Of a stretch of DNA of 51,721 nucleotides, positions 1 through 51,721 are shown piece after piece (the first letter of the stretch is position 1; the number at the start of each line of letters is the position of its first letter). Made by a program: the position numbers and the translations under genes. Origin of the DNA: Lachnospiraceae bacterium (GTDB lineage Bacteria > Bacillota > Clostridia > Lachnospirales > Lachnospiraceae); assembly GCA_022794265.1 (NCBI GenBank), contig JAAWEK010000026.1:1-51721 (forward strand). The letters are read 5' to 3'. The notes beneath the pieces were generated by a model. That model worked only from the letters and a program-made list of their open reading frames with translations, ran no database searches and had not been told where the DNA came from.

Positions 1-146
1 AAAAATAATAGCCAAGCTGGGATACACATCCATGCTTGACTATTATCTGATAGTCTGTGAAAACTAAGGAACCGCCGTATACGGAACCGTACGTACGGTG
101 GTGTGGGAGGACGGTAAGTAAAATAATTATTTACCTCCTACCCGAT
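1..146 (+). mobile_element. Group II intron, 3' end (domains V and VI)
   Basis: The 3' part of a group II intron enters from the left edge. Domain V is visible at 71-102: ACCGCCGT (71-78) pairs with ACGGTGGT (95-102), with one G-T wobble, around the typical GGAACC...CGTACG core. Domain VI follows at about 104-143, where GGG (105-107) pairs with CCC (141-143) and A140 is left unpaired, as expected for the branch-point adenosine. The intron should end near 146, 6-7 nt past that A. Any reverse transcriptase/maturase gene would lie outside the window. Whether the intron is complete cannot be judged. The orientation is plus because both domains read in this direction. Confidence 0.8.
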
Positions 147-324
147 TGATGAAGCAGCCCGTATTGCGTGCTGATTTCCCTATTATTTTCAGCATATTTT
201 ACAAGCATATCCGTCCATTTGGTTTAAGGTCGAAATAAAAGGGGTAAGCGATGCTATAGGTGTGGATTATCTGCATTTTGTTTCGTGGATGTTGTGTATG
301 TAAAACTTTGAAAATAATATCCCC

Positions 325-516
325 ATGGGGGTTCGGGGTTGTACTGCTTTTGCATATTCAAAGAGTGGCAGAATGATATACGGCGGAAATAATGACTTGT
401 TCCCTTTCTTGGGAGATGGAAGTAAAAGTGAAATTTATGCCCCTAAAAATGAATCCTTTCGAGCCATAAGCAAGCGATCTGTATCTGGGCAATTTCTATT
501 TAGATTTTTTAGATAA
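325..516 (+). pseudogene. N-terminal fragment of a cysteine Ntn-hydrolase-like protein
   Basis: A 63-codon open frame starts with the short stretch GCTAFAYSKSGRMIYGGNND. It resembles the N-terminus of choloylglycine hydrolase / acyl-CoA:6-APA acyltransferase-like enzymes (peptidase families C45/C59), where a Cys soon after the start becomes the nucleophile and a G-x-N-x-D motif follows. Family members are roughly 300-350 residues long, so only the first fifth is present. The frame ends in sequence (FLFRFFR) unlike the family, and the next gene begins 40 nt later. No good ribosome site precedes 325. I read it as a truncated remnant next to the intron. Family assignment is from motif memory and is tentative. 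Confidence 0.4.
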
Positions 517-556
517 TGTATGTTATATTAAAGCTTGGAAAGGGGGCGTTGCTGTC

Positions 557-967
557 ATGAATATAGTTGTAAAAAAAGTAGTGGACTATATTGAAACACA
601 TCTTGATGACGAGTTATCACTTGATAAAATAGCGTATGCGCTGAATTATTCAAAATTCTATGTTGCCAGAGTTTTTAATGAGGAAACAGGGGGGACGGTT
701 TATAAATATATACAAGGGCGCAGGCTGACTTTGGCAGCCCAAAAACTTGTGGAAACTAACCAGCCAATAATTGAAATAGCTTATGAAGCACATTATGAGT
801 CTCAACAGGCTTTTACGCTGGCTTTCAAACAGGTGTATGGGTGTACGCCTAAAATTTATAGGAAAAGCGGTGTATTTTATCCAAAACAGACTAGGATGTG
901 CATGATGAATTTGATGACTGTATATTCATTTTTATCTCGTTTGGAAGGAGGTAAAATGTCGGCATGA
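557..967 (+). CDS. AraC-family regulator, bare DNA-binding domain
   Basis: The 136-residue protein consists almost entirely of an AraC/XylS double helix-turn-helix. The first HTH covers about residues 20-45 ([20 protein letters not shown]). The second covers about 65-100, ending in the typical F[12 protein letters not shown] segment. No sensor domain is attached; most AraC regulators have 250-300 residues. An AAGGGGG ribosome site lies about 10 nt before the ATG. Its last codons overlap the start of the clpP-like gene (ATGA at 964-967), so the two are translationally coupled and probably share a role. The frame is open back to a TAA at 467-469, so an N-terminal extension without ATG cannot be excluded. 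It could be the C-terminal remnant of a longer regulator, but the coupling argues that it is functional. Confidence 0.75.
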
Positions 968-1554
968 GTACAATTCCCTATGTGGTTGAGCAGACAAGTC
1001 GTGGAGAGAGAAGCTACGATATTTTTTCAAGGCTGTTATCTGACAGGATTATTTTCCTGGGAGAAGAAGTGAGCGATGTTTCGGCTGGTTTGGTTATTGC
1101 ACAGATGTTATTTTTAGAAGCACAAGACCCGGAAAAGGACATTCAGTTATATATTAATAGTCCAGGCGGTTCAGTGTCAGCTGGATTTGCTATTTATGAT
1201 ACAATGCAGTATATAAAATGCGATGTTTCAACAATATGTATGGGACTTGCTGCCAGCTTTGGAGCTTTTATATTGGCAGGAGGTACGAAAGGAAAACGCA
1301 TTGCATTACCGAATGCGGAAATCATGATACACCAGCCGGCTATTCATGGCAATGGCATTCAGGGGCAGGCGACGGATATAAAAATCACATCTGATCATAT
1401 ACAAAAAAGCAAGGAACGCTTAAATGCTATTTTAGCAGGGAATACAGGGAAAAATATTGAAGAAATCGTTATTGCTACAGAGCGTGATAATTATATGACT
1501 GCAAAAGAGGCAATGGATTTTGGTTTGATTGATAAAATCATAGAACAGCGATAA
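964..1554 (+). CDS. clpP: ClpP-family serine protease paralogue
   Basis: This 196-residue protein is a full-length ClpP peptidase, the proteolytic chamber of ATP-dependent Clp proteases (tetradecamer, cytosol). The catalytic triad is visible: Ser98 in GLAASFGAF, His123 in MIHQP and Asp175 in [11 protein letters not shown]. The handle region and the [12 protein letters not shown] strand are intact. The start ATG overlaps the preceding AraC-type gene by 4 nt and has AAGGAGG 10-16 nt upstream inside that gene. No clpX or tig gene is adjacent, unlike the housekeeping clpP locus, so this is probably a second, specialised ClpP. Which ATPase partner it uses is unknown. The GLAAS variation of the usual GQAAS also fits a divergent paralogue. 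Confidence 0.92.
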
Positions 1555-1971
1555 GCATTAGAATACAGGGCCCATGAACTTGTAACATCACGAAGTCATT
1601 GCGGGGGATAATGGGCTTTACCTGTTTGCAAAATTTATGCCTGACCTCTGCTGGTTAATCGCTTTTGGTTAGATAGTGCCAGAGGATGATTTATACGTTA
1701 ATGATGGCAAAAGGGCCGTTACTGGAAAATCTCTTGCTAATTTTGACACATCCAAAGAACCATTTCAATTATGCTCTTTGGATTCTATACCGTATAATCC
1801 TCCCTGTTCCTCGTTTTTGGAAAAGGCAGAGAGGTTTTTATTCTTGGAGCTTGCAGGCATGGGTGCTGTTCTCTGCGTCTATCCTTTCCTGGTTTACAAA
1901 GGGGGATACCGCTTCATAAGAAAATGAATGAGATACATTTGTGTCGGACTCTTAAATAAGTGTAAAAGAAT
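1555..1971. other. Gene-poor stretch with degenerate frames
   Basis: This 417-nt stretch separates the clpP-like gene from the end of the leftward AraC regulator. Two overlapping plus-strand frames of about 80 codons (from 1676 and 1686) run through it. Neither has a ribosome site and neither resembles a family I recognise. The 1686 frame is rich in Leu, Trp and aromatic residues and could be a decayed membrane-protein fragment. A weak pairing of GCCCAT (1571-1576) with ATGGGC (1611-1616) is too distant to call a terminator. I see no convincing gene. Confidence 0.4.
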
Positions 1972-2838
1972 TTATACATCTTTATCCACTTGCTTTCTGT
2001 AATTACTTGGAGAAAATCCTTTATGCTTGTGAAATATCCGGCTGAAATATAAAGGATTATCATATCCAACGATTCGGCCTATCTCGGATATAGAATATGT
2101 TGTTGTTTCAAGTAAAGTCTGGGCATTTGTGATACGAGTGGAAACAATGTACTGCATAGGTGTAATGCCGGTATATTCCTTGAAATTGCGAATAAACCAA
2201 CTGATACTCATTCCCCGGGAAGTAGCATATTCTTCAATGTTAATTTCTGTATTGTAGTTATCATTGAAATACTGAGCTGCTAAATCCATTTCATTATCTA
2301 AATACTCATTCCTGAGTATTCGTTTTTTTGTAAGCTGTCTATTTATAATGATAAGCAGGTGACGGAGAAGCATTGATATCATTTCTTCATAATTTGTCTG
2401 GCAACGCTGCAATTCAGATATAATTCTTTTGAAAATCCGTTCATATTCCAAAGAAGACCCAACAAAGAAAGTTCTCATATCATCTGTTATTCCATATTGT
2501 CTTAAAATTAGTTTTACATCACTGCCGGTAAAATGAATCCAATACACTTCTGTTTTGTCCACTCCATAGTATTCATATTTCTGAAATTCCTTCGGTCTGT
2601 AAATTACCATATTGCCGGCTGGAATTACTGTATCATTTTCTTCATTATTAAAATGAAAGTGAGCCTTACCGGAAGCTATATAAATAATCTGGTAATCTAA
2701 TCGTCCTCTTGGACGATATGTTGGCAGTTTAGGATATGAAGATATTTTATAAGTACCGCAGCTTCCCACAATTAAAGGCTTTGATTTATCTTTAAAATCC
2801 TGGTGAGAATTATTGTAATAACCGGAATTAATATACAT
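1972..2838 (-). CDS. AraC-family regulator of the lactose/galactose operon
   Basis: This 288-residue transcription factor has an N-terminal cupin-like sugar-sensing domain (about residues 25-150) and a C-terminal AraC double HTH (about 190-285). The signature GRIVGYDNPLYFSRIFHKHK ends in G-x-S-P-x-x-Y-R. I chose the ATG at 2836-2838 because AGGAGTG sits 7 nt upstream on the minus strand; a longer frame to 2886 would begin inside the promoter. It is divergent from lacZ with about 200 nt between the two genes, the classic arrangement for a local activator. By context it should sense lactose, galactose or a metabolite and switch on the lacZ-galT operon. Ligand and mode are inferred. Confidence 0.88.
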   Translation of the reverse strand: MYINSGYYNNSHQDFKDKSKPLIVGSCGTYKISSYPKLPTYRPRGRLDYQIIYIASGKAHFHFNNEENDTVIPAGNMVIYRPKEFQKYEYYGVDKTEVYWIHFTGSDVKLILRQYGITDDMRTFFVGSSLEYERIFKRIISELQRCQTNYEEMISMLLRHLLIIINRQLTKKRILRNEYLDNEMDLAAQYFNDNYNTEINIEEYATSRGMSISWFIRNFKEYTGITPMQYIVSTRITNAQTLLETTTYSISEIGRIVGYDNPLYFSRIFHKHKGFSPSNYRKQVDKDV

Positions 2839-2867
2839 AGAATCACTCCTTGCATTAATTTTTATAT

Positions 2868-2896
2868 ATTGTATCATTTTGTGCATGTTTTGTCTA
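2868..2896 (-). promoter_or_regulatory. Promoter of the AraC regulator
   Basis: On the minus strand TAGACA (2891-2896) is followed after 17 nt by TACAAT (2868-2873). This places the start of transcription about 25 nt before the chosen ATG and supports that start over the longer frame. Confidence 0.6.
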
Positions 2897-2906
2897 ATTG
2901 GGTTTA

Positions 2907-2935
2907 TGGACTGAAGAGATTAAACATTTTATAAT
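2907..2935 (+). promoter_or_regulatory. Probable activator-dependent promoter of the lac/gal operon
   Basis: A perfect TATAAT (2930-2935) lies 17 nt after TGGACT (2907-2912), a poor -35 box. A strong -10 with a weak -35 fits a promoter that needs the divergent AraC protein. No second convincing promoter is seen before lacZ. Confidence 0.5.
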
Positions 2936-2986
2936 AATCTTAGAAAATGGGACGGGAAAAAGAAGGTATCAGTTAGTGGAAACTGA

Positions 2987-6073
<3,087 letters not shown>

Positions 6074-6175
6074 ATTTTAACTTGTTGTAATTATTGTGGA
6101 GAAAACATTAATCGGCTCTAAATGTTTGGGGAATATTTCAGAGCTTGCACAGTCGGATGAGAAGGAGCGGTTTTT

Positions 6176-7537
6176 ATGGAAGAGAAGAAATATTTAAAGT
6201 GGTATAACAAAGTTGGATACGGTTCCGGTGATATCGCAGGAAATGTAGTTTATGCATTATTATCAGCCTTTGTGATGATTTACTTAACAGATACGGTAGG
6301 CTTAAATTCAGGAATTATAGGCACATTAATAGCAGTTTCAAAGATTTTTGACGGTGTCAGTGATGTTTTCTTTGGTGCATTGATTGACAAGACAAAGTCA
6401 AAGATGGGGAAGGCCAGGCCATGGATGTTATATGGATATTTTGGCTGTGCAGTTTGTTTGGTTGCGATTTTCTGTATTCCGGTTGATATGGGAACAACAG
6501 CTCAGTATGCATGGTTCTTTATTGCATATACATTATTAAATGCCGGTTTTTATACAGCAAACAACATTGCATATTCAGCACTAACAGCACTTATCACAAA
6601 GAATAATCAGGAACGGGTTCAGATGGGTTCCATCCGTTTCATGTTCGCCTTTGGCACAAGTATGTTAATTCAGGCAATTACTGTTGGAGTAGTTGTTCAC
6701 TTCGGTGGTGGAGCCGCTGCCTGGAGAACAGTAGCTATTATTTATGCCATTATTGGTGTTATTTCCAATACAATTTCAGTTATGTCGGTGAAGGAACTAT
6801 CTCCTGAGGAATTAGCGGAAGAACAAAAGGAAAAAGAAGCAGAAGAAAAATATAGTCTCATTGATGCATTTAAACTTCTTATCCACAATAAATATTTCAT
6901 CCTGATTTGTGGAGCATACCTTTTAATGCAGATTTATTCAGCTACTCTTGGTATGGGAATTTATTTTATGAAGTATGTTCTAAAGGATGAGAGTTTATTT
7001 GGTACTTTTGCCTGGGCAGTTAATATTCCTATGATTGTTGGACTTTTGGCTACACCAGTATTGGTTGCAAAATTTAAGGGAATGTATAGGTTGAACCTTG
7101 TCGGATATGCAATAGGTACACTGGGCCGTCTTGGAGTTGTTGCTGCAGGTTATATGGGGAATATTCCGCTTATGCTGGCATTCACGGCACTTGCAGCTCT
7201 TGGAATGAGTCCTCTTCAGGGAGATATGAATGCTCTTATTGCTACAACATCAGAGTATACACGATTGAAAACCGGTAAGAGAGTGGATGGAACAATGTAT
7301 TCCTGCACATCATTTGGAACAAAAGTTGGTGGTGGAATAGGTACAGCAATCGCCGGATGGTTACTTGCAGCAAGTGGATATATCAAGAATGCGCCGGTCC
7401 AGCCGGAATCCTGTATAAGAATGCTTCATATTATGTATTTGTGGCTTCCAATGATTTTCACTTTTTTAATTACAATTGTACTTATTAAATTGAACGTTGA
7501 GAAGGCAAATGCAGATTTGAGAAAAAAACAGGGATAA
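6176..7537 (+). CDS. GPH-family sugar:cation symporter
   Basis: This 453-residue, roughly 12-helix membrane protein belongs to the glycoside-pentoside-hexuronide:cation symporter family (MelB/LacS type). Family marks include the N-terminal KVGYGSGDIAGNVVYAL and the loop GALIDKTKSKMGKARPW between helices 2 and 3. The C-terminal IIA domain found in LacS of lactic acid bacteria is absent. It lies 102 nt after lacZ and 18 nt before galK, so lactose or galactoside uptake is the obvious role; substrate and coupling ion are inferred. GGAGCGG serves as ribosome site. Confidence 0.88.
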   Translation: MEEKKYLKWYNKVGYGSGDIAGNVVYALLSAFVMIYLTDTVGLNSGIIGTLIAVSKIFDGVSDVFFGALIDKTKSKMGKARPWMLYGYFGCAVCLVAIFCIPVDMGTTAQYAWFFIAYTLLNAGFYTANNIAYSALTALITKNNQERVQMGSIRFMFAFGTSMLIQAITVGVVVHFGGGAAAWRTVAIIYAIIGVISNTISVMSVKELSPEELAEEQKEKEAEEKYSLIDAFKLLIHNKYFILICGAYLLMQIYSATLGMGIYFMKYVLKDESLFGTFAWAVNIPMIVGLLATPVLVAKFKGMYRLNLVGYAIGTLGRLGVVAAGYMGNIPLMLAFTALAALGMSPLQGDMNALIATTSEYTRLKTGKRVDGTMYSCTSFGTKVGGGIGTAIAGWLLAASGYIKNAPVQPESCIRMLHIMYLWLPMIFTFLITIVLIKLNVEKANADLRKKQG

Positions 7538-7555
7538 TCATAGGGGGTTGGTATT

Positions 7556-8833
7556 GTGGAAGCAAAAATAATAGTATCCGAAATTGAATATGGTAAATAT
7601 GATGAGATGTTATTGGATATTTATGTAGATAGAAGCAGGAGTTCCTATCAAAAGCAGAGATATGTTAAAGCAATAAAAAAATATATTGATATATATGGCA
7701 ATGGTGATATAGAAGTTTATAGCGCTCCGGGCAGAAGTGAGATTGGTGGAAATCATACCGATCATCAGCATGGAGAGATACTTGCAGCCGCAATTAACAA
7801 CGATGCAATAGCGATTGTTAAAAGACTGGATGAACAGGTAATAAAGGTGATTTCAAACGGGTATGATTTAATTACAATTGATTTGAATGATATCAGGATG
7901 GTTGAAGAAGAAAAGGAAACGACAATTAGTCTGATTAAGGGTGTTTTATTTAAAATGGTTCAGATGGGATATAAAATTGGAGGCTTCCAGGCATACATTA
8001 CAAGTGATGTATTAATCGGTGCAGGCTTATCTTCATCAGCAGCTTACGAGACATTAATCAGTTCCATAATATCCGGTTTATATAATGATATGAAAGTAAG
8101 TGCAATAGAAATCGCAATTATTGGTCAGTATGCCGAAAATGTATACTTTGGAAAACCTTGTGGATTAATGGATCAAATGGCATGTTCCGTTGGCAATTTA
8201 GTACATGTAAATTTTGCGAATCCAAAAGAGCCAATCATTGAAAAGCTAGAAATTGACCTTAATAAATATGGATACAGTTTATGCATAACGGACACAAAGG
8301 GTTCCCACGCTGACCTTACAGCGGATTATGCTGCTGTGCCGGAAGAAATGAAGAAAGTGGCTGCCTATTTTGGAAAAGAAGTATTACTTGGACTTGGTAC
8401 TGAAGATATTATGAAGGAGTTTTCACGACTTCGCACACAGGTGGGTGACAGAGCAATCCTTAGAGCGCTTCATTTTGTTTGTGAAAATGAGAGAGTACAG
8501 AAGGAAGTTGCAGCTTTACAAAATAATGATTTTGCTTCATTTTTGGAACTGGTAAATGCATCCGGAAATTCATCTTATAAGTTTTTGCAGAATGTATACT
8601 CAAACTCGGATGTGCAGCATCAGAATGTATCTCTTGGACTTGCAATCAGCGAGATTTGTTTAGGTAAGTATGGTGTTTGCAGAGTTCACGGAGGCGGGTT
8701 TGCAGGTACAATTCAGGCATTTGTTAAAAATGAAGCGGTGAATGAGTACCGGAAGAGAATGGACGAGGCCTTTGGAAAGGGTTCTTGTAGTGTATTAAAA
8801 ATAAGAAAATATGGTGGAATGAAAGTTCTATAG
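7556..8833 (+). CDS. galK: Galactokinase
   Basis: This 425-residue GHMP-family kinase phosphorylates galactose to galactose-1-phosphate, step one of the Leloir pathway. The galactokinase signature appears as PGRSEIGGNHTDHQHG near residues 59-74. The GHMP motif 2 is GAGLSSSAAYE and motif 3 is VHGGGFAGTIQA. The start is a GTG with GGGGG 8 nt upstream. The signature reads SEIGGNHTD instead of the more common NLIGEHTD, a variation I associate with Clostridia-type galactokinases. It lies between the symporter and galE with gaps under 20 nt, so it is in the same transcript. Confidence 0.93.
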   Translation: MEAKIIVSEIEYGKYDEMLLDIYVDRSRSSYQKQRYVKAIKKYIDIYGNGDIEVYSAPGRSEIGGNHTDHQHGEILAAAINNDAIAIVKRLDEQVIKVISNGYDLITIDLNDIRMVEEEKETTISLIKGVLFKMVQMGYKIGGFQAYITSDVLIGAGLSSSAAYETLISSIISGLYNDMKVSAIEIAIIGQYAENVYFGKPCGLMDQMACSVGNLVHVNFANPKEPIIEKLEIDLNKYGYSLCITDTKGSHADLTADYAAVPEEMKKVAAYFGKEVLLGLGTEDIMKEFSRLRTQVGDRAILRALHFVCENERVQKEVAALQNNDFASFLELVNASGNSSYKFLQNVYSNSDVQHQNVSLGLAISEICLGKYGVCRVHGGGFAGTIQAFVKNEAVNEYRKRMDEAFGKGSCSVLKIRKYGGMKVL

Positions 8834-8849
8834 ATTGGAGGAATGTGAA

Positions 8850-9845
8850 ATGGGAAGCATATTAGTATTAGGCGGAGCAGGATATATCGGCTCACATACA
8901 GTTTATGAATTAATTGATGCAGGCGAAAGTGTGGTAATCGTTGATAATCTGCTTACAGGGTTTAGAGAGGCAGTTCATCCCAAGGCCGGGTTTTATGAAG
9001 GAGACATCAGAGATAGAGCCTTTATGGACTTTGTTTTTGAAAATGAGGATATTGATGGTGTTATTCATTTTGCTGCAAGTTCTCAGGTCGGAGAAAGTAT
9101 GAATAATCCGCTTAAGTATTACAACAATAATCTCTGTGGAACAGAGGTGCTTTTGGAAAGTATGGTTGCACACAGAATTGATAAGATTGTATTCTCATCC
9201 ACTGCTGCAACATATGGCGAGCCAGAAAGTATTCCTATTCTTGAAACCGACAGGACACTTCCAACAAACTGTTATGGAGAGACGAAACTTTCTATGGAAA
9301 AGATGTTCAAGTGGACCTCAAAGGCACATAACCTTAGATTTGTATCGCTCAGATATTTTAATGCCTGTGGTGCACATCCAAATGGTCAGATTGGAGAAGC
9401 GCATAATCCTGAAACACATTTGATTCCGCTTATTTTACAGGTGCCAAATAGCCAGAGAGAGTTTATTTCAATCTTTGGTAATGACTACGAGACGAAAGAT
9501 GGTACATGCGTAAGAGATTATATTCATGTTAATGATCTTGCGCAGGCCCATATTCTTGCTATGAAGTATTTAAGAAATGGCGGGGAGAGCGATTTCTTTA
9601 ATCTCGGAAACGGAGTTGGATTCACGGTTAAGGAAGTTGTAGATACTGCGAGAAAAGTAACCGGTCATCCGATTCCGGCAAAGGAAGAGGAGAGAAGAGC
9701 TGGAGATCCATCAACGCTTATTGCTTCAAGTGATAAGGCAAAAACAGTTCTCGGATGGAATCCTCAGTTTGCTGATCTTGAAACTATTATTGCTACTGCC
9801 TGGAAATGGCATCAGTCACATCCTCATGGCTATGAGGAAGTATAG
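8850..9845 (+). CDS. galE: UDP-glucose 4-epimerase
   Basis: This 331-residue short-chain dehydrogenase interconverts UDP-galactose and UDP-glucose using tightly bound NAD. The Rossmann motif GGAGYIGSH starts at residue 7, the catalytic SSTAATYG segment is present, and YGETK supplies Tyr and Lys. The ATG at 8850 has GGAGG 8 nt upstream; an in-frame TTG at 8835 overlaps the ribosome site and is unlikely. It sits 16 nt after galK and 12 nt before galT, completing the Leloir set. Length is normal for the family (330-340). Confidence 0.95.
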   Translation: MGSILVLGGAGYIGSHTVYELIDAGESVVIVDNLLTGFREAVHPKAGFYEGDIRDRAFMDFVFENEDIDGVIHFAASSQVGESMNNPLKYYNNNLCGTEVLLESMVAHRIDKIVFSSTAATYGEPESIPILETDRTLPTNCYGETKLSMEKMFKWTSKAHNLRFVSLRYFNACGAHPNGQIGEAHNPETHLIPLILQVPNSQREFISIFGNDYETKDGTCVRDYIHVNDLAQAHILAMKYLRNGGESDFFNLGNGVGFTVKEVVDTARKVTGHPIPAKEEERRAGDPSTLIASSDKAKTVLGWNPQFADLETIIATAWKWHQSHPHGYEEV

Positions 9846-9857
9846 GAGGCAGGGATT

Positions 9858-11345
9858 ATGATAAATAAGCTTATCAATGAATTGGTGACATATGGAATCA
9901 ATAATGATTTAGTTGAACCTGATGATAAGGTATATGTTACAAACAGGCTTTTGGAATTATTTGAGTTAATGGAGTTCACAGAAGAACCTGTTGCTGAATG
10001 TAGATTTCTTGCAGACATTCTGGAAGATATGATGACCTATGCATACGAAAAAGGAATCATGCCGGAAGATACGATAACAATGAAGGATTTATTTGATACA
10101 AAAATAATGGGTTTGCTTACACCTGCACCATCGGTTGTCAGAGAGAATTTTAAGCTGTTTCTGGAAACAAATAGTAAACTTGCCACAGACTATTATTATA
10201 AGTTTAGCCAGAAAACAAATTATATTCGTGTAGATAGAATTGCAAAAGATGAAAAGTGGGTAACAGAAACAGAGTATGGTCCGGTTGATATCACGATTAA
10301 CCTGTCAAAGCCTGAAAAGGATCCGGGAGAAATAGCAAAGGCCGGACAGGCAAAGAAGTCAGGTTATCCAAGCTGCCTTCTCTGTATGGAGAATGAAGGA
10401 TATGCCGGACATTTTTCTCATCCTGCAAGACAGAATCATCGTGTAATTCCGATTAAACTTGATGGAGAAGATTATTTCCTTCAATACTCACCTTATGTTT
10501 ATTATAATGAGCATTGCATCATTTTTAATAAGCAACATATACCGATGAAAATTGACAGAGCTGTATTTAAGAAGCTTCTTGAATTTGTAGACCAGTTTAA
10601 ACATTACACAGCAGGTTCAAATGCTGACCTTCCTATTGTAGGTGGTTCTATTTTAAGTCATGACCATTTCCAGGGTGGCGGATATGTCTTTGCAATGGCA
10701 AAAGCACCATATGATAGGACATTTACGATTAAAGGTTATGAGGATTTGACTGCCGGGATAGTAAAATGGCCAATGTCAGTAATTCGTTTACAGGGAAAGA
10801 ATATAGATAGAATTGTAGAGGCAGCAGCTCATATCCTTGCCTCCTGGAGAGGTTACACCGACGAGGAGGCATTTATCTTTAGCGAAACAGATGGAACACC
10901 TCATAACACCATTACTCCGATTGCAAGAATACATGAGGATTTGTATGAACTTGATTTGGTACTGCGAAATAATATAACCACAGATGAATGTCCCTGGGGA
11001 GTTTATCACCCATCGGCTGACCTTCATCATATCAAAAAGGAAAATATAGGCTTGATTGAAGTCATGGGTCTTGCAGTTCTTCCGGCAAGATTAAAGAAAG
11101 AAATTGCCATATTAGAGGATTACATTATTAATGCTAAAAATATTCGTAGTAATGATGATATTAAAAAACATGCGGACTGGGTTGAAGAATGGATTGACAA
11201 ATATGAAATAAATGAAAATAACATTCATGAAATTATTCGGGATGAAATCAGCAAGGTATTTATTAAGGTTTTGGAATGTGCAGGTGTATATAAAAGAACA
11301 GAAGAAGGTATGTCTGCGTTTATGAGATTTATAGATTCTTTATAA
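9858..11345 (+). CDS. galT: UDP-glucose--hexose-1-phosphate uridylyltransferase, class 2
   Basis: This 495-residue protein belongs to the Firmicutes-type class 2 GalT family, which is unrelated in length to the 350-residue class 1 enzymes. It transfers UMP from UDP-glucose to galactose-1-phosphate, giving UDP-galactose and glucose-1-phosphate. The likely active-site segment is GSILSHDHFQGG, with histidines replacing the class 1 HPH motif. AGGAGG precedes the ATG by 9 nt and the gap after galE is 12 nt. It is the last gene of the operon; no clear hairpin terminator follows in 11346-11410. Confidence 0.93.
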   Translation: MINKLINELVTYGINNDLVEPDDKVYVTNRLLELFELMEFTEEPVAECRFLADILEDMMTYAYEKGIMPEDTITMKDLFDTKIMGLLTPAPSVVRENFKLFLETNSKLATDYYYKFSQKTNYIRVDRIAKDEKWVTETEYGPVDITINLSKPEKDPGEIAKAGQAKKSGYPSCLLCMENEGYAGHFSHPARQNHRVIPIKLDGEDYFLQYSPYVYYNEHCIIFNKQHIPMKIDRAVFKKLLEFVDQFKHYTAGSNADLPIVGGSILSHDHFQGGGYVFAMAKAPYDRTFTIKGYEDLTAGIVKWPMSVIRLQGKNIDRIVEAAAHILASWRGYTDEEAFIFSETDGTPHNTITPIARIHEDLYELDLVLRNNITTDECPWGVYHPSADLHHIKKENIGLIEVMGLAVLPARLKKEIAILEDYIINAKNIRSNDDIKKHADWVEEWIDKYEINENNIHEIIRDEISKVFIKVLECAGVYKRTEEGMSAFMRFIDSL

Positions 11346-11414
11346 AGCGCCCCGAATTATAAGGATGGTTCAATAAAAAAGTGTTTTGTCCTTATTTACA
11401 TGTGACTATTCCGT

Positions 11415-11444
11415 TTGACAAGAATTATCCTTTTAAGTTATTAT
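11415..11444 (+). promoter_or_regulatory. Promoter before the nucleoside phosphorylase gene
   Basis: TTGACA (11415-11420) and TATTAT (11439-11444) are 18 nt apart. The predicted leader is about 130 nt long. It holds an imperfect stem, AAGTTC (11519-11524) with GAACTT (11541-11546), but no riboswitch that I recognise. Confidence 0.6.
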
Positions 11445-11581
11445 GAATAGAATAGTTGTAACGCCTGTACCTGATAAGTTATAAGCTGGTTTAAAAATGT
11501 GGTTGTGAATGCAAAGCAAAGTTCTGTCAGAATAACAGAAGAACTTGGAATCACAAGAATGTTTTTCAGGAAAGGATGAAA

Positions 11582-12331
11582 ATGTTGAATAGAAACGATT
11601 CAATAACGGATCCGCAAAAGCTGGTTCGTATGGAAATGAAGCATAAAGGTTTTGATATAGACAAGATAAAGATACCGGAAAAAGTGTATCTGTTAACGGA
11701 TGATATTTATGATGAGATGATTTCGAAGACTAAAAATATTGCTACGAAGAAATATCCATTGGGAGGGTACTTATACGTATTTAATGGGCATAATAATGTT
11801 GGTTTTATCAAAGGTAATATGTGTTCGCCAGCCATAGCAACACAGGCGGAAGATTTGATTGCGGGTGGTGTAAAAGAATTAATCCATGTGGGATATGCAG
11901 GGGGCTTGCAGCTCGATATGAAACCTGGTGATATTGTAATAACGGATGGAGCTTATAATGATACAGCGGTTGCAAGATTGTATGGATATGATTTTGATAG
12001 AATTGCTTCTTCTGTTGTGTTGACGGACAGAGTGGAAGCCCGGTTAAAAGAAAATGAACTTACATATAGAAGGGGAATTCATTGGACCACAGATGCTGGT
12101 TACAGAGAAACTTATGGACAGATACTGAATTATCGTAAAAAGGGTGCACTTTGTGTTGAGATGGAAGGAGTGGGATTATTTACAATAGCTAATTATAGAA
12201 ACTGTCTGGCAACCGGAATTTATATTATATCAGATGTACTTGCCAGCGAGTGGAAATTGGGTTGGGATGGAAAAGAAATTAATAAAAGTGTGGGATGCAT
12301 TATCGAAATGATAATTGGTCAGATGTCATGA
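11582..12331 (+). CDS. Nucleoside phosphorylase family protein
   Basis: This 249-residue protein belongs to the PNP/UDP phosphorylase superfamily, which cleaves the N-glycosidic bond of nucleosides with phosphate. Family marks are the phosphate/ribose loop GYAGGLQLDMKPGDIVITDG and the helix CVEMEGVGLFTIA, whose EMEG contacts ribose. The end of this family usually carries S/D-D residues after the EMEG helix, here IISDVLAS. I prefer the ATG at 11582 because AGGAAAGG ends 6 nt before it; another ATG at 11576 touches the ribosome site. Uridine phosphorylase is the nearest guess but substrate cannot be read from sequence. It has its own promoter. Confidence 0.82.
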   Translation: MLNRNDSITDPQKLVRMEMKHKGFDIDKIKIPEKVYLLTDDIYDEMISKTKNIATKKYPLGGYLYVFNGHNNVGFIKGNMCSPAIATQAEDLIAGGVKELIHVGYAGGLQLDMKPGDIVITDGAYNDTAVARLYGYDFDRIASSVVLTDRVEARLKENELTYRRGIHWTTDAGYRETYGQILNYRKKGALCVEMEGVGLFTIANYRNCLATGIYIISDVLASEWKLGWDGKEINKSVGCIIEMIIGQMS

Positions 12332-12464
12332 GGACTTATATATGAAGTACGATAATATATATTTTATAAAATGAATTTTTATATTCGGGATTTCCGGTGA
12401 TTTTAAGGGATGATAAAAGAACGATAGAACAAACTATGGAAATATAAATCGGAGGTGAACGTAT

Positions 12465-12521
12465 ATGACTACTCAATCCGGTAGGGGATTGCGGTTATGC
12501 AGGTTTGGAATCTTCGCTTAA
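12465..12521 (+). other. Possible 18-codon leader peptide or gene remnant
   Basis: A short frame begins at an ATG with an excellent ribosome site (GGAGGTGA, 12451-12458, spacing 6) and stops at 12519-12521. Another frame through the same bases reads GDCGYAGLESSLKDEW, which looks more protein-like, so this may be a frameshifted remnant of a lost gene. It ends only 6 nt before the VOC frame and could couple translation to it. Confidence 0.25.
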
Positions 12522-12527
12522 AGATGA

Positions 12528-12932
12528 ATGGAAGGGCAGGTAGAATCATTGAATATTGAACATATTGCCATGTACGTAAATGATTTAGAAAAAGCAAAGG
12601 ATTTTTTTGTTAAATATTTTAATGCAATCCCAAATGAAAAATATCATAATAGCAGCACAGAGTTTTGTTCATATTTCCTTTCTTTTGATGAAGGTGCAAG
12701 GCTGGAAATAATGCATAAACCTTCTATGTCTGATGATGAAAAACTGTTAGCAAGAACAGGATATATCCATATTGCTTTCCGTTTAGGAAGCAGGAAAGCG
12801 GTGGATAAACTGACAGCAGAATTACGGGCAGACGGTTATGAAGTTGTCAGCGGGCCAAGAACAACGGGAGATGGGTATTATGAAAGCTGTATTATAGGAA
12901 TTGAAGGTAATCAGATTGAAATAACGGTGTAA
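12528..12932 (+). CDS. VOC-superfamily (glyoxalase-like) protein
   Basis: This 134-residue protein has one vicinal-oxygen-chelate fold. Beta-strand segments LNIEHIAMYVNDLEKAKDFF and TGYIHIAFRLGS mark the two beta-alpha-beta-beta-beta halves, and the C-terminus GIEGNQIEIT carries the family's final E. Metal ligands are probably His in NIEHIA, Glu in RLEIM, His in YIHIAF and Glu near the end. Such proteins include lactoylglutathione lyases and fosfomycin- or bleomycin-resistance proteins; the reaction here is unknown. The start is uncertain. The ATG at 12528 lacks a ribosome site, while a TTG at 12549 has GGAAGGGCAGG before it and would give the typical N-terminus. Confidence 0.78.
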   Translation: MEGQVESLNIEHIAMYVNDLEKAKDFFVKYFNAIPNEKYHNSSTEFCSYFLSFDEGARLEIMHKPSMSDDEKLLARTGYIHIAFRLGSRKAVDKLTAELRADGYEVVSGPRTTGDGYYESCIIGIEGNQIEITV

Positions 12933-12947
12933 GAAGAATAAAAAAGC

Positions 12948-12976
12948 TTGACTTTTAGAACTTACAGCTGTAATAT
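12948..12976 (+). promoter_or_regulatory. Promoter of the PBP gene
   Basis: TTGACT (12948-12953) and TAATAT (12971-12976) are exactly 17 nt apart, which gives a leader of about 145 nt. A TACA-N2-TGTA dyad overlaps the -10 box. A second, weaker pair (TTGTCT at 13012, TAATAA at 13034) lies closer to the gene and overlaps the second dyad. Confidence 0.6.
12963..12972. promoter_or_regulatory. BlaI/MecI-like operator dyad 1
   Basis: TACAGCTGTA is a perfect palindrome of the TACA-N2-TGTA type, the half-site pattern known for BlaI/MecI repressors. The wider sequence TTACAGCTGTAATAT overlaps the -10 box of the PBP promoter, an ideal place for repression. No blaI or blaR1 gene is in the window. Confidence 0.5.
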
Positions 12977-13025
12977 TTAAATCAATACATAGAAACTAAA
13001 AATATATTTTTTTGTCTCATAATCC

Positions 13026-13035
13026 TACAAATGTA
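13026..13035. promoter_or_regulatory. BlaI/MecI-like operator dyad 2
   Basis: TACAAATGTA repeats the TACA-N2-TGTA pattern 63 nt after the first dyad, upstream of the PBP start codon. Only the two central bases break the palindrome. Two sites on one promoter region make a chance match less likely. Confidence 0.45.
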
Positions 13036-13127
13036 ATAATTAAAAATGAATGTAAAACTTTGAAATATTAATAGGATTATTAGAAAATAATAACAAAAAA
13101 TAATTTGAAAAATTTCCGGAGGTCAAT

Positions 13128-15257
13128 ATGAAAGGAAAAAACAGGCGAAAACAAAGAAAATTGTTTATATTTCTATGGTTTACCATAGCTTTTGCAGGGA
13201 TTGTTACAATAGGTGCCGTTATGCATCATAAAAAAGACACATTTCGGGATTCTTCCGACAAGATTTCTGTCCGGGTATCCCCAAAAGAATTGTTGATTGA
13301 ATATATGAACCATATCCCGGAACAGGAGTATAAAGAAATGTATGAGATGCTGGATATAGAAGCTTCCGGCAACATCAGTCGGGAGGATTTTATCAAACGG
13401 AATTCGGCAATCTATGAAGGCGTAGAGATGCAAAATATGGTAATCGAAATTCTTGATTACGATGAGCAGGAAAAAAACGTAACATATCAGACTTCATTTG
13501 ATACGGCGGCCGGAAATATTAGTTTTAAAAATAAAGCATATTTCAGAAAAGGAGAAGAAGGATATAAATTGATATGGCAGGATTCCTTAATCTTTCCGGA
13601 ATTTTATTCCACGGATAAAGTAAGGGTTTCGGAAATAAAGGCGAAACGGGGGGAAATACTGGACAGGAACGGGCAGGTTCTGGCGGGAACGGGGCTGGCT
13701 TCCTCCGTTGGAATCGTTCCAGGGAAATTGGAAAACAGGGAAGAAGCCATTGCAAAGATAGCAGAACTGTTGGAACTAAATCCGGAAGCCATTGAAAAGA
13801 AATTATCGGCAAAATGGGTGAAAGATGATTCCTTCGTGCCGGTTCAGACCATTCGGAAAGTGGAGGAAACGGAGCTTATGGCGGCGGAACCGGATGAGGA
13901 AGTGTTAAAAGAAAAGGAGCGGCAGGATAAGCTGCTGGCCATACCTGGGGTAATGTTGTCGGATACCGAAGTGCGGAAATACCCTCTGGGTAAAGCAGCA
14001 TCCCATTTAATCGGATATGTGCAGAATGTTACGGCAGAAGATTTGGAAGAACATGCAGGAGAAGGCTACACGGCGGACAGTGTCATCGGCAGAAGCGGAA
14101 TGGAAGGGTTATTTGAAAAAGAGTTGAAAGGCCGGAACGGATGCAGGATTTATATTGCAGATTCAGATGGTAATGAGAAAAGAGAACTTGCGTGTATCCC
14201 GGTGCACCATGGGCAGGATATACGCCTTACCATAGATGCCGGTCTGCAGGCCGGACTGTATGAACAGTTTCAGGAGGATAAAAGCTGTTCGGCAGCCATG
14301 AATCCATACACCGGCGAAGTACTGGCGCTGGTCAGTACGCCGTCTTATAACAATAATGATTTTATTATGGGATTATCCACTGAGCAATGGAATGCAATGA
14401 ATGAGGATATTGATAAGCCTATGTATAACCGTTTCCGGCAGGTCTGGTGTCCGGGTTCCACTTTTAAACCAATCATAGCAGCAATCGGTCTGGAATCAGG
14501 AACTGTGAATCCTATGGAAGATTACGGGAATGAAGGTCGGAGCTGGCAGAAAGATGCGTCATGGGGTTCCTATTTTGTAACAACCCTTCATGCATATGAG
14601 CCTGTGATTCTGGAAAATGCATTGAAGTATTCGGATAATATTTATTTTGCCAAAGCGGCGCTGAAAATCGGAGCGGAAGAAATGAAAAATTTCTTGCTGA
14701 AAATGGGATTTGATGAAGAACTGCCCTTTGATATTAAGATGGCCCGGTCACAATTTTCAAATACGGAAAACATTGAAACCGAGATACAGCTGGCGGACAG
14801 CGGATACGGACAGGGGCAGATTCTGATAAATCCGCTGCATATGGCATGTATTTATTCGGCCTTTTGCAATGAGGGAAATATAATAAAACCTTATCTGGTT
14901 TCTGACCGGGGAAAATCAGGACAATACTGGATTCCCAATGCTTTTTCTGCCGGAACGGCAGCCATTGTACTGGAAGGCATGAAAAAAGTAGTGAACGATT
15001 CTGATGGTACGGGATATTCGGCTCACCGCCAGGATATTTTACTGGCAGGAAAGACTGGAACGGCAGAGATTAAGGCATCAAAGGAGGATACTTCCGGAAC
15101 GGAACTGGGATGGTTCGCCGTTTTTACGGCTGAGAAAACAGTGCAGCGGCCGATATTGCTTATAAGTATGGTGGAAGATGTAAAAGGACGGGGCGGCAGC
15201 GGTTATGTGATTAAAAAAGATAAAAAGGTTTTGGAACAATGGCTGGGCGGCAATTAG
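13128..15257 (+). CDS. MecA-like class B penicillin-binding protein
   Basis: This 709-residue D,D-transpeptidase cross-links peptidoglycan on the outer face of the membrane. In order it has one N-terminal membrane anchor (about residues 12-30), an NTF2-like MecA_N domain (about 45-160), a PBP dimerisation domain (RGEILDRNGQVLAG near 178) and the transpeptidase. The active-site motifs are Ser444-T-F-K, Ser502-D-N and Lys642-T-G. The architecture matches PBP2a/PBP3-type proteins with low beta-lactam affinity, not the PBP2b/FtsI of the division cluster. The ATG has CCGGAGG 6 nt upstream. It stands alone behind its own promoter with two BlaI-like dyads, so induction by cell-wall stress or beta-lactams is a reasonable inference. 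Low affinity itself cannot be read from sequence. Confidence 0.9.
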   Translation: MKGKNRRKQRKLFIFLWFTIAFAGIVTIGAVMHHKKDTFRDSSDKISVRVSPKELLIEYMNHIPEQEYKEMYEMLDIEASGNISREDFIKRNSAIYEGVEMQNMVIEILDYDEQEKNVTYQTSFDTAAGNISFKNKAYFRKGEEGYKLIWQDSLIFPEFYSTDKVRVSEIKAKRGEILDRNGQVLAGTGLASSVGIVPGKLENREEAIAKIAELLELNPEAIEKKLSAKWVKDDSFVPVQTIRKVEETELMAAEPDEEVLKEKERQDKLLAIPGVMLSDTEVRKYPLGKAASHLIGYVQNVTAEDLEEHAGEGYTADSVIGRSGMEGLFEKELKGRNGCRIYIADSDGNEKRELACIPVHHGQDIRLTIDAGLQAGLYEQFQEDKSCSAAMNPYTGEVLALVSTPSYNNNDFIMGLSTEQWNAMNEDIDKPMYNRFRQVWCPGSTFKPIIAAIGLESGTVNPMEDYGNEGRSWQKDASWGSYFVTTLHAYEPVILENALKYSDNIYFAKAALKIGAEEMKNFLLKMGFDEELPFDIKMARSQFSNTENIETEIQLADSGYGQGQILINPLHMACIYSAFCNEGNIIKPYLVSDRGKSGQYWIPNAFSAGTAAIVLEGMKKVVNDSDGTGYSAHRQDILLAGKTGTAEIKASKEDTSGTELGWFAVFTAEKTVQRPILLISMVEDVKGRGGSGYVIKKDKKVLEQWLGGN

Positions 15258-15300
15258 TGGTATGCTATATAGAATCAACAGATGGAACAGCAGGTAAATA

Positions 15301-15329
15301 TTGAAGATGGGTAAGCACTGTGTTATAAT
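15301..15329 (+). promoter_or_regulatory. Promoter of the AAA ATPase/radical SAM pair
   Basis: TTGAAG (15301-15306) lies 17 nt before a perfect TATAAT (15324-15329). Transcription would start about 55 nt before the first gene. Confidence 0.55.
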
Positions 15330-15389
15330 TCAGATATTCATTTTGAACCGGAGTATCACAGGATACGCAAATTATTTGGAGGCTGCCGT

Positions 15390-16112
15390 ATGAATCATCA
15401 GTTTATTCAAAGTGTAATGATTGATTGGGACCGGATTGGGCGAAACAGTTATTTAAGAGACATTGAAGCAGTGGAAGGTTTGGAGAAACTGGAATTTAAC
15501 CGTCCGATTACATTTTTTGTGGGCGAAAACGGAAGCGGAAAATCCACCATGCTGGAAGCTATTGCTGTGGCGGCGGGATTTAATCCGGAGGGTGGAACAA
15601 AAAATTACTGTTTTTCAACATATGACTCTCATTCCGAACTCTGTGAAGCCATGAGGATTGTAAAAGGATACCGCAGACCGGACTGTGGTTACTTTTTACG
15701 GGCAGAGAGCTTCTATAATGTAGCCACAAAAGAGGAAGAATATGCCGATTCCCGCCATCCGTCTGCGAAACTTCATGAAAAATCCCATGGGGAAAGTTTT
15801 CTGGCAATTGCACAGAAATATTTAAGGCCAAACGGACTATATCTGCTGGATGAGCCGGAGGCGGCTTTGTCACCCCAGAGACAATTAACACTGCTTATGG
15901 AAATATACGGTTGTGCCGATAGAAACTCGCAATTTATAATAGCTACACATTCACCGATTCTGCTGGGGATACCCGGTGCCGAAATATTATCCTTTGATGA
16001 CGGAAAAATCCATACCTGTGAATACTTGGAGACGGACAGTTATCAAGTGATGGAGATGTATATAAATAATAGAAAAGAATTATTAAAAAAGCTGATTGGA
16101 GTGGAGGAATAA
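15390..16112 (+). CDS. AAA/ABC-type ATPase (COG3910-like)
   Basis: This 240-residue soluble ATPase has a RecF/SMC-like head. The Walker A is GENGSGKST near residue 47, the ABC-like signature region is KSHGESFLAIAQKYL, the Walker B is YLLDEPEAAL, and the switch His lies in IATHSPILL. There is no coiled-coil arm, so it is shorter than RecF or SbcC. Proteins of this kind are often annotated as predicted ATPases and have no settled function. It ends 2 nt before the radical SAM gene, so both are co-transcribed. GGAGG precedes the ATG. The pairing suggests an ATP-dependent partner of the radical SAM enzyme, but that is inference. Confidence 0.8.
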   Translation: MNHQFIQSVMIDWDRIGRNSYLRDIEAVEGLEKLEFNRPITFFVGENGSGKSTMLEAIAVAAGFNPEGGTKNYCFSTYDSHSELCEAMRIVKGYRRPDCGYFLRAESFYNVATKEEEYADSRHPSAKLHEKSHGESFLAIAQKYLRPNGLYLLDEPEAALSPQRQLTLLMEIYGCADRNSQFIIATHSPILLGIPGAEILSFDDGKIHTCEYLETDSYQVMEMYINNRKELLKKLIGVEE

Positions 16113-16114
16113 AA

Positions 16115-16978
16115 GTGCATTTTGTAAATGCAAAAGGAATTTTATCGCCGCAGAACGGTATGAATCTATACAGAGGCTGTACTCACGGTTGTATTTACTG
16201 TGACAGCAGAAGCAGATGTTATGGTTTTAACCATGAGTTTGAAGATATAGAAGTCAAACAAAATGCATCGGAACTATTGGAACAGGCTCTTCGTTCAAAG
16301 AGAAAAAAATGCATGATTGGAACAGGCTCCATGTGTGACCCATATATGCAATGTGAAGAATCCCTGGGGTTGACCAGAAAATGTCTGGAAATCATAGAGC
16401 GCTATGAATTTGGTGTAGCGGTTCAGACAAAATCAGACAGAATTCTTCGGGATCTGGACATATTGAAACGGATTAATGAAAAGGGAAAGTGTGTGGTTCA
16501 GATGACACTGACTACATATGACGATAAATTAAGCAAAATACTGGAGCCAAATGTATGCGCTACAGGAGAGCGGGTGAAGGCTCTGCAGACTTTTCGTGAT
16601 AACGGGATTCCTACCATAGTCTGGCTGTCCCCGATTCTGCCGTTCATTAATGATACAAGAGAAAATATAGAAGGAATTTTAGAGGATTGTATCAGGGCAA
16701 AAGTGTATGGAATCATCTGTTTTGGCATGGGGCTGACTCTGCGTGAAGGAAACAGGGAGTATTTTTACGCCATGCTGGATAAAAAATTTCCGGGATTGAA
16801 AGAAAAGTATCAGAAAAGATATGGGAAGGCTTATCATATTTCCAGTGACAAAAATCAGGAACTGATGAGACTATTTGAAGAAACATGCAGAAAACATGAT
16901 ATCGTATGGGATGTGGATGAATGTTTTCGGTATTTGCAGGATTTTCCAGAACAGTACAGACAAATGACATTGTTTTAG
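16115..16978 (+). CDS. Radical SAM protein, SPL-like family
   Basis: This 287-residue protein has the radical SAM cluster motif C-x3-C-x2-C in RGCTHGCIYCDS, near residue 22, and belongs to the group of COG1533 (spore photoproduct lyase-like, Rv2578c). The motif IGTGSMCDPYMQCEE and the later IVWLSPILPFIND are typical for that group. It should bind a 4Fe-4S cluster and S-adenosylmethionine. Unlike true spore photoproduct lyase (about 340 residues) it lacks the long N-terminal part. The start is a GTG with GGAGG 8 nt upstream, 2 nt after the ATPase gene. The substrate is unknown; repair of nucleic acid is possible but not shown. Confidence 0.85.
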   Translation: MHFVNAKGILSPQNGMNLYRGCTHGCIYCDSRSRCYGFNHEFEDIEVKQNASELLEQALRSKRKKCMIGTGSMCDPYMQCEESLGLTRKCLEIIERYEFGVAVQTKSDRILRDLDILKRINEKGKCVVQMTLTTYDDKLSKILEPNVCATGERVKALQTFRDNGIPTIVWLSPILPFINDTRENIEGILEDCIRAKVYGIICFGMGLTLREGNREYFYAMLDKKFPGLKEKYQKRYGKAYHISSDKNQELMRLFEETCRKHDIVWDVDECFRYLQDFPEQYRQMTLF

Positions 16979-17033
16979 CAGGGGATTATTGAATGAGAAA
17001 AGTGTATTACAGTCTGATAAGGACTGGGATATC

Positions 17034-17062
17034 TTGCAATTTCTGGATATATGTGCTATATT
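17034..17062 (+). promoter_or_regulatory. Possible vegetative promoter before the FliD-like gene
   Basis: TTGCAA (17034-17039) and TATATT (17057-17062) are 17 nt apart. This is an alternative or addition to the SigD-like promoter immediately downstream. Confidence 0.4.
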
Positions 17063-17067
17063 GGTAT

Positions 17068-17094
17068 TAATTATAAGGGACTTTGTGACGATAA
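17068..17094 (+). promoter_or_regulatory. Candidate sigma-28 (SigD) promoter
   Basis: TAATTATA (17068-17075) and GACGATAA (17087-17094) are separated by 11 nt. The Gram-positive SigD consensus is TAAAGTTT-N11-GCCGATAA. The -10 matches 7 of 8 bases and the -35 four of 8. It precedes a protein that resembles flagellar FliD, a typical SigD target. Confidence 0.4.
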
Positions 17095-17155
17095 ATAATG
17101 TATAGTAAGTGAAAAGACATGGAAGTTTATATTTTTTATCAAAGGAGTGATGAAT

Positions 17156-18334
17156 ATGAGTACAAATTTTAGTTCAAATCTATTCCAGAGTTTTTCATTC
17201 AACAACGAAAGTCAGAAATTTTTTTCAGATTATGCCAGCATTAAAAACGGCAGTTACGCCAGACTTTTGAAGGCTTATTATGGCAGAGGATATGATTCGT
17301 CTACGTCAGCGTCCGGCAGCACGAGAAGCCGTTCCAGTAATGTTCTTGAGAAACTTTTGGAAGAGCGGAGAAATCCAAAGGTTTCAGAAGAAGTACAGGA
17401 AGCAAATGCAAATCTTACAAGCGGGATTTCAAGTCTGAGAGGTTCTGTATCCACGTTACAGAATGAAAAGACCTATACGGACACGGAAAAGGGTCAGACG
17501 GCGGCAGAAAAGGTGGTTTCTGCTGTGAAAGATTATGTTAAGCAGTATAATAATGTTGTGAGTAACGCAAAACATTCCACATTGTCAGCAAAGACATCAC
17601 ATGTGGCAGCTATGATGCGCAGTACTGCTGCAAATGCTGATAAGCTTTCGGAAATGGGAATTACAATCAATAAAAACGGAACCCTTCAGATGAATGAAAA
17701 TAAGCTGAAGGCAACAGATATCTCAAAGGTACAGGAACTGTTTTCAGCCAAAGATATCACAAGCTATGGTTCTACGGTTATGTCTCGTCTTCAGTTTGCA
17801 GGTTCTGCAACTGGTACAAATAAGACGGATAGTGAGAGCACAAATAAAACGCCGGGTTCTGCGGCTGCTTCCCTTAAGGCAGACAGCGAATTGCTTGCAT
17901 CTGGTAAATTATTTGAGATGATAAAGGATAAGGATGGCAATGAGACATACGATATTGACAAAATCTTTTCCACGACAAAAAGTTTTGTAAGCAATTACAA
18001 TGATATGTTAGATGCAGCCAAATCCAGTTCGAATTCCGGCGTATCAGCAAATCTGTCCAGAATCAGGGAAAAGACGGCGCAAAATGCAGAGGCGCTTAAA
18101 CAGTTTGGTATCAGTGTGGACAGAGATGGCAAAATGAAGATTGATGAAGAGACATTTAAAAAATCAGATATGTCCAAGGTACAGAAATTTTTCAAAGACT
18201 ATGGTGCTTCTATTGCCAGCAGTGCATCACTTGTAAATTATTATATGACTACACAGGCGAATGCTGCCAGTGGTTATACGGCAGACGGCACATATAATGT
18301 GCAGGGAAGTGTCCGCTATGCGGATTCATTTTAA
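17156..18334 (+). CDS. FliD-like protein with a duplicated C-terminal domain
   Basis: This 392-residue protein resembles the C-terminal part of the flagellar cap FliD (HAP2) and has no signal peptide. Two related blocks are seen, about residues 115-205 and 265-355. Each begins with a helix (VVSAVKDYVKQYNNVVSNAK; TTKSFVSNYNDMLDAAKSSS). Each then has an M/F-GI-x-I/V-x-K/R-NG/DG turn (SEMGITINKNGTLQ; KQFGISVDRDGKMK) and closes with a K-x-x-D-x-SKVQ-x-x-F segment. FliD proteins are 450-650 residues and hold one such region. The N-terminus is Ser/Asn-rich and low in Cys. The ATG at 17156 has AAAGGAG 8 nt upstream; earlier GTG/ATG codons overlap that site. It stands alone, with a SigD-like promoter before it and a terminator after it. 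Flagellar relation is inferred. Confidence 0.6.
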   Translation: MSTNFSSNLFQSFSFNNESQKFFSDYASIKNGSYARLLKAYYGRGYDSSTSASGSTRSRSSNVLEKLLEERRNPKVSEEVQEANANLTSGISSLRGSVSTLQNEKTYTDTEKGQTAAEKVVSAVKDYVKQYNNVVSNAKHSTLSAKTSHVAAMMRSTAANADKLSEMGITINKNGTLQMNENKLKATDISKVQELFSAKDITSYGSTVMSRLQFAGSATGTNKTDSESTNKTPGSAAASLKADSELLASGKLFEMIKDKDGNETYDIDKIFSTTKSFVSNYNDMLDAAKSSSNSGVSANLSRIREKTAQNAEALKQFGISVDRDGKMKIDEETFKKSDMSKVQKFFKDYGASIASSASLVNYYMTTQANAASGYTADGTYNVQGSVRYADSF

Positions 18335-18363
18335 ATTGTTTTAAAAAAGACAAAACGTATGGG

Positions 18364-18410
18364 AGGCGACTTCACCGGGATGTAAGCCGGGGTCGCCTTC
18401 TTTCTTTTTA
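18364..18410 (+). terminator. Rho-independent terminator after the FliD-like gene
   Basis: AGGCGAC (18364-18370) pairs with GTCGCCT (18392-18398), extended by an inner CCGG/CCGG pair, and TTCTTTCTTTTT follows. It lies between convergent genes and may act in both directions, but the T-run favours the plus strand. Confidence 0.85.
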
Positions 18411-18435
18411 GAAATTCTCAGGCGATTGTTTCAAA

Positions 18436-20310
18436 TTACTCAAAATAAAACACCGGACTGCTGGTCCGAAACGGCAGGCGGTGTCCCTTCGGTAACAGAA
18501 ATGCATGCTCATGTCGTATCCTCATTTTATCTTCTATAAATCCGTCCGTAATAATCAGAATTGGCCCGTCTTTTGGAAAGTTTTCTGCGGATTCCAGCAT
18601 ATCCACTCCAGGCTGGAGAACGGTTCCACCCCGGCCTTTTACCCTGACCCTTCCAGCAATATCTTCCGGTGCAAGATATCCGGCGTCATAGGCCCTTGCA
18701 TCACAGAAGACTACCCTTACAAAAGGAACGTCTTTGGCAGCGGCATAACTGGCGATGGAGCCAAGCGCCATGCCGATTTGCTTTGCTGACATAGAACCGG
18801 AGGTATCTACTACGACACCAAAGGTACGGCTGTCTGTGGGAATTTCCTGTTGGATATATCTGGGCCTTGGAATGTTGGGAGTGGATCCTTGTCTGCGGCT
18901 GGGTCTGCTGTAAGTTCTTGTTTTTTCCAGAGGCTGAAAATGGCAGTCAAACCAGTTGGCCAGTTCCACGTCCCAGGGAATCGGAGGCATGGCAAGAGCA
19001 CGGATTTCTTCAATCAGTCCGGCAGGAATAAATCCTCTGTCGCTGGAAGTATGATATTCCAGTCCCTGCATCAACGCGTTTTTACAGAAATCATCCAGGG
19101 AAGTACCAGTATGGCTGTTGCCAAATACTGAGGAACCGTTTTCAATGACATCTCCTTTTCCATATCCCCGGAAAGTAGAACGTTTGGAATACTTTTTTAA
19201 GTCTGTCTGTATCCTGTCGTAAATGGATTCGGCGGACATTCCTTTCAGGGATTCATCGTATAGCAATCCGTCAGCAGGCATTTGGCCAATCTGCATTTCC
19301 CGGAGCCAGCCGTTGATAACAAAATCACAGGCAACATTCCATAAATAGGGATCCCGTCCCTGACATCTCAGGTGATGCTGTAATCCGGCATGAAGATATT
19401 CATGGGCCAGAACGAAACGCCATTCGTCGGTACTGAGGTTAAGGGCTGGATTGGCATAAATTTCTCCAACCGTAACATCAATAGCTGCAATCTGGATTTC
19501 ATTCCGGATACAGTAGCGGTAATCCTCAATGATACGAAAGGATGCGGCAAGTCCCCCCAGCAGCGGATAATGGTCAATAAACCATTGGGCCGCCCGGGTG
19601 ACGCTGGTATCCGGACGGGCAGAGGCTTCTCCATGTCCGCCGGCCATACTGACCGCATCGGAAACGGAATGTGCAAGAGCATTGGCAAACAGAGAGGTAA
19701 AACGGTTATACTGATTCAGGTTTTTATTATAGACCAGAGGCCGCTCCAGTCCCTTCATGTCCAACTGTCCGGCGCCGGCCGTTCCATACCGTTGGTCCGA
19801 TTCCGGGGTATTGTGTTCTATAAGATAATCATAAATCTTAAGTTCATCGGTAAGGCTTCCGGGAAAGGAAGCGGCAGGATCTGGACAAATGGGGGAAAAG
19901 GAACCGATATCATGAAGAAATTTAGCAATATAAATATTACATGAGGCGTTCCAGATATATTTATTGAAGGAAGGTATTTTTATATTACTACCGTCGGACT
20001 CTTCCGTTATGTATCCCGGCATATGCTCGGCATCGAAGTGTCCGAAAGCAAGATGCAGTTCACAGTGTGCAATGACATATGCCCATTGATTTTCTGTTAA
20101 TGAAATATCTTTATTTACATAGATATATCCGTTGCTGTCTACATAAGCGGCACAATCTTTTCCCATGAGAATTTTGTCATGTATGATTATCTGGTTATAG
20201 AGCTGGGAAAACAATGTGTGCGATTTGATAATGGATATTCCGTACTGGAGTTTTTCCTCATTTGGATGAATCTTTTTATGGGTTTTACCAGAGGATTTTT
20301 TTGAGGCCAT
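18436..20310 (-). CDS. VWA-domain protein with putative metallopeptidase domain (DUF2201-like)
   Basis: This 624-residue soluble protein has an N-terminal DUF2201-type region and a C-terminal von Willebrand A domain. The first half holds two helical blocks that resemble each other. One contains AHCELHLAFGH near residue 80 and the other AHEYLHAGLQHH near residue 305, an H-E-x-x-H zinc-protease-like motif. The first copy lacks the Glu-in-place pattern (HCELH). The VWA MIDAS motif is DTSGSMS near residue 510, with the TDGF motif later. It lies 18 nt after the MoxR gene in the same operon. MoxR/VWA pairs act as chaperone-like systems that remodel or load cofactors into partner proteins; the client here is unknown. 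Confidence 0.85.
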   Translation of the reverse strand: MASKKSSGKTHKKIHPNEEKLQYGISIIKSHTLFSQLYNQIIIHDKILMGKDCAAYVDSNGYIYVNKDISLTENQWAYVIAHCELHLAFGHFDAEHMPGYITEESDGSNIKIPSFNKYIWNASCNIYIAKFLHDIGSFSPICPDPAASFPGSLTDELKIYDYLIEHNTPESDQRYGTAGAGQLDMKGLERPLVYNKNLNQYNRFTSLFANALAHSVSDAVSMAGGHGEASARPDTSVTRAAQWFIDHYPLLGGLAASFRIIEDYRYCIRNEIQIAAIDVTVGEIYANPALNLSTDEWRFVLAHEYLHAGLQHHLRCQGRDPYLWNVACDFVINGWLREMQIGQMPADGLLYDESLKGMSAESIYDRIQTDLKKYSKRSTFRGYGKGDVIENGSSVFGNSHTGTSLDDFCKNALMQGLEYHTSSDRGFIPAGLIEEIRALAMPPIPWDVELANWFDCHFQPLEKTRTYSRPSRRQGSTPNIPRPRYIQQEIPTDSRTFGVVVDTSGSMSAKQIGMALGSIASYAAAKDVPFVRVVFCDARAYDAGYLAPEDIAGRVRVKGRGGTVLQPGVDMLESAENFPKDGPILIITDGFIEDKMRIRHEHAFLLPKGHRLPFRTSSPVFYFE

Positions 20311-20328
20311 AAGAGTATTACCTGCTTT

Positions 20329-21399
20329 CTATTTATATGTATTGGAAGGAACCAGACGGGGAAGATCTCTGACAATTTCAAACATAAACCATTCGGGAAG
20401 AACTTCTCCTTTATCGGCGGATACTACCATCTGGGCGATTTCATAGTTAATGGCTGATAAATCTTTGATTAGCGCTTTGGCCCGGTGGGCAAAAAACTGG
20501 GAATCCCTGTTCAGTTTCTGCTTGTTTTTTGGAAGGTCGTGTAACAGACGGGCCCGGAACGACTGGGCAAGGAAGTAGAGCACATCCCGTTCTTCTGGTC
20601 TGGAGGGCCACCGTTTTTCTCCTTTGATAATATCGCTGAGCAGATGGGAATTTTTCAGCTGCCTGGTATAGGCGGAAAACATTCCGGCATGAGAGGCAGA
20701 AATACAGCCATAGGCCAGTACGCGCAGTGTTTCCTCTGAAATTTCCCGCGTGCCGGCCCCATATTCCTTTAAGGCATCGCTGAGCATATGCCAGGAGCGG
20801 GGAGTGGAGTAGGGTTCTTCGGTTTTTGGCGGTTCTGAAAAAAGATGGTCCGGGCGCTGGGTGATATAGTCGGTAATCCAGGGATGGATATTCGCTTCGT
20901 ATGCCCAGCTCAGCCATTGTTTTACATCTGCTTTCAGCTGGACGTGAAACATCCGGTTGATTAGGGCGGAGGACATGGTTTTTACAATGGCGCTGTCCTG
21001 GGCGCGGTTTCCGGCGCCGATGACGACGCTTCCCTCTGGAAGATGATATTCTCCCACTCTCCGCTCATGAATCAGACTGTAAAAGGCTTTCTGCACTTCC
21101 TGGGAACAGGCATTTAGTTCATCCAGAAATAATACATAGGGTTCAATTCTGGCGATCATTTTAGGGGGAAGAAATTCGGATGTTCCGTTCTTAATCTGAG
21201 GGATACCAATAATATCTTCGGGAGCAAGCTGGCTGCCCAGTAAAGATACACAGGGAAGTCCCACCGCTTCCGCAAACTGTTCTACCAGTGCAGATTTTCC
21301 GATGCCCGGCGCACCCCAGATAAAAACAGGACGCACCGGAGCTATATTTAATAATACATCGGATAAATCGTTTTGAGTTACGCTGATGGGTAAATTCAT
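20329..21399 (-). CDS. MoxR-family AAA+ ATPase
   Basis: This 356-residue AAA+ ATPase has Walker A GAPGIGKSAL near residue 30, Walker B VLFLDELNA near residue 91, sensor 1 VVIGAGNRAQD and the arginine-finger segment SALINRMFH. The C-terminal lid follows. It is transcribed leftward with the VWA/metallopeptidase-like gene 18 nt downstream, the usual MoxR plus VWA pairing. AAAGGAA stands 6 nt before the ATG on the minus strand. It should use ATP to remodel a target recognised through the VWA partner. No obvious client gene is in the operon. Confidence 0.9.
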   Translation of the reverse strand: MNLPISVTQNDLSDVLLNIAPVRPVFIWGAPGIGKSALVEQFAEAVGLPCVSLLGSQLAPEDIIGIPQIKNGTSEFLPPKMIARIEPYVLFLDELNACSQEVQKAFYSLIHERRVGEYHLPEGSVVIGAGNRAQDSAIVKTMSSALINRMFHVQLKADVKQWLSWAYEANIHPWITDYITQRPDHLFSEPPKTEEPYSTPRSWHMLSDALKEYGAGTREISEETLRVLAYGCISASHAGMFSAYTRQLKNSHLLSDIIKGEKRWPSRPEERDVLYFLAQSFRARLLHDLPKNKQKLNRDSQFFAHRAKALIKDLSAINYEIAQMVVSADKGEVLPEWFMFEIVRDLPRLVPSNTYK

Positions 21400-21487
21400 A
21401 TATTTATATTCCTTTCTGAAAATTTTGTATTAGTCAAAATAAATGTTTAAGGTAGTATTAAAAATATTTTTTAATAAAAGAAAAGCA

Positions 21488-21518
21488 TTGACTTAAAGTC
21501 AGCTTTATTTAGTATAAT
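21488..21518 (+). promoter_or_regulatory. Promoter with small dyad before the metallophosphoesterase
   Basis: TTGACT (21488-21493) and TATAAT (21513-21518) are 19 nt apart, longer than usual. The -35 lies in the dyad TGACTT-A-AAGTCA (21489-21501), a possible operator. A long spacer with a dyad at its start may mean regulation by a DNA-bending activator. Confidence 0.45.
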
Positions 21519-21585
21519 AGCATAAAAGAAAAAAGAAAGGAATATTTTTCAATCACAGAATATTTTGTGTCTGGAAAATCGGTTA

Positions 21586-22710
21586 ATGAATATGACAGCA
21601 ATACTTTTCAGAATTTTTACGGTGGTACTGTTTTCCGGTATTTTTCTCTATTATTACTTCAGAAGAATGTTATTATCTTACTTTCCGAAGTTAAAGAATA
21701 AGATTGTTTATGGAATTATTTTAGCTATTTCTGCTGTTTTGGCTGTCTGCCGAACAAATAAATGGGGATTTGGGGAATTTTTTGTGGGTCATCTGGTAGC
21801 GTTTGCTTTAGTAGTGGAAGTAATTCATTTGATGGTGTTCTACGGTTTTAAGAAAAAAAACCAGGCTTGGAAGAAGCTGGTACAACGGGGGCTTTTTCCA
21901 GCAATATTAATGGTAGCGGTTCTGATTTACGGATTTTTCAATATGACTGTCATTGGAAATACGGAATATACGGTGACCACAGGGAAGAATATCCGCAGTC
22001 ACGGATATGATATTGTACTTATGTCGGATATCCATTTTGGAACCACTATGGATATTAAAAAGTTCCGGAAAATCTGTGATGAAATATCTGGAGAACACAC
22101 GGATATTGTGGTATTATGCGGAGATATTACCGATGAAAACACGACGAAACAGGAAATGCAGGAGTTTTTTCAGGCAGCAGGTACTATTCAATGTGAATTC
22201 GGAGTATTTTATGTATATGGTAACCATGACCGGCAGCCTTACCGGACAGATAAAAAGTTTACGGTACAGGAGTTGGATACTGCAATGTCAGAGGCGGGAA
22301 TCCATGTGCTTTCAGATGAAACCTTCCGGCTGAATGATGAATTTATAATCGTAGGAAGGGAAGATGAAGGAGGAAGTCTGACGGGAAACAGGGCTTCTAT
22401 CCAGGAACTTGTAAAAGGTGTGGATATGGAAGATTTTATATTGGTTCTGGATCACAAGCCGAAAGATGTGGAAAACTGTGGAGATGCAGGGTGCGACCTT
22501 CAGCTGTCCGGTCATACCCATGGTGGTCAGGTATGGCCAAAGGGACTGATTAACGGGTTGACCAGAGATTATTATTACGGTCATGAAACGTATAAGAACT
22601 ATTCTGTTATCATATCTTCCGGAGCCGGCGGCTGGGGATATCCGTTTCGAACGGGTTCCCGTTCGGAAATCGTAAGAGTACATATTAAACCGGAACCGGA
22701 TAACCAGTGA
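21586..22710 (+). CDS. Membrane-anchored metallophosphoesterase
   Basis: The protein of about 374 residues has four N-terminal membrane helices (residues 5-130) and a calcineurin-like phosphoesterase domain outside or inside the membrane. All metal motifs are present: D-x-H in MSDIHFG, GDITDE, GNHDRQ and GHTHGGQ. The family resembles YkuE/YaeI-type hydrolases that act on phospholipid or UDP-lipid head groups. I chose the ATG at 21586, but the ribosome site is weak. A TTG at 21565 is also in frame and the clear AGAAAGGA at 21534-21541 is too far from either. It is followed 13 nt later by a PAP2 phosphatase, suggesting a joint role in lipid phosphate metabolism. Confidence 0.85.
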   Translation: MNMTAILFRIFTVVLFSGIFLYYYFRRMLLSYFPKLKNKIVYGIILAISAVLAVCRTNKWGFGEFFVGHLVAFALVVEVIHLMVFYGFKKKNQAWKKLVQRGLFPAILMVAVLIYGFFNMTVIGNTEYTVTTGKNIRSHGYDIVLMSDIHFGTTMDIKKFRKICDEISGEHTDIVVLCGDITDENTTKQEMQEFFQAAGTIQCEFGVFYVYGNHDRQPYRTDKKFTVQELDTAMSEAGIHVLSDETFRLNDEFIIVGREDEGGSLTGNRASIQELVKGVDMEDFILVLDHKPKDVENCGDAGCDLQLSGHTHGGQVWPKGLINGLTRDYYYGHETYKNYSVIISSGAGGWGYPFRTGSRSEIVRVHIKPEPDNQ

Positions 22711-22723
22711 AAGGAGAGGTAAA

Positions 22724-23281
22724 ATGACTGAGTTTCTGATAAATCTGGATGGCTCTGTATTGTTGTGGCTACAGAACAATCTGCGGAATGAAATACTTAC
22801 TCCGTTTTTTCAGGCAGTGACCTGGCTGGGAGACAAAGGAAAAATATGGATCCTGGTCACAATTGTGTTGCTCATCTCTAAAAAAACCCGTAGCATTGGA
22901 ATAATGTCAGCTTTTGCACTGATTTTTGCCAGTGTTTTTAACAATATTATATTAAAAGGCTTTTTTGACAGAACCCGGCCGTATGATGTGGTTGAAGGAC
23001 TGACCAGTGTCATTGGAAGCATGAAGAGTTCTTCCTTTCCGTCAGGTCATACTTCCAGTTCTTTTGCGGCGGCAACGGTTTTGTTTCATGGACTGCCCCG
23101 CCGTTATGGGATTTTGTTTATGGTACTTGCCGCTCTGATAGCGTTTTCCAGGATGTATCTGGGTGTCCACTATCCGTCGGATGTGGCCGTGGGAGCCCTG
23201 ACCGGAATTGCCAGCGGTCTGGCTGTGATATTCTTATATAATAAGATAAGTGGTATACCATGGAAAAAGAAAACGGAATAA
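22724..23281 (+). CDS. PAP2-family membrane phosphatase
   Basis: This 185-residue integral membrane enzyme has the three type 2 phosphatidic acid phosphatase motifs: K-x6-RP in LKGFFDRTRPY, PSGH in SFPSGHTSSS and S-R-x5-H-x3-D in SRMYLGVHYPSD. Such enzymes remove phosphate from undecaprenyl diphosphate or phospholipids at the outer face. Undecaprenyl pyrophosphatase activity (recycling of the cell-wall lipid carrier) is the likeliest role. AAAGGAGAGG precedes the ATG and the gene is in an operon with the metallophosphoesterase. Confidence 0.9.
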   Translation: MTEFLINLDGSVLLWLQNNLRNEILTPFFQAVTWLGDKGKIWILVTIVLLISKKTRSIGIMSAFALIFASVFNNIILKGFFDRTRPYDVVEGLTSVIGSMKSSSFPSGHTSSSFAAATVLFHGLPRRYGILFMVLAALIAFSRMYLGVHYPSDVAVGALTGIASGLAVIFLYNKISGIPWKKKTE

Positions 23282-23296
23282 TCTGAATTGGAGAAG

Positions 23297-23323
23297 TTAT
23301 TATTTTCCAGAAACTGCCGATAT
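23297..23323 (+). promoter_or_regulatory. Candidate sigma-28 (SigD) promoter
   Basis: GCCGATAT (23316-23323) is an ideal SigD -10 element in otherwise AT-rich intergenic DNA. The 8 bases 11 nt upstream (TTATTATT, 23297-23304) are only a fair -35. It lies 64 nt before the coiled-coil gene, facing it. Confidence 0.45.
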
Positions 23324-23387
23324 AAATAATAGATTATTATTTAAATAAACAATATATTTTATACAACAGGATTGGAAAGGTGAGATT

Positions 23388-24392
23388 ATGAAGATAAATG
23401 AAAACGGAAGTATTTTTTTAAGCGACGACCCAAGACTTCAGAGAACCGCAAATCAGGAAAAGAAGGGGAAAGCCAAAGGAGGAAATGTATTTGCCGGAGA
23501 TTTGAACCTGGTGAAAGACCCGGTGGTACAGAAGAGAGAAGAAGCCAGAAATAAGGCTATGAAGGTTCTGACCGATGCCTTTTCCAATGAAAAGAAGATT
23601 GATGAGGACATCCAGTCCAGGTATGCCAAAATCCGTGATTATGAAAAACAGAGCAAAGATATTACGGAAGAGATGGGAGCCGTTGAGACAGAGATGGAGA
23701 AACTGCGGGAAGGCTATCAGATTGATAAGGACAGTCAGGAATATAAGGATCTGATGTTGCTGGAAAAGAGAAAAGATGCCGAGGCTGATCCGGAGATTAA
23801 GCTTACAGAAGAAGAGAAAGAGCGGCTGAATCAGATTGATGAGCAGGGGTTAACGGAGTTTCAGCAGCGTTCCATGGAATTATATGAACCGATGAATGAA
23901 TTGAAAGAAAACCTGAAAGAAGCCAAGAAAGGTATAATCATAGAAAATGCTACAATTCGGGGAATCAAAGATGAGCGTTTAAAGCATCATCCGATGGTAG
24001 ATGCCACGAAAGAAAAAGAAGCCATTCTGGATGCTGCCAAAGATGAAGTTTATGGAATGCTGATGGATGAGGTCAAAGACCATCTGGACGAAGAGATGGA
24101 AGAAGAGAAAGAAAAGGCAGAGGAAAGAGCAGAAGAAAAGAAGGAAAAAGAAGAACAAATCGAAGAAATTCAGGAAAGAATCGAAGAATTGGAGAGGCTG
24201 GCAAATCCCGAGAAAGCAGAAGAAGAGAAGAAAACTTCAGAACAGGATTCCAATATAGACAGACAGATGAGAAATGTATTGGAAATGGATGCCATCCGCA
24301 CAGACGTCAAGAAGGAAGTAGAAAATATTGCGGATAAGATGAAACTGGTAGCGGAAGACCTGAAGGGGCTTAAGGTGGATGAATTATTGTAA
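23388..24392 (+). CDS. Highly charged coiled-coil protein of unknown function
   Basis: The 334-residue protein is soluble and very rich in Glu and Lys. Long helices run from about residue 45 to 330. The stretch 225-280 is almost pure E/K/R/Q heptads, a strong coiled coil. The N-terminus (MKINENGSIFLSDD) is short and Asn/Ser-rich, without signal peptide or membrane helix. No Cys is present. I recognise no domain. GGAAAGGTGAG precedes the ATG. It is a single-gene unit between a SigD-like promoter and a good terminator. A role in an extracytoplasmic or motility-linked structure is possible only through that promoter. Confidence 0.75.
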   Translation: MKINENGSIFLSDDPRLQRTANQEKKGKAKGGNVFAGDLNLVKDPVVQKREEARNKAMKVLTDAFSNEKKIDEDIQSRYAKIRDYEKQSKDITEEMGAVETEMEKLREGYQIDKDSQEYKDLMLLEKRKDAEADPEIKLTEEEKERLNQIDEQGLTEFQQRSMELYEPMNELKENLKEAKKGIIIENATIRGIKDERLKHHPMVDATKEKEAILDAAKDEVYGMLMDEVKDHLDEEMEEEKEKAEERAEEKKEKEEQIEEIQERIEELERLANPEKAEEEKKTSEQDSNIDRQMRNVLEMDAIRTDVKKEVENIADKMKLVAEDLKGLKVDELL

Positions 24393-24423
24393 GAATTTGC
24401 AATAGAACATAAAGTATTACAGC

Positions 24424-24497
24424 AATAGCGGCTTTGATATATGGCAGAATATGACAGGCTTGTCCGTATATTAAAACCGCTATTTATTTGTTTTATT
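24424..24497 (+). terminator. Terminator after the coiled-coil gene
   Basis: AATAGCGG (24424-24431) pairs with CCGCTATT (24477-24484), continued inward by TTT-ATAT against ATAT-AAA. TATTTGTTTTATTTT follows. The long stem encloses about 30 nt. Confidence 0.75.
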
Positions 24498-24537
24498 TTA
24501 TGTTATACTGTTTATTAGAAAAAAATCGGGAAAGGCG

Positions 24538-24987
24538 GTGTGGATATTGGTTTTTAAAACGGAAAAACGGAATATACGGATGTATTGTATGATTCTGTTT
24601 ATTTTATGCTGTTTTCAGTTTAATTCTATTTCATCCATATCCGTACCGCGTACGGAAAATTCCTGGAGCCAGCAGGAAGGGCCGTCTGCCTTTCTTCTGG
24701 TAATAACTGAGACAGATTTAAACTGTCTGCCAGTACGGGGAACTTCTATTCGAAACACAGAAGGAAGCATTCGGGTATTTTTTAATATCCGTACCAGACA
24801 GAACCGCCACACCACGGGAAAAGAGGCTGTTTTTGCCACCATTGTGTTAGCAATGGTGTTGGTTCCATATTATATTTACCGTATTACCATTTTTCTGTAT
24901 GGAAGATGTATGATTCCGTTATGGAAGATTATTAATTATATACATCTTTTGGATGGACAGAAAGAGAGGGCTTCTATTCGCATCTGA
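24538..24987 (+). CDS. Hypothetical membrane protein
   Basis: A 149-residue protein with no family that I recognise. An N-terminal hydrophobic segment (about residues 14-32, YCMILFILCCFQF) looks like a signal sequence or anchor. A second helix lies near residues 98-118 (AVFATIVLAMVLVPYYIY). Between them is a polar region with the sole feature of many Arg/Thr. The gene begins with GTG at 24538 after AAAGGCGG with spacing of only a few bases; a TTG at 24547 gives better spacing. It precedes the response regulator by 35 nt and may share its transcript, which would suggest a membrane partner, but that is a guess. Confidence 0.5.
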   Translation: MWILVFKTEKRNIRMYCMILFILCCFQFNSISSISVPRTENSWSQQEGPSAFLLVITETDLNCLPVRGTSIRNTEGSIRVFFNIRTRQNRHTTGKEAVFATIVLAMVLVPYYIYRITIFLYGRCMIPLWKIINYIHLLDGQKERASIRI

Positions 24988-25022
24988 TTATCAAGAGTTA
25001 TACAGGAGGTAATATAGAACGA

Positions 25023-25733
25023 ATGAAGCTATGTGATAAAGTGAAACTATTATTGATTGATGAAGATACAAATATGCATTGCCTGATTAAAAATCTTTTG
25101 AATCAGGCAAATTATAAAATATATGAAGCGGATAATGGAACCATGGGAATACAGTTAAGTACCAGTTTATGTCCGGACATTGTTTTACTGGATTTGAAAT
25201 TAAGAGATATGAACGGTATAGAAATCATTAAATGTATAAGAGAGTGGTCGGATTGCCCAATTATTGTTATATCGGAGTCAGATGGTGTTGCGGGAAAAGT
25301 AAAAGCTCTGTATACCGGGGCGGACGATTATATTGTAAAGCCTTTTAATAATCAGGAACTGAAGGCAAGAATCTATTCGGTTTTGCGCAGAAGAGGAAGC
25401 AGCGGACATACGCATCCCTACAAGGCAAAGGATCTGGAAATTGATTTTGACAGGCGTTTGGTTACGGTCCGCAACCAGGAGATACATTTTCCGCCTATTG
25501 AATACCGGATACTGGAGCAGCTGGCACTGAATGCCGGAACCGTGGTTACATACAAAATGCTGCTGCAGAAAATCTGGGGGCCTTATACCAACGGCAACAG
25601 CAGAATTTTGCGGGTAAATATGACGAATATCCGGAAAAAGATTGAGAAAATACCTACTTCACCGGAATATATATATACAATATCCCGTGTAGGTTATCGC
25701 ATGATTGAAAATCAGATTTCTGCCGGTATATGA
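25023..25733 (+). CDS. Orphan OmpR/KdpE-type response regulator
   Basis: This 236-residue two-component regulator has a CheY-like receiver (1-120) and a winged-helix DNA-binding domain (about 135-230). The acidic pocket is DED (residues 13-15), the phospho-acceptor is Asp57 in VLLDLKL, Ser84 sits in VISES and Lys106 in VKPF. The winged helix contains LRVNMTNIRKKIE and the final ISRVGYRM, most like KdpE. No histidine kinase is next to it. GGAGG precedes the ATG by about 11 nt. It lies 54 nt upstream of a K+/H+ antiporter gene on the same strand, so control of potassium homeostasis is a plausible role. Confidence 0.88.
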   Translation: MKLCDKVKLLLIDEDTNMHCLIKNLLNQANYKIYEADNGTMGIQLSTSLCPDIVLLDLKLRDMNGIEIIKCIREWSDCPIIVISESDGVAGKVKALYTGADDYIVKPFNNQELKARIYSVLRRRGSSGHTHPYKAKDLEIDFDRRLVTVRNQEIHFPPIEYRILEQLALNAGTVVTYKMLLQKIWGPYTNGNSRILRVNMTNIRKKIEKIPTSPEYIYTISRVGYRMIENQISAGI

Positions 25734-25787
25734 TAATTTTTACGATTCTTTCATTTTAACAATTGGAATTTTTAATGGAACAGGAGG

Positions 25788-27386
25788 TTGGGACTACTGG
25801 ATTTAATAGCAGTGTTTATTGCGGTTATTATTTTTATGTGTATACTGGCTGATAAATTTTCAGGAAAAATGGGAATGCCGGCTTTAATTCTGTTTATGGG
25901 AATCGGAATGTTATTCGGTTGTGATGGAATATTTAAAATTCAATTTGACGATTTTGAAGTTACAGAAAAAGCCTGTTCTCTGGCGCTGAGTTTTATCATG
26001 TTTTACGGAGGGTTTAATACAAAATGGAAAACTGCCAGACCGGTGGCTGTAAAAGCGTTTTTGCTGTCTACTTTAGGTGTGGTGATTACCGCCATGCTTA
26101 CCTGCGGATTCTGCATGCTTGTGCTGAAACTGTCTTTTGCAGAAAGTTTTCTGACGGGTTCGGTCATTGCTTCCACGGATGCCGCCAGTGTTTTTTCCAT
26201 ATTGAGGAAGAAACAGCTTAATTTACGGGACGGTACGGCCTCTCTGCTGGAAATAGAAAGCGGAAGCAATGATCCGGTGGCCTATATGATGACCATAATC
26301 GGTATTGGTCTGGCAGGAGCAGGCCAGGCCGGGCATCCAGCTTATATCTTTTTTTCACAGATGTTTTACGGAACCGCCATTGGCATAATTTTTTTTGTCG
26401 CCGGTTATTTTATACTGACAAAAACAAATCTGATTTCTGAAGGTCTGGATACCGTTTTTATGATTGGACTGATATTAATTTGTTTTGGTCTTTCAGACCT
26501 GTCAGGGGGAAATGGATTTATCAGCGTTTATTTAATGGGAATTTTGATTGGCAACAGTCCCATTCGGAATAAAAAAGTCATCATTCCTTTTTTTGACGGG
26601 ATAACAGGAATGGCACAGATTTTCATCTTTTTTTTACTGGGTCTTTTGGTATTTCCCCATAAACTTCCGGGAATTTTACTTCCGGCATTGGGAATCATGC
26701 TCTTTATGACACTGGTAGCCAGACCGTTAGCAGTATTTTTAATACTGAAGCCATTTAAGTGCAGCAATCGCCAGTGTCTGCTGGTATCCTGGGCAGGGCT
26801 CCGTGGTGCGGCGTCCATTGTATTTTCTATTATGGCGGTGGCAAGCGGTGCCGGGCTTTCCAGGGATTTATTTCATATCGTATTTATGATTTCGCTGTTT
26901 TCAGTTTCGATACAGGGAACCCTTCTGCCACTGGCAGCAAAAAAGCTGTCCATGGTAGACGAGGAATCGGATGTCCGCAAAACTTTTAACGATTATCAGG
27001 AAGAGTCTGCCATTACATTGATGAGGATGTACATACCGGAAGGACATAACTGGGAGAATAAAAAAATTCGGGAAGTCAGTGTACCTACCGGCTCTCTGGC
27101 CATTATGATTAAACGGGATGGAGAAACTTTGATTCCCAAAGGAGATACGAAAATTTTGGCTAACGACTGTGTGATTTTAAGCGTTCCGGCTTATGAGCCC
27201 CGGGAACAGGAAAATCTGGAGGAAATTCAAATCGACAGGAACCACCAATGGTATAATAAGTCAATTGCTGAACTGAATCTTCCGGCAGACCTGCTGATTG
27301 CCTTAATCATCCGGGGGGAGGAGAATCTCATACCGGATGGCAATACGGTCATAATGGAGGAGGATATAGTTGTAATCTATCATTAA
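25788..27386 (+). CDS. K+/H+ (CPA1-type) antiporter with two RCK_C domains
   Basis: The protein of about 530 residues has 12-13 membrane helices of the Na+/H+ exchanger fold (about 1-390) with ion-binding Asp residues in GSNDPVAYM. Two cytoplasmic TrkA/RCK_C domains follow (about 405-470 and 480-532; each has a pattern like IMIKRDGETLIPKGDT and LIIRGEENLIPDGNT). The layout matches NhaP2/CvrA K+/H+ antiporters, and RCK_C domains in Firmicutes often bind c-di-AMP. The start is odd: AGGAGG at 25782-25787 is followed directly by TTG (25788), and the only well-spaced codon is a CTG at 25797. No ATG in frame is available upstream, because TAA stands at 25773. Confidence 0.88.
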   Translation: MGLLDLIAVFIAVIIFMCILADKFSGKMGMPALILFMGIGMLFGCDGIFKIQFDDFEVTEKACSLALSFIMFYGGFNTKWKTARPVAVKAFLLSTLGVVITAMLTCGFCMLVLKLSFAESFLTGSVIASTDAASVFSILRKKQLNLRDGTASLLEIESGSNDPVAYMMTIIGIGLAGAGQAGHPAYIFFSQMFYGTAIGIIFFVAGYFILTKTNLISEGLDTVFMIGLILICFGLSDLSGGNGFISVYLMGILIGNSPIRNKKVIIPFFDGITGMAQIFIFFLLGLLVFPHKLPGILLPALGIMLFMTLVARPLAVFLILKPFKCSNRQCLLVSWAGLRGAASIVFSIMAVASGAGLSRDLFHIVFMISLFSVSIQGTLLPLAAKKLSMVDEESDVRKTFNDYQEESAITLMRMYIPEGHNWENKKIREVSVPTGSLAIMIKRDGETLIPKGDTKILANDCVILSVPAYEPREQENLEEIQIDRNHQWYNKSIAELNLPADLLIALIIRGEENLIPDGNTVIMEEDIVVIYH

Positions 27387-27488
27387 CAGGCTGATTTCCT
27401 ATGACGGATATGCCAGTGGGAAGGAATGATACAAGGTTCTGCGGAATATATTGGAAGGGTAAATGAATTTTAGGATGTCAGGGGTTTT

Positions 27489-27959
27489 ATGTTAGTCAGA
27501 TATTTGTTTATATTTTTTATCTCCATGCTTCCACTAATTGAACTGCGGGGAACCGTTCCTTATGCGGTGGCGCTGGATTTGCCTTTCTGGCCGGCTTATG
27601 TTACCGCAGTGCTGGGGAACATGGCGCCAGTACCCTTTATTTATCTGTTTGCCGGAAAAGTACTGGAATGGGGGAAAGATATGAAACTAATGGGCGTTTT
27701 TTTTCGCTATTGTATCAAAAAGGGAAACGCCGCTGGTGAAAAATTAAAAGAAATGGCAGGAACAAAAGGAATCTTCTGGGGGCTTCTGCTTTTTGTGGCA
27801 ATTCCCTTGCCAGGAACAGGGGCATGGACCGGAACGCTGGCAGCCAGTGTGCTGAATATGGATTTTAAATCCAGCGTTCTGGCAGTGATGATTGGAGTGG
27901 TATTTGCAGGGGTTTTTATGGCTGCTTGCAGTTTTGGAGTTTTTGGAATTATTTTTTAG
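27489..27959 (+). CDS. Small multidrug export family protein (COG2426)
   Basis: This 156-residue membrane protein belongs to the Sm_multidrug_ex family (PF06695). It starts with the typical ISMLPLIELRGTVPYAVAL and has VAIPLPGTGAWTGTLAAS in the second half. About four helices are seen. The biochemical role of the family is poorly known despite its name. The ribosome site is weak (AGGGG before ATG). It follows the antiporter by about 100 nt on the same strand and may belong to the same envelope or ion-stress unit. Confidence 0.82.
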   Translation: MLVRYLFIFFISMLPLIELRGTVPYAVALDLPFWPAYVTAVLGNMAPVPFIYLFAGKVLEWGKDMKLMGVFFRYCIKKGNAAGEKLKEMAGTKGIFWGLLLFVAIPLPGTGAWTGTLAASVLNMDFKSSVLAVMIGVVFAGVFMAACSFGVFGIIF

Positions 27960-28092
27960 AATTTTCAAATAGGTCATCAATATTAGGAGCAATATATGGG
28001 TCAAAATTTGTTTTTAAGTAATTGAGAAGGAGGAACAATTACTGATGTTGTATTTTATTTGGTAGTCAATATCAGTTTGATTGTATAATACT

Positions 28093-28581
28093 ATGTTAAA
28101 AAGAAAACCTATTGTAATATTACCATTTATTGTTATTATTATCTTAATCTTACTGATTGGCTATCTTGTATTAAAACCGGAAAAGAAAAAAATGGATTTA
28201 CAATCCGGTGATATTGGGTGTGTTTTGGTAAGGAAAAACAGCACCTCTGTAATGATTGAAGATAAGGAAGAAATAGAAGAAATTATTGCCTTATTAAATA
28301 AACTGGAGTATCAGCAGGAACATCCGTATACCCGGCTTTGGAATTCAATAATCAATGGAAACAGAAGTGCTAAAAAAACATATTATATAGCTTTTTTTAA
28401 AGATAAGGGCAGACAATATGTATTTAATGATGGATGGAGAAAAGTAAGTTTGGATAGGAATGGCGAAGAAATCCAGGTTGATTCCGTCGATTACAAATTA
28501 AGAGAAAACAGAGAGACAGAATACAAAGAATATTTTGACGGACTGGTAAAAAAATATTTAAATAAAACTGTAAAGGAATAA
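28093..28581 (+). CDS. Hypothetical single-pass membrane protein
   Basis: The 162-residue protein has one N-terminal membrane helix (about residues 5-25, PIVILPFIVIIILILLIGYL) and a hydrophilic C-terminal domain rich in Lys, Glu and Asn. I recognise no family. The ATG at 28093 is chosen over an in-frame TTG at 28081, but neither has a good ribosome site. A strong AAGGAGG at 28027-28033 instead serves a six-codon frame (28044-28064) just upstream. It ends at the terminator at 28593. The orientation of the helix suggests an outward C-terminal domain. Confidence 0.6.
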   Translation: MLKRKPIVILPFIVIIILILLIGYLVLKPEKKKMDLQSGDIGCVLVRKNSTSVMIEDKEEIEEIIALLNKLEYQQEHPYTRLWNSIINGNRSAKKTYYIAFFKDKGRQYVFNDGWRKVSLDRNGEEIQVDSVDYKLRENRETEYKEYFDGLVKKYLNKTVKE

Positions 28582-28592
28582 GATTCGAAGAA

Positions 28593-28650
28593 ACCGGCGG
28601 ACCGATTATGAAGGAAATGTATCATAACCGGTCCGCTGGTATTTTTTATT
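28593..28650 (+). terminator. Terminator between convergent genes
   Basis: ACCGGCGGACCG (28593-28604) pairs with CGGTCCGCTGGT (28629-28640) with one G-T wobble. ATTATGA/TCATAA extends the stem. ATTTTTTATTT follows on the plus strand. On the minus strand the T-run is poor, but the stem is long enough to help end the dockerin transcript too. Confidence 0.85.
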
Positions 28651-28662
28651 TCTGAGATCTGA

Positions 28663-28977
28663 TCAGTAAAGAAAAGAAGTTCCTACGGGTAGTTCATCGA
28701 TATAACCATCTACCAATCTCTTAAGGGTAATAACATCGTTGAGACTGACTCGGCCGTCCCCATCTACATCGGCAGCAATCAGCTGATATTTGTCAAATTC
28801 AATAAGTTTGACCATATATTGCTGCAGTATATCGACATCTGTCTGATTAATGATTCCGTCGTTATTTATATCCCCGTACAGCCGTCTTGTCAGCGCACTG
28901 GCATCCACTGTGGCCAGACCAGTCGTCAGAACAGTGACACATGCCATGGAAATAATTTTTTTAAATGTGTTTTTCAT
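28663..28977 (-). CDS. Secreted dockerin-only protein 1
   Basis: The 104-residue precursor has a signal peptide (residues 1 to about 27, ending near VDASA) followed by a single type I dockerin and nothing else. The two Ca-binding repeats are GDINNDGIINQTDV and ADVDGDGRVSLNDV, each with D-x-N/D-x-D-G loops and the F-helix after it. The protein ends in ELPVGTSFLY. Dockerins normally anchor enzymes to cohesins in cellulosomes and are C-terminal modules; here no catalytic or binding module is attached. It lies 69 nt downstream of a paralogue with about two-thirds identical residues over its full length, indicating recent tandem duplication. The precursor has an N-terminal K-rich region typical of Sec signals. 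Confidence 0.88.
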   Translation of the reverse strand: MKNTFKKIISMACVTVLTTGLATVDASALTRRLYGDINNDGIINQTDVDILQQYMVKLIEFDKYQLIAADVDGDGRVSLNDVITLKRLVDGYIDELPVGTSFLY

Positions 28978-29046
28978 AAATTCTTTCTTAAATAATTTTT
29001 AGACACAGGTATTATTAATATGAATAATTCAGTTTCTGTATTTTCT

Positions 29047-29361
29047 TTAGTAAAGGAAGGCGTTGCCCGAAGGAAGTTCATCGATTAATCCTTCAATTAA
29101 TTTTTGAATCAAAGTAGCATCCATAATTGAAACCTCGCCATCTTTGTCTACATCAGCAGCAATCAACTGATATTTGTCAAGTTCCACAAGATCGACGAGA
29201 TATTCCTGAATTAATTCGACGTCTTTATTGTCGATAATTCCGTCATTATTTACGTCGCCGTACAGCCGTCTGGTCAATGCGCTGGCATCTACTGTTGCCA
29301 AACTGACTGTCATAACAGTGATACATGCCATGGAAATAATTTTTCTGAATGCTTTTTTCAT
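29047..29361 (-). CDS. Secreted dockerin-only protein 2
   Basis: The 104-residue paralogue of the downstream dockerin protein has the same layout: Sec signal peptide, ALTRRLYG linker, two dockerin repeats (GDVNNDGIIDNKDV and ADVDKDGEVSIMDA) and the terminal ELPSGNAFLY. A strong AAGGAGG precedes the ATG by about 8 nt, so this is the upstream gene of the pair and probably the first of the operon. The second repeat lacks the Asn/Asp at the usual last Ca position (SIMDA versus SLNDV), so the two copies may bind calcium differently. Ungapped alignment shows no length change between the two genes. Confidence 0.88.
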   Translation of the reverse strand: MKKAFRKIISMACITVMTVSLATVDASALTRRLYGDVNNDGIIDNKDVELIQEYLVDLVELDKYQLIAADVDKDGEVSIMDATLIQKLIEGLIDELPSGNAFLY

Positions 29362-29405
29362 ACATCCATACCTCCTTAATGAAAATTTAATATTGGAACA
29401 CTATT

Positions 29406-29418
29406 ATTGTATCACAAT
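29406..29418. promoter_or_regulatory. Dyad upstream of the dockerin pair
   Basis: ATTGTATCACAAT is a 5-3-5 palindrome about 45 nt before the first dockerin gene. Read leftward it includes a possible -10 (TACAAT), so it could be an operator. No matching -35 at normal spacing is clear. Confidence 0.3.
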
Positions 29419-29533
29419 ATTTTTATTAAGAAAAGTACAAGTTTTATGTAATAGAATAAAGTGTACATACTATACTCAAAAAGAGAAAATATAAATGAAG
29501 GAAAGCACTTTGTTAAAAACGTATACTATCTGC

Positions 29534-29562
29534 TTGACAATTCACTACTAAAATGGTATTAT
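29534..29562 (+). promoter_or_regulatory. Promoter of the TetR/DUF4180 operon
   Basis: A perfect TTGACA (29534-29539) is followed after 17 nt by TATTAT (29557-29562). The start of transcription would fall inside the adjacent palindrome. Confidence 0.75.
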
Positions 29563-29566
29563 ACTT

Positions 29567-29592
29567 ATGACTAAAATAGTATTTTTAGTCAT
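29567..29592. promoter_or_regulatory. TetR operator
   Basis: ATGACTAAAA (29567-29576) is inverted as TTTTAGTCAT (29583-29592) around six bases, covering the predicted transcription start. The related sequence ACTAAAATGGTATT (29547-29560) repeats ACTAAAATAGTATT (29570-29583) in direct orientation and overlaps the -10 box. Autoregulation by the following TetR protein is the simplest reading. Confidence 0.65.
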
Positions 29593-29603
29593 ACTATAAA
29601 AGG

Positions 29604-30194
29604 ATGGATAAGGATATGGCAAGGAATTTTACGGAAAAAGAAAAAGAGAATATCAGAAGTAAGCTGATGGAAGCTTGTAAGCAGAACTGGACACAATACG
29701 GATATAAAAAAACGAATGTAGATGAACTATGCAGACGGGCGGGGATATCAAAGGGAGCTTTTTATATTTTTTTTGAATCGAAAGAGGCGCTGTTTTGTGA
29801 AGTATTATGTCTGGTACAGGAACAAATATGCAAAGCTGCTTCTGATATTATGGAACGCCATAAGAATAAAGGCGGTATTGCAGAAGCATTGAAATTGATT
29901 TATCGGGAATATGACAGGAACAATTTTTTATATGATTCAGATAGTATGGATTATATAATCCTGATGAATAAATTGTCGGAAGAACAGGTAAAAAAAATAG
30001 AGAGTTCAAATGAAATGTGTCGTCAGCTGTTTCTTCAGCCACCTTATTTAAAACCGGAGGTTCCGTCGGATATGATATTGTCGGTCATATATTCTATGAT
30101 TATGAATATTAAAAATAAAGATATTCTCCCTAATAATCATATGGAAACTTTTGATTTTATGGTGGATCATTTGATTGACAGTTTATATAAATAA
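29604..30194 (+). CDS. TetR-family repressor
   Basis: The 196-residue regulator has a TetR N-terminal helix-turn-helix (about residues 15-60; KTNVDELCRRAGISKGAFYI followed by FFESKEALF) and a helical ligand-binding domain with no recognised ligand. It starts directly after an operator-like palindrome, so it probably represses its own operon. The exact start is uncertain: ATG 29604 touches AAAAGG, while ATG 29616 has better spacing and gives MARNFTEKEKE. The gene is 45 nt upstream of DUF4180 in the same orientation and likely controls it. Confidence 0.88.
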   Translation: MDKDMARNFTEKEKENIRSKLMEACKQNWTQYGYKKTNVDELCRRAGISKGAFYIFFESKEALFCEVLCLVQEQICKAASDIMERHKNKGGIAEALKLIYREYDRNNFLYDSDSMDYIILMNKLSEEQVKKIESSNEMCRQLFLQPPYLKPEVPSDMILSVIYSMIMNIKNKDILPNNHMETFDFMVDHLIDSLYK

Positions 30195-30239
30195 AAGAAT
30201 GCATGAAACAGATTAAAGGAAGAAAGGAATAAAAGAACT

Positions 30240-30611
30240 ATGAGTACAAAAAAAGAAATTGTTAAAAAAAATAATGTATCAGTTGCAGTTGTTAACAGCA
30301 GTCAGGTTTTAATTAAAAATGTACCATCTGCGTTGGACTTTGTGATGAATATAAAGTATGAAACCGGATGTACGAATATTGTGGTAAATAAAGAAGCGGT
30401 GACGGAAGATTTTTTTATTTTAAGCACCTGTCTGGCAGGCGAGATATTGCAAAAATTCATTAATTATGGTATAAGATTTGCAATATATGGAGATTTTTCA
30501 AAGAATACCAGTAAACCGTTGAAAGATTTCATGTATGAAAGTAATAAAGGGAAAGACATTTATTTTCAGCCTACAGAGGCTCTTGCAGTTGACAAAATTA
30601 CAGGATGTTAG
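30240..30611 (+). CDS. DUF4180-domain protein
   Basis: This 123-residue cytosolic protein matches DUF4180 (about residues 10-118). Typical are the segment ALDFVMNIKYETGCTNIVVN near the N-terminus and the later FINYGIRFAIYGDFS. No enzymatic motif is known for the family. AGAAAGGAATAAAAG precedes the ATG. It is the second gene of the TetR operon, and in my knowledge DUF4180 proteins often follow TetR regulators, which suggests a small stress-response module. Substrate or partner is unknown. Confidence 0.82.
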   Translation: MSTKKEIVKKNNVSVAVVNSSQVLIKNVPSALDFVMNIKYETGCTNIVVNKEAVTEDFFILSTCLAGEILQKFINYGIRFAIYGDFSKNTSKPLKDFMYESNKGKDIYFQPTEALAVDKITGC

Positions 30612-30653
30612 CCTCTTCCAGCCGGTATTTCCAGCCAATTGGCCGGGTTCTCT

Positions 30654-30836
30654 TTATTTGGATTTTCTATTTTCTTTACCCGGGATTTCCTGCTCATTAT
30701 TTTTTTTCCCAACAGCAGGAAGCCATCTCTCAAAAACATTCAGAACAGTATCGCAGATAAACAGCCAGAATTGAGCGAAAATTATATATAGAATCATAAT
30801 AACAGTAATTAATATACCAATCAAAATGATATTCAT
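30654..30836 (-). CDS. Small single-pass membrane protein
   Basis: A 60-residue protein has one long hydrophobic helix (about residues 2-32, IILIGILITVIMILYIIF and onward) and a basic C-terminal tail ending in GKENRKSK. The gene is supported by AAAAGGAG nine nt before the ATG and by a promoter of its own on the minus strand (30896-30924). It is convergent with the DUF4180 gene. No family is recognised; it is the size of small membrane regulators or toxins of type I systems, without further proof. Confidence 0.6.
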   Translation of the reverse strand: MNIILIGILITVIMILYIIFAQFWLFICDTVLNVFERWLPAVGKKNNEQEIPGKENRKSK

Positions 30837-30895
30837 AATCTATGTCTCCTTTTAGAATCCGGCCGGGCAGTATTCATAAGTTTTCTCAATTGCAA

Positions 30896-30924
30896 ATTAT
30901 AACATTGTCTGTCCGTTTTGTCAT
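30896..30924 (-). promoter_or_regulatory. Promoter of the small membrane protein
   Basis: On the minus strand ATGACA (30919-30924) and TATAAT (30896-30901) are 17 nt apart. The start of transcription lies about 50 nt before the ATG. Confidence 0.6.
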
Positions 30925-30965
30925 TTCACATATTCCCATCTCCAAATTAAAATTTCGAAAAGAGT

Positions 30966-31015
30966 TGAAAAAACAAGGAATTTCGGAGTATGTCCGGAAA
31001 TATAAATGCCTTGTT
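30966..31015 (-). terminator. Minus-strand terminator hairpin without an assigned gene
   Basis: Read on the minus strand AACAAGG (31009-31015) pairs with CCTTGTT (30972-30978), with a second inner stem (ATTTCCGGA against TCCGAAAT), and TTTTTT follows at 30968-30973. It lies upstream of the small membrane protein's promoter, so it must end a transcript that starts farther right or be part of a small RNA. Confidence 0.45.
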
Positions 31016-31061
31016 AAAAAGGTATGAATACAATATAAATCCTATAGATCTTTTTTACTAC

Positions 31062-31090
31062 TTGACAAATACCCCGGCAGGGTATACAAT
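31062..31090 (+). promoter_or_regulatory. Promoter of csoR-copA
   Basis: TTGACA (31062-31067) and TACAAT (31085-31090) are 17 nt apart. The whole spacer is filled by the first CsoR-type operator, so binding would block RNA polymerase. Confidence 0.8.
31069..31085. promoter_or_regulatory. CsoR operator 1
   Basis: ATACCCCGGCAGGGTAT is the G/C-tract pseudo-palindrome typical of Cu(I)-sensing CsoR sites (TACCCC...GGGGTA). It sits between the -35 and -10 boxes. Confidence 0.8.
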
Positions 31091-31101
31091 TGCTGACATA
31101 G

Positions 31102-31118
31102 ATACCCTGTCGGGGTAT
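31102..31118. promoter_or_regulatory. CsoR operator 2
   Basis: ATACCCTGTCGGGGTAT is nearly the exact reverse complement of operator 1, placed 33 nt downstream in the untranslated leader. Two inverted copies suggest cooperative binding of CsoR tetramers. Confidence 0.75.
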
Positions 31119-31160
31119 TTATGAATGAAATGGATTACTTTTGGAAAGGATAGCAATAGT

Positions 31161-31472
31161 ATGAATCAGAAAGAACAGAATGATTGCTGCAGCAATAAAA
31201 AGAAAGAACGGGATGAAAAAGAATACAAAGATCTGCTCAACCGCCTGAGCCGCATCGAAGGGCAGGTGCGGGGCGTGAAAGGAATGGTAGAAAATAAAGC
31301 CTATTGTGTGGATATACTGACACAGGTAGCGGCCATATCGGCCGCTTTGAACAGCTTTAACAAAGTGTTGCTGGGAAACCATATCAAAACCTGTGTTGCA
31401 GAAGATATTCGAAATGGAAAAGATGAAGTTATTGATGAACTGGTATCGGCGTTGCAAAAACTGATGCGCTGA
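31161..31472 (+). CDS. csoR: Copper-sensing repressor CsoR
   Basis: This 103-residue all-helical repressor belongs to the CsoR/RcnR (DUF156) family. The Cu(I) ligands Cys49, His74 and Cys78 are in place (AYCVDIL and NHIKTCV), matching the C-H-C fingerprint of CsoR. The DNA-contact helix region contains [15 protein letters not shown]. The N-terminus has an extra CC pair (residues 9-10). The ATG at 31161 has GGAAAGGA upstream; an earlier in-frame ATG at 31125 lies near the operator and would be unusual. Copper would release it from the two operators and open copA, 50 nt downstream. Confidence 0.93.
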
Positions 31473-31522
31473 CAAGAGGATTGCTATCCGGTTTTATTGA
31501 TTCAGAAAAGGAGGAGTCGGCA

Positions 31523-34081
31523 ATGAAAAAATATACGGTAACCGGTATGAGTTGCGCTGCCTGCAGCGCCCATGTGGAAAAAGCCGTTTCCAAAGTTCCG
31601 GGAGTTACCTCCGTATCGGTCAGCTTACTGACGAATTCCATGGGGGTAGAAGGCGAAGCTTCTCCGGAAGACGTCATTGAAGCGGTTACGGCGGCAGGAT
31701 ATGGCGCAGGATTAAAAGATACAGAACCTGTAGAAGAGCAGGCGGCGGAATATACGCCGGAGGAACTGGCAGACCACGAGACACCGGTTTTAAAGAAAAG
31801 ATTTATTACATCTATTATATTTCTGTTGCCACTGATGTATTTGTCCATGGGACATATGATGTGGAACTGGCCGCTGCCGTTCCGGCTGGCGCATAACCAT
31901 GTGGCAGTTGGTCTGATTCAGTTATTGCTTACAGGTATTATAATGGTGATTAATCAAAAGTTTTTCATCAGTGGAGTCAAAGGTCTGCTCAATCGTTCAC
32001 CGAATATGGATACTCTGGTAGCGTTGGGAGCAGGAGCATCGTTTTTATATAGTACCTGGGCATTATTTGCCATGACCGATGCACAGATGAAGGGGGATAT
32101 GGAAGGTGTCATGGAATATATGCATGAATTCTATTTTGAATCGGCAGCCATGATACTGGCACTAATCACTCTTGGAAAAATGCTGGAGGCATATTCCAAA
32201 GGAAAAACTACAAACGCATTGAAAAGTCTGATGAAGCTGGCCCCTCAGATGGCATCGGTAGAACGGGACGGAAAGGAAATATCCATACCGGCAAAACAGG
32301 TTAGAAAGGGAGATGTTTTTCTGGTCCGGCCGGGAGAGAGTATACCTGTAGATGGTATTATTTTAGAAGGACACAGCGCCGTGGACGAATCGGCTCTGAC
32401 CGGAGAAAGTATACCTGTTGATAAGATAGAAGGAGACACCATATCGGCGGCAACCATCAACCGCTCGGGATTTTTGAGATGTGAGGCTGTAAGGGTGGGA
32501 GAAGATACTACTCTGTCCCGGATCATTCAGATGGTCAGCGATGCGGCGGCTACCAAGGCACCTATAGCCAAGGTGGCAGATAAGGTATCCGGTATCTTTG
32601 TTCCTGCGGTTATCATTGTGGCGCTGGTCACTCTGGCGCTCTGGCTGGCTGTCGGATACGGTATTGGATTTGCACTGGCCAGAAGTATTTCGGTTCTGGT
32701 CATCAGCTGTCCGTGTGCTTTGGGACTGGCAACTCCGGTAGCCATTATGGTCGGCAATGGAGTTGGCGCCAAAAACGGTATTCTCTTTAAAAATGCTGCG
32801 GCATTGGAAGAAACCGGAAAGACAAAAATAGTGGCGCTGGATAAGACTGGAACTATTACCAGCGGAGAGCCGGAAGTTACGGATATTATCCCGGTAGAAG
32901 GAGTTACCAGAGAGGAACTGGTACAGATGGCATATTCTCTGGAAATAAAAAGCGAGCATCCGTTGGCCAGGGCAATTCTTACTTATGCGGCTGAACATGG
33001 GCTGGAGTCAGAGGCGGCAGAGGAATTTCAGGCGGTGGCCGGAAACGGACTGACTGGAATCAGGAAGGGACAGAAGCTGATAGCCGGAAGTATGGCGTTT
33101 TTATCCGGTTATTTTTCGGAAGGAAAAAAGATATCAGAAGAAATCCGCCGAAGAGCGGAACTACTGGCAGAGGAAGGAAAGACACCGTTATTCTTTGCCC
33201 GGAATGAAGAACTTCTGGGCATGATAGCCGTGGCAGATACCATTAAAGAGGACAGTCCTGAAGCCGTCCGGGAATTGCAGAGGATGGGAATTGAAGTTGT
33301 CATGCTTACTGGAGATAACCGGCGGACGGCGGAAGCTATCGGAAAACAGGTAGGCGTAGACCGGGTGATAGCCGGGGTCCTGCCGGATGGAAAGGAAGAA
33401 GTTATCCGCAGTCTGCAAAGCAAGAGGGTTGCCATGGTGGGAGATGGTATCAACGATGCACCGGCGCTGACAAGGGCCGATGTGGGAATTGCCATTGGAG
33501 CAGGTACCGATGTGGCAATCGATGCGGCCGACGTGGTGCTGATGAAAAGCAGTCTGATGGATGTGCCCGCGGCTATTCGTCTGAGCCGGCAGGTATTGAA
33601 AAATATACATCAAAATCTGTTTTGGGCATTTTTCTATAATACAATCGGTATACCATTAGCGGCCGGAGTGTGGTATACTTTACTGGGCTGGAAACTGAAT
33701 CCCATGTTTGGGGCGGCAGCAATGAGCCTGTCCAGTTTCTGTGTGGTGACCAATGCATTGCGGCTGAATTTTGCCGATATACGCGGGGAAAAAGGTAAAC
33801 ATGGAGAATTAGCTGGCAGAACCGGAAATAATAATTCTGAAAAAAATAGAAAAGAGGTAAAACAAAATATGGAAAAGACAATGAAAATTACGGGAATGAT
33901 GTGCGGACATTGTGAGGCAAGAGTTAAAAAGTGTCTGGAGGCCCTTGCGGAAGTTGATGAAGCAGTTGTAAGCCATGAAAAGGGAACTGCTGTTGTACGG
34001 CTGAACGGGAATATTTCAGATGAAGCATTGAAAAAGGCCGTAGAAGAACAGGATTATACGGTAGAAAGTATTGAATCGTAA
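31523..34081 (+). CDS. copA: Copper-exporting P1B-ATPase with C-terminal CopZ-like domain
   Basis: This 852-residue ATPase exports Cu(I) across the membrane. An N-terminal HMA domain carries Cys11-x2-Cys14 (GMSCAAC). Then come eight membrane helices with the transport motif Cys396-Pro-Cys398, the phosphorylation Asp440 in DKTGT, TGDN and [10 protein letters not shown]. After the last helix a linker of about 30 residues leads to a second HMA domain with Cys794-x2-Cys797 (GMMCGHC), normally the separate chaperone CopZ. The usual CopA has 740-800 residues. ATG at 31523 is preferred because AAAGGAGG lies 8-10 nt upstream. Met783 begins the CopZ-like part and has AGAGG about 11 nt upstream, so a second, short product is possible. 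A 50-nt gap separates it from csoR. Confidence 0.93.
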
Positions 34082-34180
34082 TACAGGCGGAATATTATTT
34101 ATAATTGGAATATTATAGAATACAAAGGTTTTTTTTGAAATATATATAGAGAAAATAGACCGGAAAGGTAAGGAACTGCC

Positions 34181-36565
34181 ATGACATTAAATGAGTTAGA
34201 AATTGGTAAACGTGCGGTTATAGTTTCCGTCGGTGGTGAAGGAGCATTGCGGCAGCATTTTCTGGATATGGGAGTGATACCCGGAACGGAAGTGACAATG
34301 GTAAAGCTGGCTCCCATGGGCGACCCGATGGAATTGCGGATTCATGGTTATGAACTTACGCTGCGTCTGAATGATGCCAGAGAAATCGGAATCCAATCTG
34401 TCTCTGAAACGGAGAATCACCCAGAGCATAAAGAGGATGCTGACGTAAAGCCTCAGGAGAATCAGGCGAAATTTTATGTCTGCCATCCGGGGCTTGGAGA
34501 AGGCGGAATTTATCATACGGAATCCGATGGAAAAGAACTTCCGGCAGGAGAAACGCTGACTTTTGCTTTGGCGGGAAATCAAAACTGCGGGAAGACCACA
34601 TTGTTTAACCAGTTAACCGGTTCCAATCAGCATGTGGGAAATTTCCCTGGGGTTACGGTTGACCGGAAGGATGGCGGAATCAAAGGATTTGAGAATACAC
34701 TGGTGACGGATTTGCCGGGTATATATTCTATGTCCCCCTATACCAGTGAGGAGCTTGTTACCAGACAGTTTTTGTTGGAAGATAAGCCGAAAGGGATTAT
34801 TAATATTGTGGATGCCACCAATATAGAGAGAAATCTGTATCTGACCATGCAGTTAATGGAGTTGGATATTCCCATGGTGCTGGCATTGAATATGATGGAT
34901 GAAGTCAGGGAAAACGGCGGCTCTATTCGTGTCAATGAAATGGAAAACATGCTGGGGATTCCGGTGGTCCCCATTTCAGCAGCAAAGAATGAGGGTATTG
35001 GCGAACTGATAGATCATGCAGTCCATATTGCCCGTTATCAGGAAAAACCGGGGAGAGTGGACTTCTGTCATCCGGAAGACCATGCAGGCGCCGTACACCG
35101 CTGTCTTCATGCCATCATGCATCTGATTGAAGACCATGCGGCGAGGGAAGGAATACCAGTACGTTTTGCTGCCAGCAAACTGGCGGAAGGTGACATGGTT
35201 ATACTGAAACAGCTTCATCTGGACGACAATGAAAAAGAAATGTTAGAGCATATTATAAAGCAGATGGAAGAGGAGCGGGGGATGGATCAGGCGGCGGCCA
35301 TGGCCGATATGCGTTTCCGGTTTATCCGGGAGGTATGCAGGGACACGGTTGTGAGACCCGGGGAAAGCAAAGAGCATATCCGGAGCAGGAAGATTGACCG
35401 GATCCTTACGGGAAAATATACGGCCATCCCGGCGTTCTGCGGTATTATGGCATTGGTGTTTTGGCTGACCTTCGGCGTGGTAGGAACGTTTCTTTCGGAT
35501 TTGCTTGAAATGGGAATCGAGGCATTAACCAATTTTGTTGACAAAGGTCTTACCATATATGAAATAAATCCGGTGGTACATTCTCTGGTTGTAGATGGAA
35601 TTTTCAGTGGTGTTGGAAGCGTACTGAGTTTCCTGCCCACCATCGTTACGCTGTTTTTCTTCCTGTCCATTTTGGAAGACAGCGGATATATGGCAAGAGT
35701 TGCCTTTGTCATGGATAAGCTGCTGAGAAAAATCGGTCTGTCCGGCAGAAGTATTGTGCCGATGCTAATCGGATTTGGTTGTACAGTTCCGGGGGTAATG
35801 GCAAGCCGGACGCTGCCTTCCGAGCGGGACCGGAAGATGACGATTCTTCTGACGCCGTTTATGAGCTGTTCGGCGAAGCTTCCAATCTATGCATTTTTCA
35901 CGGCGGCATTTTTTCCGGAATATGGAACGTTGGTTATGATTGGATTATATTTTACCGGAATTCTGATAGGAATCCTCTTTGCACTGCTGTTAAAGGGAAC
36001 CATGTTCCGGGGAGAACCGGTGCCTTTTGTGATGGAACTGCCGAATTACCGCATGCCGGGTGCTAAGAATGTATGGCAGCTTTTGTGGGAGAAAGCCAAA
36101 GACTTTATCTCCCGGGCATTTACCGTTATTTTTGCAGCCACGATTATCATATGGTTTTTACAGACTTTTGATATAAGATTTAATGTGGTATCGGATTCAA
36201 AGGATAGTCTGCTTGCCATGGCAGCAGGGGTAATCACTCCTGTTTTTAAGCCGCTGGGTTTTGCAAGCTGGAAAATATCCACGGCACTGATTACCGGATT
36301 TATGGCGAAAGAAAGCGTGGTCTCCACACTGATGGTATTAGTGGGAGGAACCGGTGCAGCGCTGACGGATCTGCTGACGCCATTGACGGCGCTGACTCTG
36401 TTGGTGTTTACCCTGTTATATACGCCTTGCGTGGCGGCGATTACTTCGGTGAAACGGGAATTGGGCAGAAACTGGGCAATTGCTGTGGCCGTTATTCAAT
36501 GCGTTATTGCATGGCTGGTTGCCGGACTGGTACATATAATCGGAATGTTGATAGGAATGGTGTGA
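34181..36565 (+). CDS. feoB: FeoA-FeoB fusion, ferrous iron transporter
   Basis: This 794-residue protein takes up Fe(II). Residues 1 to about 80 form a FeoA-type SH3 domain (LNELEIGKRAVIVSVGG; LRQHFLDMGVIPG), joined to the FeoB G-protein domain by a linker. The G1 motif AGNQNCGKTT starts near residue 131, G3 is DLPG and G4 is NMMD. The membrane part carries two Gate motifs, including VPMLIGFGCTVPGVMASRTL, and ends near residue 790. Fused FeoAB proteins are known in Clostridia. A small Cys-rich protein follows 2 nt later. Upstream, GGAATATTAT occurs twice (34089 and 34107), but no clear Fur or DtxR box is seen. Confidence 0.93.
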   Translation: MTLNELEIGKRAVIVSVGGEGALRQHFLDMGVIPGTEVTMVKLAPMGDPMELRIHGYELTLRLNDAREIGIQSVSETENHPEHKEDADVKPQENQAKFYVCHPGLGEGGIYHTESDGKELPAGETLTFALAGNQNCGKTTLFNQLTGSNQHVGNFPGVTVDRKDGGIKGFENTLVTDLPGIYSMSPYTSEELVTRQFLLEDKPKGIINIVDATNIERNLYLTMQLMELDIPMVLALNMMDEVRENGGSIRVNEMENMLGIPVVPISAAKNEGIGELIDHAVHIARYQEKPGRVDFCHPEDHAGAVHRCLHAIMHLIEDHAAREGIPVRFAASKLAEGDMVILKQLHLDDNEKEMLEHIIKQMEEERGMDQAAAMADMRFRFIREVCRDTVVRPGESKEHIRSRKIDRILTGKYTAIPAFCGIMALVFWLTFGVVGTFLSDLLEMGIEALTNFVDKGLTIYEINPVVHSLVVDGIFSGVGSVLSFLPTIVTLFFFLSILEDSGYMARVAFVMDKLLRKIGLSGRSIVPMLIGFGCTVPGVMASRTLPSERDRKMTILLTPFMSCSAKLPIYAFFTAAFFPEYGTLVMIGLYFTGILIGILFALLLKGTMFRGEPVPFVMELPNYRMPGAKNVWQLLWEKAKDFISRAFTVIFAATIIIWFLQTFDIRFNVVSDSKDSLLAMAAGVITPVFKPLGFASWKISTALITGFMAKESVVSTLMVLVGGTGAALTDLLTPLTALTLLVFTLLYTPCVAAITSVKRELGRNWAIAVAVIQCVIAWLVAGLVHIIGMLIGMV

Positions 36566-36566
36566 T

Positions 36567-36728
36567 ATGAACTGGGCCAGTATAGTTTTAGTTTTGCTGA
36601 TTGGCGTGGCTTTTATAATGGCGGTACGATATATTCGAAGGAATGGGAATGTTTGTACTGGCTGCAGCAGGCATTGCCGGATGGAAAAAGAAAAGCGGGA
36701 ATGTGGAAATTCTGAAAAGAAAGAGTAA
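36567..36728 (+). CDS. FeoB-associated Cys-rich membrane protein
   Basis: A 53-residue protein with one membrane helix (SIVLVLLIGVAFIMAVRYI, residues 5-23) and a Cys-rich tail (CTGCSRHC and a further Cys at about 45). It matches the FeoB-associated small protein family (PF12669), thought to help iron transfer through FeoB. It begins 2 nt after the feoB stop codon, so translation is coupled. The IS256-type remnant begins only about 10 nt later, so the operon ends here. Confidence 0.85.
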   Translation: MNWASIVLVLLIGVAFIMAVRYIRRNGNVCTGCSRHCRMEKEKRECGNSEKKE

Positions 36729-36739
36729 TAGAAATAACC

Positions 36740-37313
36740 GGGCTGCGGCTTATGTGATCTCCTTGTAAGAGACAAACTTTGTGGTATTCCGGCTCTGATG
36801 GATGATGCACTGCTACACCTCTGTTTCAGGGCAGACTGCTTCGATTGCCTGCGGGAATCAGTTAAGACCATCTACACAGGCAATCAGGATATCTTATACG
36901 CCACGATTTTTTAGACCATTTAAGATGGACAGCCAGAATTTTGCACTTTCATTCTGACCTACATACATGCCGAGCACATCCTTATGTCCATCCATATCGA
37001 TTCCTATCGCGATATAGACAGCCAGTTTTACGATTTTCCTCTCATTCCGTACATGATAATGGATTGCATCCATAAAGACAACCCCATAAACATTTTTCAA
37101 TGGGCGTTCCTGCCATTCTTTTACGATAGGAAGAATCTTATCCATAATCCTGCTGATGGTACTGTCTGAGATATTGATAACATATAAATCCCTCATATGG
37201 CTTTCGATATCTGCAGTGGTCATTACCTTTGCATACATAGAGAAGATTTTTTCCTCCATGTCCTGTGTAACTGTATTCTGATATTTACTGATCACCTGTG
37301 GTTCCCAATTGAA
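36740..37313 (-). pseudogene. IS256-family transposase, decayed
   Basis: The minus strand holds the middle part of an IS256-type transposase. From 37313 the segments FNWEPQ, YQNTVTQDMEEKIFSMYAKV, SDSTISRIMDKI, VFMDAIHYHVR and IGIDMDGHKDVLGMYVG match the family. The first catalytic Asp is present in VFMDAIHY and the second is in ACVDGLN. Reading on past 36894 in the same frame gives stops TAA, TGA, TAG and TAA among family residues (DILIACVDGL, FPQAIEAVCPETEV), so the gene is dead. The N-terminus before FNWEPQ and the C-terminal third are lost. No terminal inverted repeats are recognised. Confidence 0.9.
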
Positions 37314-37436
37314 TCAATTTGATACAATACTACCATTGAACAAAATCAAGGAGGTAGCCTCTGCATTTTTCATTTTATATCGTTCTGCTATCAATACAAA
37401 AATAATTACTTTATCTTAAACAGAAAAGTTCCTTTC

Positions 37437-38165
37437 TTATTTTTGATTTCTTCTTCCGTGCTTAATAATCCAATTTTGCGTCTTGCTTTGCCCCATTTTT
37501 TCCCACTGTGAAATAATAAAATCTGCTTTTTCAGGAGCATCTTTATACAAGTCATTGAGATTATTTCCCACACTTTTTTGAACAAATTTTTCTGAGTCGT
37601 CCTTTAAGTTTGTAAGAATGGTTGTATATCTTTCAAATTCAGTTATTGCAACAAATAATTTTTGCGACCAGGGCAAGCGTATTCTAACTCCTTCACTCGC
37701 AAGTCGCCTAACATGAACATTTTTATCGGCTGTCCATTTTATTAACTCGTCCATTACTTCTTTAGGATGTGCCTGTAATAAGGGGCGGATGGCATACTCT
37801 CCAGTGAATCTTTTCGTTAGTTCTTTCAAAAATGAAAGCGAAAACACCCAATCTTCATTTCCATACCGTTCAACATATCTGCCAATAGGCCATAGCCACC
37901 ATCCAGAATTAAACATTCCTTCGGGCTGTTCTAATTCAGGCCCCAGCATATTAAAAAATGCTTGAACGTTTTTTGAATAGTCACCTGTCATGCTTTCTTG
38001 CATAGCATCCACAATGCAGTCAAACCTTGCAAATAGTTCTTTGTCATCCAATCTGCCAATTAAAGAATTACAAAAGTTCTTTTCGTTAAAGTCTGGCATC
38101 ACTAAGAGTATCCTTTGAGAAAGAGTAAAAATGTAATCATCGTTATAATGGTCTTTATGTTTCAT
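37437..38165 (-). CDS. DNA alkylation repair protein (AlkC/AlkD type)
   Basis: This 242-residue protein consists of HEAT-like helical repeats of the AlkC/AlkD glycosylase superfamily, which remove alkylated bases from DNA. Typical segments are WWLWPIGRYVERYG near residue 100, VRRLASEGVRIRLPW near residue 165, VQKSVGNNLNDLYKDAPE near residue 205 and the final WIIKHGRRNQK. The ATG at 38165 is chosen because GAGGAG lies 10 nt upstream on the minus strand; a longer frame to 38207 would run into the promoter. A palindromic operator fills the spacer of its promoter. No TetR gene lies next to it. Confidence 0.85.
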   Translation of the reverse strand: MKHKDHYNDDYIFTLSQRILLVMPDFNEKNFCNSLIGRLDDKELFARFDCIVDAMQESMTGDYSKNVQAFFNMLGPELEQPEGMFNSGWWLWPIGRYVERYGNEDWVFSLSFLKELTKRFTGEYAIRPLLQAHPKEVMDELIKWTADKNVHVRRLASEGVRIRLPWSQKLFVAITEFERYTTILTNLKDDSEKFVQKSVGNNLNDLYKDAPEKADFIISQWEKMGQSKTQNWIIKHGRRNQK

Positions 38166-38197
38166 GTTCGTTTGCTCCTCAATATAATAATGTAAAC

Positions 38198-38227
38198 ATT
38201 GTAACATACATACAGTCTGTATGTTAA
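38198..38227 (-). promoter_or_regulatory. Promoter with palindromic operator of the alkylation repair gene
   Basis: On the minus strand TTAACA (38222-38227) and TACAAT (38198-38203) are 18 nt apart. The spacer is occupied by the 8-1-8 palindrome ACATACAG-T-CTGTATGT (38208-38224 on the plus strand), so a repressor or MerR-like activator probably binds here. Confidence 0.65.
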
Positions 38228-38518
38228 TCTGTTTTTGATATTTTTATTGAATTATAGGAAAGTACAATCCCGGCAAGCAAGGCAAGTTTATAACACTTGA
38301 GATATTCCCGCAGCGAAAATACTTGTTGGGGTTCCCCAAAACCTGATGGCGCTATGGCGCAGCATTTGAAGTGTGTCAGATGCCGGAAGGGAAGGGCACA
38401 GAGGTTTCAGCCCGGAAACTGGCAAAAGATTTTCAGGAAAAGATAGAGGAAAAATATCCATGGATGCAGCACTTAATAATATGGAGATATAGTTGAAAAT
38501 TTTTATCAATAACATCAC
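38228..38518. other. Gene-poor stretch with a short coding remnant
   Basis: This stretch holds no complete gene. A plus-strand frame at 38350-38496 (48 codons) reads MPEGKGTEVSARKLAKDFQE followed by KIEEKYPWMQHL, which is protein-like. It has a stop just upstream, at 38344-38346, and no ribosome site. I take it as the C-terminal remnant of a lost gene of unknown family. No IS ends are visible. Confidence 0.35.
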
Positions 38519-38547
38519 TTGTATTATTTTTGATTATCGTGTATAAT
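38519..38547 (+). promoter_or_regulatory. Promoter of the DUF2325 gene
   Basis: TTGTAT (38519-38524) and TATAAT (38542-38547) are 17 nt apart. The -10 box overlaps the left arm of the long palindrome that follows. Confidence 0.6.
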
Positions 38548-38584
38548 ATCACATAGTTAGTCTTAACTAACTATGTGATATTAT
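38543..38584. promoter_or_regulatory. 19-bp perfect palindrome upstream of DUF2325
   Basis: The 19 bases 38543-38561 are perfectly inverted at 38566-38584 around the loop CTTA; the core is TAGTTAGT-CTTA-ACTAACTA. It covers the -10 box and the transcription start. As DNA it could be a large operator; as RNA it would give a stable hairpin at the 5' end. No T-run follows, so it is not a simple terminator. Confidence 0.7.
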
Positions 38585-38612
38585 TGAAATGATTCATGAA
38601 AGGAAAAAGTAA

Positions 38613-38897
38613 ATGAGTGTAGTTATTGTTGGAGGACATGACCGCATGGTATGTCAATATAAACAAATATGTAAACAATATAAATGCAAGGCTAAAGTAT
38701 TTACACAGATGTCAAGCAGTCTGAAAAAACAGATAGGAAATCCGGATTTGATTGTGGTATTTACGAATACGGTGTCGCATAAGATGGCAAATTGTGCGCT
38801 GGCTGAGGCGGAACGCAGCAATGCGGAGGTGGTGAGATGTCATACCAGCAGTGAAAATGCGTTGATAGAGATATTGAAAGAGAAATGTGTGGGGTAA
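38613..38897 (+). CDS. DUF2325-domain protein
   Basis: The 94-residue protein matches DUF2325 (PF10087), a small Rossmann-like fold. It starts with the typical SVVIVGGHDRM and has the characteristic IVVFTNTVSHKMANCALAEA. Two Cys (CQYKQIC) lie near the N-terminus. GAAAGGAA precedes the ATG. Its function is unknown; in other genomes such proteins lie near metal-related genes, here near feo and cop, which makes metal control of the palindromic operator an idea worth testing. Confidence 0.85.
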   Translation: MSVVIVGGHDRMVCQYKQICKQYKCKAKVFTQMSSSLKKQIGNPDLIVVFTNTVSHKMANCALAEAERSNAEVVRCHTSSENALIEILKEKCVG

Positions 38898-38998
38898 AAA
38901 GTTTTATTTAATATCTTGTAATTCTTCTTTTATTCCTGTATTATCTTATCATGTGTGTTGGCCGCAGGCCGTGGATTTACCGGAAGGAGAAAAATTAT

Positions 38999-39916
38999 AT
39001 GAAACTATATATGGCGCCCATGGAAGGGTATACCAATCATGTTTATAGGAACGTATATAGAAAATATTTTCAGGATTTTGATAAATATTTCACACCGTTC
39101 ATTGCCACGAATAAAAAAGCCTCTTTAAGCAGTAAGGAATTAAGGGATATCCGGCCGGAGGACAATCAGGGACTCAAGGTGATTCCCCAGCTTATGACCA
39201 ATAATCCGGAAGATTGTCTGGCAACCTGTAAGCGGATACAGTCCCTGGGGTATCAGGAGGTAAATATTAATATGGGATGTCCTTCCGGCACCGTGACCAA
39301 TAAGGGGAGAGGCGCCGGGATGTTATATGATACGGATAAACTGAAAGCATTTTTAGACGGGATTTTTGAGGCCGGGCCTTCTTTAAAAATTTCCGTTAAG
39401 ACCAGACTGGGACGTTATGAGGCTGAAGAATTTTATCCGATTCTGGAAATTTATAATGATTATCCGCTGGAAGAACTGATTATTCACCCACGTACCAGAG
39501 AAGATTATTATGGGAACCTTCCGAATCTGGAAATATTTGAAGAGGCCATGAAAATTAGCAGAAATCCGGTGTGTTATAACGGGAATATTTTTTCAAAACA
39601 GGATTTTGACAATCTTCTGGCGCGTTTTCCGGTATTGGACAAGGTCATGCTTGGCAGGGGCATCATCGGAAATCCGGGTCTGGCAGAAGAGATTATGAAT
39701 GGAACGGAAACAGACAGAAATAAAGTAAAGGATTTTCACAATGAACTGTTAGCAACTTACAGTAGCCTGCTTTCCGGTGACACTAATATATTGTATAAAA
39801 TGAAATCTTTCTGGGTGTATATGGGAGACTTTTACTGTGATGAAAAAACAGCAAAAAAGATTAAAAAAGTAAAACGTCTGGTGGAGTACAAGTCAATCGT
39901 AGAAGGAATCTGGTAA
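38999..39916 (+). CDS. dus: tRNA-dihydrouridine synthase
   Basis: This 305-residue flavoenzyme reduces uridines in tRNA D-loops to dihydrouridine. The TIM-barrel start YMAPMEGYTN, the active-site loop VNINMGCPSGTVTNKGRGAG with its catalytic Cys, the KTRLG segment, IIHPRTRE and VMLGRGIIGNPG are all typical Dus motifs. The ATG at 38999 has AAGGAG nine nt upstream; the longer frame to 38951 has no ribosome site. It is monocistronic. A hairpin (AAGAGCC 39932 with GGCTCTT 39955) follows without a T-run. Confidence 0.93.
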   Translation: MKLYMAPMEGYTNHVYRNVYRKYFQDFDKYFTPFIATNKKASLSSKELRDIRPEDNQGLKVIPQLMTNNPEDCLATCKRIQSLGYQEVNINMGCPSGTVTNKGRGAGMLYDTDKLKAFLDGIFEAGPSLKISVKTRLGRYEAEEFYPILEIYNDYPLEELIIHPRTREDYYGNLPNLEIFEEAMKISRNPVCYNGNIFSKQDFDNLLARFPVLDKVMLGRGIIGNPGLAEEIMNGTETDRNKVKDFHNELLATYSSLLSGDTNILYKMKSFWVYMGDFYCDEKTAKKIKKVKRLVEYKSIVEGIW

Positions 39917-39984
39917 CCGGATGATAATACCAAGAGCCAGGAGTTTTCGGTCCCGGCTCTTACAATTAGAATATAACATGAATA

Positions 39985-40443
39985 TTAGCACATATTGTTT
40001 ACAGATTTATATTTATAAATCATCTCTGCATGATTCTGTTCTTCTGTCTGGATATCATTAAATAATCTGCGGACTTCCGGCTCGGCAAACTGGAATAAAT
40101 CATTGTTATAAGCAGAAGAAACATACTTTTCAGTTGTGATGCAGTCGGTACATAAATACTGGTCATTATCCTTATCTTCCTGATTGAAAGAACCGAAATA
40201 GGTTGCCTTTGGATTATAGTTCATTCCTGCCTTGTCGTCGGTATTTACGCTTGGGCAGGTACCAGTAAGAAGCTGGGATAATGAATTATAGTGCTGCTGT
40301 TCACTTTCTTTTAAATTATTAAACAGATTTTTTAACTCCTGGTCTTTGGCCTGCTGTTCTGCATGTTCGTATTTCTGGATACAAAGTTTTTCCTGAGACT
40401 GTAAATCCTGTACAAGGGATTTCTGTTTTTCTGATAAAATCAT
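39985..40443 (-). CDS. Spore coat protein, coat-F/ferritin-like
   Basis: This 152-residue protein is a four-helix ferritin-like fold of the coat F family (PF07875). The segments LVQDLQSQEKLCIQKYEHA, LKESEQQHYNSLSQLL and EEQNHAEMIYKYKS, with E-x-x-H pairs, are typical. A Cys pair lies in LCTDCITTEKY. Coat F proteins are found in spore coats and their presence suggests the host forms endospores. It is convergent with dus. The ribosome site is weak. A sporulation sigma factor promoter is not obvious. Confidence 0.82.
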   Translation of the reverse strand: MILSEKQKSLVQDLQSQEKLCIQKYEHAEQQAKDQELKNLFNNLKESEQQHYNSLSQLLTGTCPSVNTDDKAGMNYNPKATYFGSFNQEDKDNDQYLCTDCITTEKYVSSAYNNDLFQFAEPEVRRLFNDIQTEEQNHAEMIYKYKSVNNMC

Positions 40444-40520
40444 TTCTGTTTCTGCACAAACGCAAATTAGAAATCGAAAGAAGATTTGCGCTGTACTTCT
40501 CCTATTAAAATTATTTTCTT

Positions 40521-40532
40521 TCGATATATCGA
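40521..40532. promoter_or_regulatory. Palindrome between divergent coat and synthase genes
   Basis: TCGATATATCGA is a perfect 12-nt palindrome in the 210-nt divergent region. A possible promoter for the rightward gene is TTGACT (40599-40604) with TAGAAT (40624-40629), 19 nt apart. No regulator is implied. Confidence 0.3.
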
Positions 40533-40653
40533 TGTTATTATTCCACTATTATAATTATTTATGTATATTTTACCTTTTTAATATTTTTAAACCAGCTATT
40601 GACTGAGAGTGGGGATTATGTGTTAGAATATGGAAATGGAGGATTATAAGAAT

Positions 40654-42258
40654 ATGAAAAAACAAACAATTTTATCAAATAAAATCTATCTCTATATGAC
40701 AGAGTTTTTTGCAGGTATGTCCGTTATGGCAGTAGAGCTGGGAGCCAGCAGGCTGCTTGCGCCGTATTTCAGTTCTTCCCAGATTGTCTGGACCATTATT
40801 ATCGGAACCATTATGATTGCAATGGCATTGGGAAATATTTATGGTGGCCGGACCGCAGATAAAAATCCAAATCCGGATAAATTATATGTAAGGATTATAA
40901 TTGCAGCCATATGGATAGCCGCCATTCCTGTGGTGGGAAAATATATTATACTTGGAATATCCGCATTGCTGGTATTTACCGTCAATAATAATTTATTAAT
41001 CTGGGCAGCTTTTTCTGCCTGTATGATTTTATTTGTATTCCCCTTATTTTTATTGGGAACCGTTACACCGTCTCTGGCAAAGTATACGGTAGACAGTCTG
41101 GAGGACAATGGAAAAACTGTGGGCAACCTTGGGGCATTTAATACAATCGGAAGCATTATCGGAACTTTTCTTCCAACCTTTGTAACTATTCCGGCAGTAG
41201 GTACGTCTGTTACATTTCTCATTTTTTCGGGGATTTTACTGCTATTAGGACTGGCATATTTTATCAATACAAAGGGAGAAAAGGTTTTCTGTATTATTTC
41301 AGCATTATTATTTGTCATATGCACTATCTTCGGTTCGTCCGGAAGTTTTGCTTTTTGGACAAAGGATTTGACTTACGAAGGAGAATCAATTTATAACTAT
41401 CTTCAGGTAAAGGAAGATAAAGATAGTGTGATTTTATCAACAAATGTACTTTTTGGTGTACAATCCATTCGGAAAAAGGATGACAGCTTAACGGGAATGT
41501 ACTATGATTATGCCCTGGCGGCGCCTTTTCTGGCAGGTGTGAACCGGAAAGAGAATTTAAATGTATTGATTCTCGGCATGGGAACGGGAACATTTGCATC
41601 TCAGTGTGAGCGGTATTTTGATACCCTTACAGTGGAAGGTGTGGAGATTGACCGGAAGATAACTGATTTGGCAGAGCAATATTTTGAACTTCCTGCAGAT
41701 GTGAAAGTAACTACCTATGACGGACGTGCTTATTTGGCGGCTGTGGATTTAAAATATGATGTGATAATGGTAGATGCCTATCAGGATATCACAATACCGT
41801 TTCAAATGTCTTCTGTGGAATTTTTTACTATGGTAAAAGAACATCTCACACCGGATGGGGTTATGGTGGTAAATATGAATATGCGAGGAAAAAAGGAAGG
41901 GAATATTAACCAATACCTTTCGGATACCATAGCCTCGGTTTTTGATCAGGTTTATACGGTAGATGTGGAAAACAGCTCTAACCGGGAATTATTTGCATTT
42001 GCAGATGAATCACAGATGGATATGTTCCGGAAGGATATTGCCGGGATTCAGGACAATGAACTCTATGCTTTGATGAAGCATGTATCTGGTCATATGAAAT
42101 TTTATAAAAAAGGGAATTACAGAATGACCGATGACAAGGCGCCGGTAGAACTTCTGGGAATGAAAGTCATTGATGAGATGATTCGGGAAGAGGTGAAGGA
42201 TTACAAGGAGATTTTTGAAAAAGAGGGATTGAAAGGCGTTTTAGAGCAGTTAAATTAA
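40654..42258 (+). CDS. Membrane-spermidine synthase-like fusion protein
   Basis: This 534-residue protein joins an N-terminal membrane domain (about residues 15-240, seven or more helices with VMAVELGASRLLAPYF) to a C-terminal spermidine synthase-like methyltransferase fold (about 270-500). In that fold the SAM-type loop is VLILGMGTGTFA and the catalytic segment is VIMVDAYQDITIPF. Spermidine synthases normally carry the D-x-x-x-D-E motif; here D-A-Y replaces it, so the substrate may not be putrescine. The start at 40654 is preferred: GGAGG lies 11 nt upstream, while an earlier ATG (40630) sits at the promoter. It is a single-gene unit. Confidence 0.82.
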   Translation: MKKQTILSNKIYLYMTEFFAGMSVMAVELGASRLLAPYFSSSQIVWTIIIGTIMIAMALGNIYGGRTADKNPNPDKLYVRIIIAAIWIAAIPVVGKYIILGISALLVFTVNNNLLIWAAFSACMILFVFPLFLLGTVTPSLAKYTVDSLEDNGKTVGNLGAFNTIGSIIGTFLPTFVTIPAVGTSVTFLIFSGILLLLGLAYFINTKGEKVFCIISALLFVICTIFGSSGSFAFWTKDLTYEGESIYNYLQVKEDKDSVILSTNVLFGVQSIRKKDDSLTGMYYDYALAAPFLAGVNRKENLNVLILGMGTGTFASQCERYFDTLTVEGVEIDRKITDLAEQYFELPADVKVTTYDGRAYLAAVDLKYDVIMVDAYQDITIPFQMSSVEFFTMVKEHLTPDGVMVVNMNMRGKKEGNINQYLSDTIASVFDQVYTVDVENSSNRELFAFADESQMDMFRKDIAGIQDNELYALMKHVSGHMKFYKKGNYRMTDDKAPVELLGMKVIDEMIREEVKDYKEIFEKEGLKGVLEQLN

Positions 42259-42419
42259 ATAATTTGCATCTGGGGGTTTTCTTTTTCTGTTTTATCAGAT
42301 ATAATATTCATAAAATATGGTATAAGAATGCATAGGCGATTTTGAAACTCATAGTCACAGGTCAGGAGTTTCGCAATTACCTAATAAAAATGCAATGTGA
42401 AAGGAGATTCAGTCAGTCA

Positions 42420-42650
42420 ATGTCAGAACACGGAAAAAAAATGATTGCCCCCATTATCATTACAGTACTGACTGTATTATACTACATAGGTATCATATCG
42501 GTGTTCATGGTGGTTAATGATATCAGTATGACGGCAAAATTTTTATTTTCGATCATTCCGCTGGCAGTGGTCAGCGTTTTGATATATGTTTTAATTAGTC
42601 GAATCGAAGAGATAAGGAGCGGAGAAGAAGATGATCTTAGTAAATACTGA
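42420..42650 (+). CDS. Small two-helix membrane protein
   Basis: A 76-residue protein has two hydrophobic helices (APIIITVLTVLYYIGIISVF, and FLFSIIPLAVVSVLIYVL) and an acidic C-terminus. The ATG at 42420 is chosen, with AAAGGAG 13 nt upstream; an earlier in-frame codon at 42342 has nothing before it. Its end overlaps the start of ybjQ by 20 nt, indicating translational coupling. No family is recognised; the coupling to YbjQ suggests a joint envelope function. Confidence 0.65.
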   Translation: MSEHGKKMIAPIIITVLTVLYYIGIISVFMVVNDISMTAKFLFSIIPLAVVSVLIYVLISRIEEIRSGEEDDLSKY

Positions 42651-42942
42651 TTACATTACAGGAAAAGAACTGGAAATGCTGGGACTGGTAAAAGGCAGCA
42701 CCATTCAGTCAAAAAATGTGGGACGGGATATTACCCAGAGTTTCAAAACACTGGTTGGCGGTGAATTAAAGGCATATAACGAAATGATGAATGATGCCAG
42801 GGCATTAGCCACTAAGCGTATGGTTGAAGAAGCAGAGAGACTTGGGGCGGATGGGGTTGTAAATATTCGTTACGCATCATCAGCTATTATGCAGGGAGCT
42901 GCAGAAGTTATTGCATATGGTACGGCAGTAAAGTTTAAATAA
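42631..42942 (+). CDS. YbjQ-family (DUF74) protein
   Basis: The 103-residue protein matches YbjQ/DUF74, a small heavy-metal-binding-like homo-oligomeric family. Marks are ILVNTDYITGKELEMLGLVK at the start, SKNVGRDITQSFKTLVGGEL in the middle and ADGVVNIRYASS. It overlaps the preceding small membrane gene by 20 nt, and GGAGAAG of that gene serves as ribosome site. A terminator follows. The function is poorly known. Confidence 0.9.
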   Translation: MILVNTDYITGKELEMLGLVKGSTIQSKNVGRDITQSFKTLVGGELKAYNEMMNDARALATKRMVEEAERLGADGVVNIRYASSAIMQGAAEVIAYGTAVKFK

Positions 42943-42963
42943 GATAATTTCAGAAATACAGAA

Positions 42964-42998
42964 ACGGATGGAGCGGCGCTGATTCCATCCGTTTTTTT
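42964..42998 (+). terminator. Terminator after ybjQ
   Basis: ACGGATGGA (42964-42972) pairs perfectly with TCCATCCGT (42984-42992) and is followed by TTTTTTCG. Confidence 0.9.
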
Positions 42999-43049
42999 CG
43001 TTTATTTTTCTGAATTTTTCTGGGAATATGATTTTAGAACAGTTTTCCA

Positions 43050-43078
43050 TTTACTTTATCATGATAGTATGTTAAAAT
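43050..43078 (+). promoter_or_regulatory. Promoter of the amino acid ABC operon
   Basis: TTTACT (43050-43055) and TAAAAT (43073-43078) are 17 nt apart, about 60 nt before the first binding-protein gene. Confidence 0.55.
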
Positions 43079-43146
43079 TTTTTTATCTTTGGGAGTTTAT
43101 GTGAATAAGGAAATAAGGCGGCAGAAAACAGAAAAAGGAGTTTATT

Positions 43147-44013
43147 ATGAAAAGAAATGTATTACAAAAACTGATTGCTCTGACTCTGATCTTTGTGTTC
43201 ATGTTCTGTCTGGGAGCATGCGGAAGCAAAGATTCGGATTCAGCATCTGCAACAAAAGCCACCAAGGAAGATGAATCAAAGAGCGGGAATGAAAGTACCG
43301 ATAAGGAAAAATTTGTTGTGGGCTTTGACGCAGCTTTTCCGCCGTATGGTTTTTTGGATGAAAACGGCGAATATGTGGGATTCGACCTGGATTTGGCGGA
43401 AGAAGTATGTAAAAGAAATAACTGGGAATTTGTGAAGCAGCCTTTGGATTGGAATTCCAAGGATATGGAACTGAATTCCGGTACAGTTTCCTGTCTGTGG
43501 AACGGATTTACCATGAGTGAAGACAGAATTGATAAATATACATGGTCTGAGCCTTATGTGGATAACAGCCAGGTAATCGTTGTACATAAAGATTCCGGTA
43601 TTCAGAAATTGGCTGACCTTGCAGGAAAAACAGTGGTAGTCCAGGAAGCATCTTCAGCGCTGGAAGCTTTACGGTCTGATGAGTGTAAGGACCTGCTGAA
43701 TTCTTTTGCAACTCTTGACCAGGTACCGGATTATAATCAGGCGTTTATGTATCTGGAATCCGGCGGTGCAGATGCCATTGCCATGGATATAGGCGTTGCC
43801 AATTTTCAGATTGCCAATAAAGGCGATGATTTTGTGATTTTGGAAGAAGCCGTTATCACGGAACAGTATGCTATAGGATTTAAGCTTGGCAATGAGGAAT
43901 TAAGGGATAAGGTCCAGAATACATTAAATGAAATGGTAGAGGACGGAACTTTTGATAAGATTGCGGAGAAATGGGATTTATCGGAAGAAGTCTGTCTGGG
44001 TAAGGATAAATAG
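43147..44013 (+). CDS. Polar amino acid ABC transporter, binding lipoprotein
   Basis: The 288-residue precursor is an extracytoplasmic solute-binding lipoprotein of family SBP_bac_3. A signal peptide ends in the lipobox LGAC (Cys at about 25), followed by a Ser/Lys-rich linker and the bilobed domain. FVVGFDAAFPPYGFLDENGE, GFDLDLAEEVCKR and ITEQYAIGFKLGNEELRD are typical. It binds an amino acid and delivers it to the permease encoded next. A stem-loop separates it from the permease gene, which should raise its dose over the membrane parts. The ligand is not evident. Confidence 0.9.
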   Translation: MKRNVLQKLIALTLIFVFMFCLGACGSKDSDSASATKATKEDESKSGNESTDKEKFVVGFDAAFPPYGFLDENGEYVGFDLDLAEEVCKRNNWEFVKQPLDWNSKDMELNSGTVSCLWNGFTMSEDRIDKYTWSEPYVDNSQVIVVHKDSGIQKLADLAGKTVVVQEASSALEALRSDECKDLLNSFATLDQVPDYNQAFMYLESGGADAIAMDIGVANFQIANKGDDFVILEEAVITEQYAIGFKLGNEELRDKVQNTLNEMVEDGTFDKIAEKWDLSEEVCLGKDK

Positions 44014-44037
44014 ACAGCAGTTTATGATATCAGAGGG

Positions 44038-44075
44038 ACTAAGAGGCTTGGCAATACGGCCTCTTAGTTGTTTTA
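44038..44075 (+). promoter_or_regulatory. Intercistronic stem-loop
   Basis: ACTAAGAGGC (44038-44047) pairs perfectly with GCCTCTTAGT (44059-44068), followed by TGTTTTATATTT. It is a leaky terminator or mRNA-stabilising hairpin between binding-protein and permease genes, a known way to produce binding protein in excess. Confidence 0.75.
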
Positions 44076-44123
44076 TATTTACTGGAATCCGGCAGCCGGA
44101 AAAAGAAAGGAACTGTACATATA

Positions 44124-44777
44124 ATGGAAGCATGGGATATTTTTCTTCAGATGAAGGACGGAATGACAGAGACGGTTAAAATTTTTTTTCTGACCCTTGT
44201 CTTAACTCTTCCGTTGGGTCTGCTCGTAGCGTTCGGACGAATGTCAAAAAACTTTATTATAAGAAACCTGACGAAGTTTTATATAGCAATTATGAGAGGT
44301 ACGCCGTTGATGCTGCAGCTTCTGGTAGTATATTTCGGACCGTTTTACCTTTTTCGGATACGGCTTACCACCGAATACCGTTTTTATGCAGTAATCATTG
44401 GATTTGTACTGAATTATGCGGCATATTTTGCAGAGATTTACCGCTCGGGAATTGAATCTATGCCAGTAGGGCAGTATGAAGCGGCAAAGGTACTGGGATA
44501 TAACCGGGTGCAGACGTTTATAAAGATTATATTACCTCAGGTGATTAAGCGGATTCTGCCTTCGGTGACAAATGAAATCATCACACTGGTAAAAGATACG
44601 TCACTGGCATTTTCCATCGCCTATGTGGAAATGTTTTCTCTGGCAAAACAGATTGCCGCCAGATCATCAACAATGGTTCCGTTTATAATAGCGGGTGTAT
44701 TTTATTTTGTATTTAACCTGCTGGTGGCGTTTGTGATGGGCAGAATTGAGAAGAAAATGGATTACTATACCATATAG
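44124..44777 (+). CDS. Polar amino acid ABC transporter, permease
   Basis: This 217-residue inner-membrane subunit belongs to the HisM/GlnP family. It has about five helices and the EAA loop that contacts the ATPase (GQYEAAKVLGYNRVQTFIKI). IAIMRGTPLMLQLLVVYF is typical. AAAGGAA precedes the ATG. It follows the binding-protein gene after the stem-loop and is 12 nt upstream of the ATPase gene. Confidence 0.92.
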   Translation: MEAWDIFLQMKDGMTETVKIFFLTLVLTLPLGLLVAFGRMSKNFIIRNLTKFYIAIMRGTPLMLQLLVVYFGPFYLFRIRLTTEYRFYAVIIGFVLNYAAYFAEIYRSGIESMPVGQYEAAKVLGYNRVQTFIKIILPQVIKRILPSVTNEIITLVKDTSLAFSIAYVEMFSLAKQIAARSSTMVPFIIAGVFYFVFNLLVAFVMGRIEKKMDYYTI

Positions 44778-44789
44778 GAGGACAGTGGA

Positions 44790-45551
44790 ATGAAGATATT
44801 GGAAATTAATAATGTAAGAAAAAGTTTTGACGACTTATGTGTTTTGAAGAATATTTCTATTTCCGTAAATGAGGGCGAAGTTATTTCAATCATCGGCCCT
44901 TCCGGTTCCGGCAAGTCCACCCTGCTCAGATGCGCTACCATGCTGGAGCGAATGGACGGAGGAGAATTGAGCTATATGGGAGAGGCTGCGGCATGGAACG
45001 ATGAATCCGGCAATTCGGTATATGCCAAGCGGAAGGATTTAAAACGGATTCGCGGTTATTTTGGTCTGGTGTTTCAGAATTTTAATTTATTTCCTCATTA
45101 TACGGTGTTAAAAAATCTGGCAGATGCGCCTATCCGTGTACAGAAGCGGAACAAGGAAGAAGTATATGCGGAATGTCGGGAATTACTGAAACGAATGGGA
45201 CTGGCAGACAGGGAGAATGCTTATCCATGCCAGCTTTCCGGCGGACAGCAGCAGAGAGTATCCATTGCCAGGGCGCTGGCCATGAATCCAAAAGTACTGT
45301 TTTTTGATGAGCCAACCTCAGCCCTGGACCCAGAGCTGACAGGAGAAATATTAAAGGTTATCAAAGAACTGGCATCGGAACATATGACAATGGTCATCGT
45401 TACCCATGAAATTGGTTTTGCCAGAGATGTATCCAACCGGGTGATTTTTATGGAAAAGGGTCTGATTGTGGAGGACGGAATGCCGGAAGAAGTAATCGGT
45501 AATCCGCAGAATGTAAGAACCAGAGAGTTTTTAAGCAATTTTTCGGCATAA
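44790..45551 (+). CDS. Polar amino acid ABC transporter, ATPase
   Basis: This 253-residue ATPase drives the transporter from the cytosolic side. Walker A is [11 protein letters not shown], the Q-loop is VFQNFNLFP, the signature is [15 protein letters not shown], Walker B is [14 protein letters not shown] and the switch His is in VTHEIGFA. It is of the GlnQ/HisP type. AGGAGG lies about 7 nt upstream. It is the last gene of the first transporter, 50 nt before the second one; no terminator lies between them, so both may be one transcript. Confidence 0.93.
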
Positions 45552-45601
45552 CATAAATATAAATAATTGTCAGAAATACAAAATAGCATAAGGAGAAAAC
45601 A

Positions 45602-47098
45602 ATGAAGAAAAAAAAGATTTTTGCACTTTTATTGTGCATGCTGTGTGTGATGAATCTGACATCCTGCGGCAAAAAAAATGAAAACACCATTGTGGTGGGA
45701 ACCAATGCGGAATTTCCACCCTTTGAGTATATTGATAATGATGGGGAAATTGCCGGTTTTGATGTGGCGTTGATGAAGGCTGTCGGCGAAGAGATGGGAT
45801 ATAAGGTTAAATTTACAAATATGGAATTTAAGTCGCTGCTGGGTGCCATTTCTACAGGCGGTATCGATGCGGCCATAGCAGGTATGACAATTACGGAGGA
45901 CAGACTGAAATCGGTAGATTTTTCAGACCCTTATTTCAGTGCCAATCAGTGTATCATTCTTCAGAACAGCAATGAAGAAATCAAAACGCTGGAGGATTTA
46001 AACGGAAAGAAGATTTCCGTTCAGGAGGGAACCACAGGAGATATTATGGCGACTCCGGATGAGGAGAACGAAATTATTACAGATAAAAGTACCGTGGTGA
46101 AACGGTTTAAAAAGGGAACCGATGCCGTATTGGAACTGAAGAACGGCGGTGTGGATGCCGTAATCATTGATTCCAGTCCTGCCCAGAAATTTGTGGCCGC
46201 AAACGGGGATACATTGAAACTCATTGAAATAGATCCGGAGACTGCGGAACCTGAGGACTATGGAATCGCAGTTGCCAAAGGCAATGAGGAAATGGTTTTG
46301 CTGTTAAACGAGGGACTGGCGAAAATAAAAGAAAACGGCGTCTATGACGAATTGATTGAACAGTATTTCGGGGATGCAGAGATTGTTACAAAGGAAACTT
46401 CCGACAACTGGTTTGTTCAGCAGTATTATACTTTTAAATATGTTTTTATTGAGACCGAAGGTTACCGTATGCTTTTAGACGGACTGCTTGTCACTTTGAA
46501 AATTTCTCTGCTGTCCGTATTATTTGGTGTTGTTTTGGGTATGATTCTGGCACTGATGAAATTAACGGAGATACGAAAGAAACATAAGACTTTCTGGTCG
46601 GTTCTGGCAGGAATCTATATTGACATTGTAAGAGGAACACCGGTTGTCGTTCAGCTGCTTATTATGTATATGGTGGTATTTAAGAGTCAGGCGCCAATGG
46701 TAGCGGCGGTTGTGACATTCGGTATGAACAGCGGAGCCTATGTGGCAGAAATAATTCGTGCCGGAATTCTTGCAGTGGATAACGGGCAGATGGAGGGCGG
46801 ACGCTCTTTGGGACTTACATACGGTCAGACTATGCGCTATATTATTATTCCGCAGGCCGTGAAAAATATTTTGCCGGCATTATGCAATGAGTTTATTGCA
46901 TTGATAAAAGAGACATCCATTGTAGGTTATGTAGCAATACAGGATTTAACCAAGGCATCGGATTTCCTGATTTCAAGGACATATGAAACATTTATGCCGC
47001 TAATTGTATTGGCTATTATTTACTATATTATAGTGAAAGGTTTGTCCAAGTTGTTCTCGGCATTTGAAAGGAGGCTGCGTAAGAGTGATATACGTTAA
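45602..47098 (+). CDS. Fused binding protein-permease of a polar amino acid ABC transporter
   Basis: This 498-residue protein joins an N-terminal binding lipoprotein domain (signal peptide with Cys in NLTSCG near residue 22; SBP_bac_3 about 30-255) to a C-terminal permease (about 290-490). The permease has the EAA loop [20 protein letters not shown] and [12 protein letters not shown]. In such fusions the binding domain stays tethered to the transporter. Known examples include the GlnP-type SBP-permease fusions of Firmicutes. GGAGA precedes the ATG. It is followed directly by its ATPase gene. The ligand may be glutamine, arginine or cystine; I cannot tell. Confidence 0.93.
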
Positions 47099-47810
47099 GG
47101 ATTTACATAAAAATTTCGGAGATAATGAAATATTAAAAGGTGTCAGTATTCATATTGAAAAGGGTGAATGTGTGGTTGTCATCGGACCATCCGGTTCCGG
47201 TAAAAGTACGTTTTTAAGATGTTTAAATAAAATGGAAGATTCCACTTCCGGTGAAATCGTTATTGACGGAATGAATCTGAATGACAAATCCACTAACATT
47301 GATTTAATGCGTCGGGATGTGGGAATGGTTTTTCAGCATTTCAACCTGTTTAATCATATGACGATTATGGATAACATGACACTGGCGCCAGTAAAGCATA
47401 AAATGATGTCAAAAGAGCAGGCAAAAGAACTGGCGTTGAAACTTTTAAAACAGGTGGGAATCGAAGATAAAGCGGATAGTTATCCGGCACAGCTTTCCGG
47501 CGGACAGAAACAGAGAGCAGCTATAGCCCGTTCGCTGGCCCTTTCTCCGAATGTAATGCTGTTTGATGAACCGACGTCTGCTCTGGACCCGGAAATGGTA
47601 GGTGAAGTTCTGGAGGTTATGAAAAAGCTTGCAGAGGAAGGCATGACCATGGTGGTGGTTACCCATGAAATGGGATTTGCCAGAGAAGTGGCTGACCGGG
47701 TGGTGTTTATGGACGGCGGCTATATATTGGAAGACGGCACGTCGGAAGATGTATTTGATCACCCGAAGAATGAGAGAACGAAAGCATTTTTGGAGCGTGT
47801 TTCGAAGTAG
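47085..47810 (+). CDS. Polar amino acid ABC transporter, ATPase
   Basis: This 241-residue GlnQ-type ATPase has Walker [13 protein letters not shown]-loop VFQHFNLFN, signature [15 protein letters not shown], Walker [15 protein letters not shown] and switch His in VTHEMGFA. The start is a GTG at 47085 with AGGAGG upstream, 14 nt inside the preceding fusion gene; a longer frame to 47064 adds residues unlike the family. It overlaps the fusion gene and is translationally coupled. It differs clearly in sequence from the ATPase of the first transporter, so each system has its own motor. Confidence 0.93.
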
Positions 47811-47827
47811 AAGAAAATATTTATTAA

Positions 47828-47856
47828 ATGCCCGTTGGTATCAGCGGGCATTTTTT
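47828..47856 (+). terminator. Terminator of the amino acid transporter operon
   Basis: ATGCCCG (47828-47834) pairs with CGGGCAT (47845-47851) and is followed by TTTTT. Confidence 0.85.
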
Positions 47857-47894
47857 GAACATATGCTATATTAATTTTCTTAAACACATTACTC

Positions 47895-47923
47895 TTGACA
47901 TTACCTCTCAGAACGGTTAAAAT
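47895..47923 (+). promoter_or_regulatory. Promoter of the amidohydrolase/aldolase operon
   Basis: TTGACA (47895-47900) and TAAAAT (47918-47923) are 17 nt apart. The leader of about 95 nt has only weak stem potential. Confidence 0.7.
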
Positions 47924-48022
47924 AGATAATGTTGACGCTAACACGCTTTAAAGTGGTAAAGTTTATATTCAGATGGCAGAAGAGCCAGTCAGTTCGGTTC
48001 TGCTTCTGATAGGAGGTTATCC

Positions 48023-48847
48023 ATGCTGATTGATACCCATGTGCATTTAACGGAAATGTTGGGATTTTATATGACAGAGGATATGGTTTCTGAAATGATG
48101 GATAAGTATGAGATATCTTATATCATTTTGTCTAACGGTGATTCTGCAGAGTATGGTCATGATTTAAAACCGATTCCTTTGGAATGGCAGATTTCCCAAA
48201 AGGATTCTTTTCAGAGAAGTATACGGTTTGCAAGAATTCATTCCGGCAGGGTTGGTATCATGCCCTGGATTAAACCGGCAGGGGAAACTGCGGACCGGGA
48301 ATTTTGCCGGATGGTAGAGGAGAACCTTGATATAGTTAAGGGAATCAAGCTCCATGCCTATCATTCGAGGACAGCAGCCGATTCCCAAAAAATGATTCCT
48401 TATGTGGAACTTGCTTCCAGATATCATCTGCCGGTGGCGGTTCATACCGGAGGTTGCGAAGAGGCTTCAACGATACATGTTTATCAAATGGCAAAGCGAT
48501 ATCCTGAGGTGAATTTTATTATGGTTCATATGGGACTGGGGACAGATAACCTGGAAGCTATAGATCTTATGGCCCAGGCGGACAATCTGATTGCAGACAC
48601 CACATGGGTACCGTTGGAATCTGCGGTAGAAGTTATCAGACGGTATGGAAGCCGGCGGATTGTTTTCGGAAGCGACAGTCCTATTGACGGAGTGGACACA
48701 TACCGGTTTAACCGGTCAGGGGAACCATCCATGTACCGGAGGTATTTCAATGAGCTGGAAGGCATAATCGGAGAAGAAGCTTATAAGAATCTGATGTTTA
48801 GAAATGCGATTCGGATTTTTAACATTACAGATTTTAATATAGAATAA
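48023..48847 (+). CDS. Amidohydrolase-family metal-dependent hydrolase
   Basis: This 274-residue TIM-barrel enzyme belongs to the amidohydrolase 2 family (PF04909). The first metal ligands are His-x-His in IDTHVHLTE, the next are KGIKLHAY and PVAVHTGG, then FIMVHMG, and the last Asp is in VFGSDSPIDG. Substrates in this family range from aromatic carboxylates to sugar lactones; none can be named here. AGGAGG precedes the ATG. It lies 40 nt upstream of an HMGL-like aldolase gene, so the pair may act on the same compound. Confidence 0.85.
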   Translation: MLIDTHVHLTEMLGFYMTEDMVSEMMDKYEISYIILSNGDSAEYGHDLKPIPLEWQISQKDSFQRSIRFARIHSGRVGIMPWIKPAGETADREFCRMVEENLDIVKGIKLHAYHSRTAADSQKMIPYVELASRYHLPVAVHTGGCEEASTIHVYQMAKRYPEVNFIMVHMGLGTDNLEAIDLMAQADNLIADTTWVPLESAVEVIRRYGSRRIVFGSDSPIDGVDTYRFNRSGEPSMYRRYFNELEGIIGEEAYKNLMFRNAIRIFNITDFNIE

Positions 48848-48887
48848 ACAGGTTAATATACCGGAAAGAAAGGATAGTTTAAGCATT

Positions 48888-49862
48888 ATGGAAGAAAGTA
48901 AGAGTATTATGAATTTTCGTCCGGAAATAAAGGTTCTGGATGCAACAATCAGAGATGGAGGACTGGTTAATAATTTTGATTTTTCAGATGAGTTTATCCG
49001 GGATTTATATAAGGCAAATGTAAAAGCCGGCGTTGATTATATGGAGTTTGGTTATAAAGCTTCTAAAGAAATCTTTGATGTCAATAAATTTGGAAAATGG
49101 AAGTTCTGTGACGAGGAATCTATTCGGGACATCGTAGGTGAAAATATCAGCGATATGAAGATATCCGTAATGGCAGATGTGGGACGTTGTGATTACAAGA
49201 AGGATATTATTGACAGGGATGACAGTGTGATTGATATGATACGTGTGGCGACATATATTAATACCATGCCTGCTGCGATTGATATGATTGAAGATGCCAA
49301 GAGCAAGGGATATGAAACTACTTGTAATATTATGGCAATCTCTAATGCAAAAGAATCGGATATGGATGTTGCATTAGAGATGTTGGGTAAAAGCGATGTG
49401 GATGGAATCTATATTGTGGATAGTTATGGTTCCATTTATCCGGAACAGATGAGAAGCCTGGCGGACAAGTACCTGAATATTGGGGAGAAGTATAATAAGC
49501 AGATTGGTATTCATGCTCACAACAATCAGCAGCTTGCATTTGCCAACACGATTGAAGCGGTGGGACGTGGAGTAAACCTGCTGGATGCCACCATGAGCTG
49601 TATGGGCCGGGGGGCCGGAAACTGTGCAATGGAATTACTGCTGGGATTTCTTAAAAATCCGAAGTACAATTTATTCCCTGTTCTTCAGTTTATTGAGAAA
49701 CATATCAATCCGCTGAAAGAAAGCGGCACGGTCTGGGGATATGATATTCCGTATCTGCTGACCGGAAGATTAAATCAGCATCCGTCGGCAGCCATAGACT
49801 TTACCAGAGACAGAAGAAGCGATTATGCGGAATTTTATCAGTGGTTGTTAGAAAGAGAATAA
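48888..49862 (+). CDS. HMGL-like aldolase-domain protein
   Basis: This 324-residue TIM-barrel protein belongs to the HMG-CoA lyase/4-hydroxy-2-oxovalerate aldolase family. The signature LDATIRDGGLVNN near residue 17 carries the catalytic Arg-Asp and a divalent-metal ligand. IHAHNNQQLA supplies the metal His residues, and MGRGAGNCAME follows. In the family it cleaves or forms carbon-carbon bonds of 2-oxo acids. GAAAGGA lies about 13 nt before the ATG. It is the second gene of the operon with the amidohydrolase, ended by a strong terminator. Such aldolase-domain proteins also occur in cell-surface sugar clusters, which is an alternative. Confidence 0.85.
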   Translation: MEESKSIMNFRPEIKVLDATIRDGGLVNNFDFSDEFIRDLYKANVKAGVDYMEFGYKASKEIFDVNKFGKWKFCDEESIRDIVGENISDMKISVMADVGRCDYKKDIIDRDDSVIDMIRVATYINTMPAAIDMIEDAKSKGYETTCNIMAISNAKESDMDVALEMLGKSDVDGIYIVDSYGSIYPEQMRSLADKYLNIGEKYNKQIGIHAHNNQQLAFANTIEAVGRGVNLLDATMSCMGRGAGNCAMELLLGFLKNPKYNLFPVLQFIEKHINPLKESGTVWGYDIPYLLTGRLNQHPSAAIDFTRDRRSDYAEFYQWLLERE

Positions 49863-49871
49863 TTAATTTGG

Positions 49872-49905
49872 AAAAGGTTTACTGTCCGGGGACAGTAGGC
49901 CTTTT
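49872..49905 (+). terminator. Terminator after the aldolase gene
   Basis: AAAAGG (49872-49877) pairs with CCTTTT (49900-49905), and the inner ACTGTCC pairs with GGACAGT (49890-49896). The TTTT forms part of the stem. Confidence 0.8.
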
Positions 49906-50052
49906 CTAATACCAGATGTAAGATATCGGAAAAATAAGTTAAGAAATATCACTATTTGTATATGTTATGGATATAATATGTTTATGTTAAAATAGTATAA
50001 TTTCATTTAAATTACACAATATACGATATAAAATAAATATGAAAGGTGTATA

Positions 50053-50460
50053 TTGGTAATTAACATGGATATGACAATAGTGAAAAAAGAAACAGGGAAC
50101 CGATTGAAGAAGCTTAGGGAAGGACTGGGATACACACAGGAGAAATTTGCGGAATTACTGGATATTTCTGTTACATTGTATAAAAAGATGGAAAGCGGAA
50201 GTTATAATATTTCCATTAAAAACCTGCGCCGTCTCAAAGACCTTACGGGAGTTTCCATTGATTACATCATGTTTGGCGAACAGAAAGAGTTTGAGGAAAT
50301 CTGGATGTCGCTGGAGAGTTTGGATAATCTGACAAAAATGAAAATGTTGCTGAGGCTGGTGGCTTATTTTGGTGTGGACAGCAGGGAATGTTTTTCGGAA
50401 CGGAAGAAAGAAGAGGAGTATATTGCGTTTATGGAGGAGTGGATGAAAAGGGAGGAGTGA
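50053..50460 (+). CDS. XRE-family helix-turn-helix regulator
   Basis: The 135-residue regulator has a Cro/cI-type HTH at about residues 14-75: LKKLREGLGYTQEKFAELL, then SVTLYKKMESGSYNISIKNL, then the family ending VSIDYIMFG. A helical tail of unknown role follows. The start TTG at 50053 has AAAGGTG five nt upstream; an ATG at 50065 is an alternative. It is upstream of a structured NYN gene but has a separate promoter, so a role in controlling that gene is only a guess. It is not phage-linked as far as visible. Confidence 0.8.
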   Translation: MVINMDMTIVKKETGNRLKKLREGLGYTQEKFAELLDISVTLYKKMESGSYNISIKNLRRLKDLTGVSIDYIMFGEQKEFEEIWMSLESLDNLTKMKMLLRLVAYFGVDSRECFSERKKEEEYIAFMEEWMKREE

Positions 50461-50584
50461 AAATATAAATAAACAGAAATAGTTAAATAATGTTATTAGT
50501 ACAAAAGAAACAATCAAAGAAACTGTTAGAAATCATATGGTTATGAAATATTTGATTAAAACACGAAAAATTACTAAAGGGCTG

Positions 50585-50613
50585 TTGATTTTTTTGTTGT
50601 TTTTGTATATAAT
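50585..50613 (+). promoter_or_regulatory. Promoter of the NYN gene
   Basis: TTGATT (50585-50590) and a perfect TATAAT (50608-50613) are 17 nt apart. Transcription should begin close to 50620, at the foot of the first hairpin. Confidence 0.6.
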
Positions 50614-50616
50614 AAG

Positions 50617-50654
50617 TAATAAGAAATTGGTTTTTCGAAACTGGTTTCTTATTA
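50617..50654 (+). promoter_or_regulatory. 5'-leader hairpin 1 of the NYN gene
   Basis: TAATAAGAAA (50617-50626) pairs with TTTCTTATTA (50645-50654). An inner stem, GTTT with AAAC closed by a TTCG tetraloop, is separated by a symmetric TTG/TGG internal loop. It lies at the predicted 5' end of the transcript. Confidence 0.6.
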
Positions 50655-50665
50655 GATACCGAATG

Positions 50666-50691
50666 GGCTTGCATGTTTGTACGTGCAAGCC
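50666..50691 (+). promoter_or_regulatory. 5'-leader hairpin 2 of the NYN gene
   Basis: GGCTTGCATG (50666-50675) pairs with CGTGCAAGCC (50682-50691), with one G-T wobble, around a six-base loop. TTTAGATTTT follows and the ribosome site AGGAGGAG lies 11 nt downstream, so it could be an attenuator or a translation-control element. Confidence 0.65.
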
Positions 50692-50713
50692 TTTAGATTT
50701 TAGGAGGAGATTT

Positions 50714-51298
50714 ATGTTAAGAGGTATGATTTTTATTGATCATATGAATTTTGATATTGCTTTACAAAAATATTATAGAAGTTTGGGAAAAACAACACCT
50801 AAACTTGATTATAATAAGCTATTTAAAAACATATGTGCTCAAATACCAAATGTTGATTTTTTAAAAGGTTTTATTTTTGTTCCAAAACCAGATGAATTTT
50901 TGATGAAAGATAAAAAACTTGAAAACTATTATAATTGGGTTATAGGAATGAAAAATGCACCTTATACAGATGTTATTGAAGGAAGATATGTTGCAAGGCA
51001 GGTTGACGAAAATATCCCTATGCAAATTGATGAAAAAAATACATATTATAAAGTAGAAAAGGGTACAGACATAAACTTAGCTGTTCATGCTATTAATAAG
51101 GCTTTTTATAATTCGTATGATATCGCATTTTTTTTAAGTGCTGATACTGACTATATTAAGGTATATGAGGTTTTAAAAAGTATTGGAAAAATAGCAGTTG
51201 TTGTTGGGGTACAAGGGCAGAATATAAATAGTATAAGACCTATGGTAGACAATACTATTATTTTAAAAGAAAGTTTTTTTGAAAAATGTAGAAGATAA
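50714..51298 (+). CDS. NYN-domain (LabA/DUF88-like) protein, putative ribonuclease
   Basis: The 194-residue protein is a single NYN/PIN-like domain, a family of Mg-dependent ribonucleases. Conserved acids sit in IFIDHMNFD (Asp9), KGTDINLAV (Asp119) and LSADTDY (Asp144, Asp146), the pattern expected of the active site. The ATG at 50714 has AGGAGGAG 8 nt upstream; a longer frame to 50537 would include the promoter and both hairpins. The codon use is AT-rich (many AAA, ATA, TTA) unlike the lac/gal or transport genes, which hints at transfer. NYN proteins occur in defence, in RNA quality control and as stand-alone genes. No partner gene is fused to it. Confidence 0.78.
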   Translation: MLRGMIFIDHMNFDIALQKYYRSLGKTTPKLDYNKLFKNICAQIPNVDFLKGFIFVPKPDEFLMKDKKLENYYNWVIGMKNAPYTDVIEGRYVARQVDENIPMQIDEKNTYYKVEKGTDINLAVHAINKAFYNSYDIAFFLSADTDYIKVYEVLKSIGKIAVVVGVQGQNINSIRPMVDNTIILKESFFEKCRR

Positions 51299-51721
51299 TT
51301 AATATTAAGAAATTTAAGATTTTCTTAGTAACTGGAAAGTAACTTACAAAAATGTTTAACCAATAATATAGATATTTCAAATAAAAAATCAAGAGGAAAA
51401 GAGAAAAAACGGATACAATAATTGTTGCAAAAGAAAATGAATGCAAACACCAGAATTTGCATCTGCTTGAGTTAGAGATACTTTTTTATTAACATCCACC
51501 CTGGTCTCCACCGCCGGAGACCCTTTCGGTTTCCTTGTTTCCGAATAATTTGAACTTGCCAGTTACCTTACATCCCCGGAGTTTGGAGACAAGGCCTGTG
51601 CCCTGGCACAGTTGTATCAGGCAATTCTGACAGAGTATGATTTCTTATTTTCCATGGCGGGGGATTCTGCCAGTGGGTTGTATAATTCTAATATAACAGA
51701 AGTTATATCTGCCAGAGAACA
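51299..51721 (+). pseudogene. Gene-poor tail with a degenerate reading frame
   Basis: After the NYN gene, about 170 AT-rich bases hold no gene. From 51471 a plus-strand frame reads VRDTFLLTSTLVSTAGDPFG, meets a TAA at 51546-51548, and continues in the same frame as FELASYLTSPEFGDKACALA, open to the window end (57 codons after the stop). The mixed polar and hydrophobic composition looks coding, but there is no start codon or ribosome site. I take it as a decayed gene; the family is unknown. A hairpin GGTCTCC/GGAGACC (51503-51522) lies inside it. Confidence 0.35.

Follow-up and report, generated by a model that had tools for sequence, protein, structure and literature searches.

Candidate BlaI operators at a class B3 penicillin-binding protein gene of a Lachnospiraceae bacterium with an unlinked blaI–blaR1 pair

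Two dyads upstream of a penicillin-binding protein (PBP) gene in a Lachnospiraceae bacterium (GenBank assembly GCA_022794265.1) are very probably operators of the only BlaI repressor encoded in its genome, acting within a blaI–blaR1 switch that is not linked to the PBP gene and would allow beta-lactams to derepress at least three transcription units. The dyads are located in a DNA stretch of 51,721 nucleotides (contig JAAWEK010000026.1; hereafter, the window), at a promoter whose geometry is conserved in related loci; the genome carries a single BlaI/BlaR1 pair, and sites of the same type precede other transcription units. A trans-regulated beta-lactam response had been suggested in an earlier note on the window, and this suggestion is supported by sequence footprinting and co-occurrence, with binding and induction as its predicted steps.

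The PBP gene and its promoter region

The PBP gene (positions 13,128–15,257, plus strand) is preceded by a GGAGG ribosome-binding site (13,118–13,122, plus strand), read directly from the sequence, and encodes a protein of 709 amino acids in which the MecA_N domain and PBP motifs noted previously were confirmed: the MecA_N, PBP_dimer and Transpeptidase domains place it in class B3 (MecA/PBP5-type), and the STFK, SDN and KTG motifs are present. By sequence, the nearest solved structure is 7bn9, 'Penicillin-binding protein 3' (460 bits), followed by PBP2a and PBP5; solved PBP5/PBP4 chains scored about 382 bits. The best NCBIfam match is the enterococcal PBP4(5) family (NF051842, 576.9 bits over residues 51–704, below the cut-off of 700), and the score with MecA (PBP2a; NF000237) was 426.7 bits, below the cut-off of 750. 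Since neither cut-off was reached, a low beta-lactam affinity of this protein is presumed rather than assigned. Further along the window, a radical SAM gene (16,115–16,978) is followed by a gene (17,147–18,334) whose 395-aa product partially matches FliD_C.

The PBP gene is separated by a 195-bp gap from a glyoxalase-family gene (12,528–12,932). The promoter scan and a spacing conserved in related loci identified the −35 hexamer TTGACT (12,948–12,953, plus strand) and, 17 bp after it, the −10 hexamer TAATAT (12,971–12,976, plus strand); because the scan of this region revealed five promoter-like patterns (mean of 1.9 in shuffled sequences), the choice of this promoter rests on its conservation. 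Both dyads are present at the positions reported earlier. The core of the first, TACAGCTGTA (12,963–12,972), overlaps the −10 hexamer, as had been claimed, and the complete 22-bp operator 1 (12,957–12,978, plus strand) spans the spacer and the −10. The core of the second, TACAAATGTA (13,026–13,035), likewise lies downstream of the −10 as described, and the centre of operator 2 (13,020–13,041, plus strand) falls at about +48 of the transcript, if transcription starts where the −10 hexamer predicts.

The pattern TACA-N2-TGTA had been taken as a mark of BlaI/MecI repressors; this holds for the extended 22-bp operator, whereas the 10-bp core is weak evidence by itself and, according to excerpts of PMC7253601, is shared with CopY. 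The window contains three copies of the core TACANNTGTA where 0.75 would be expected, and 3 of 100 shuffled sequences reach three; in the 2.88-Mb genome there are 85 copies, compared with 57 of the reversed pattern. Therefore, conservation was looked for, and 51 exact-core sites of related loci, excluding the window, served to train a 22-bp matrix (AAATMTTACA-NN-TGTAAKATTT). Operators 1 and 2 scored 19.2 and 24.8 bits, respectively, and were the only sites of at least 12 bits in the window, while 200 dinucleotide shuffles of the window contained 0.1 such sites on average and one at most, none of them reaching 19.2 bits. This result is decisive: the extended operator occurs in the window far beyond chance expectation. 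The third core of the window (7471–7480), located inside an open reading frame (6176–7537), scored below 10 bits and is probably a chance occurrence.

The blaI–blaR1 pair and other sites in the genome

Neither blaI nor blaR1 adjoins the PBP gene, as the earlier note had pointed out, and neither is present in the window. The genome search proposed there for their homologues revealed exactly one match to BlaI (PF03965; C7:6044–6385, minus strand, 5.1e-35) and one to BlaR1 (M56; C7:5089–5991, minus strand, 9.6e-55), which are neighbours on contig C7. The absence of any BlaI/MecI-type gene, named in the earlier note as grounds for refutation, is thereby ruled out. The BlaR1 protein scores 670.6 bits with the NCBIfam equivalog NF000326, above the cut-off of 400, contains the HELQH, STYK and KTG motifs and, with its class D-like penicillin-binding domain, is the only candidate sensor.

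The search for further dyads, also proposed previously, succeeded at blaI itself, where TTACATTTGTAA is located upstream (C7:6425), but on the genome scale the core counts are weak evidence (85 versus 57 for the reversed control, as given above). Read on the blaI strand, TTGACA-17-TATAAT is followed by TTACAAATGTAA, with a score of 9.2 bits. As regards membership in a BlaI/MecI regulon, the genome combines a TACA-N2-TGTA operator at the PBP promoter, a repressor whose own gene has a dyad, and a BlaR1/MecR1 sensor-protease beside this repressor.

Convergent to blaI–blaR1 on C7 is a unit (L007:287–4159) consisting of a gene for a PBP2-like protein of 963 amino acids and then a gene for a class D beta-lactamase-like lipoprotein of 323 amino acids, whose best match, blaCDD, scored 226.3 bits, below the cut-off of 600. 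Two variant operators (23.3 and 22.3 bits) are located upstream, 52 bp apart; each has one core mismatch, and the first again lies 15 nt after the start of a TTGAC. The combined pattern TTGAC-N9-TTACNNNTGTAAT was found without mismatches at only two places genome-wide, in the window and at this PBP2-like unit, both of which precede PBP genes. With up to two mismatches the promoter-plus-operator pattern was found at six additional places, eight in all, fewer than the 18 of the reversed control, so these mismatched places carry no meaning. The operators at the window PBP gene, the PBP2-like unit and blaI lead us to propose that the BlaI regulon comprises at least three units.

With up to three mismatches allowed, the 22-bp pattern was matched 15 times in the genome, counting both strands, and its reversed control six times. 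Five other sites, located at C7:85216 (21.5 bits), C19:146358 (14.8), C19:5025 (14.1), C16:205123 (13.3) and C6:58779 (12.0), have no known link to beta-lactams. The first of them (L089:1507) lies about 30 bp before a predicted gene for a 226-aa protein and, by eye, has no TTGAC 15 nt upstream; it may be a further regulon member. The C6:58779 site is inside a predicted open reading frame. On contig C10, two TACANNTGTA cores (L008:3144 and L008:3173; 11.2 and 3.5 bits) are located 29 bp apart between a gene for a 290-aa protein and one for a 493-aa glycosidase-like lipoprotein, and this pair is thus attributed to a different regulator or to chance. Matrix scoring covered 27 cores, taken from 50 listed of the 85, a coverage at which a weak regulon member could be missed; 21 of 26 exact cores in the scanned stretches scored below 5 bits.

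Conservation and co-occurrence in related genomes

A scan of genome contigs yielded 80 related loci, named ones including Roseburia, Blautia, Coprococcus and Anaerocolumna. After L133 and L168, duplicates of G013 and G025, were dropped, 78 loci were counted; two of the 51 matrix training sites lie in L133. The counts are uncorrected for relatedness (L100/L101 and L152/L154/L156 look mutually close and were kept), the training sites come from these same loci, and the gene start in L115 is probably misassigned.

At matrix thresholds of 10–14 bits, operators were found within 400 bp upstream of the PBP gene in 61 of the 78 loci, with 105 sites in 30.6 kb of upstream sequence versus 44–50 sites in 480 kb of downstream flank, where some of them sit at blaI or DUF6070 genes. 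One operator was found in 27 loci, two in 24 and three in 10, the remaining 17 having none in these 400 bp. The distance from the start of TTGA[CT] to the core is exactly 15 nt in 55 of the 61 operator-bearing loci, as in the window, and 14 nt in three others; three have no such element. Among 59 promoter-placed operators, 43 have TAATAT at the −10 position. The first spacings between paired operators (63, 72 and 53 bp) seemed to fit whole helical turns, but such phasing was rejected on the basis of 42 spacings below 130 bp (Rayleigh R 0.09–0.20, p 0.2–0.7, periods 10.0–11.0).

The regulatory genes are often located nearby in these relatives: blaI and/or blaR1 were found in the available flank, within roughly 11 kb of the PBP gene, in 36 of the 78 loci, and the PBP–operator arrangement is therefore not peculiar to the window genome. 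They flank the PBP gene in 34 of the 61 operator-bearing loci versus 2 of the 17 others, which have blaR1 or blaI–blaR1 (Fisher 0.002, uncorrected for relatedness). Flank lengths differ and many contigs end near the PBP gene, so that absence of blaI or DUF6070 from a flank does not mean absence from the genome. The divergent orientation of blaI and the PBP gene known from the mec divergon is seen in L120 and L165. The class B3 PBP gene of L167 (Anaerocolumna) is directly followed by a PBP2-like gene with 50% identity to its counterpart on C7.

In relatives, the PBP gene is often followed by one to three copies of a DUF6070 (PF19546) gene and then by convergent blaR1–blaI. Of the 61 operator-bearing loci, 33 have a co-directional DUF6070 gene no more than 7 kb downstream, as opposed to none of the 17 others (Fisher 3e-5, with no correction for relatedness or for contig truncation). 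The DUF6070 match overlaps the 3' end of the PBP frame by 55–61 nt in 20 of the 33, including L105 (Roseburia inulinivorans DSM 16841), L099, L117 and L152, which suggests translational coupling. A Roseburia metagenome-assembled genome contains a class B3 PBP and DUF6070 in one frame of 1074 amino acids (L146:7791–11015), in which the DUF6070 part lacks the first 15 profile positions; this joint frame may have arisen by natural fusion or by an error of assembly.

Among the 60 genomes sampled from the family, DUF6070 was detected in eight, namely in five of the ten with a PBP orthologue and three of the 50 without one; it was not found in the genome studied here. Operators precede DUF6070 genes located apart from an intact PBP gene in L189 (G001), L190 (G057), L193 and L197 (both G015), and L196 (G046). 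None were found at L188 and L199, the following genes of the G046 DUF6070 cluster, or at L192 (G032) and L194 (G016), and L198 (G016), which begins at a contig edge, was left out of this judgement. Between DUF6070 genes of G046, a short fragment (C1:5404818–5405045) that is 57% identical to the PBP and interrupted by stop codons is apparently a decayed second PBP copy. The predicted DUF6070 structure is confident and has no convincing solved relative, and the family is named in no paper of the literature searched. DUF6070 genes stand behind the same operators, appear fused to the PBP once, and can carry BlaI-type operators of their own when located elsewhere. With confidence and doubt about evenly balanced, one could hypothesise that the BlaI-controlled class B3 PBP of Lachnospiraceae is part of a wider beta-lactam-response cassette with DUF6070 proteins as dedicated extracytoplasmic partners of the PBP, and that the window species has a reduced version in which DUF6070 is missing and the PBP gene has moved away from its regulators.

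Ten of the 60 family genomes, including the one studied here, contain a near full-length PBP orthologue (608–1610 bits, 46–100% identity). Of the nine others, G013, G015, G046 and G051 have exact dyads upstream of this gene; G025, the nearest relative in the sample (75%), has four dyads with one mismatch only, three of which score 19.5–23.7 bits; and G028, G032, G033 and G038 have no dyads there. Operators at the PBP gene are found in all six genomes (G000, G013, G015, G025, G046 and G051) with a BlaI at least 54% identical to that of the genome studied here, a neighbouring BlaR1 and a site of at least 9 bits at blaI, and in none of the four orthologue-bearing genomes without such a BlaI (Fisher 0.005, with the 54% line drawn after seeing the data). 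The best of these four, G028, encodes a BlaI with 45% identity next to a BlaR1-like gene, with no site at blaI. Within the genus, no PBP match at E 1e-100 was found in any of eight sister species, PF03965 has no match in seven of them, and the eighth, G064, has a match at 1.2e-19; two of these genomes are less than 90% complete. Taken together, the co-occurrence at the levels of genomes and genus indicates that the PBP gene and the switch come and go together, even though they are unlinked here.

Recent spread of the PBP gene on plasmids is unsupported, all 499 matching plasmid records showing less than 60% identity (39.7% for the best). An empty site was also sought in the sister species; a relative of the neighbouring AAA-ATPase gene (15,390–16,112) was found at E 1e-40 in only one of the eight genomes (62%), among other genes, so that no insertion point could be demonstrated.

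Proposed mechanism, alternatives and significance

In the proposed mechanism, a BlaI dimer bound to operator 1 would cover the spacer and the −10 hexamer of the PBP promoter, blocking RNA polymerase, and operator 2, located 3' of the inferred start, would strengthen repression. A beta-lactam would acylate the sensor domain of BlaR1, whose zinc-protease domain would then inactivate BlaI, leading to joint derepression of the class B3 PBP, the PBP2-like PBP with the class D-like lipoprotein, and blaI–blaR1 itself. Like PBP2a, the class B3 PBP would presumably keep cell-wall cross-linking going while the ordinary PBPs are inhibited, and beta-lactam resistance might result.

It is also conceivable, although rather unlikely, and in part already covered by our confidence in the main explanation, that BlaI binds the dyads and responds mainly to endogenous cell-wall damage or growth state, the PBP serving as a back-up synthase. 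According to extracts of PMC3305447, a peptidoglycan fragment has been proposed as a coactivator of BlaI/MecI release in Bacillus licheniformis. Moreover, Blautia producta DSM 2950 is described, in the portion of PMC8146736 consulted, as carrying blaI and blaR1 and as not resistant to beta-lactams such as ampicillin, so the switch need not give resistance. However, the only candidate sensor has a penicillin-binding domain of class D type, and operators of this kind also precede a gene for a class D beta-lactamase-like protein, which argues for beta-lactams as the signal.

Control by a CopY/TcrY-type copper repressor with the same TACANNTGTA core, as is reported in part of PMC7253601 to be common to CopY and BlaI/MecI, is very improbable. 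The BlaI of this genome does score 96.4 bits with TIGR02698 (CopY_TcrY), but this sole PF03965 match misses the cut-off of 121.95 and sits beside BlaR1, and neither window site, compared by eye, fits the full 16-base CopY consensus of the same excerpts. The copper motif CXC is absent from this BlaI, since its sequence has no cysteine. That the dyads are chance palindromes of an AT-rich intergenic gap, as the core counts against the reversed control and the low scores of most scanned cores might suggest, is hardly credible given operator scores not matched in 200 shuffles, operators in 61 of 78 loci, and the same geometry in 55 of these 61.

The preferred explanation, regulation by the unlinked BlaI–BlaR1 pair, follows known systems. 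Repression by a BlaI dimer and its inactivation after BlaR1 acylation are established in Staphylococcus and Bacillus according to portions of PMC9834060 and PMC3305447, and in Staphylococcus BlaR1 activation is described as lowering BlaI and so releasing both mecA and blaZ (PMC9834060, in extract). With the staphylococcal mecA–mecR1–mecI and blaZ–blaR1–blaI systems, the Lachnospiraceae bacterium shares a PBP or beta-lactamase target, a BlaI-type operator at the promoter, a BlaR1-type sensor-protease and a repressor. Unlike in the mec divergon, where the PBP gene is beside and divergent from the regulators, the window PBP gene (contig C1) and blaI–blaR1 are on different contigs, and the PBP gene is 13 kb away from the closer end of C1. 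Several BlaI operators at target and regulator genes are likewise known from blaP–blaI–blaR1 of B. licheniformis (OP1–OP3; PMC3305447, in extract), while the targets here, two PBPs and a class D-like protein, are distributed over separate transcription units. The BlaI regulons of C. thermocellum, as far as excerpts of PMC8457756 describe them, similarly comprise few operons with paired binding sites; their half-sites differ (GTCTAT/GACTAT), and these excerpts mention no class B3 PBP among the targets. Enterococcal PBP4(5)/PBP5 is also of class B3 and gives the best NCBIfam match, but the window protein is below the equivalog cut-off and its gene has BlaI-type operators. Both the mechanism and control in trans are therefore of a known kind, as described for Staphylococcus, Bacillus and C. 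thermocellum in the portions of these sources consulted.

Searches of the open-licence literature brought up no account of a class B3 PBP under BlaI control in Lachnospiraceae. The present data place a probably inducible, staphylococcus-style alternative PBP, together with its BlaI–BlaR1 switch, in ordinary gut members of this family, and offer a possible and testable explanation of how such commensals might survive courses of beta-lactams. The operator motif is ready to be used for finding more members of this response, DUF6070 first.
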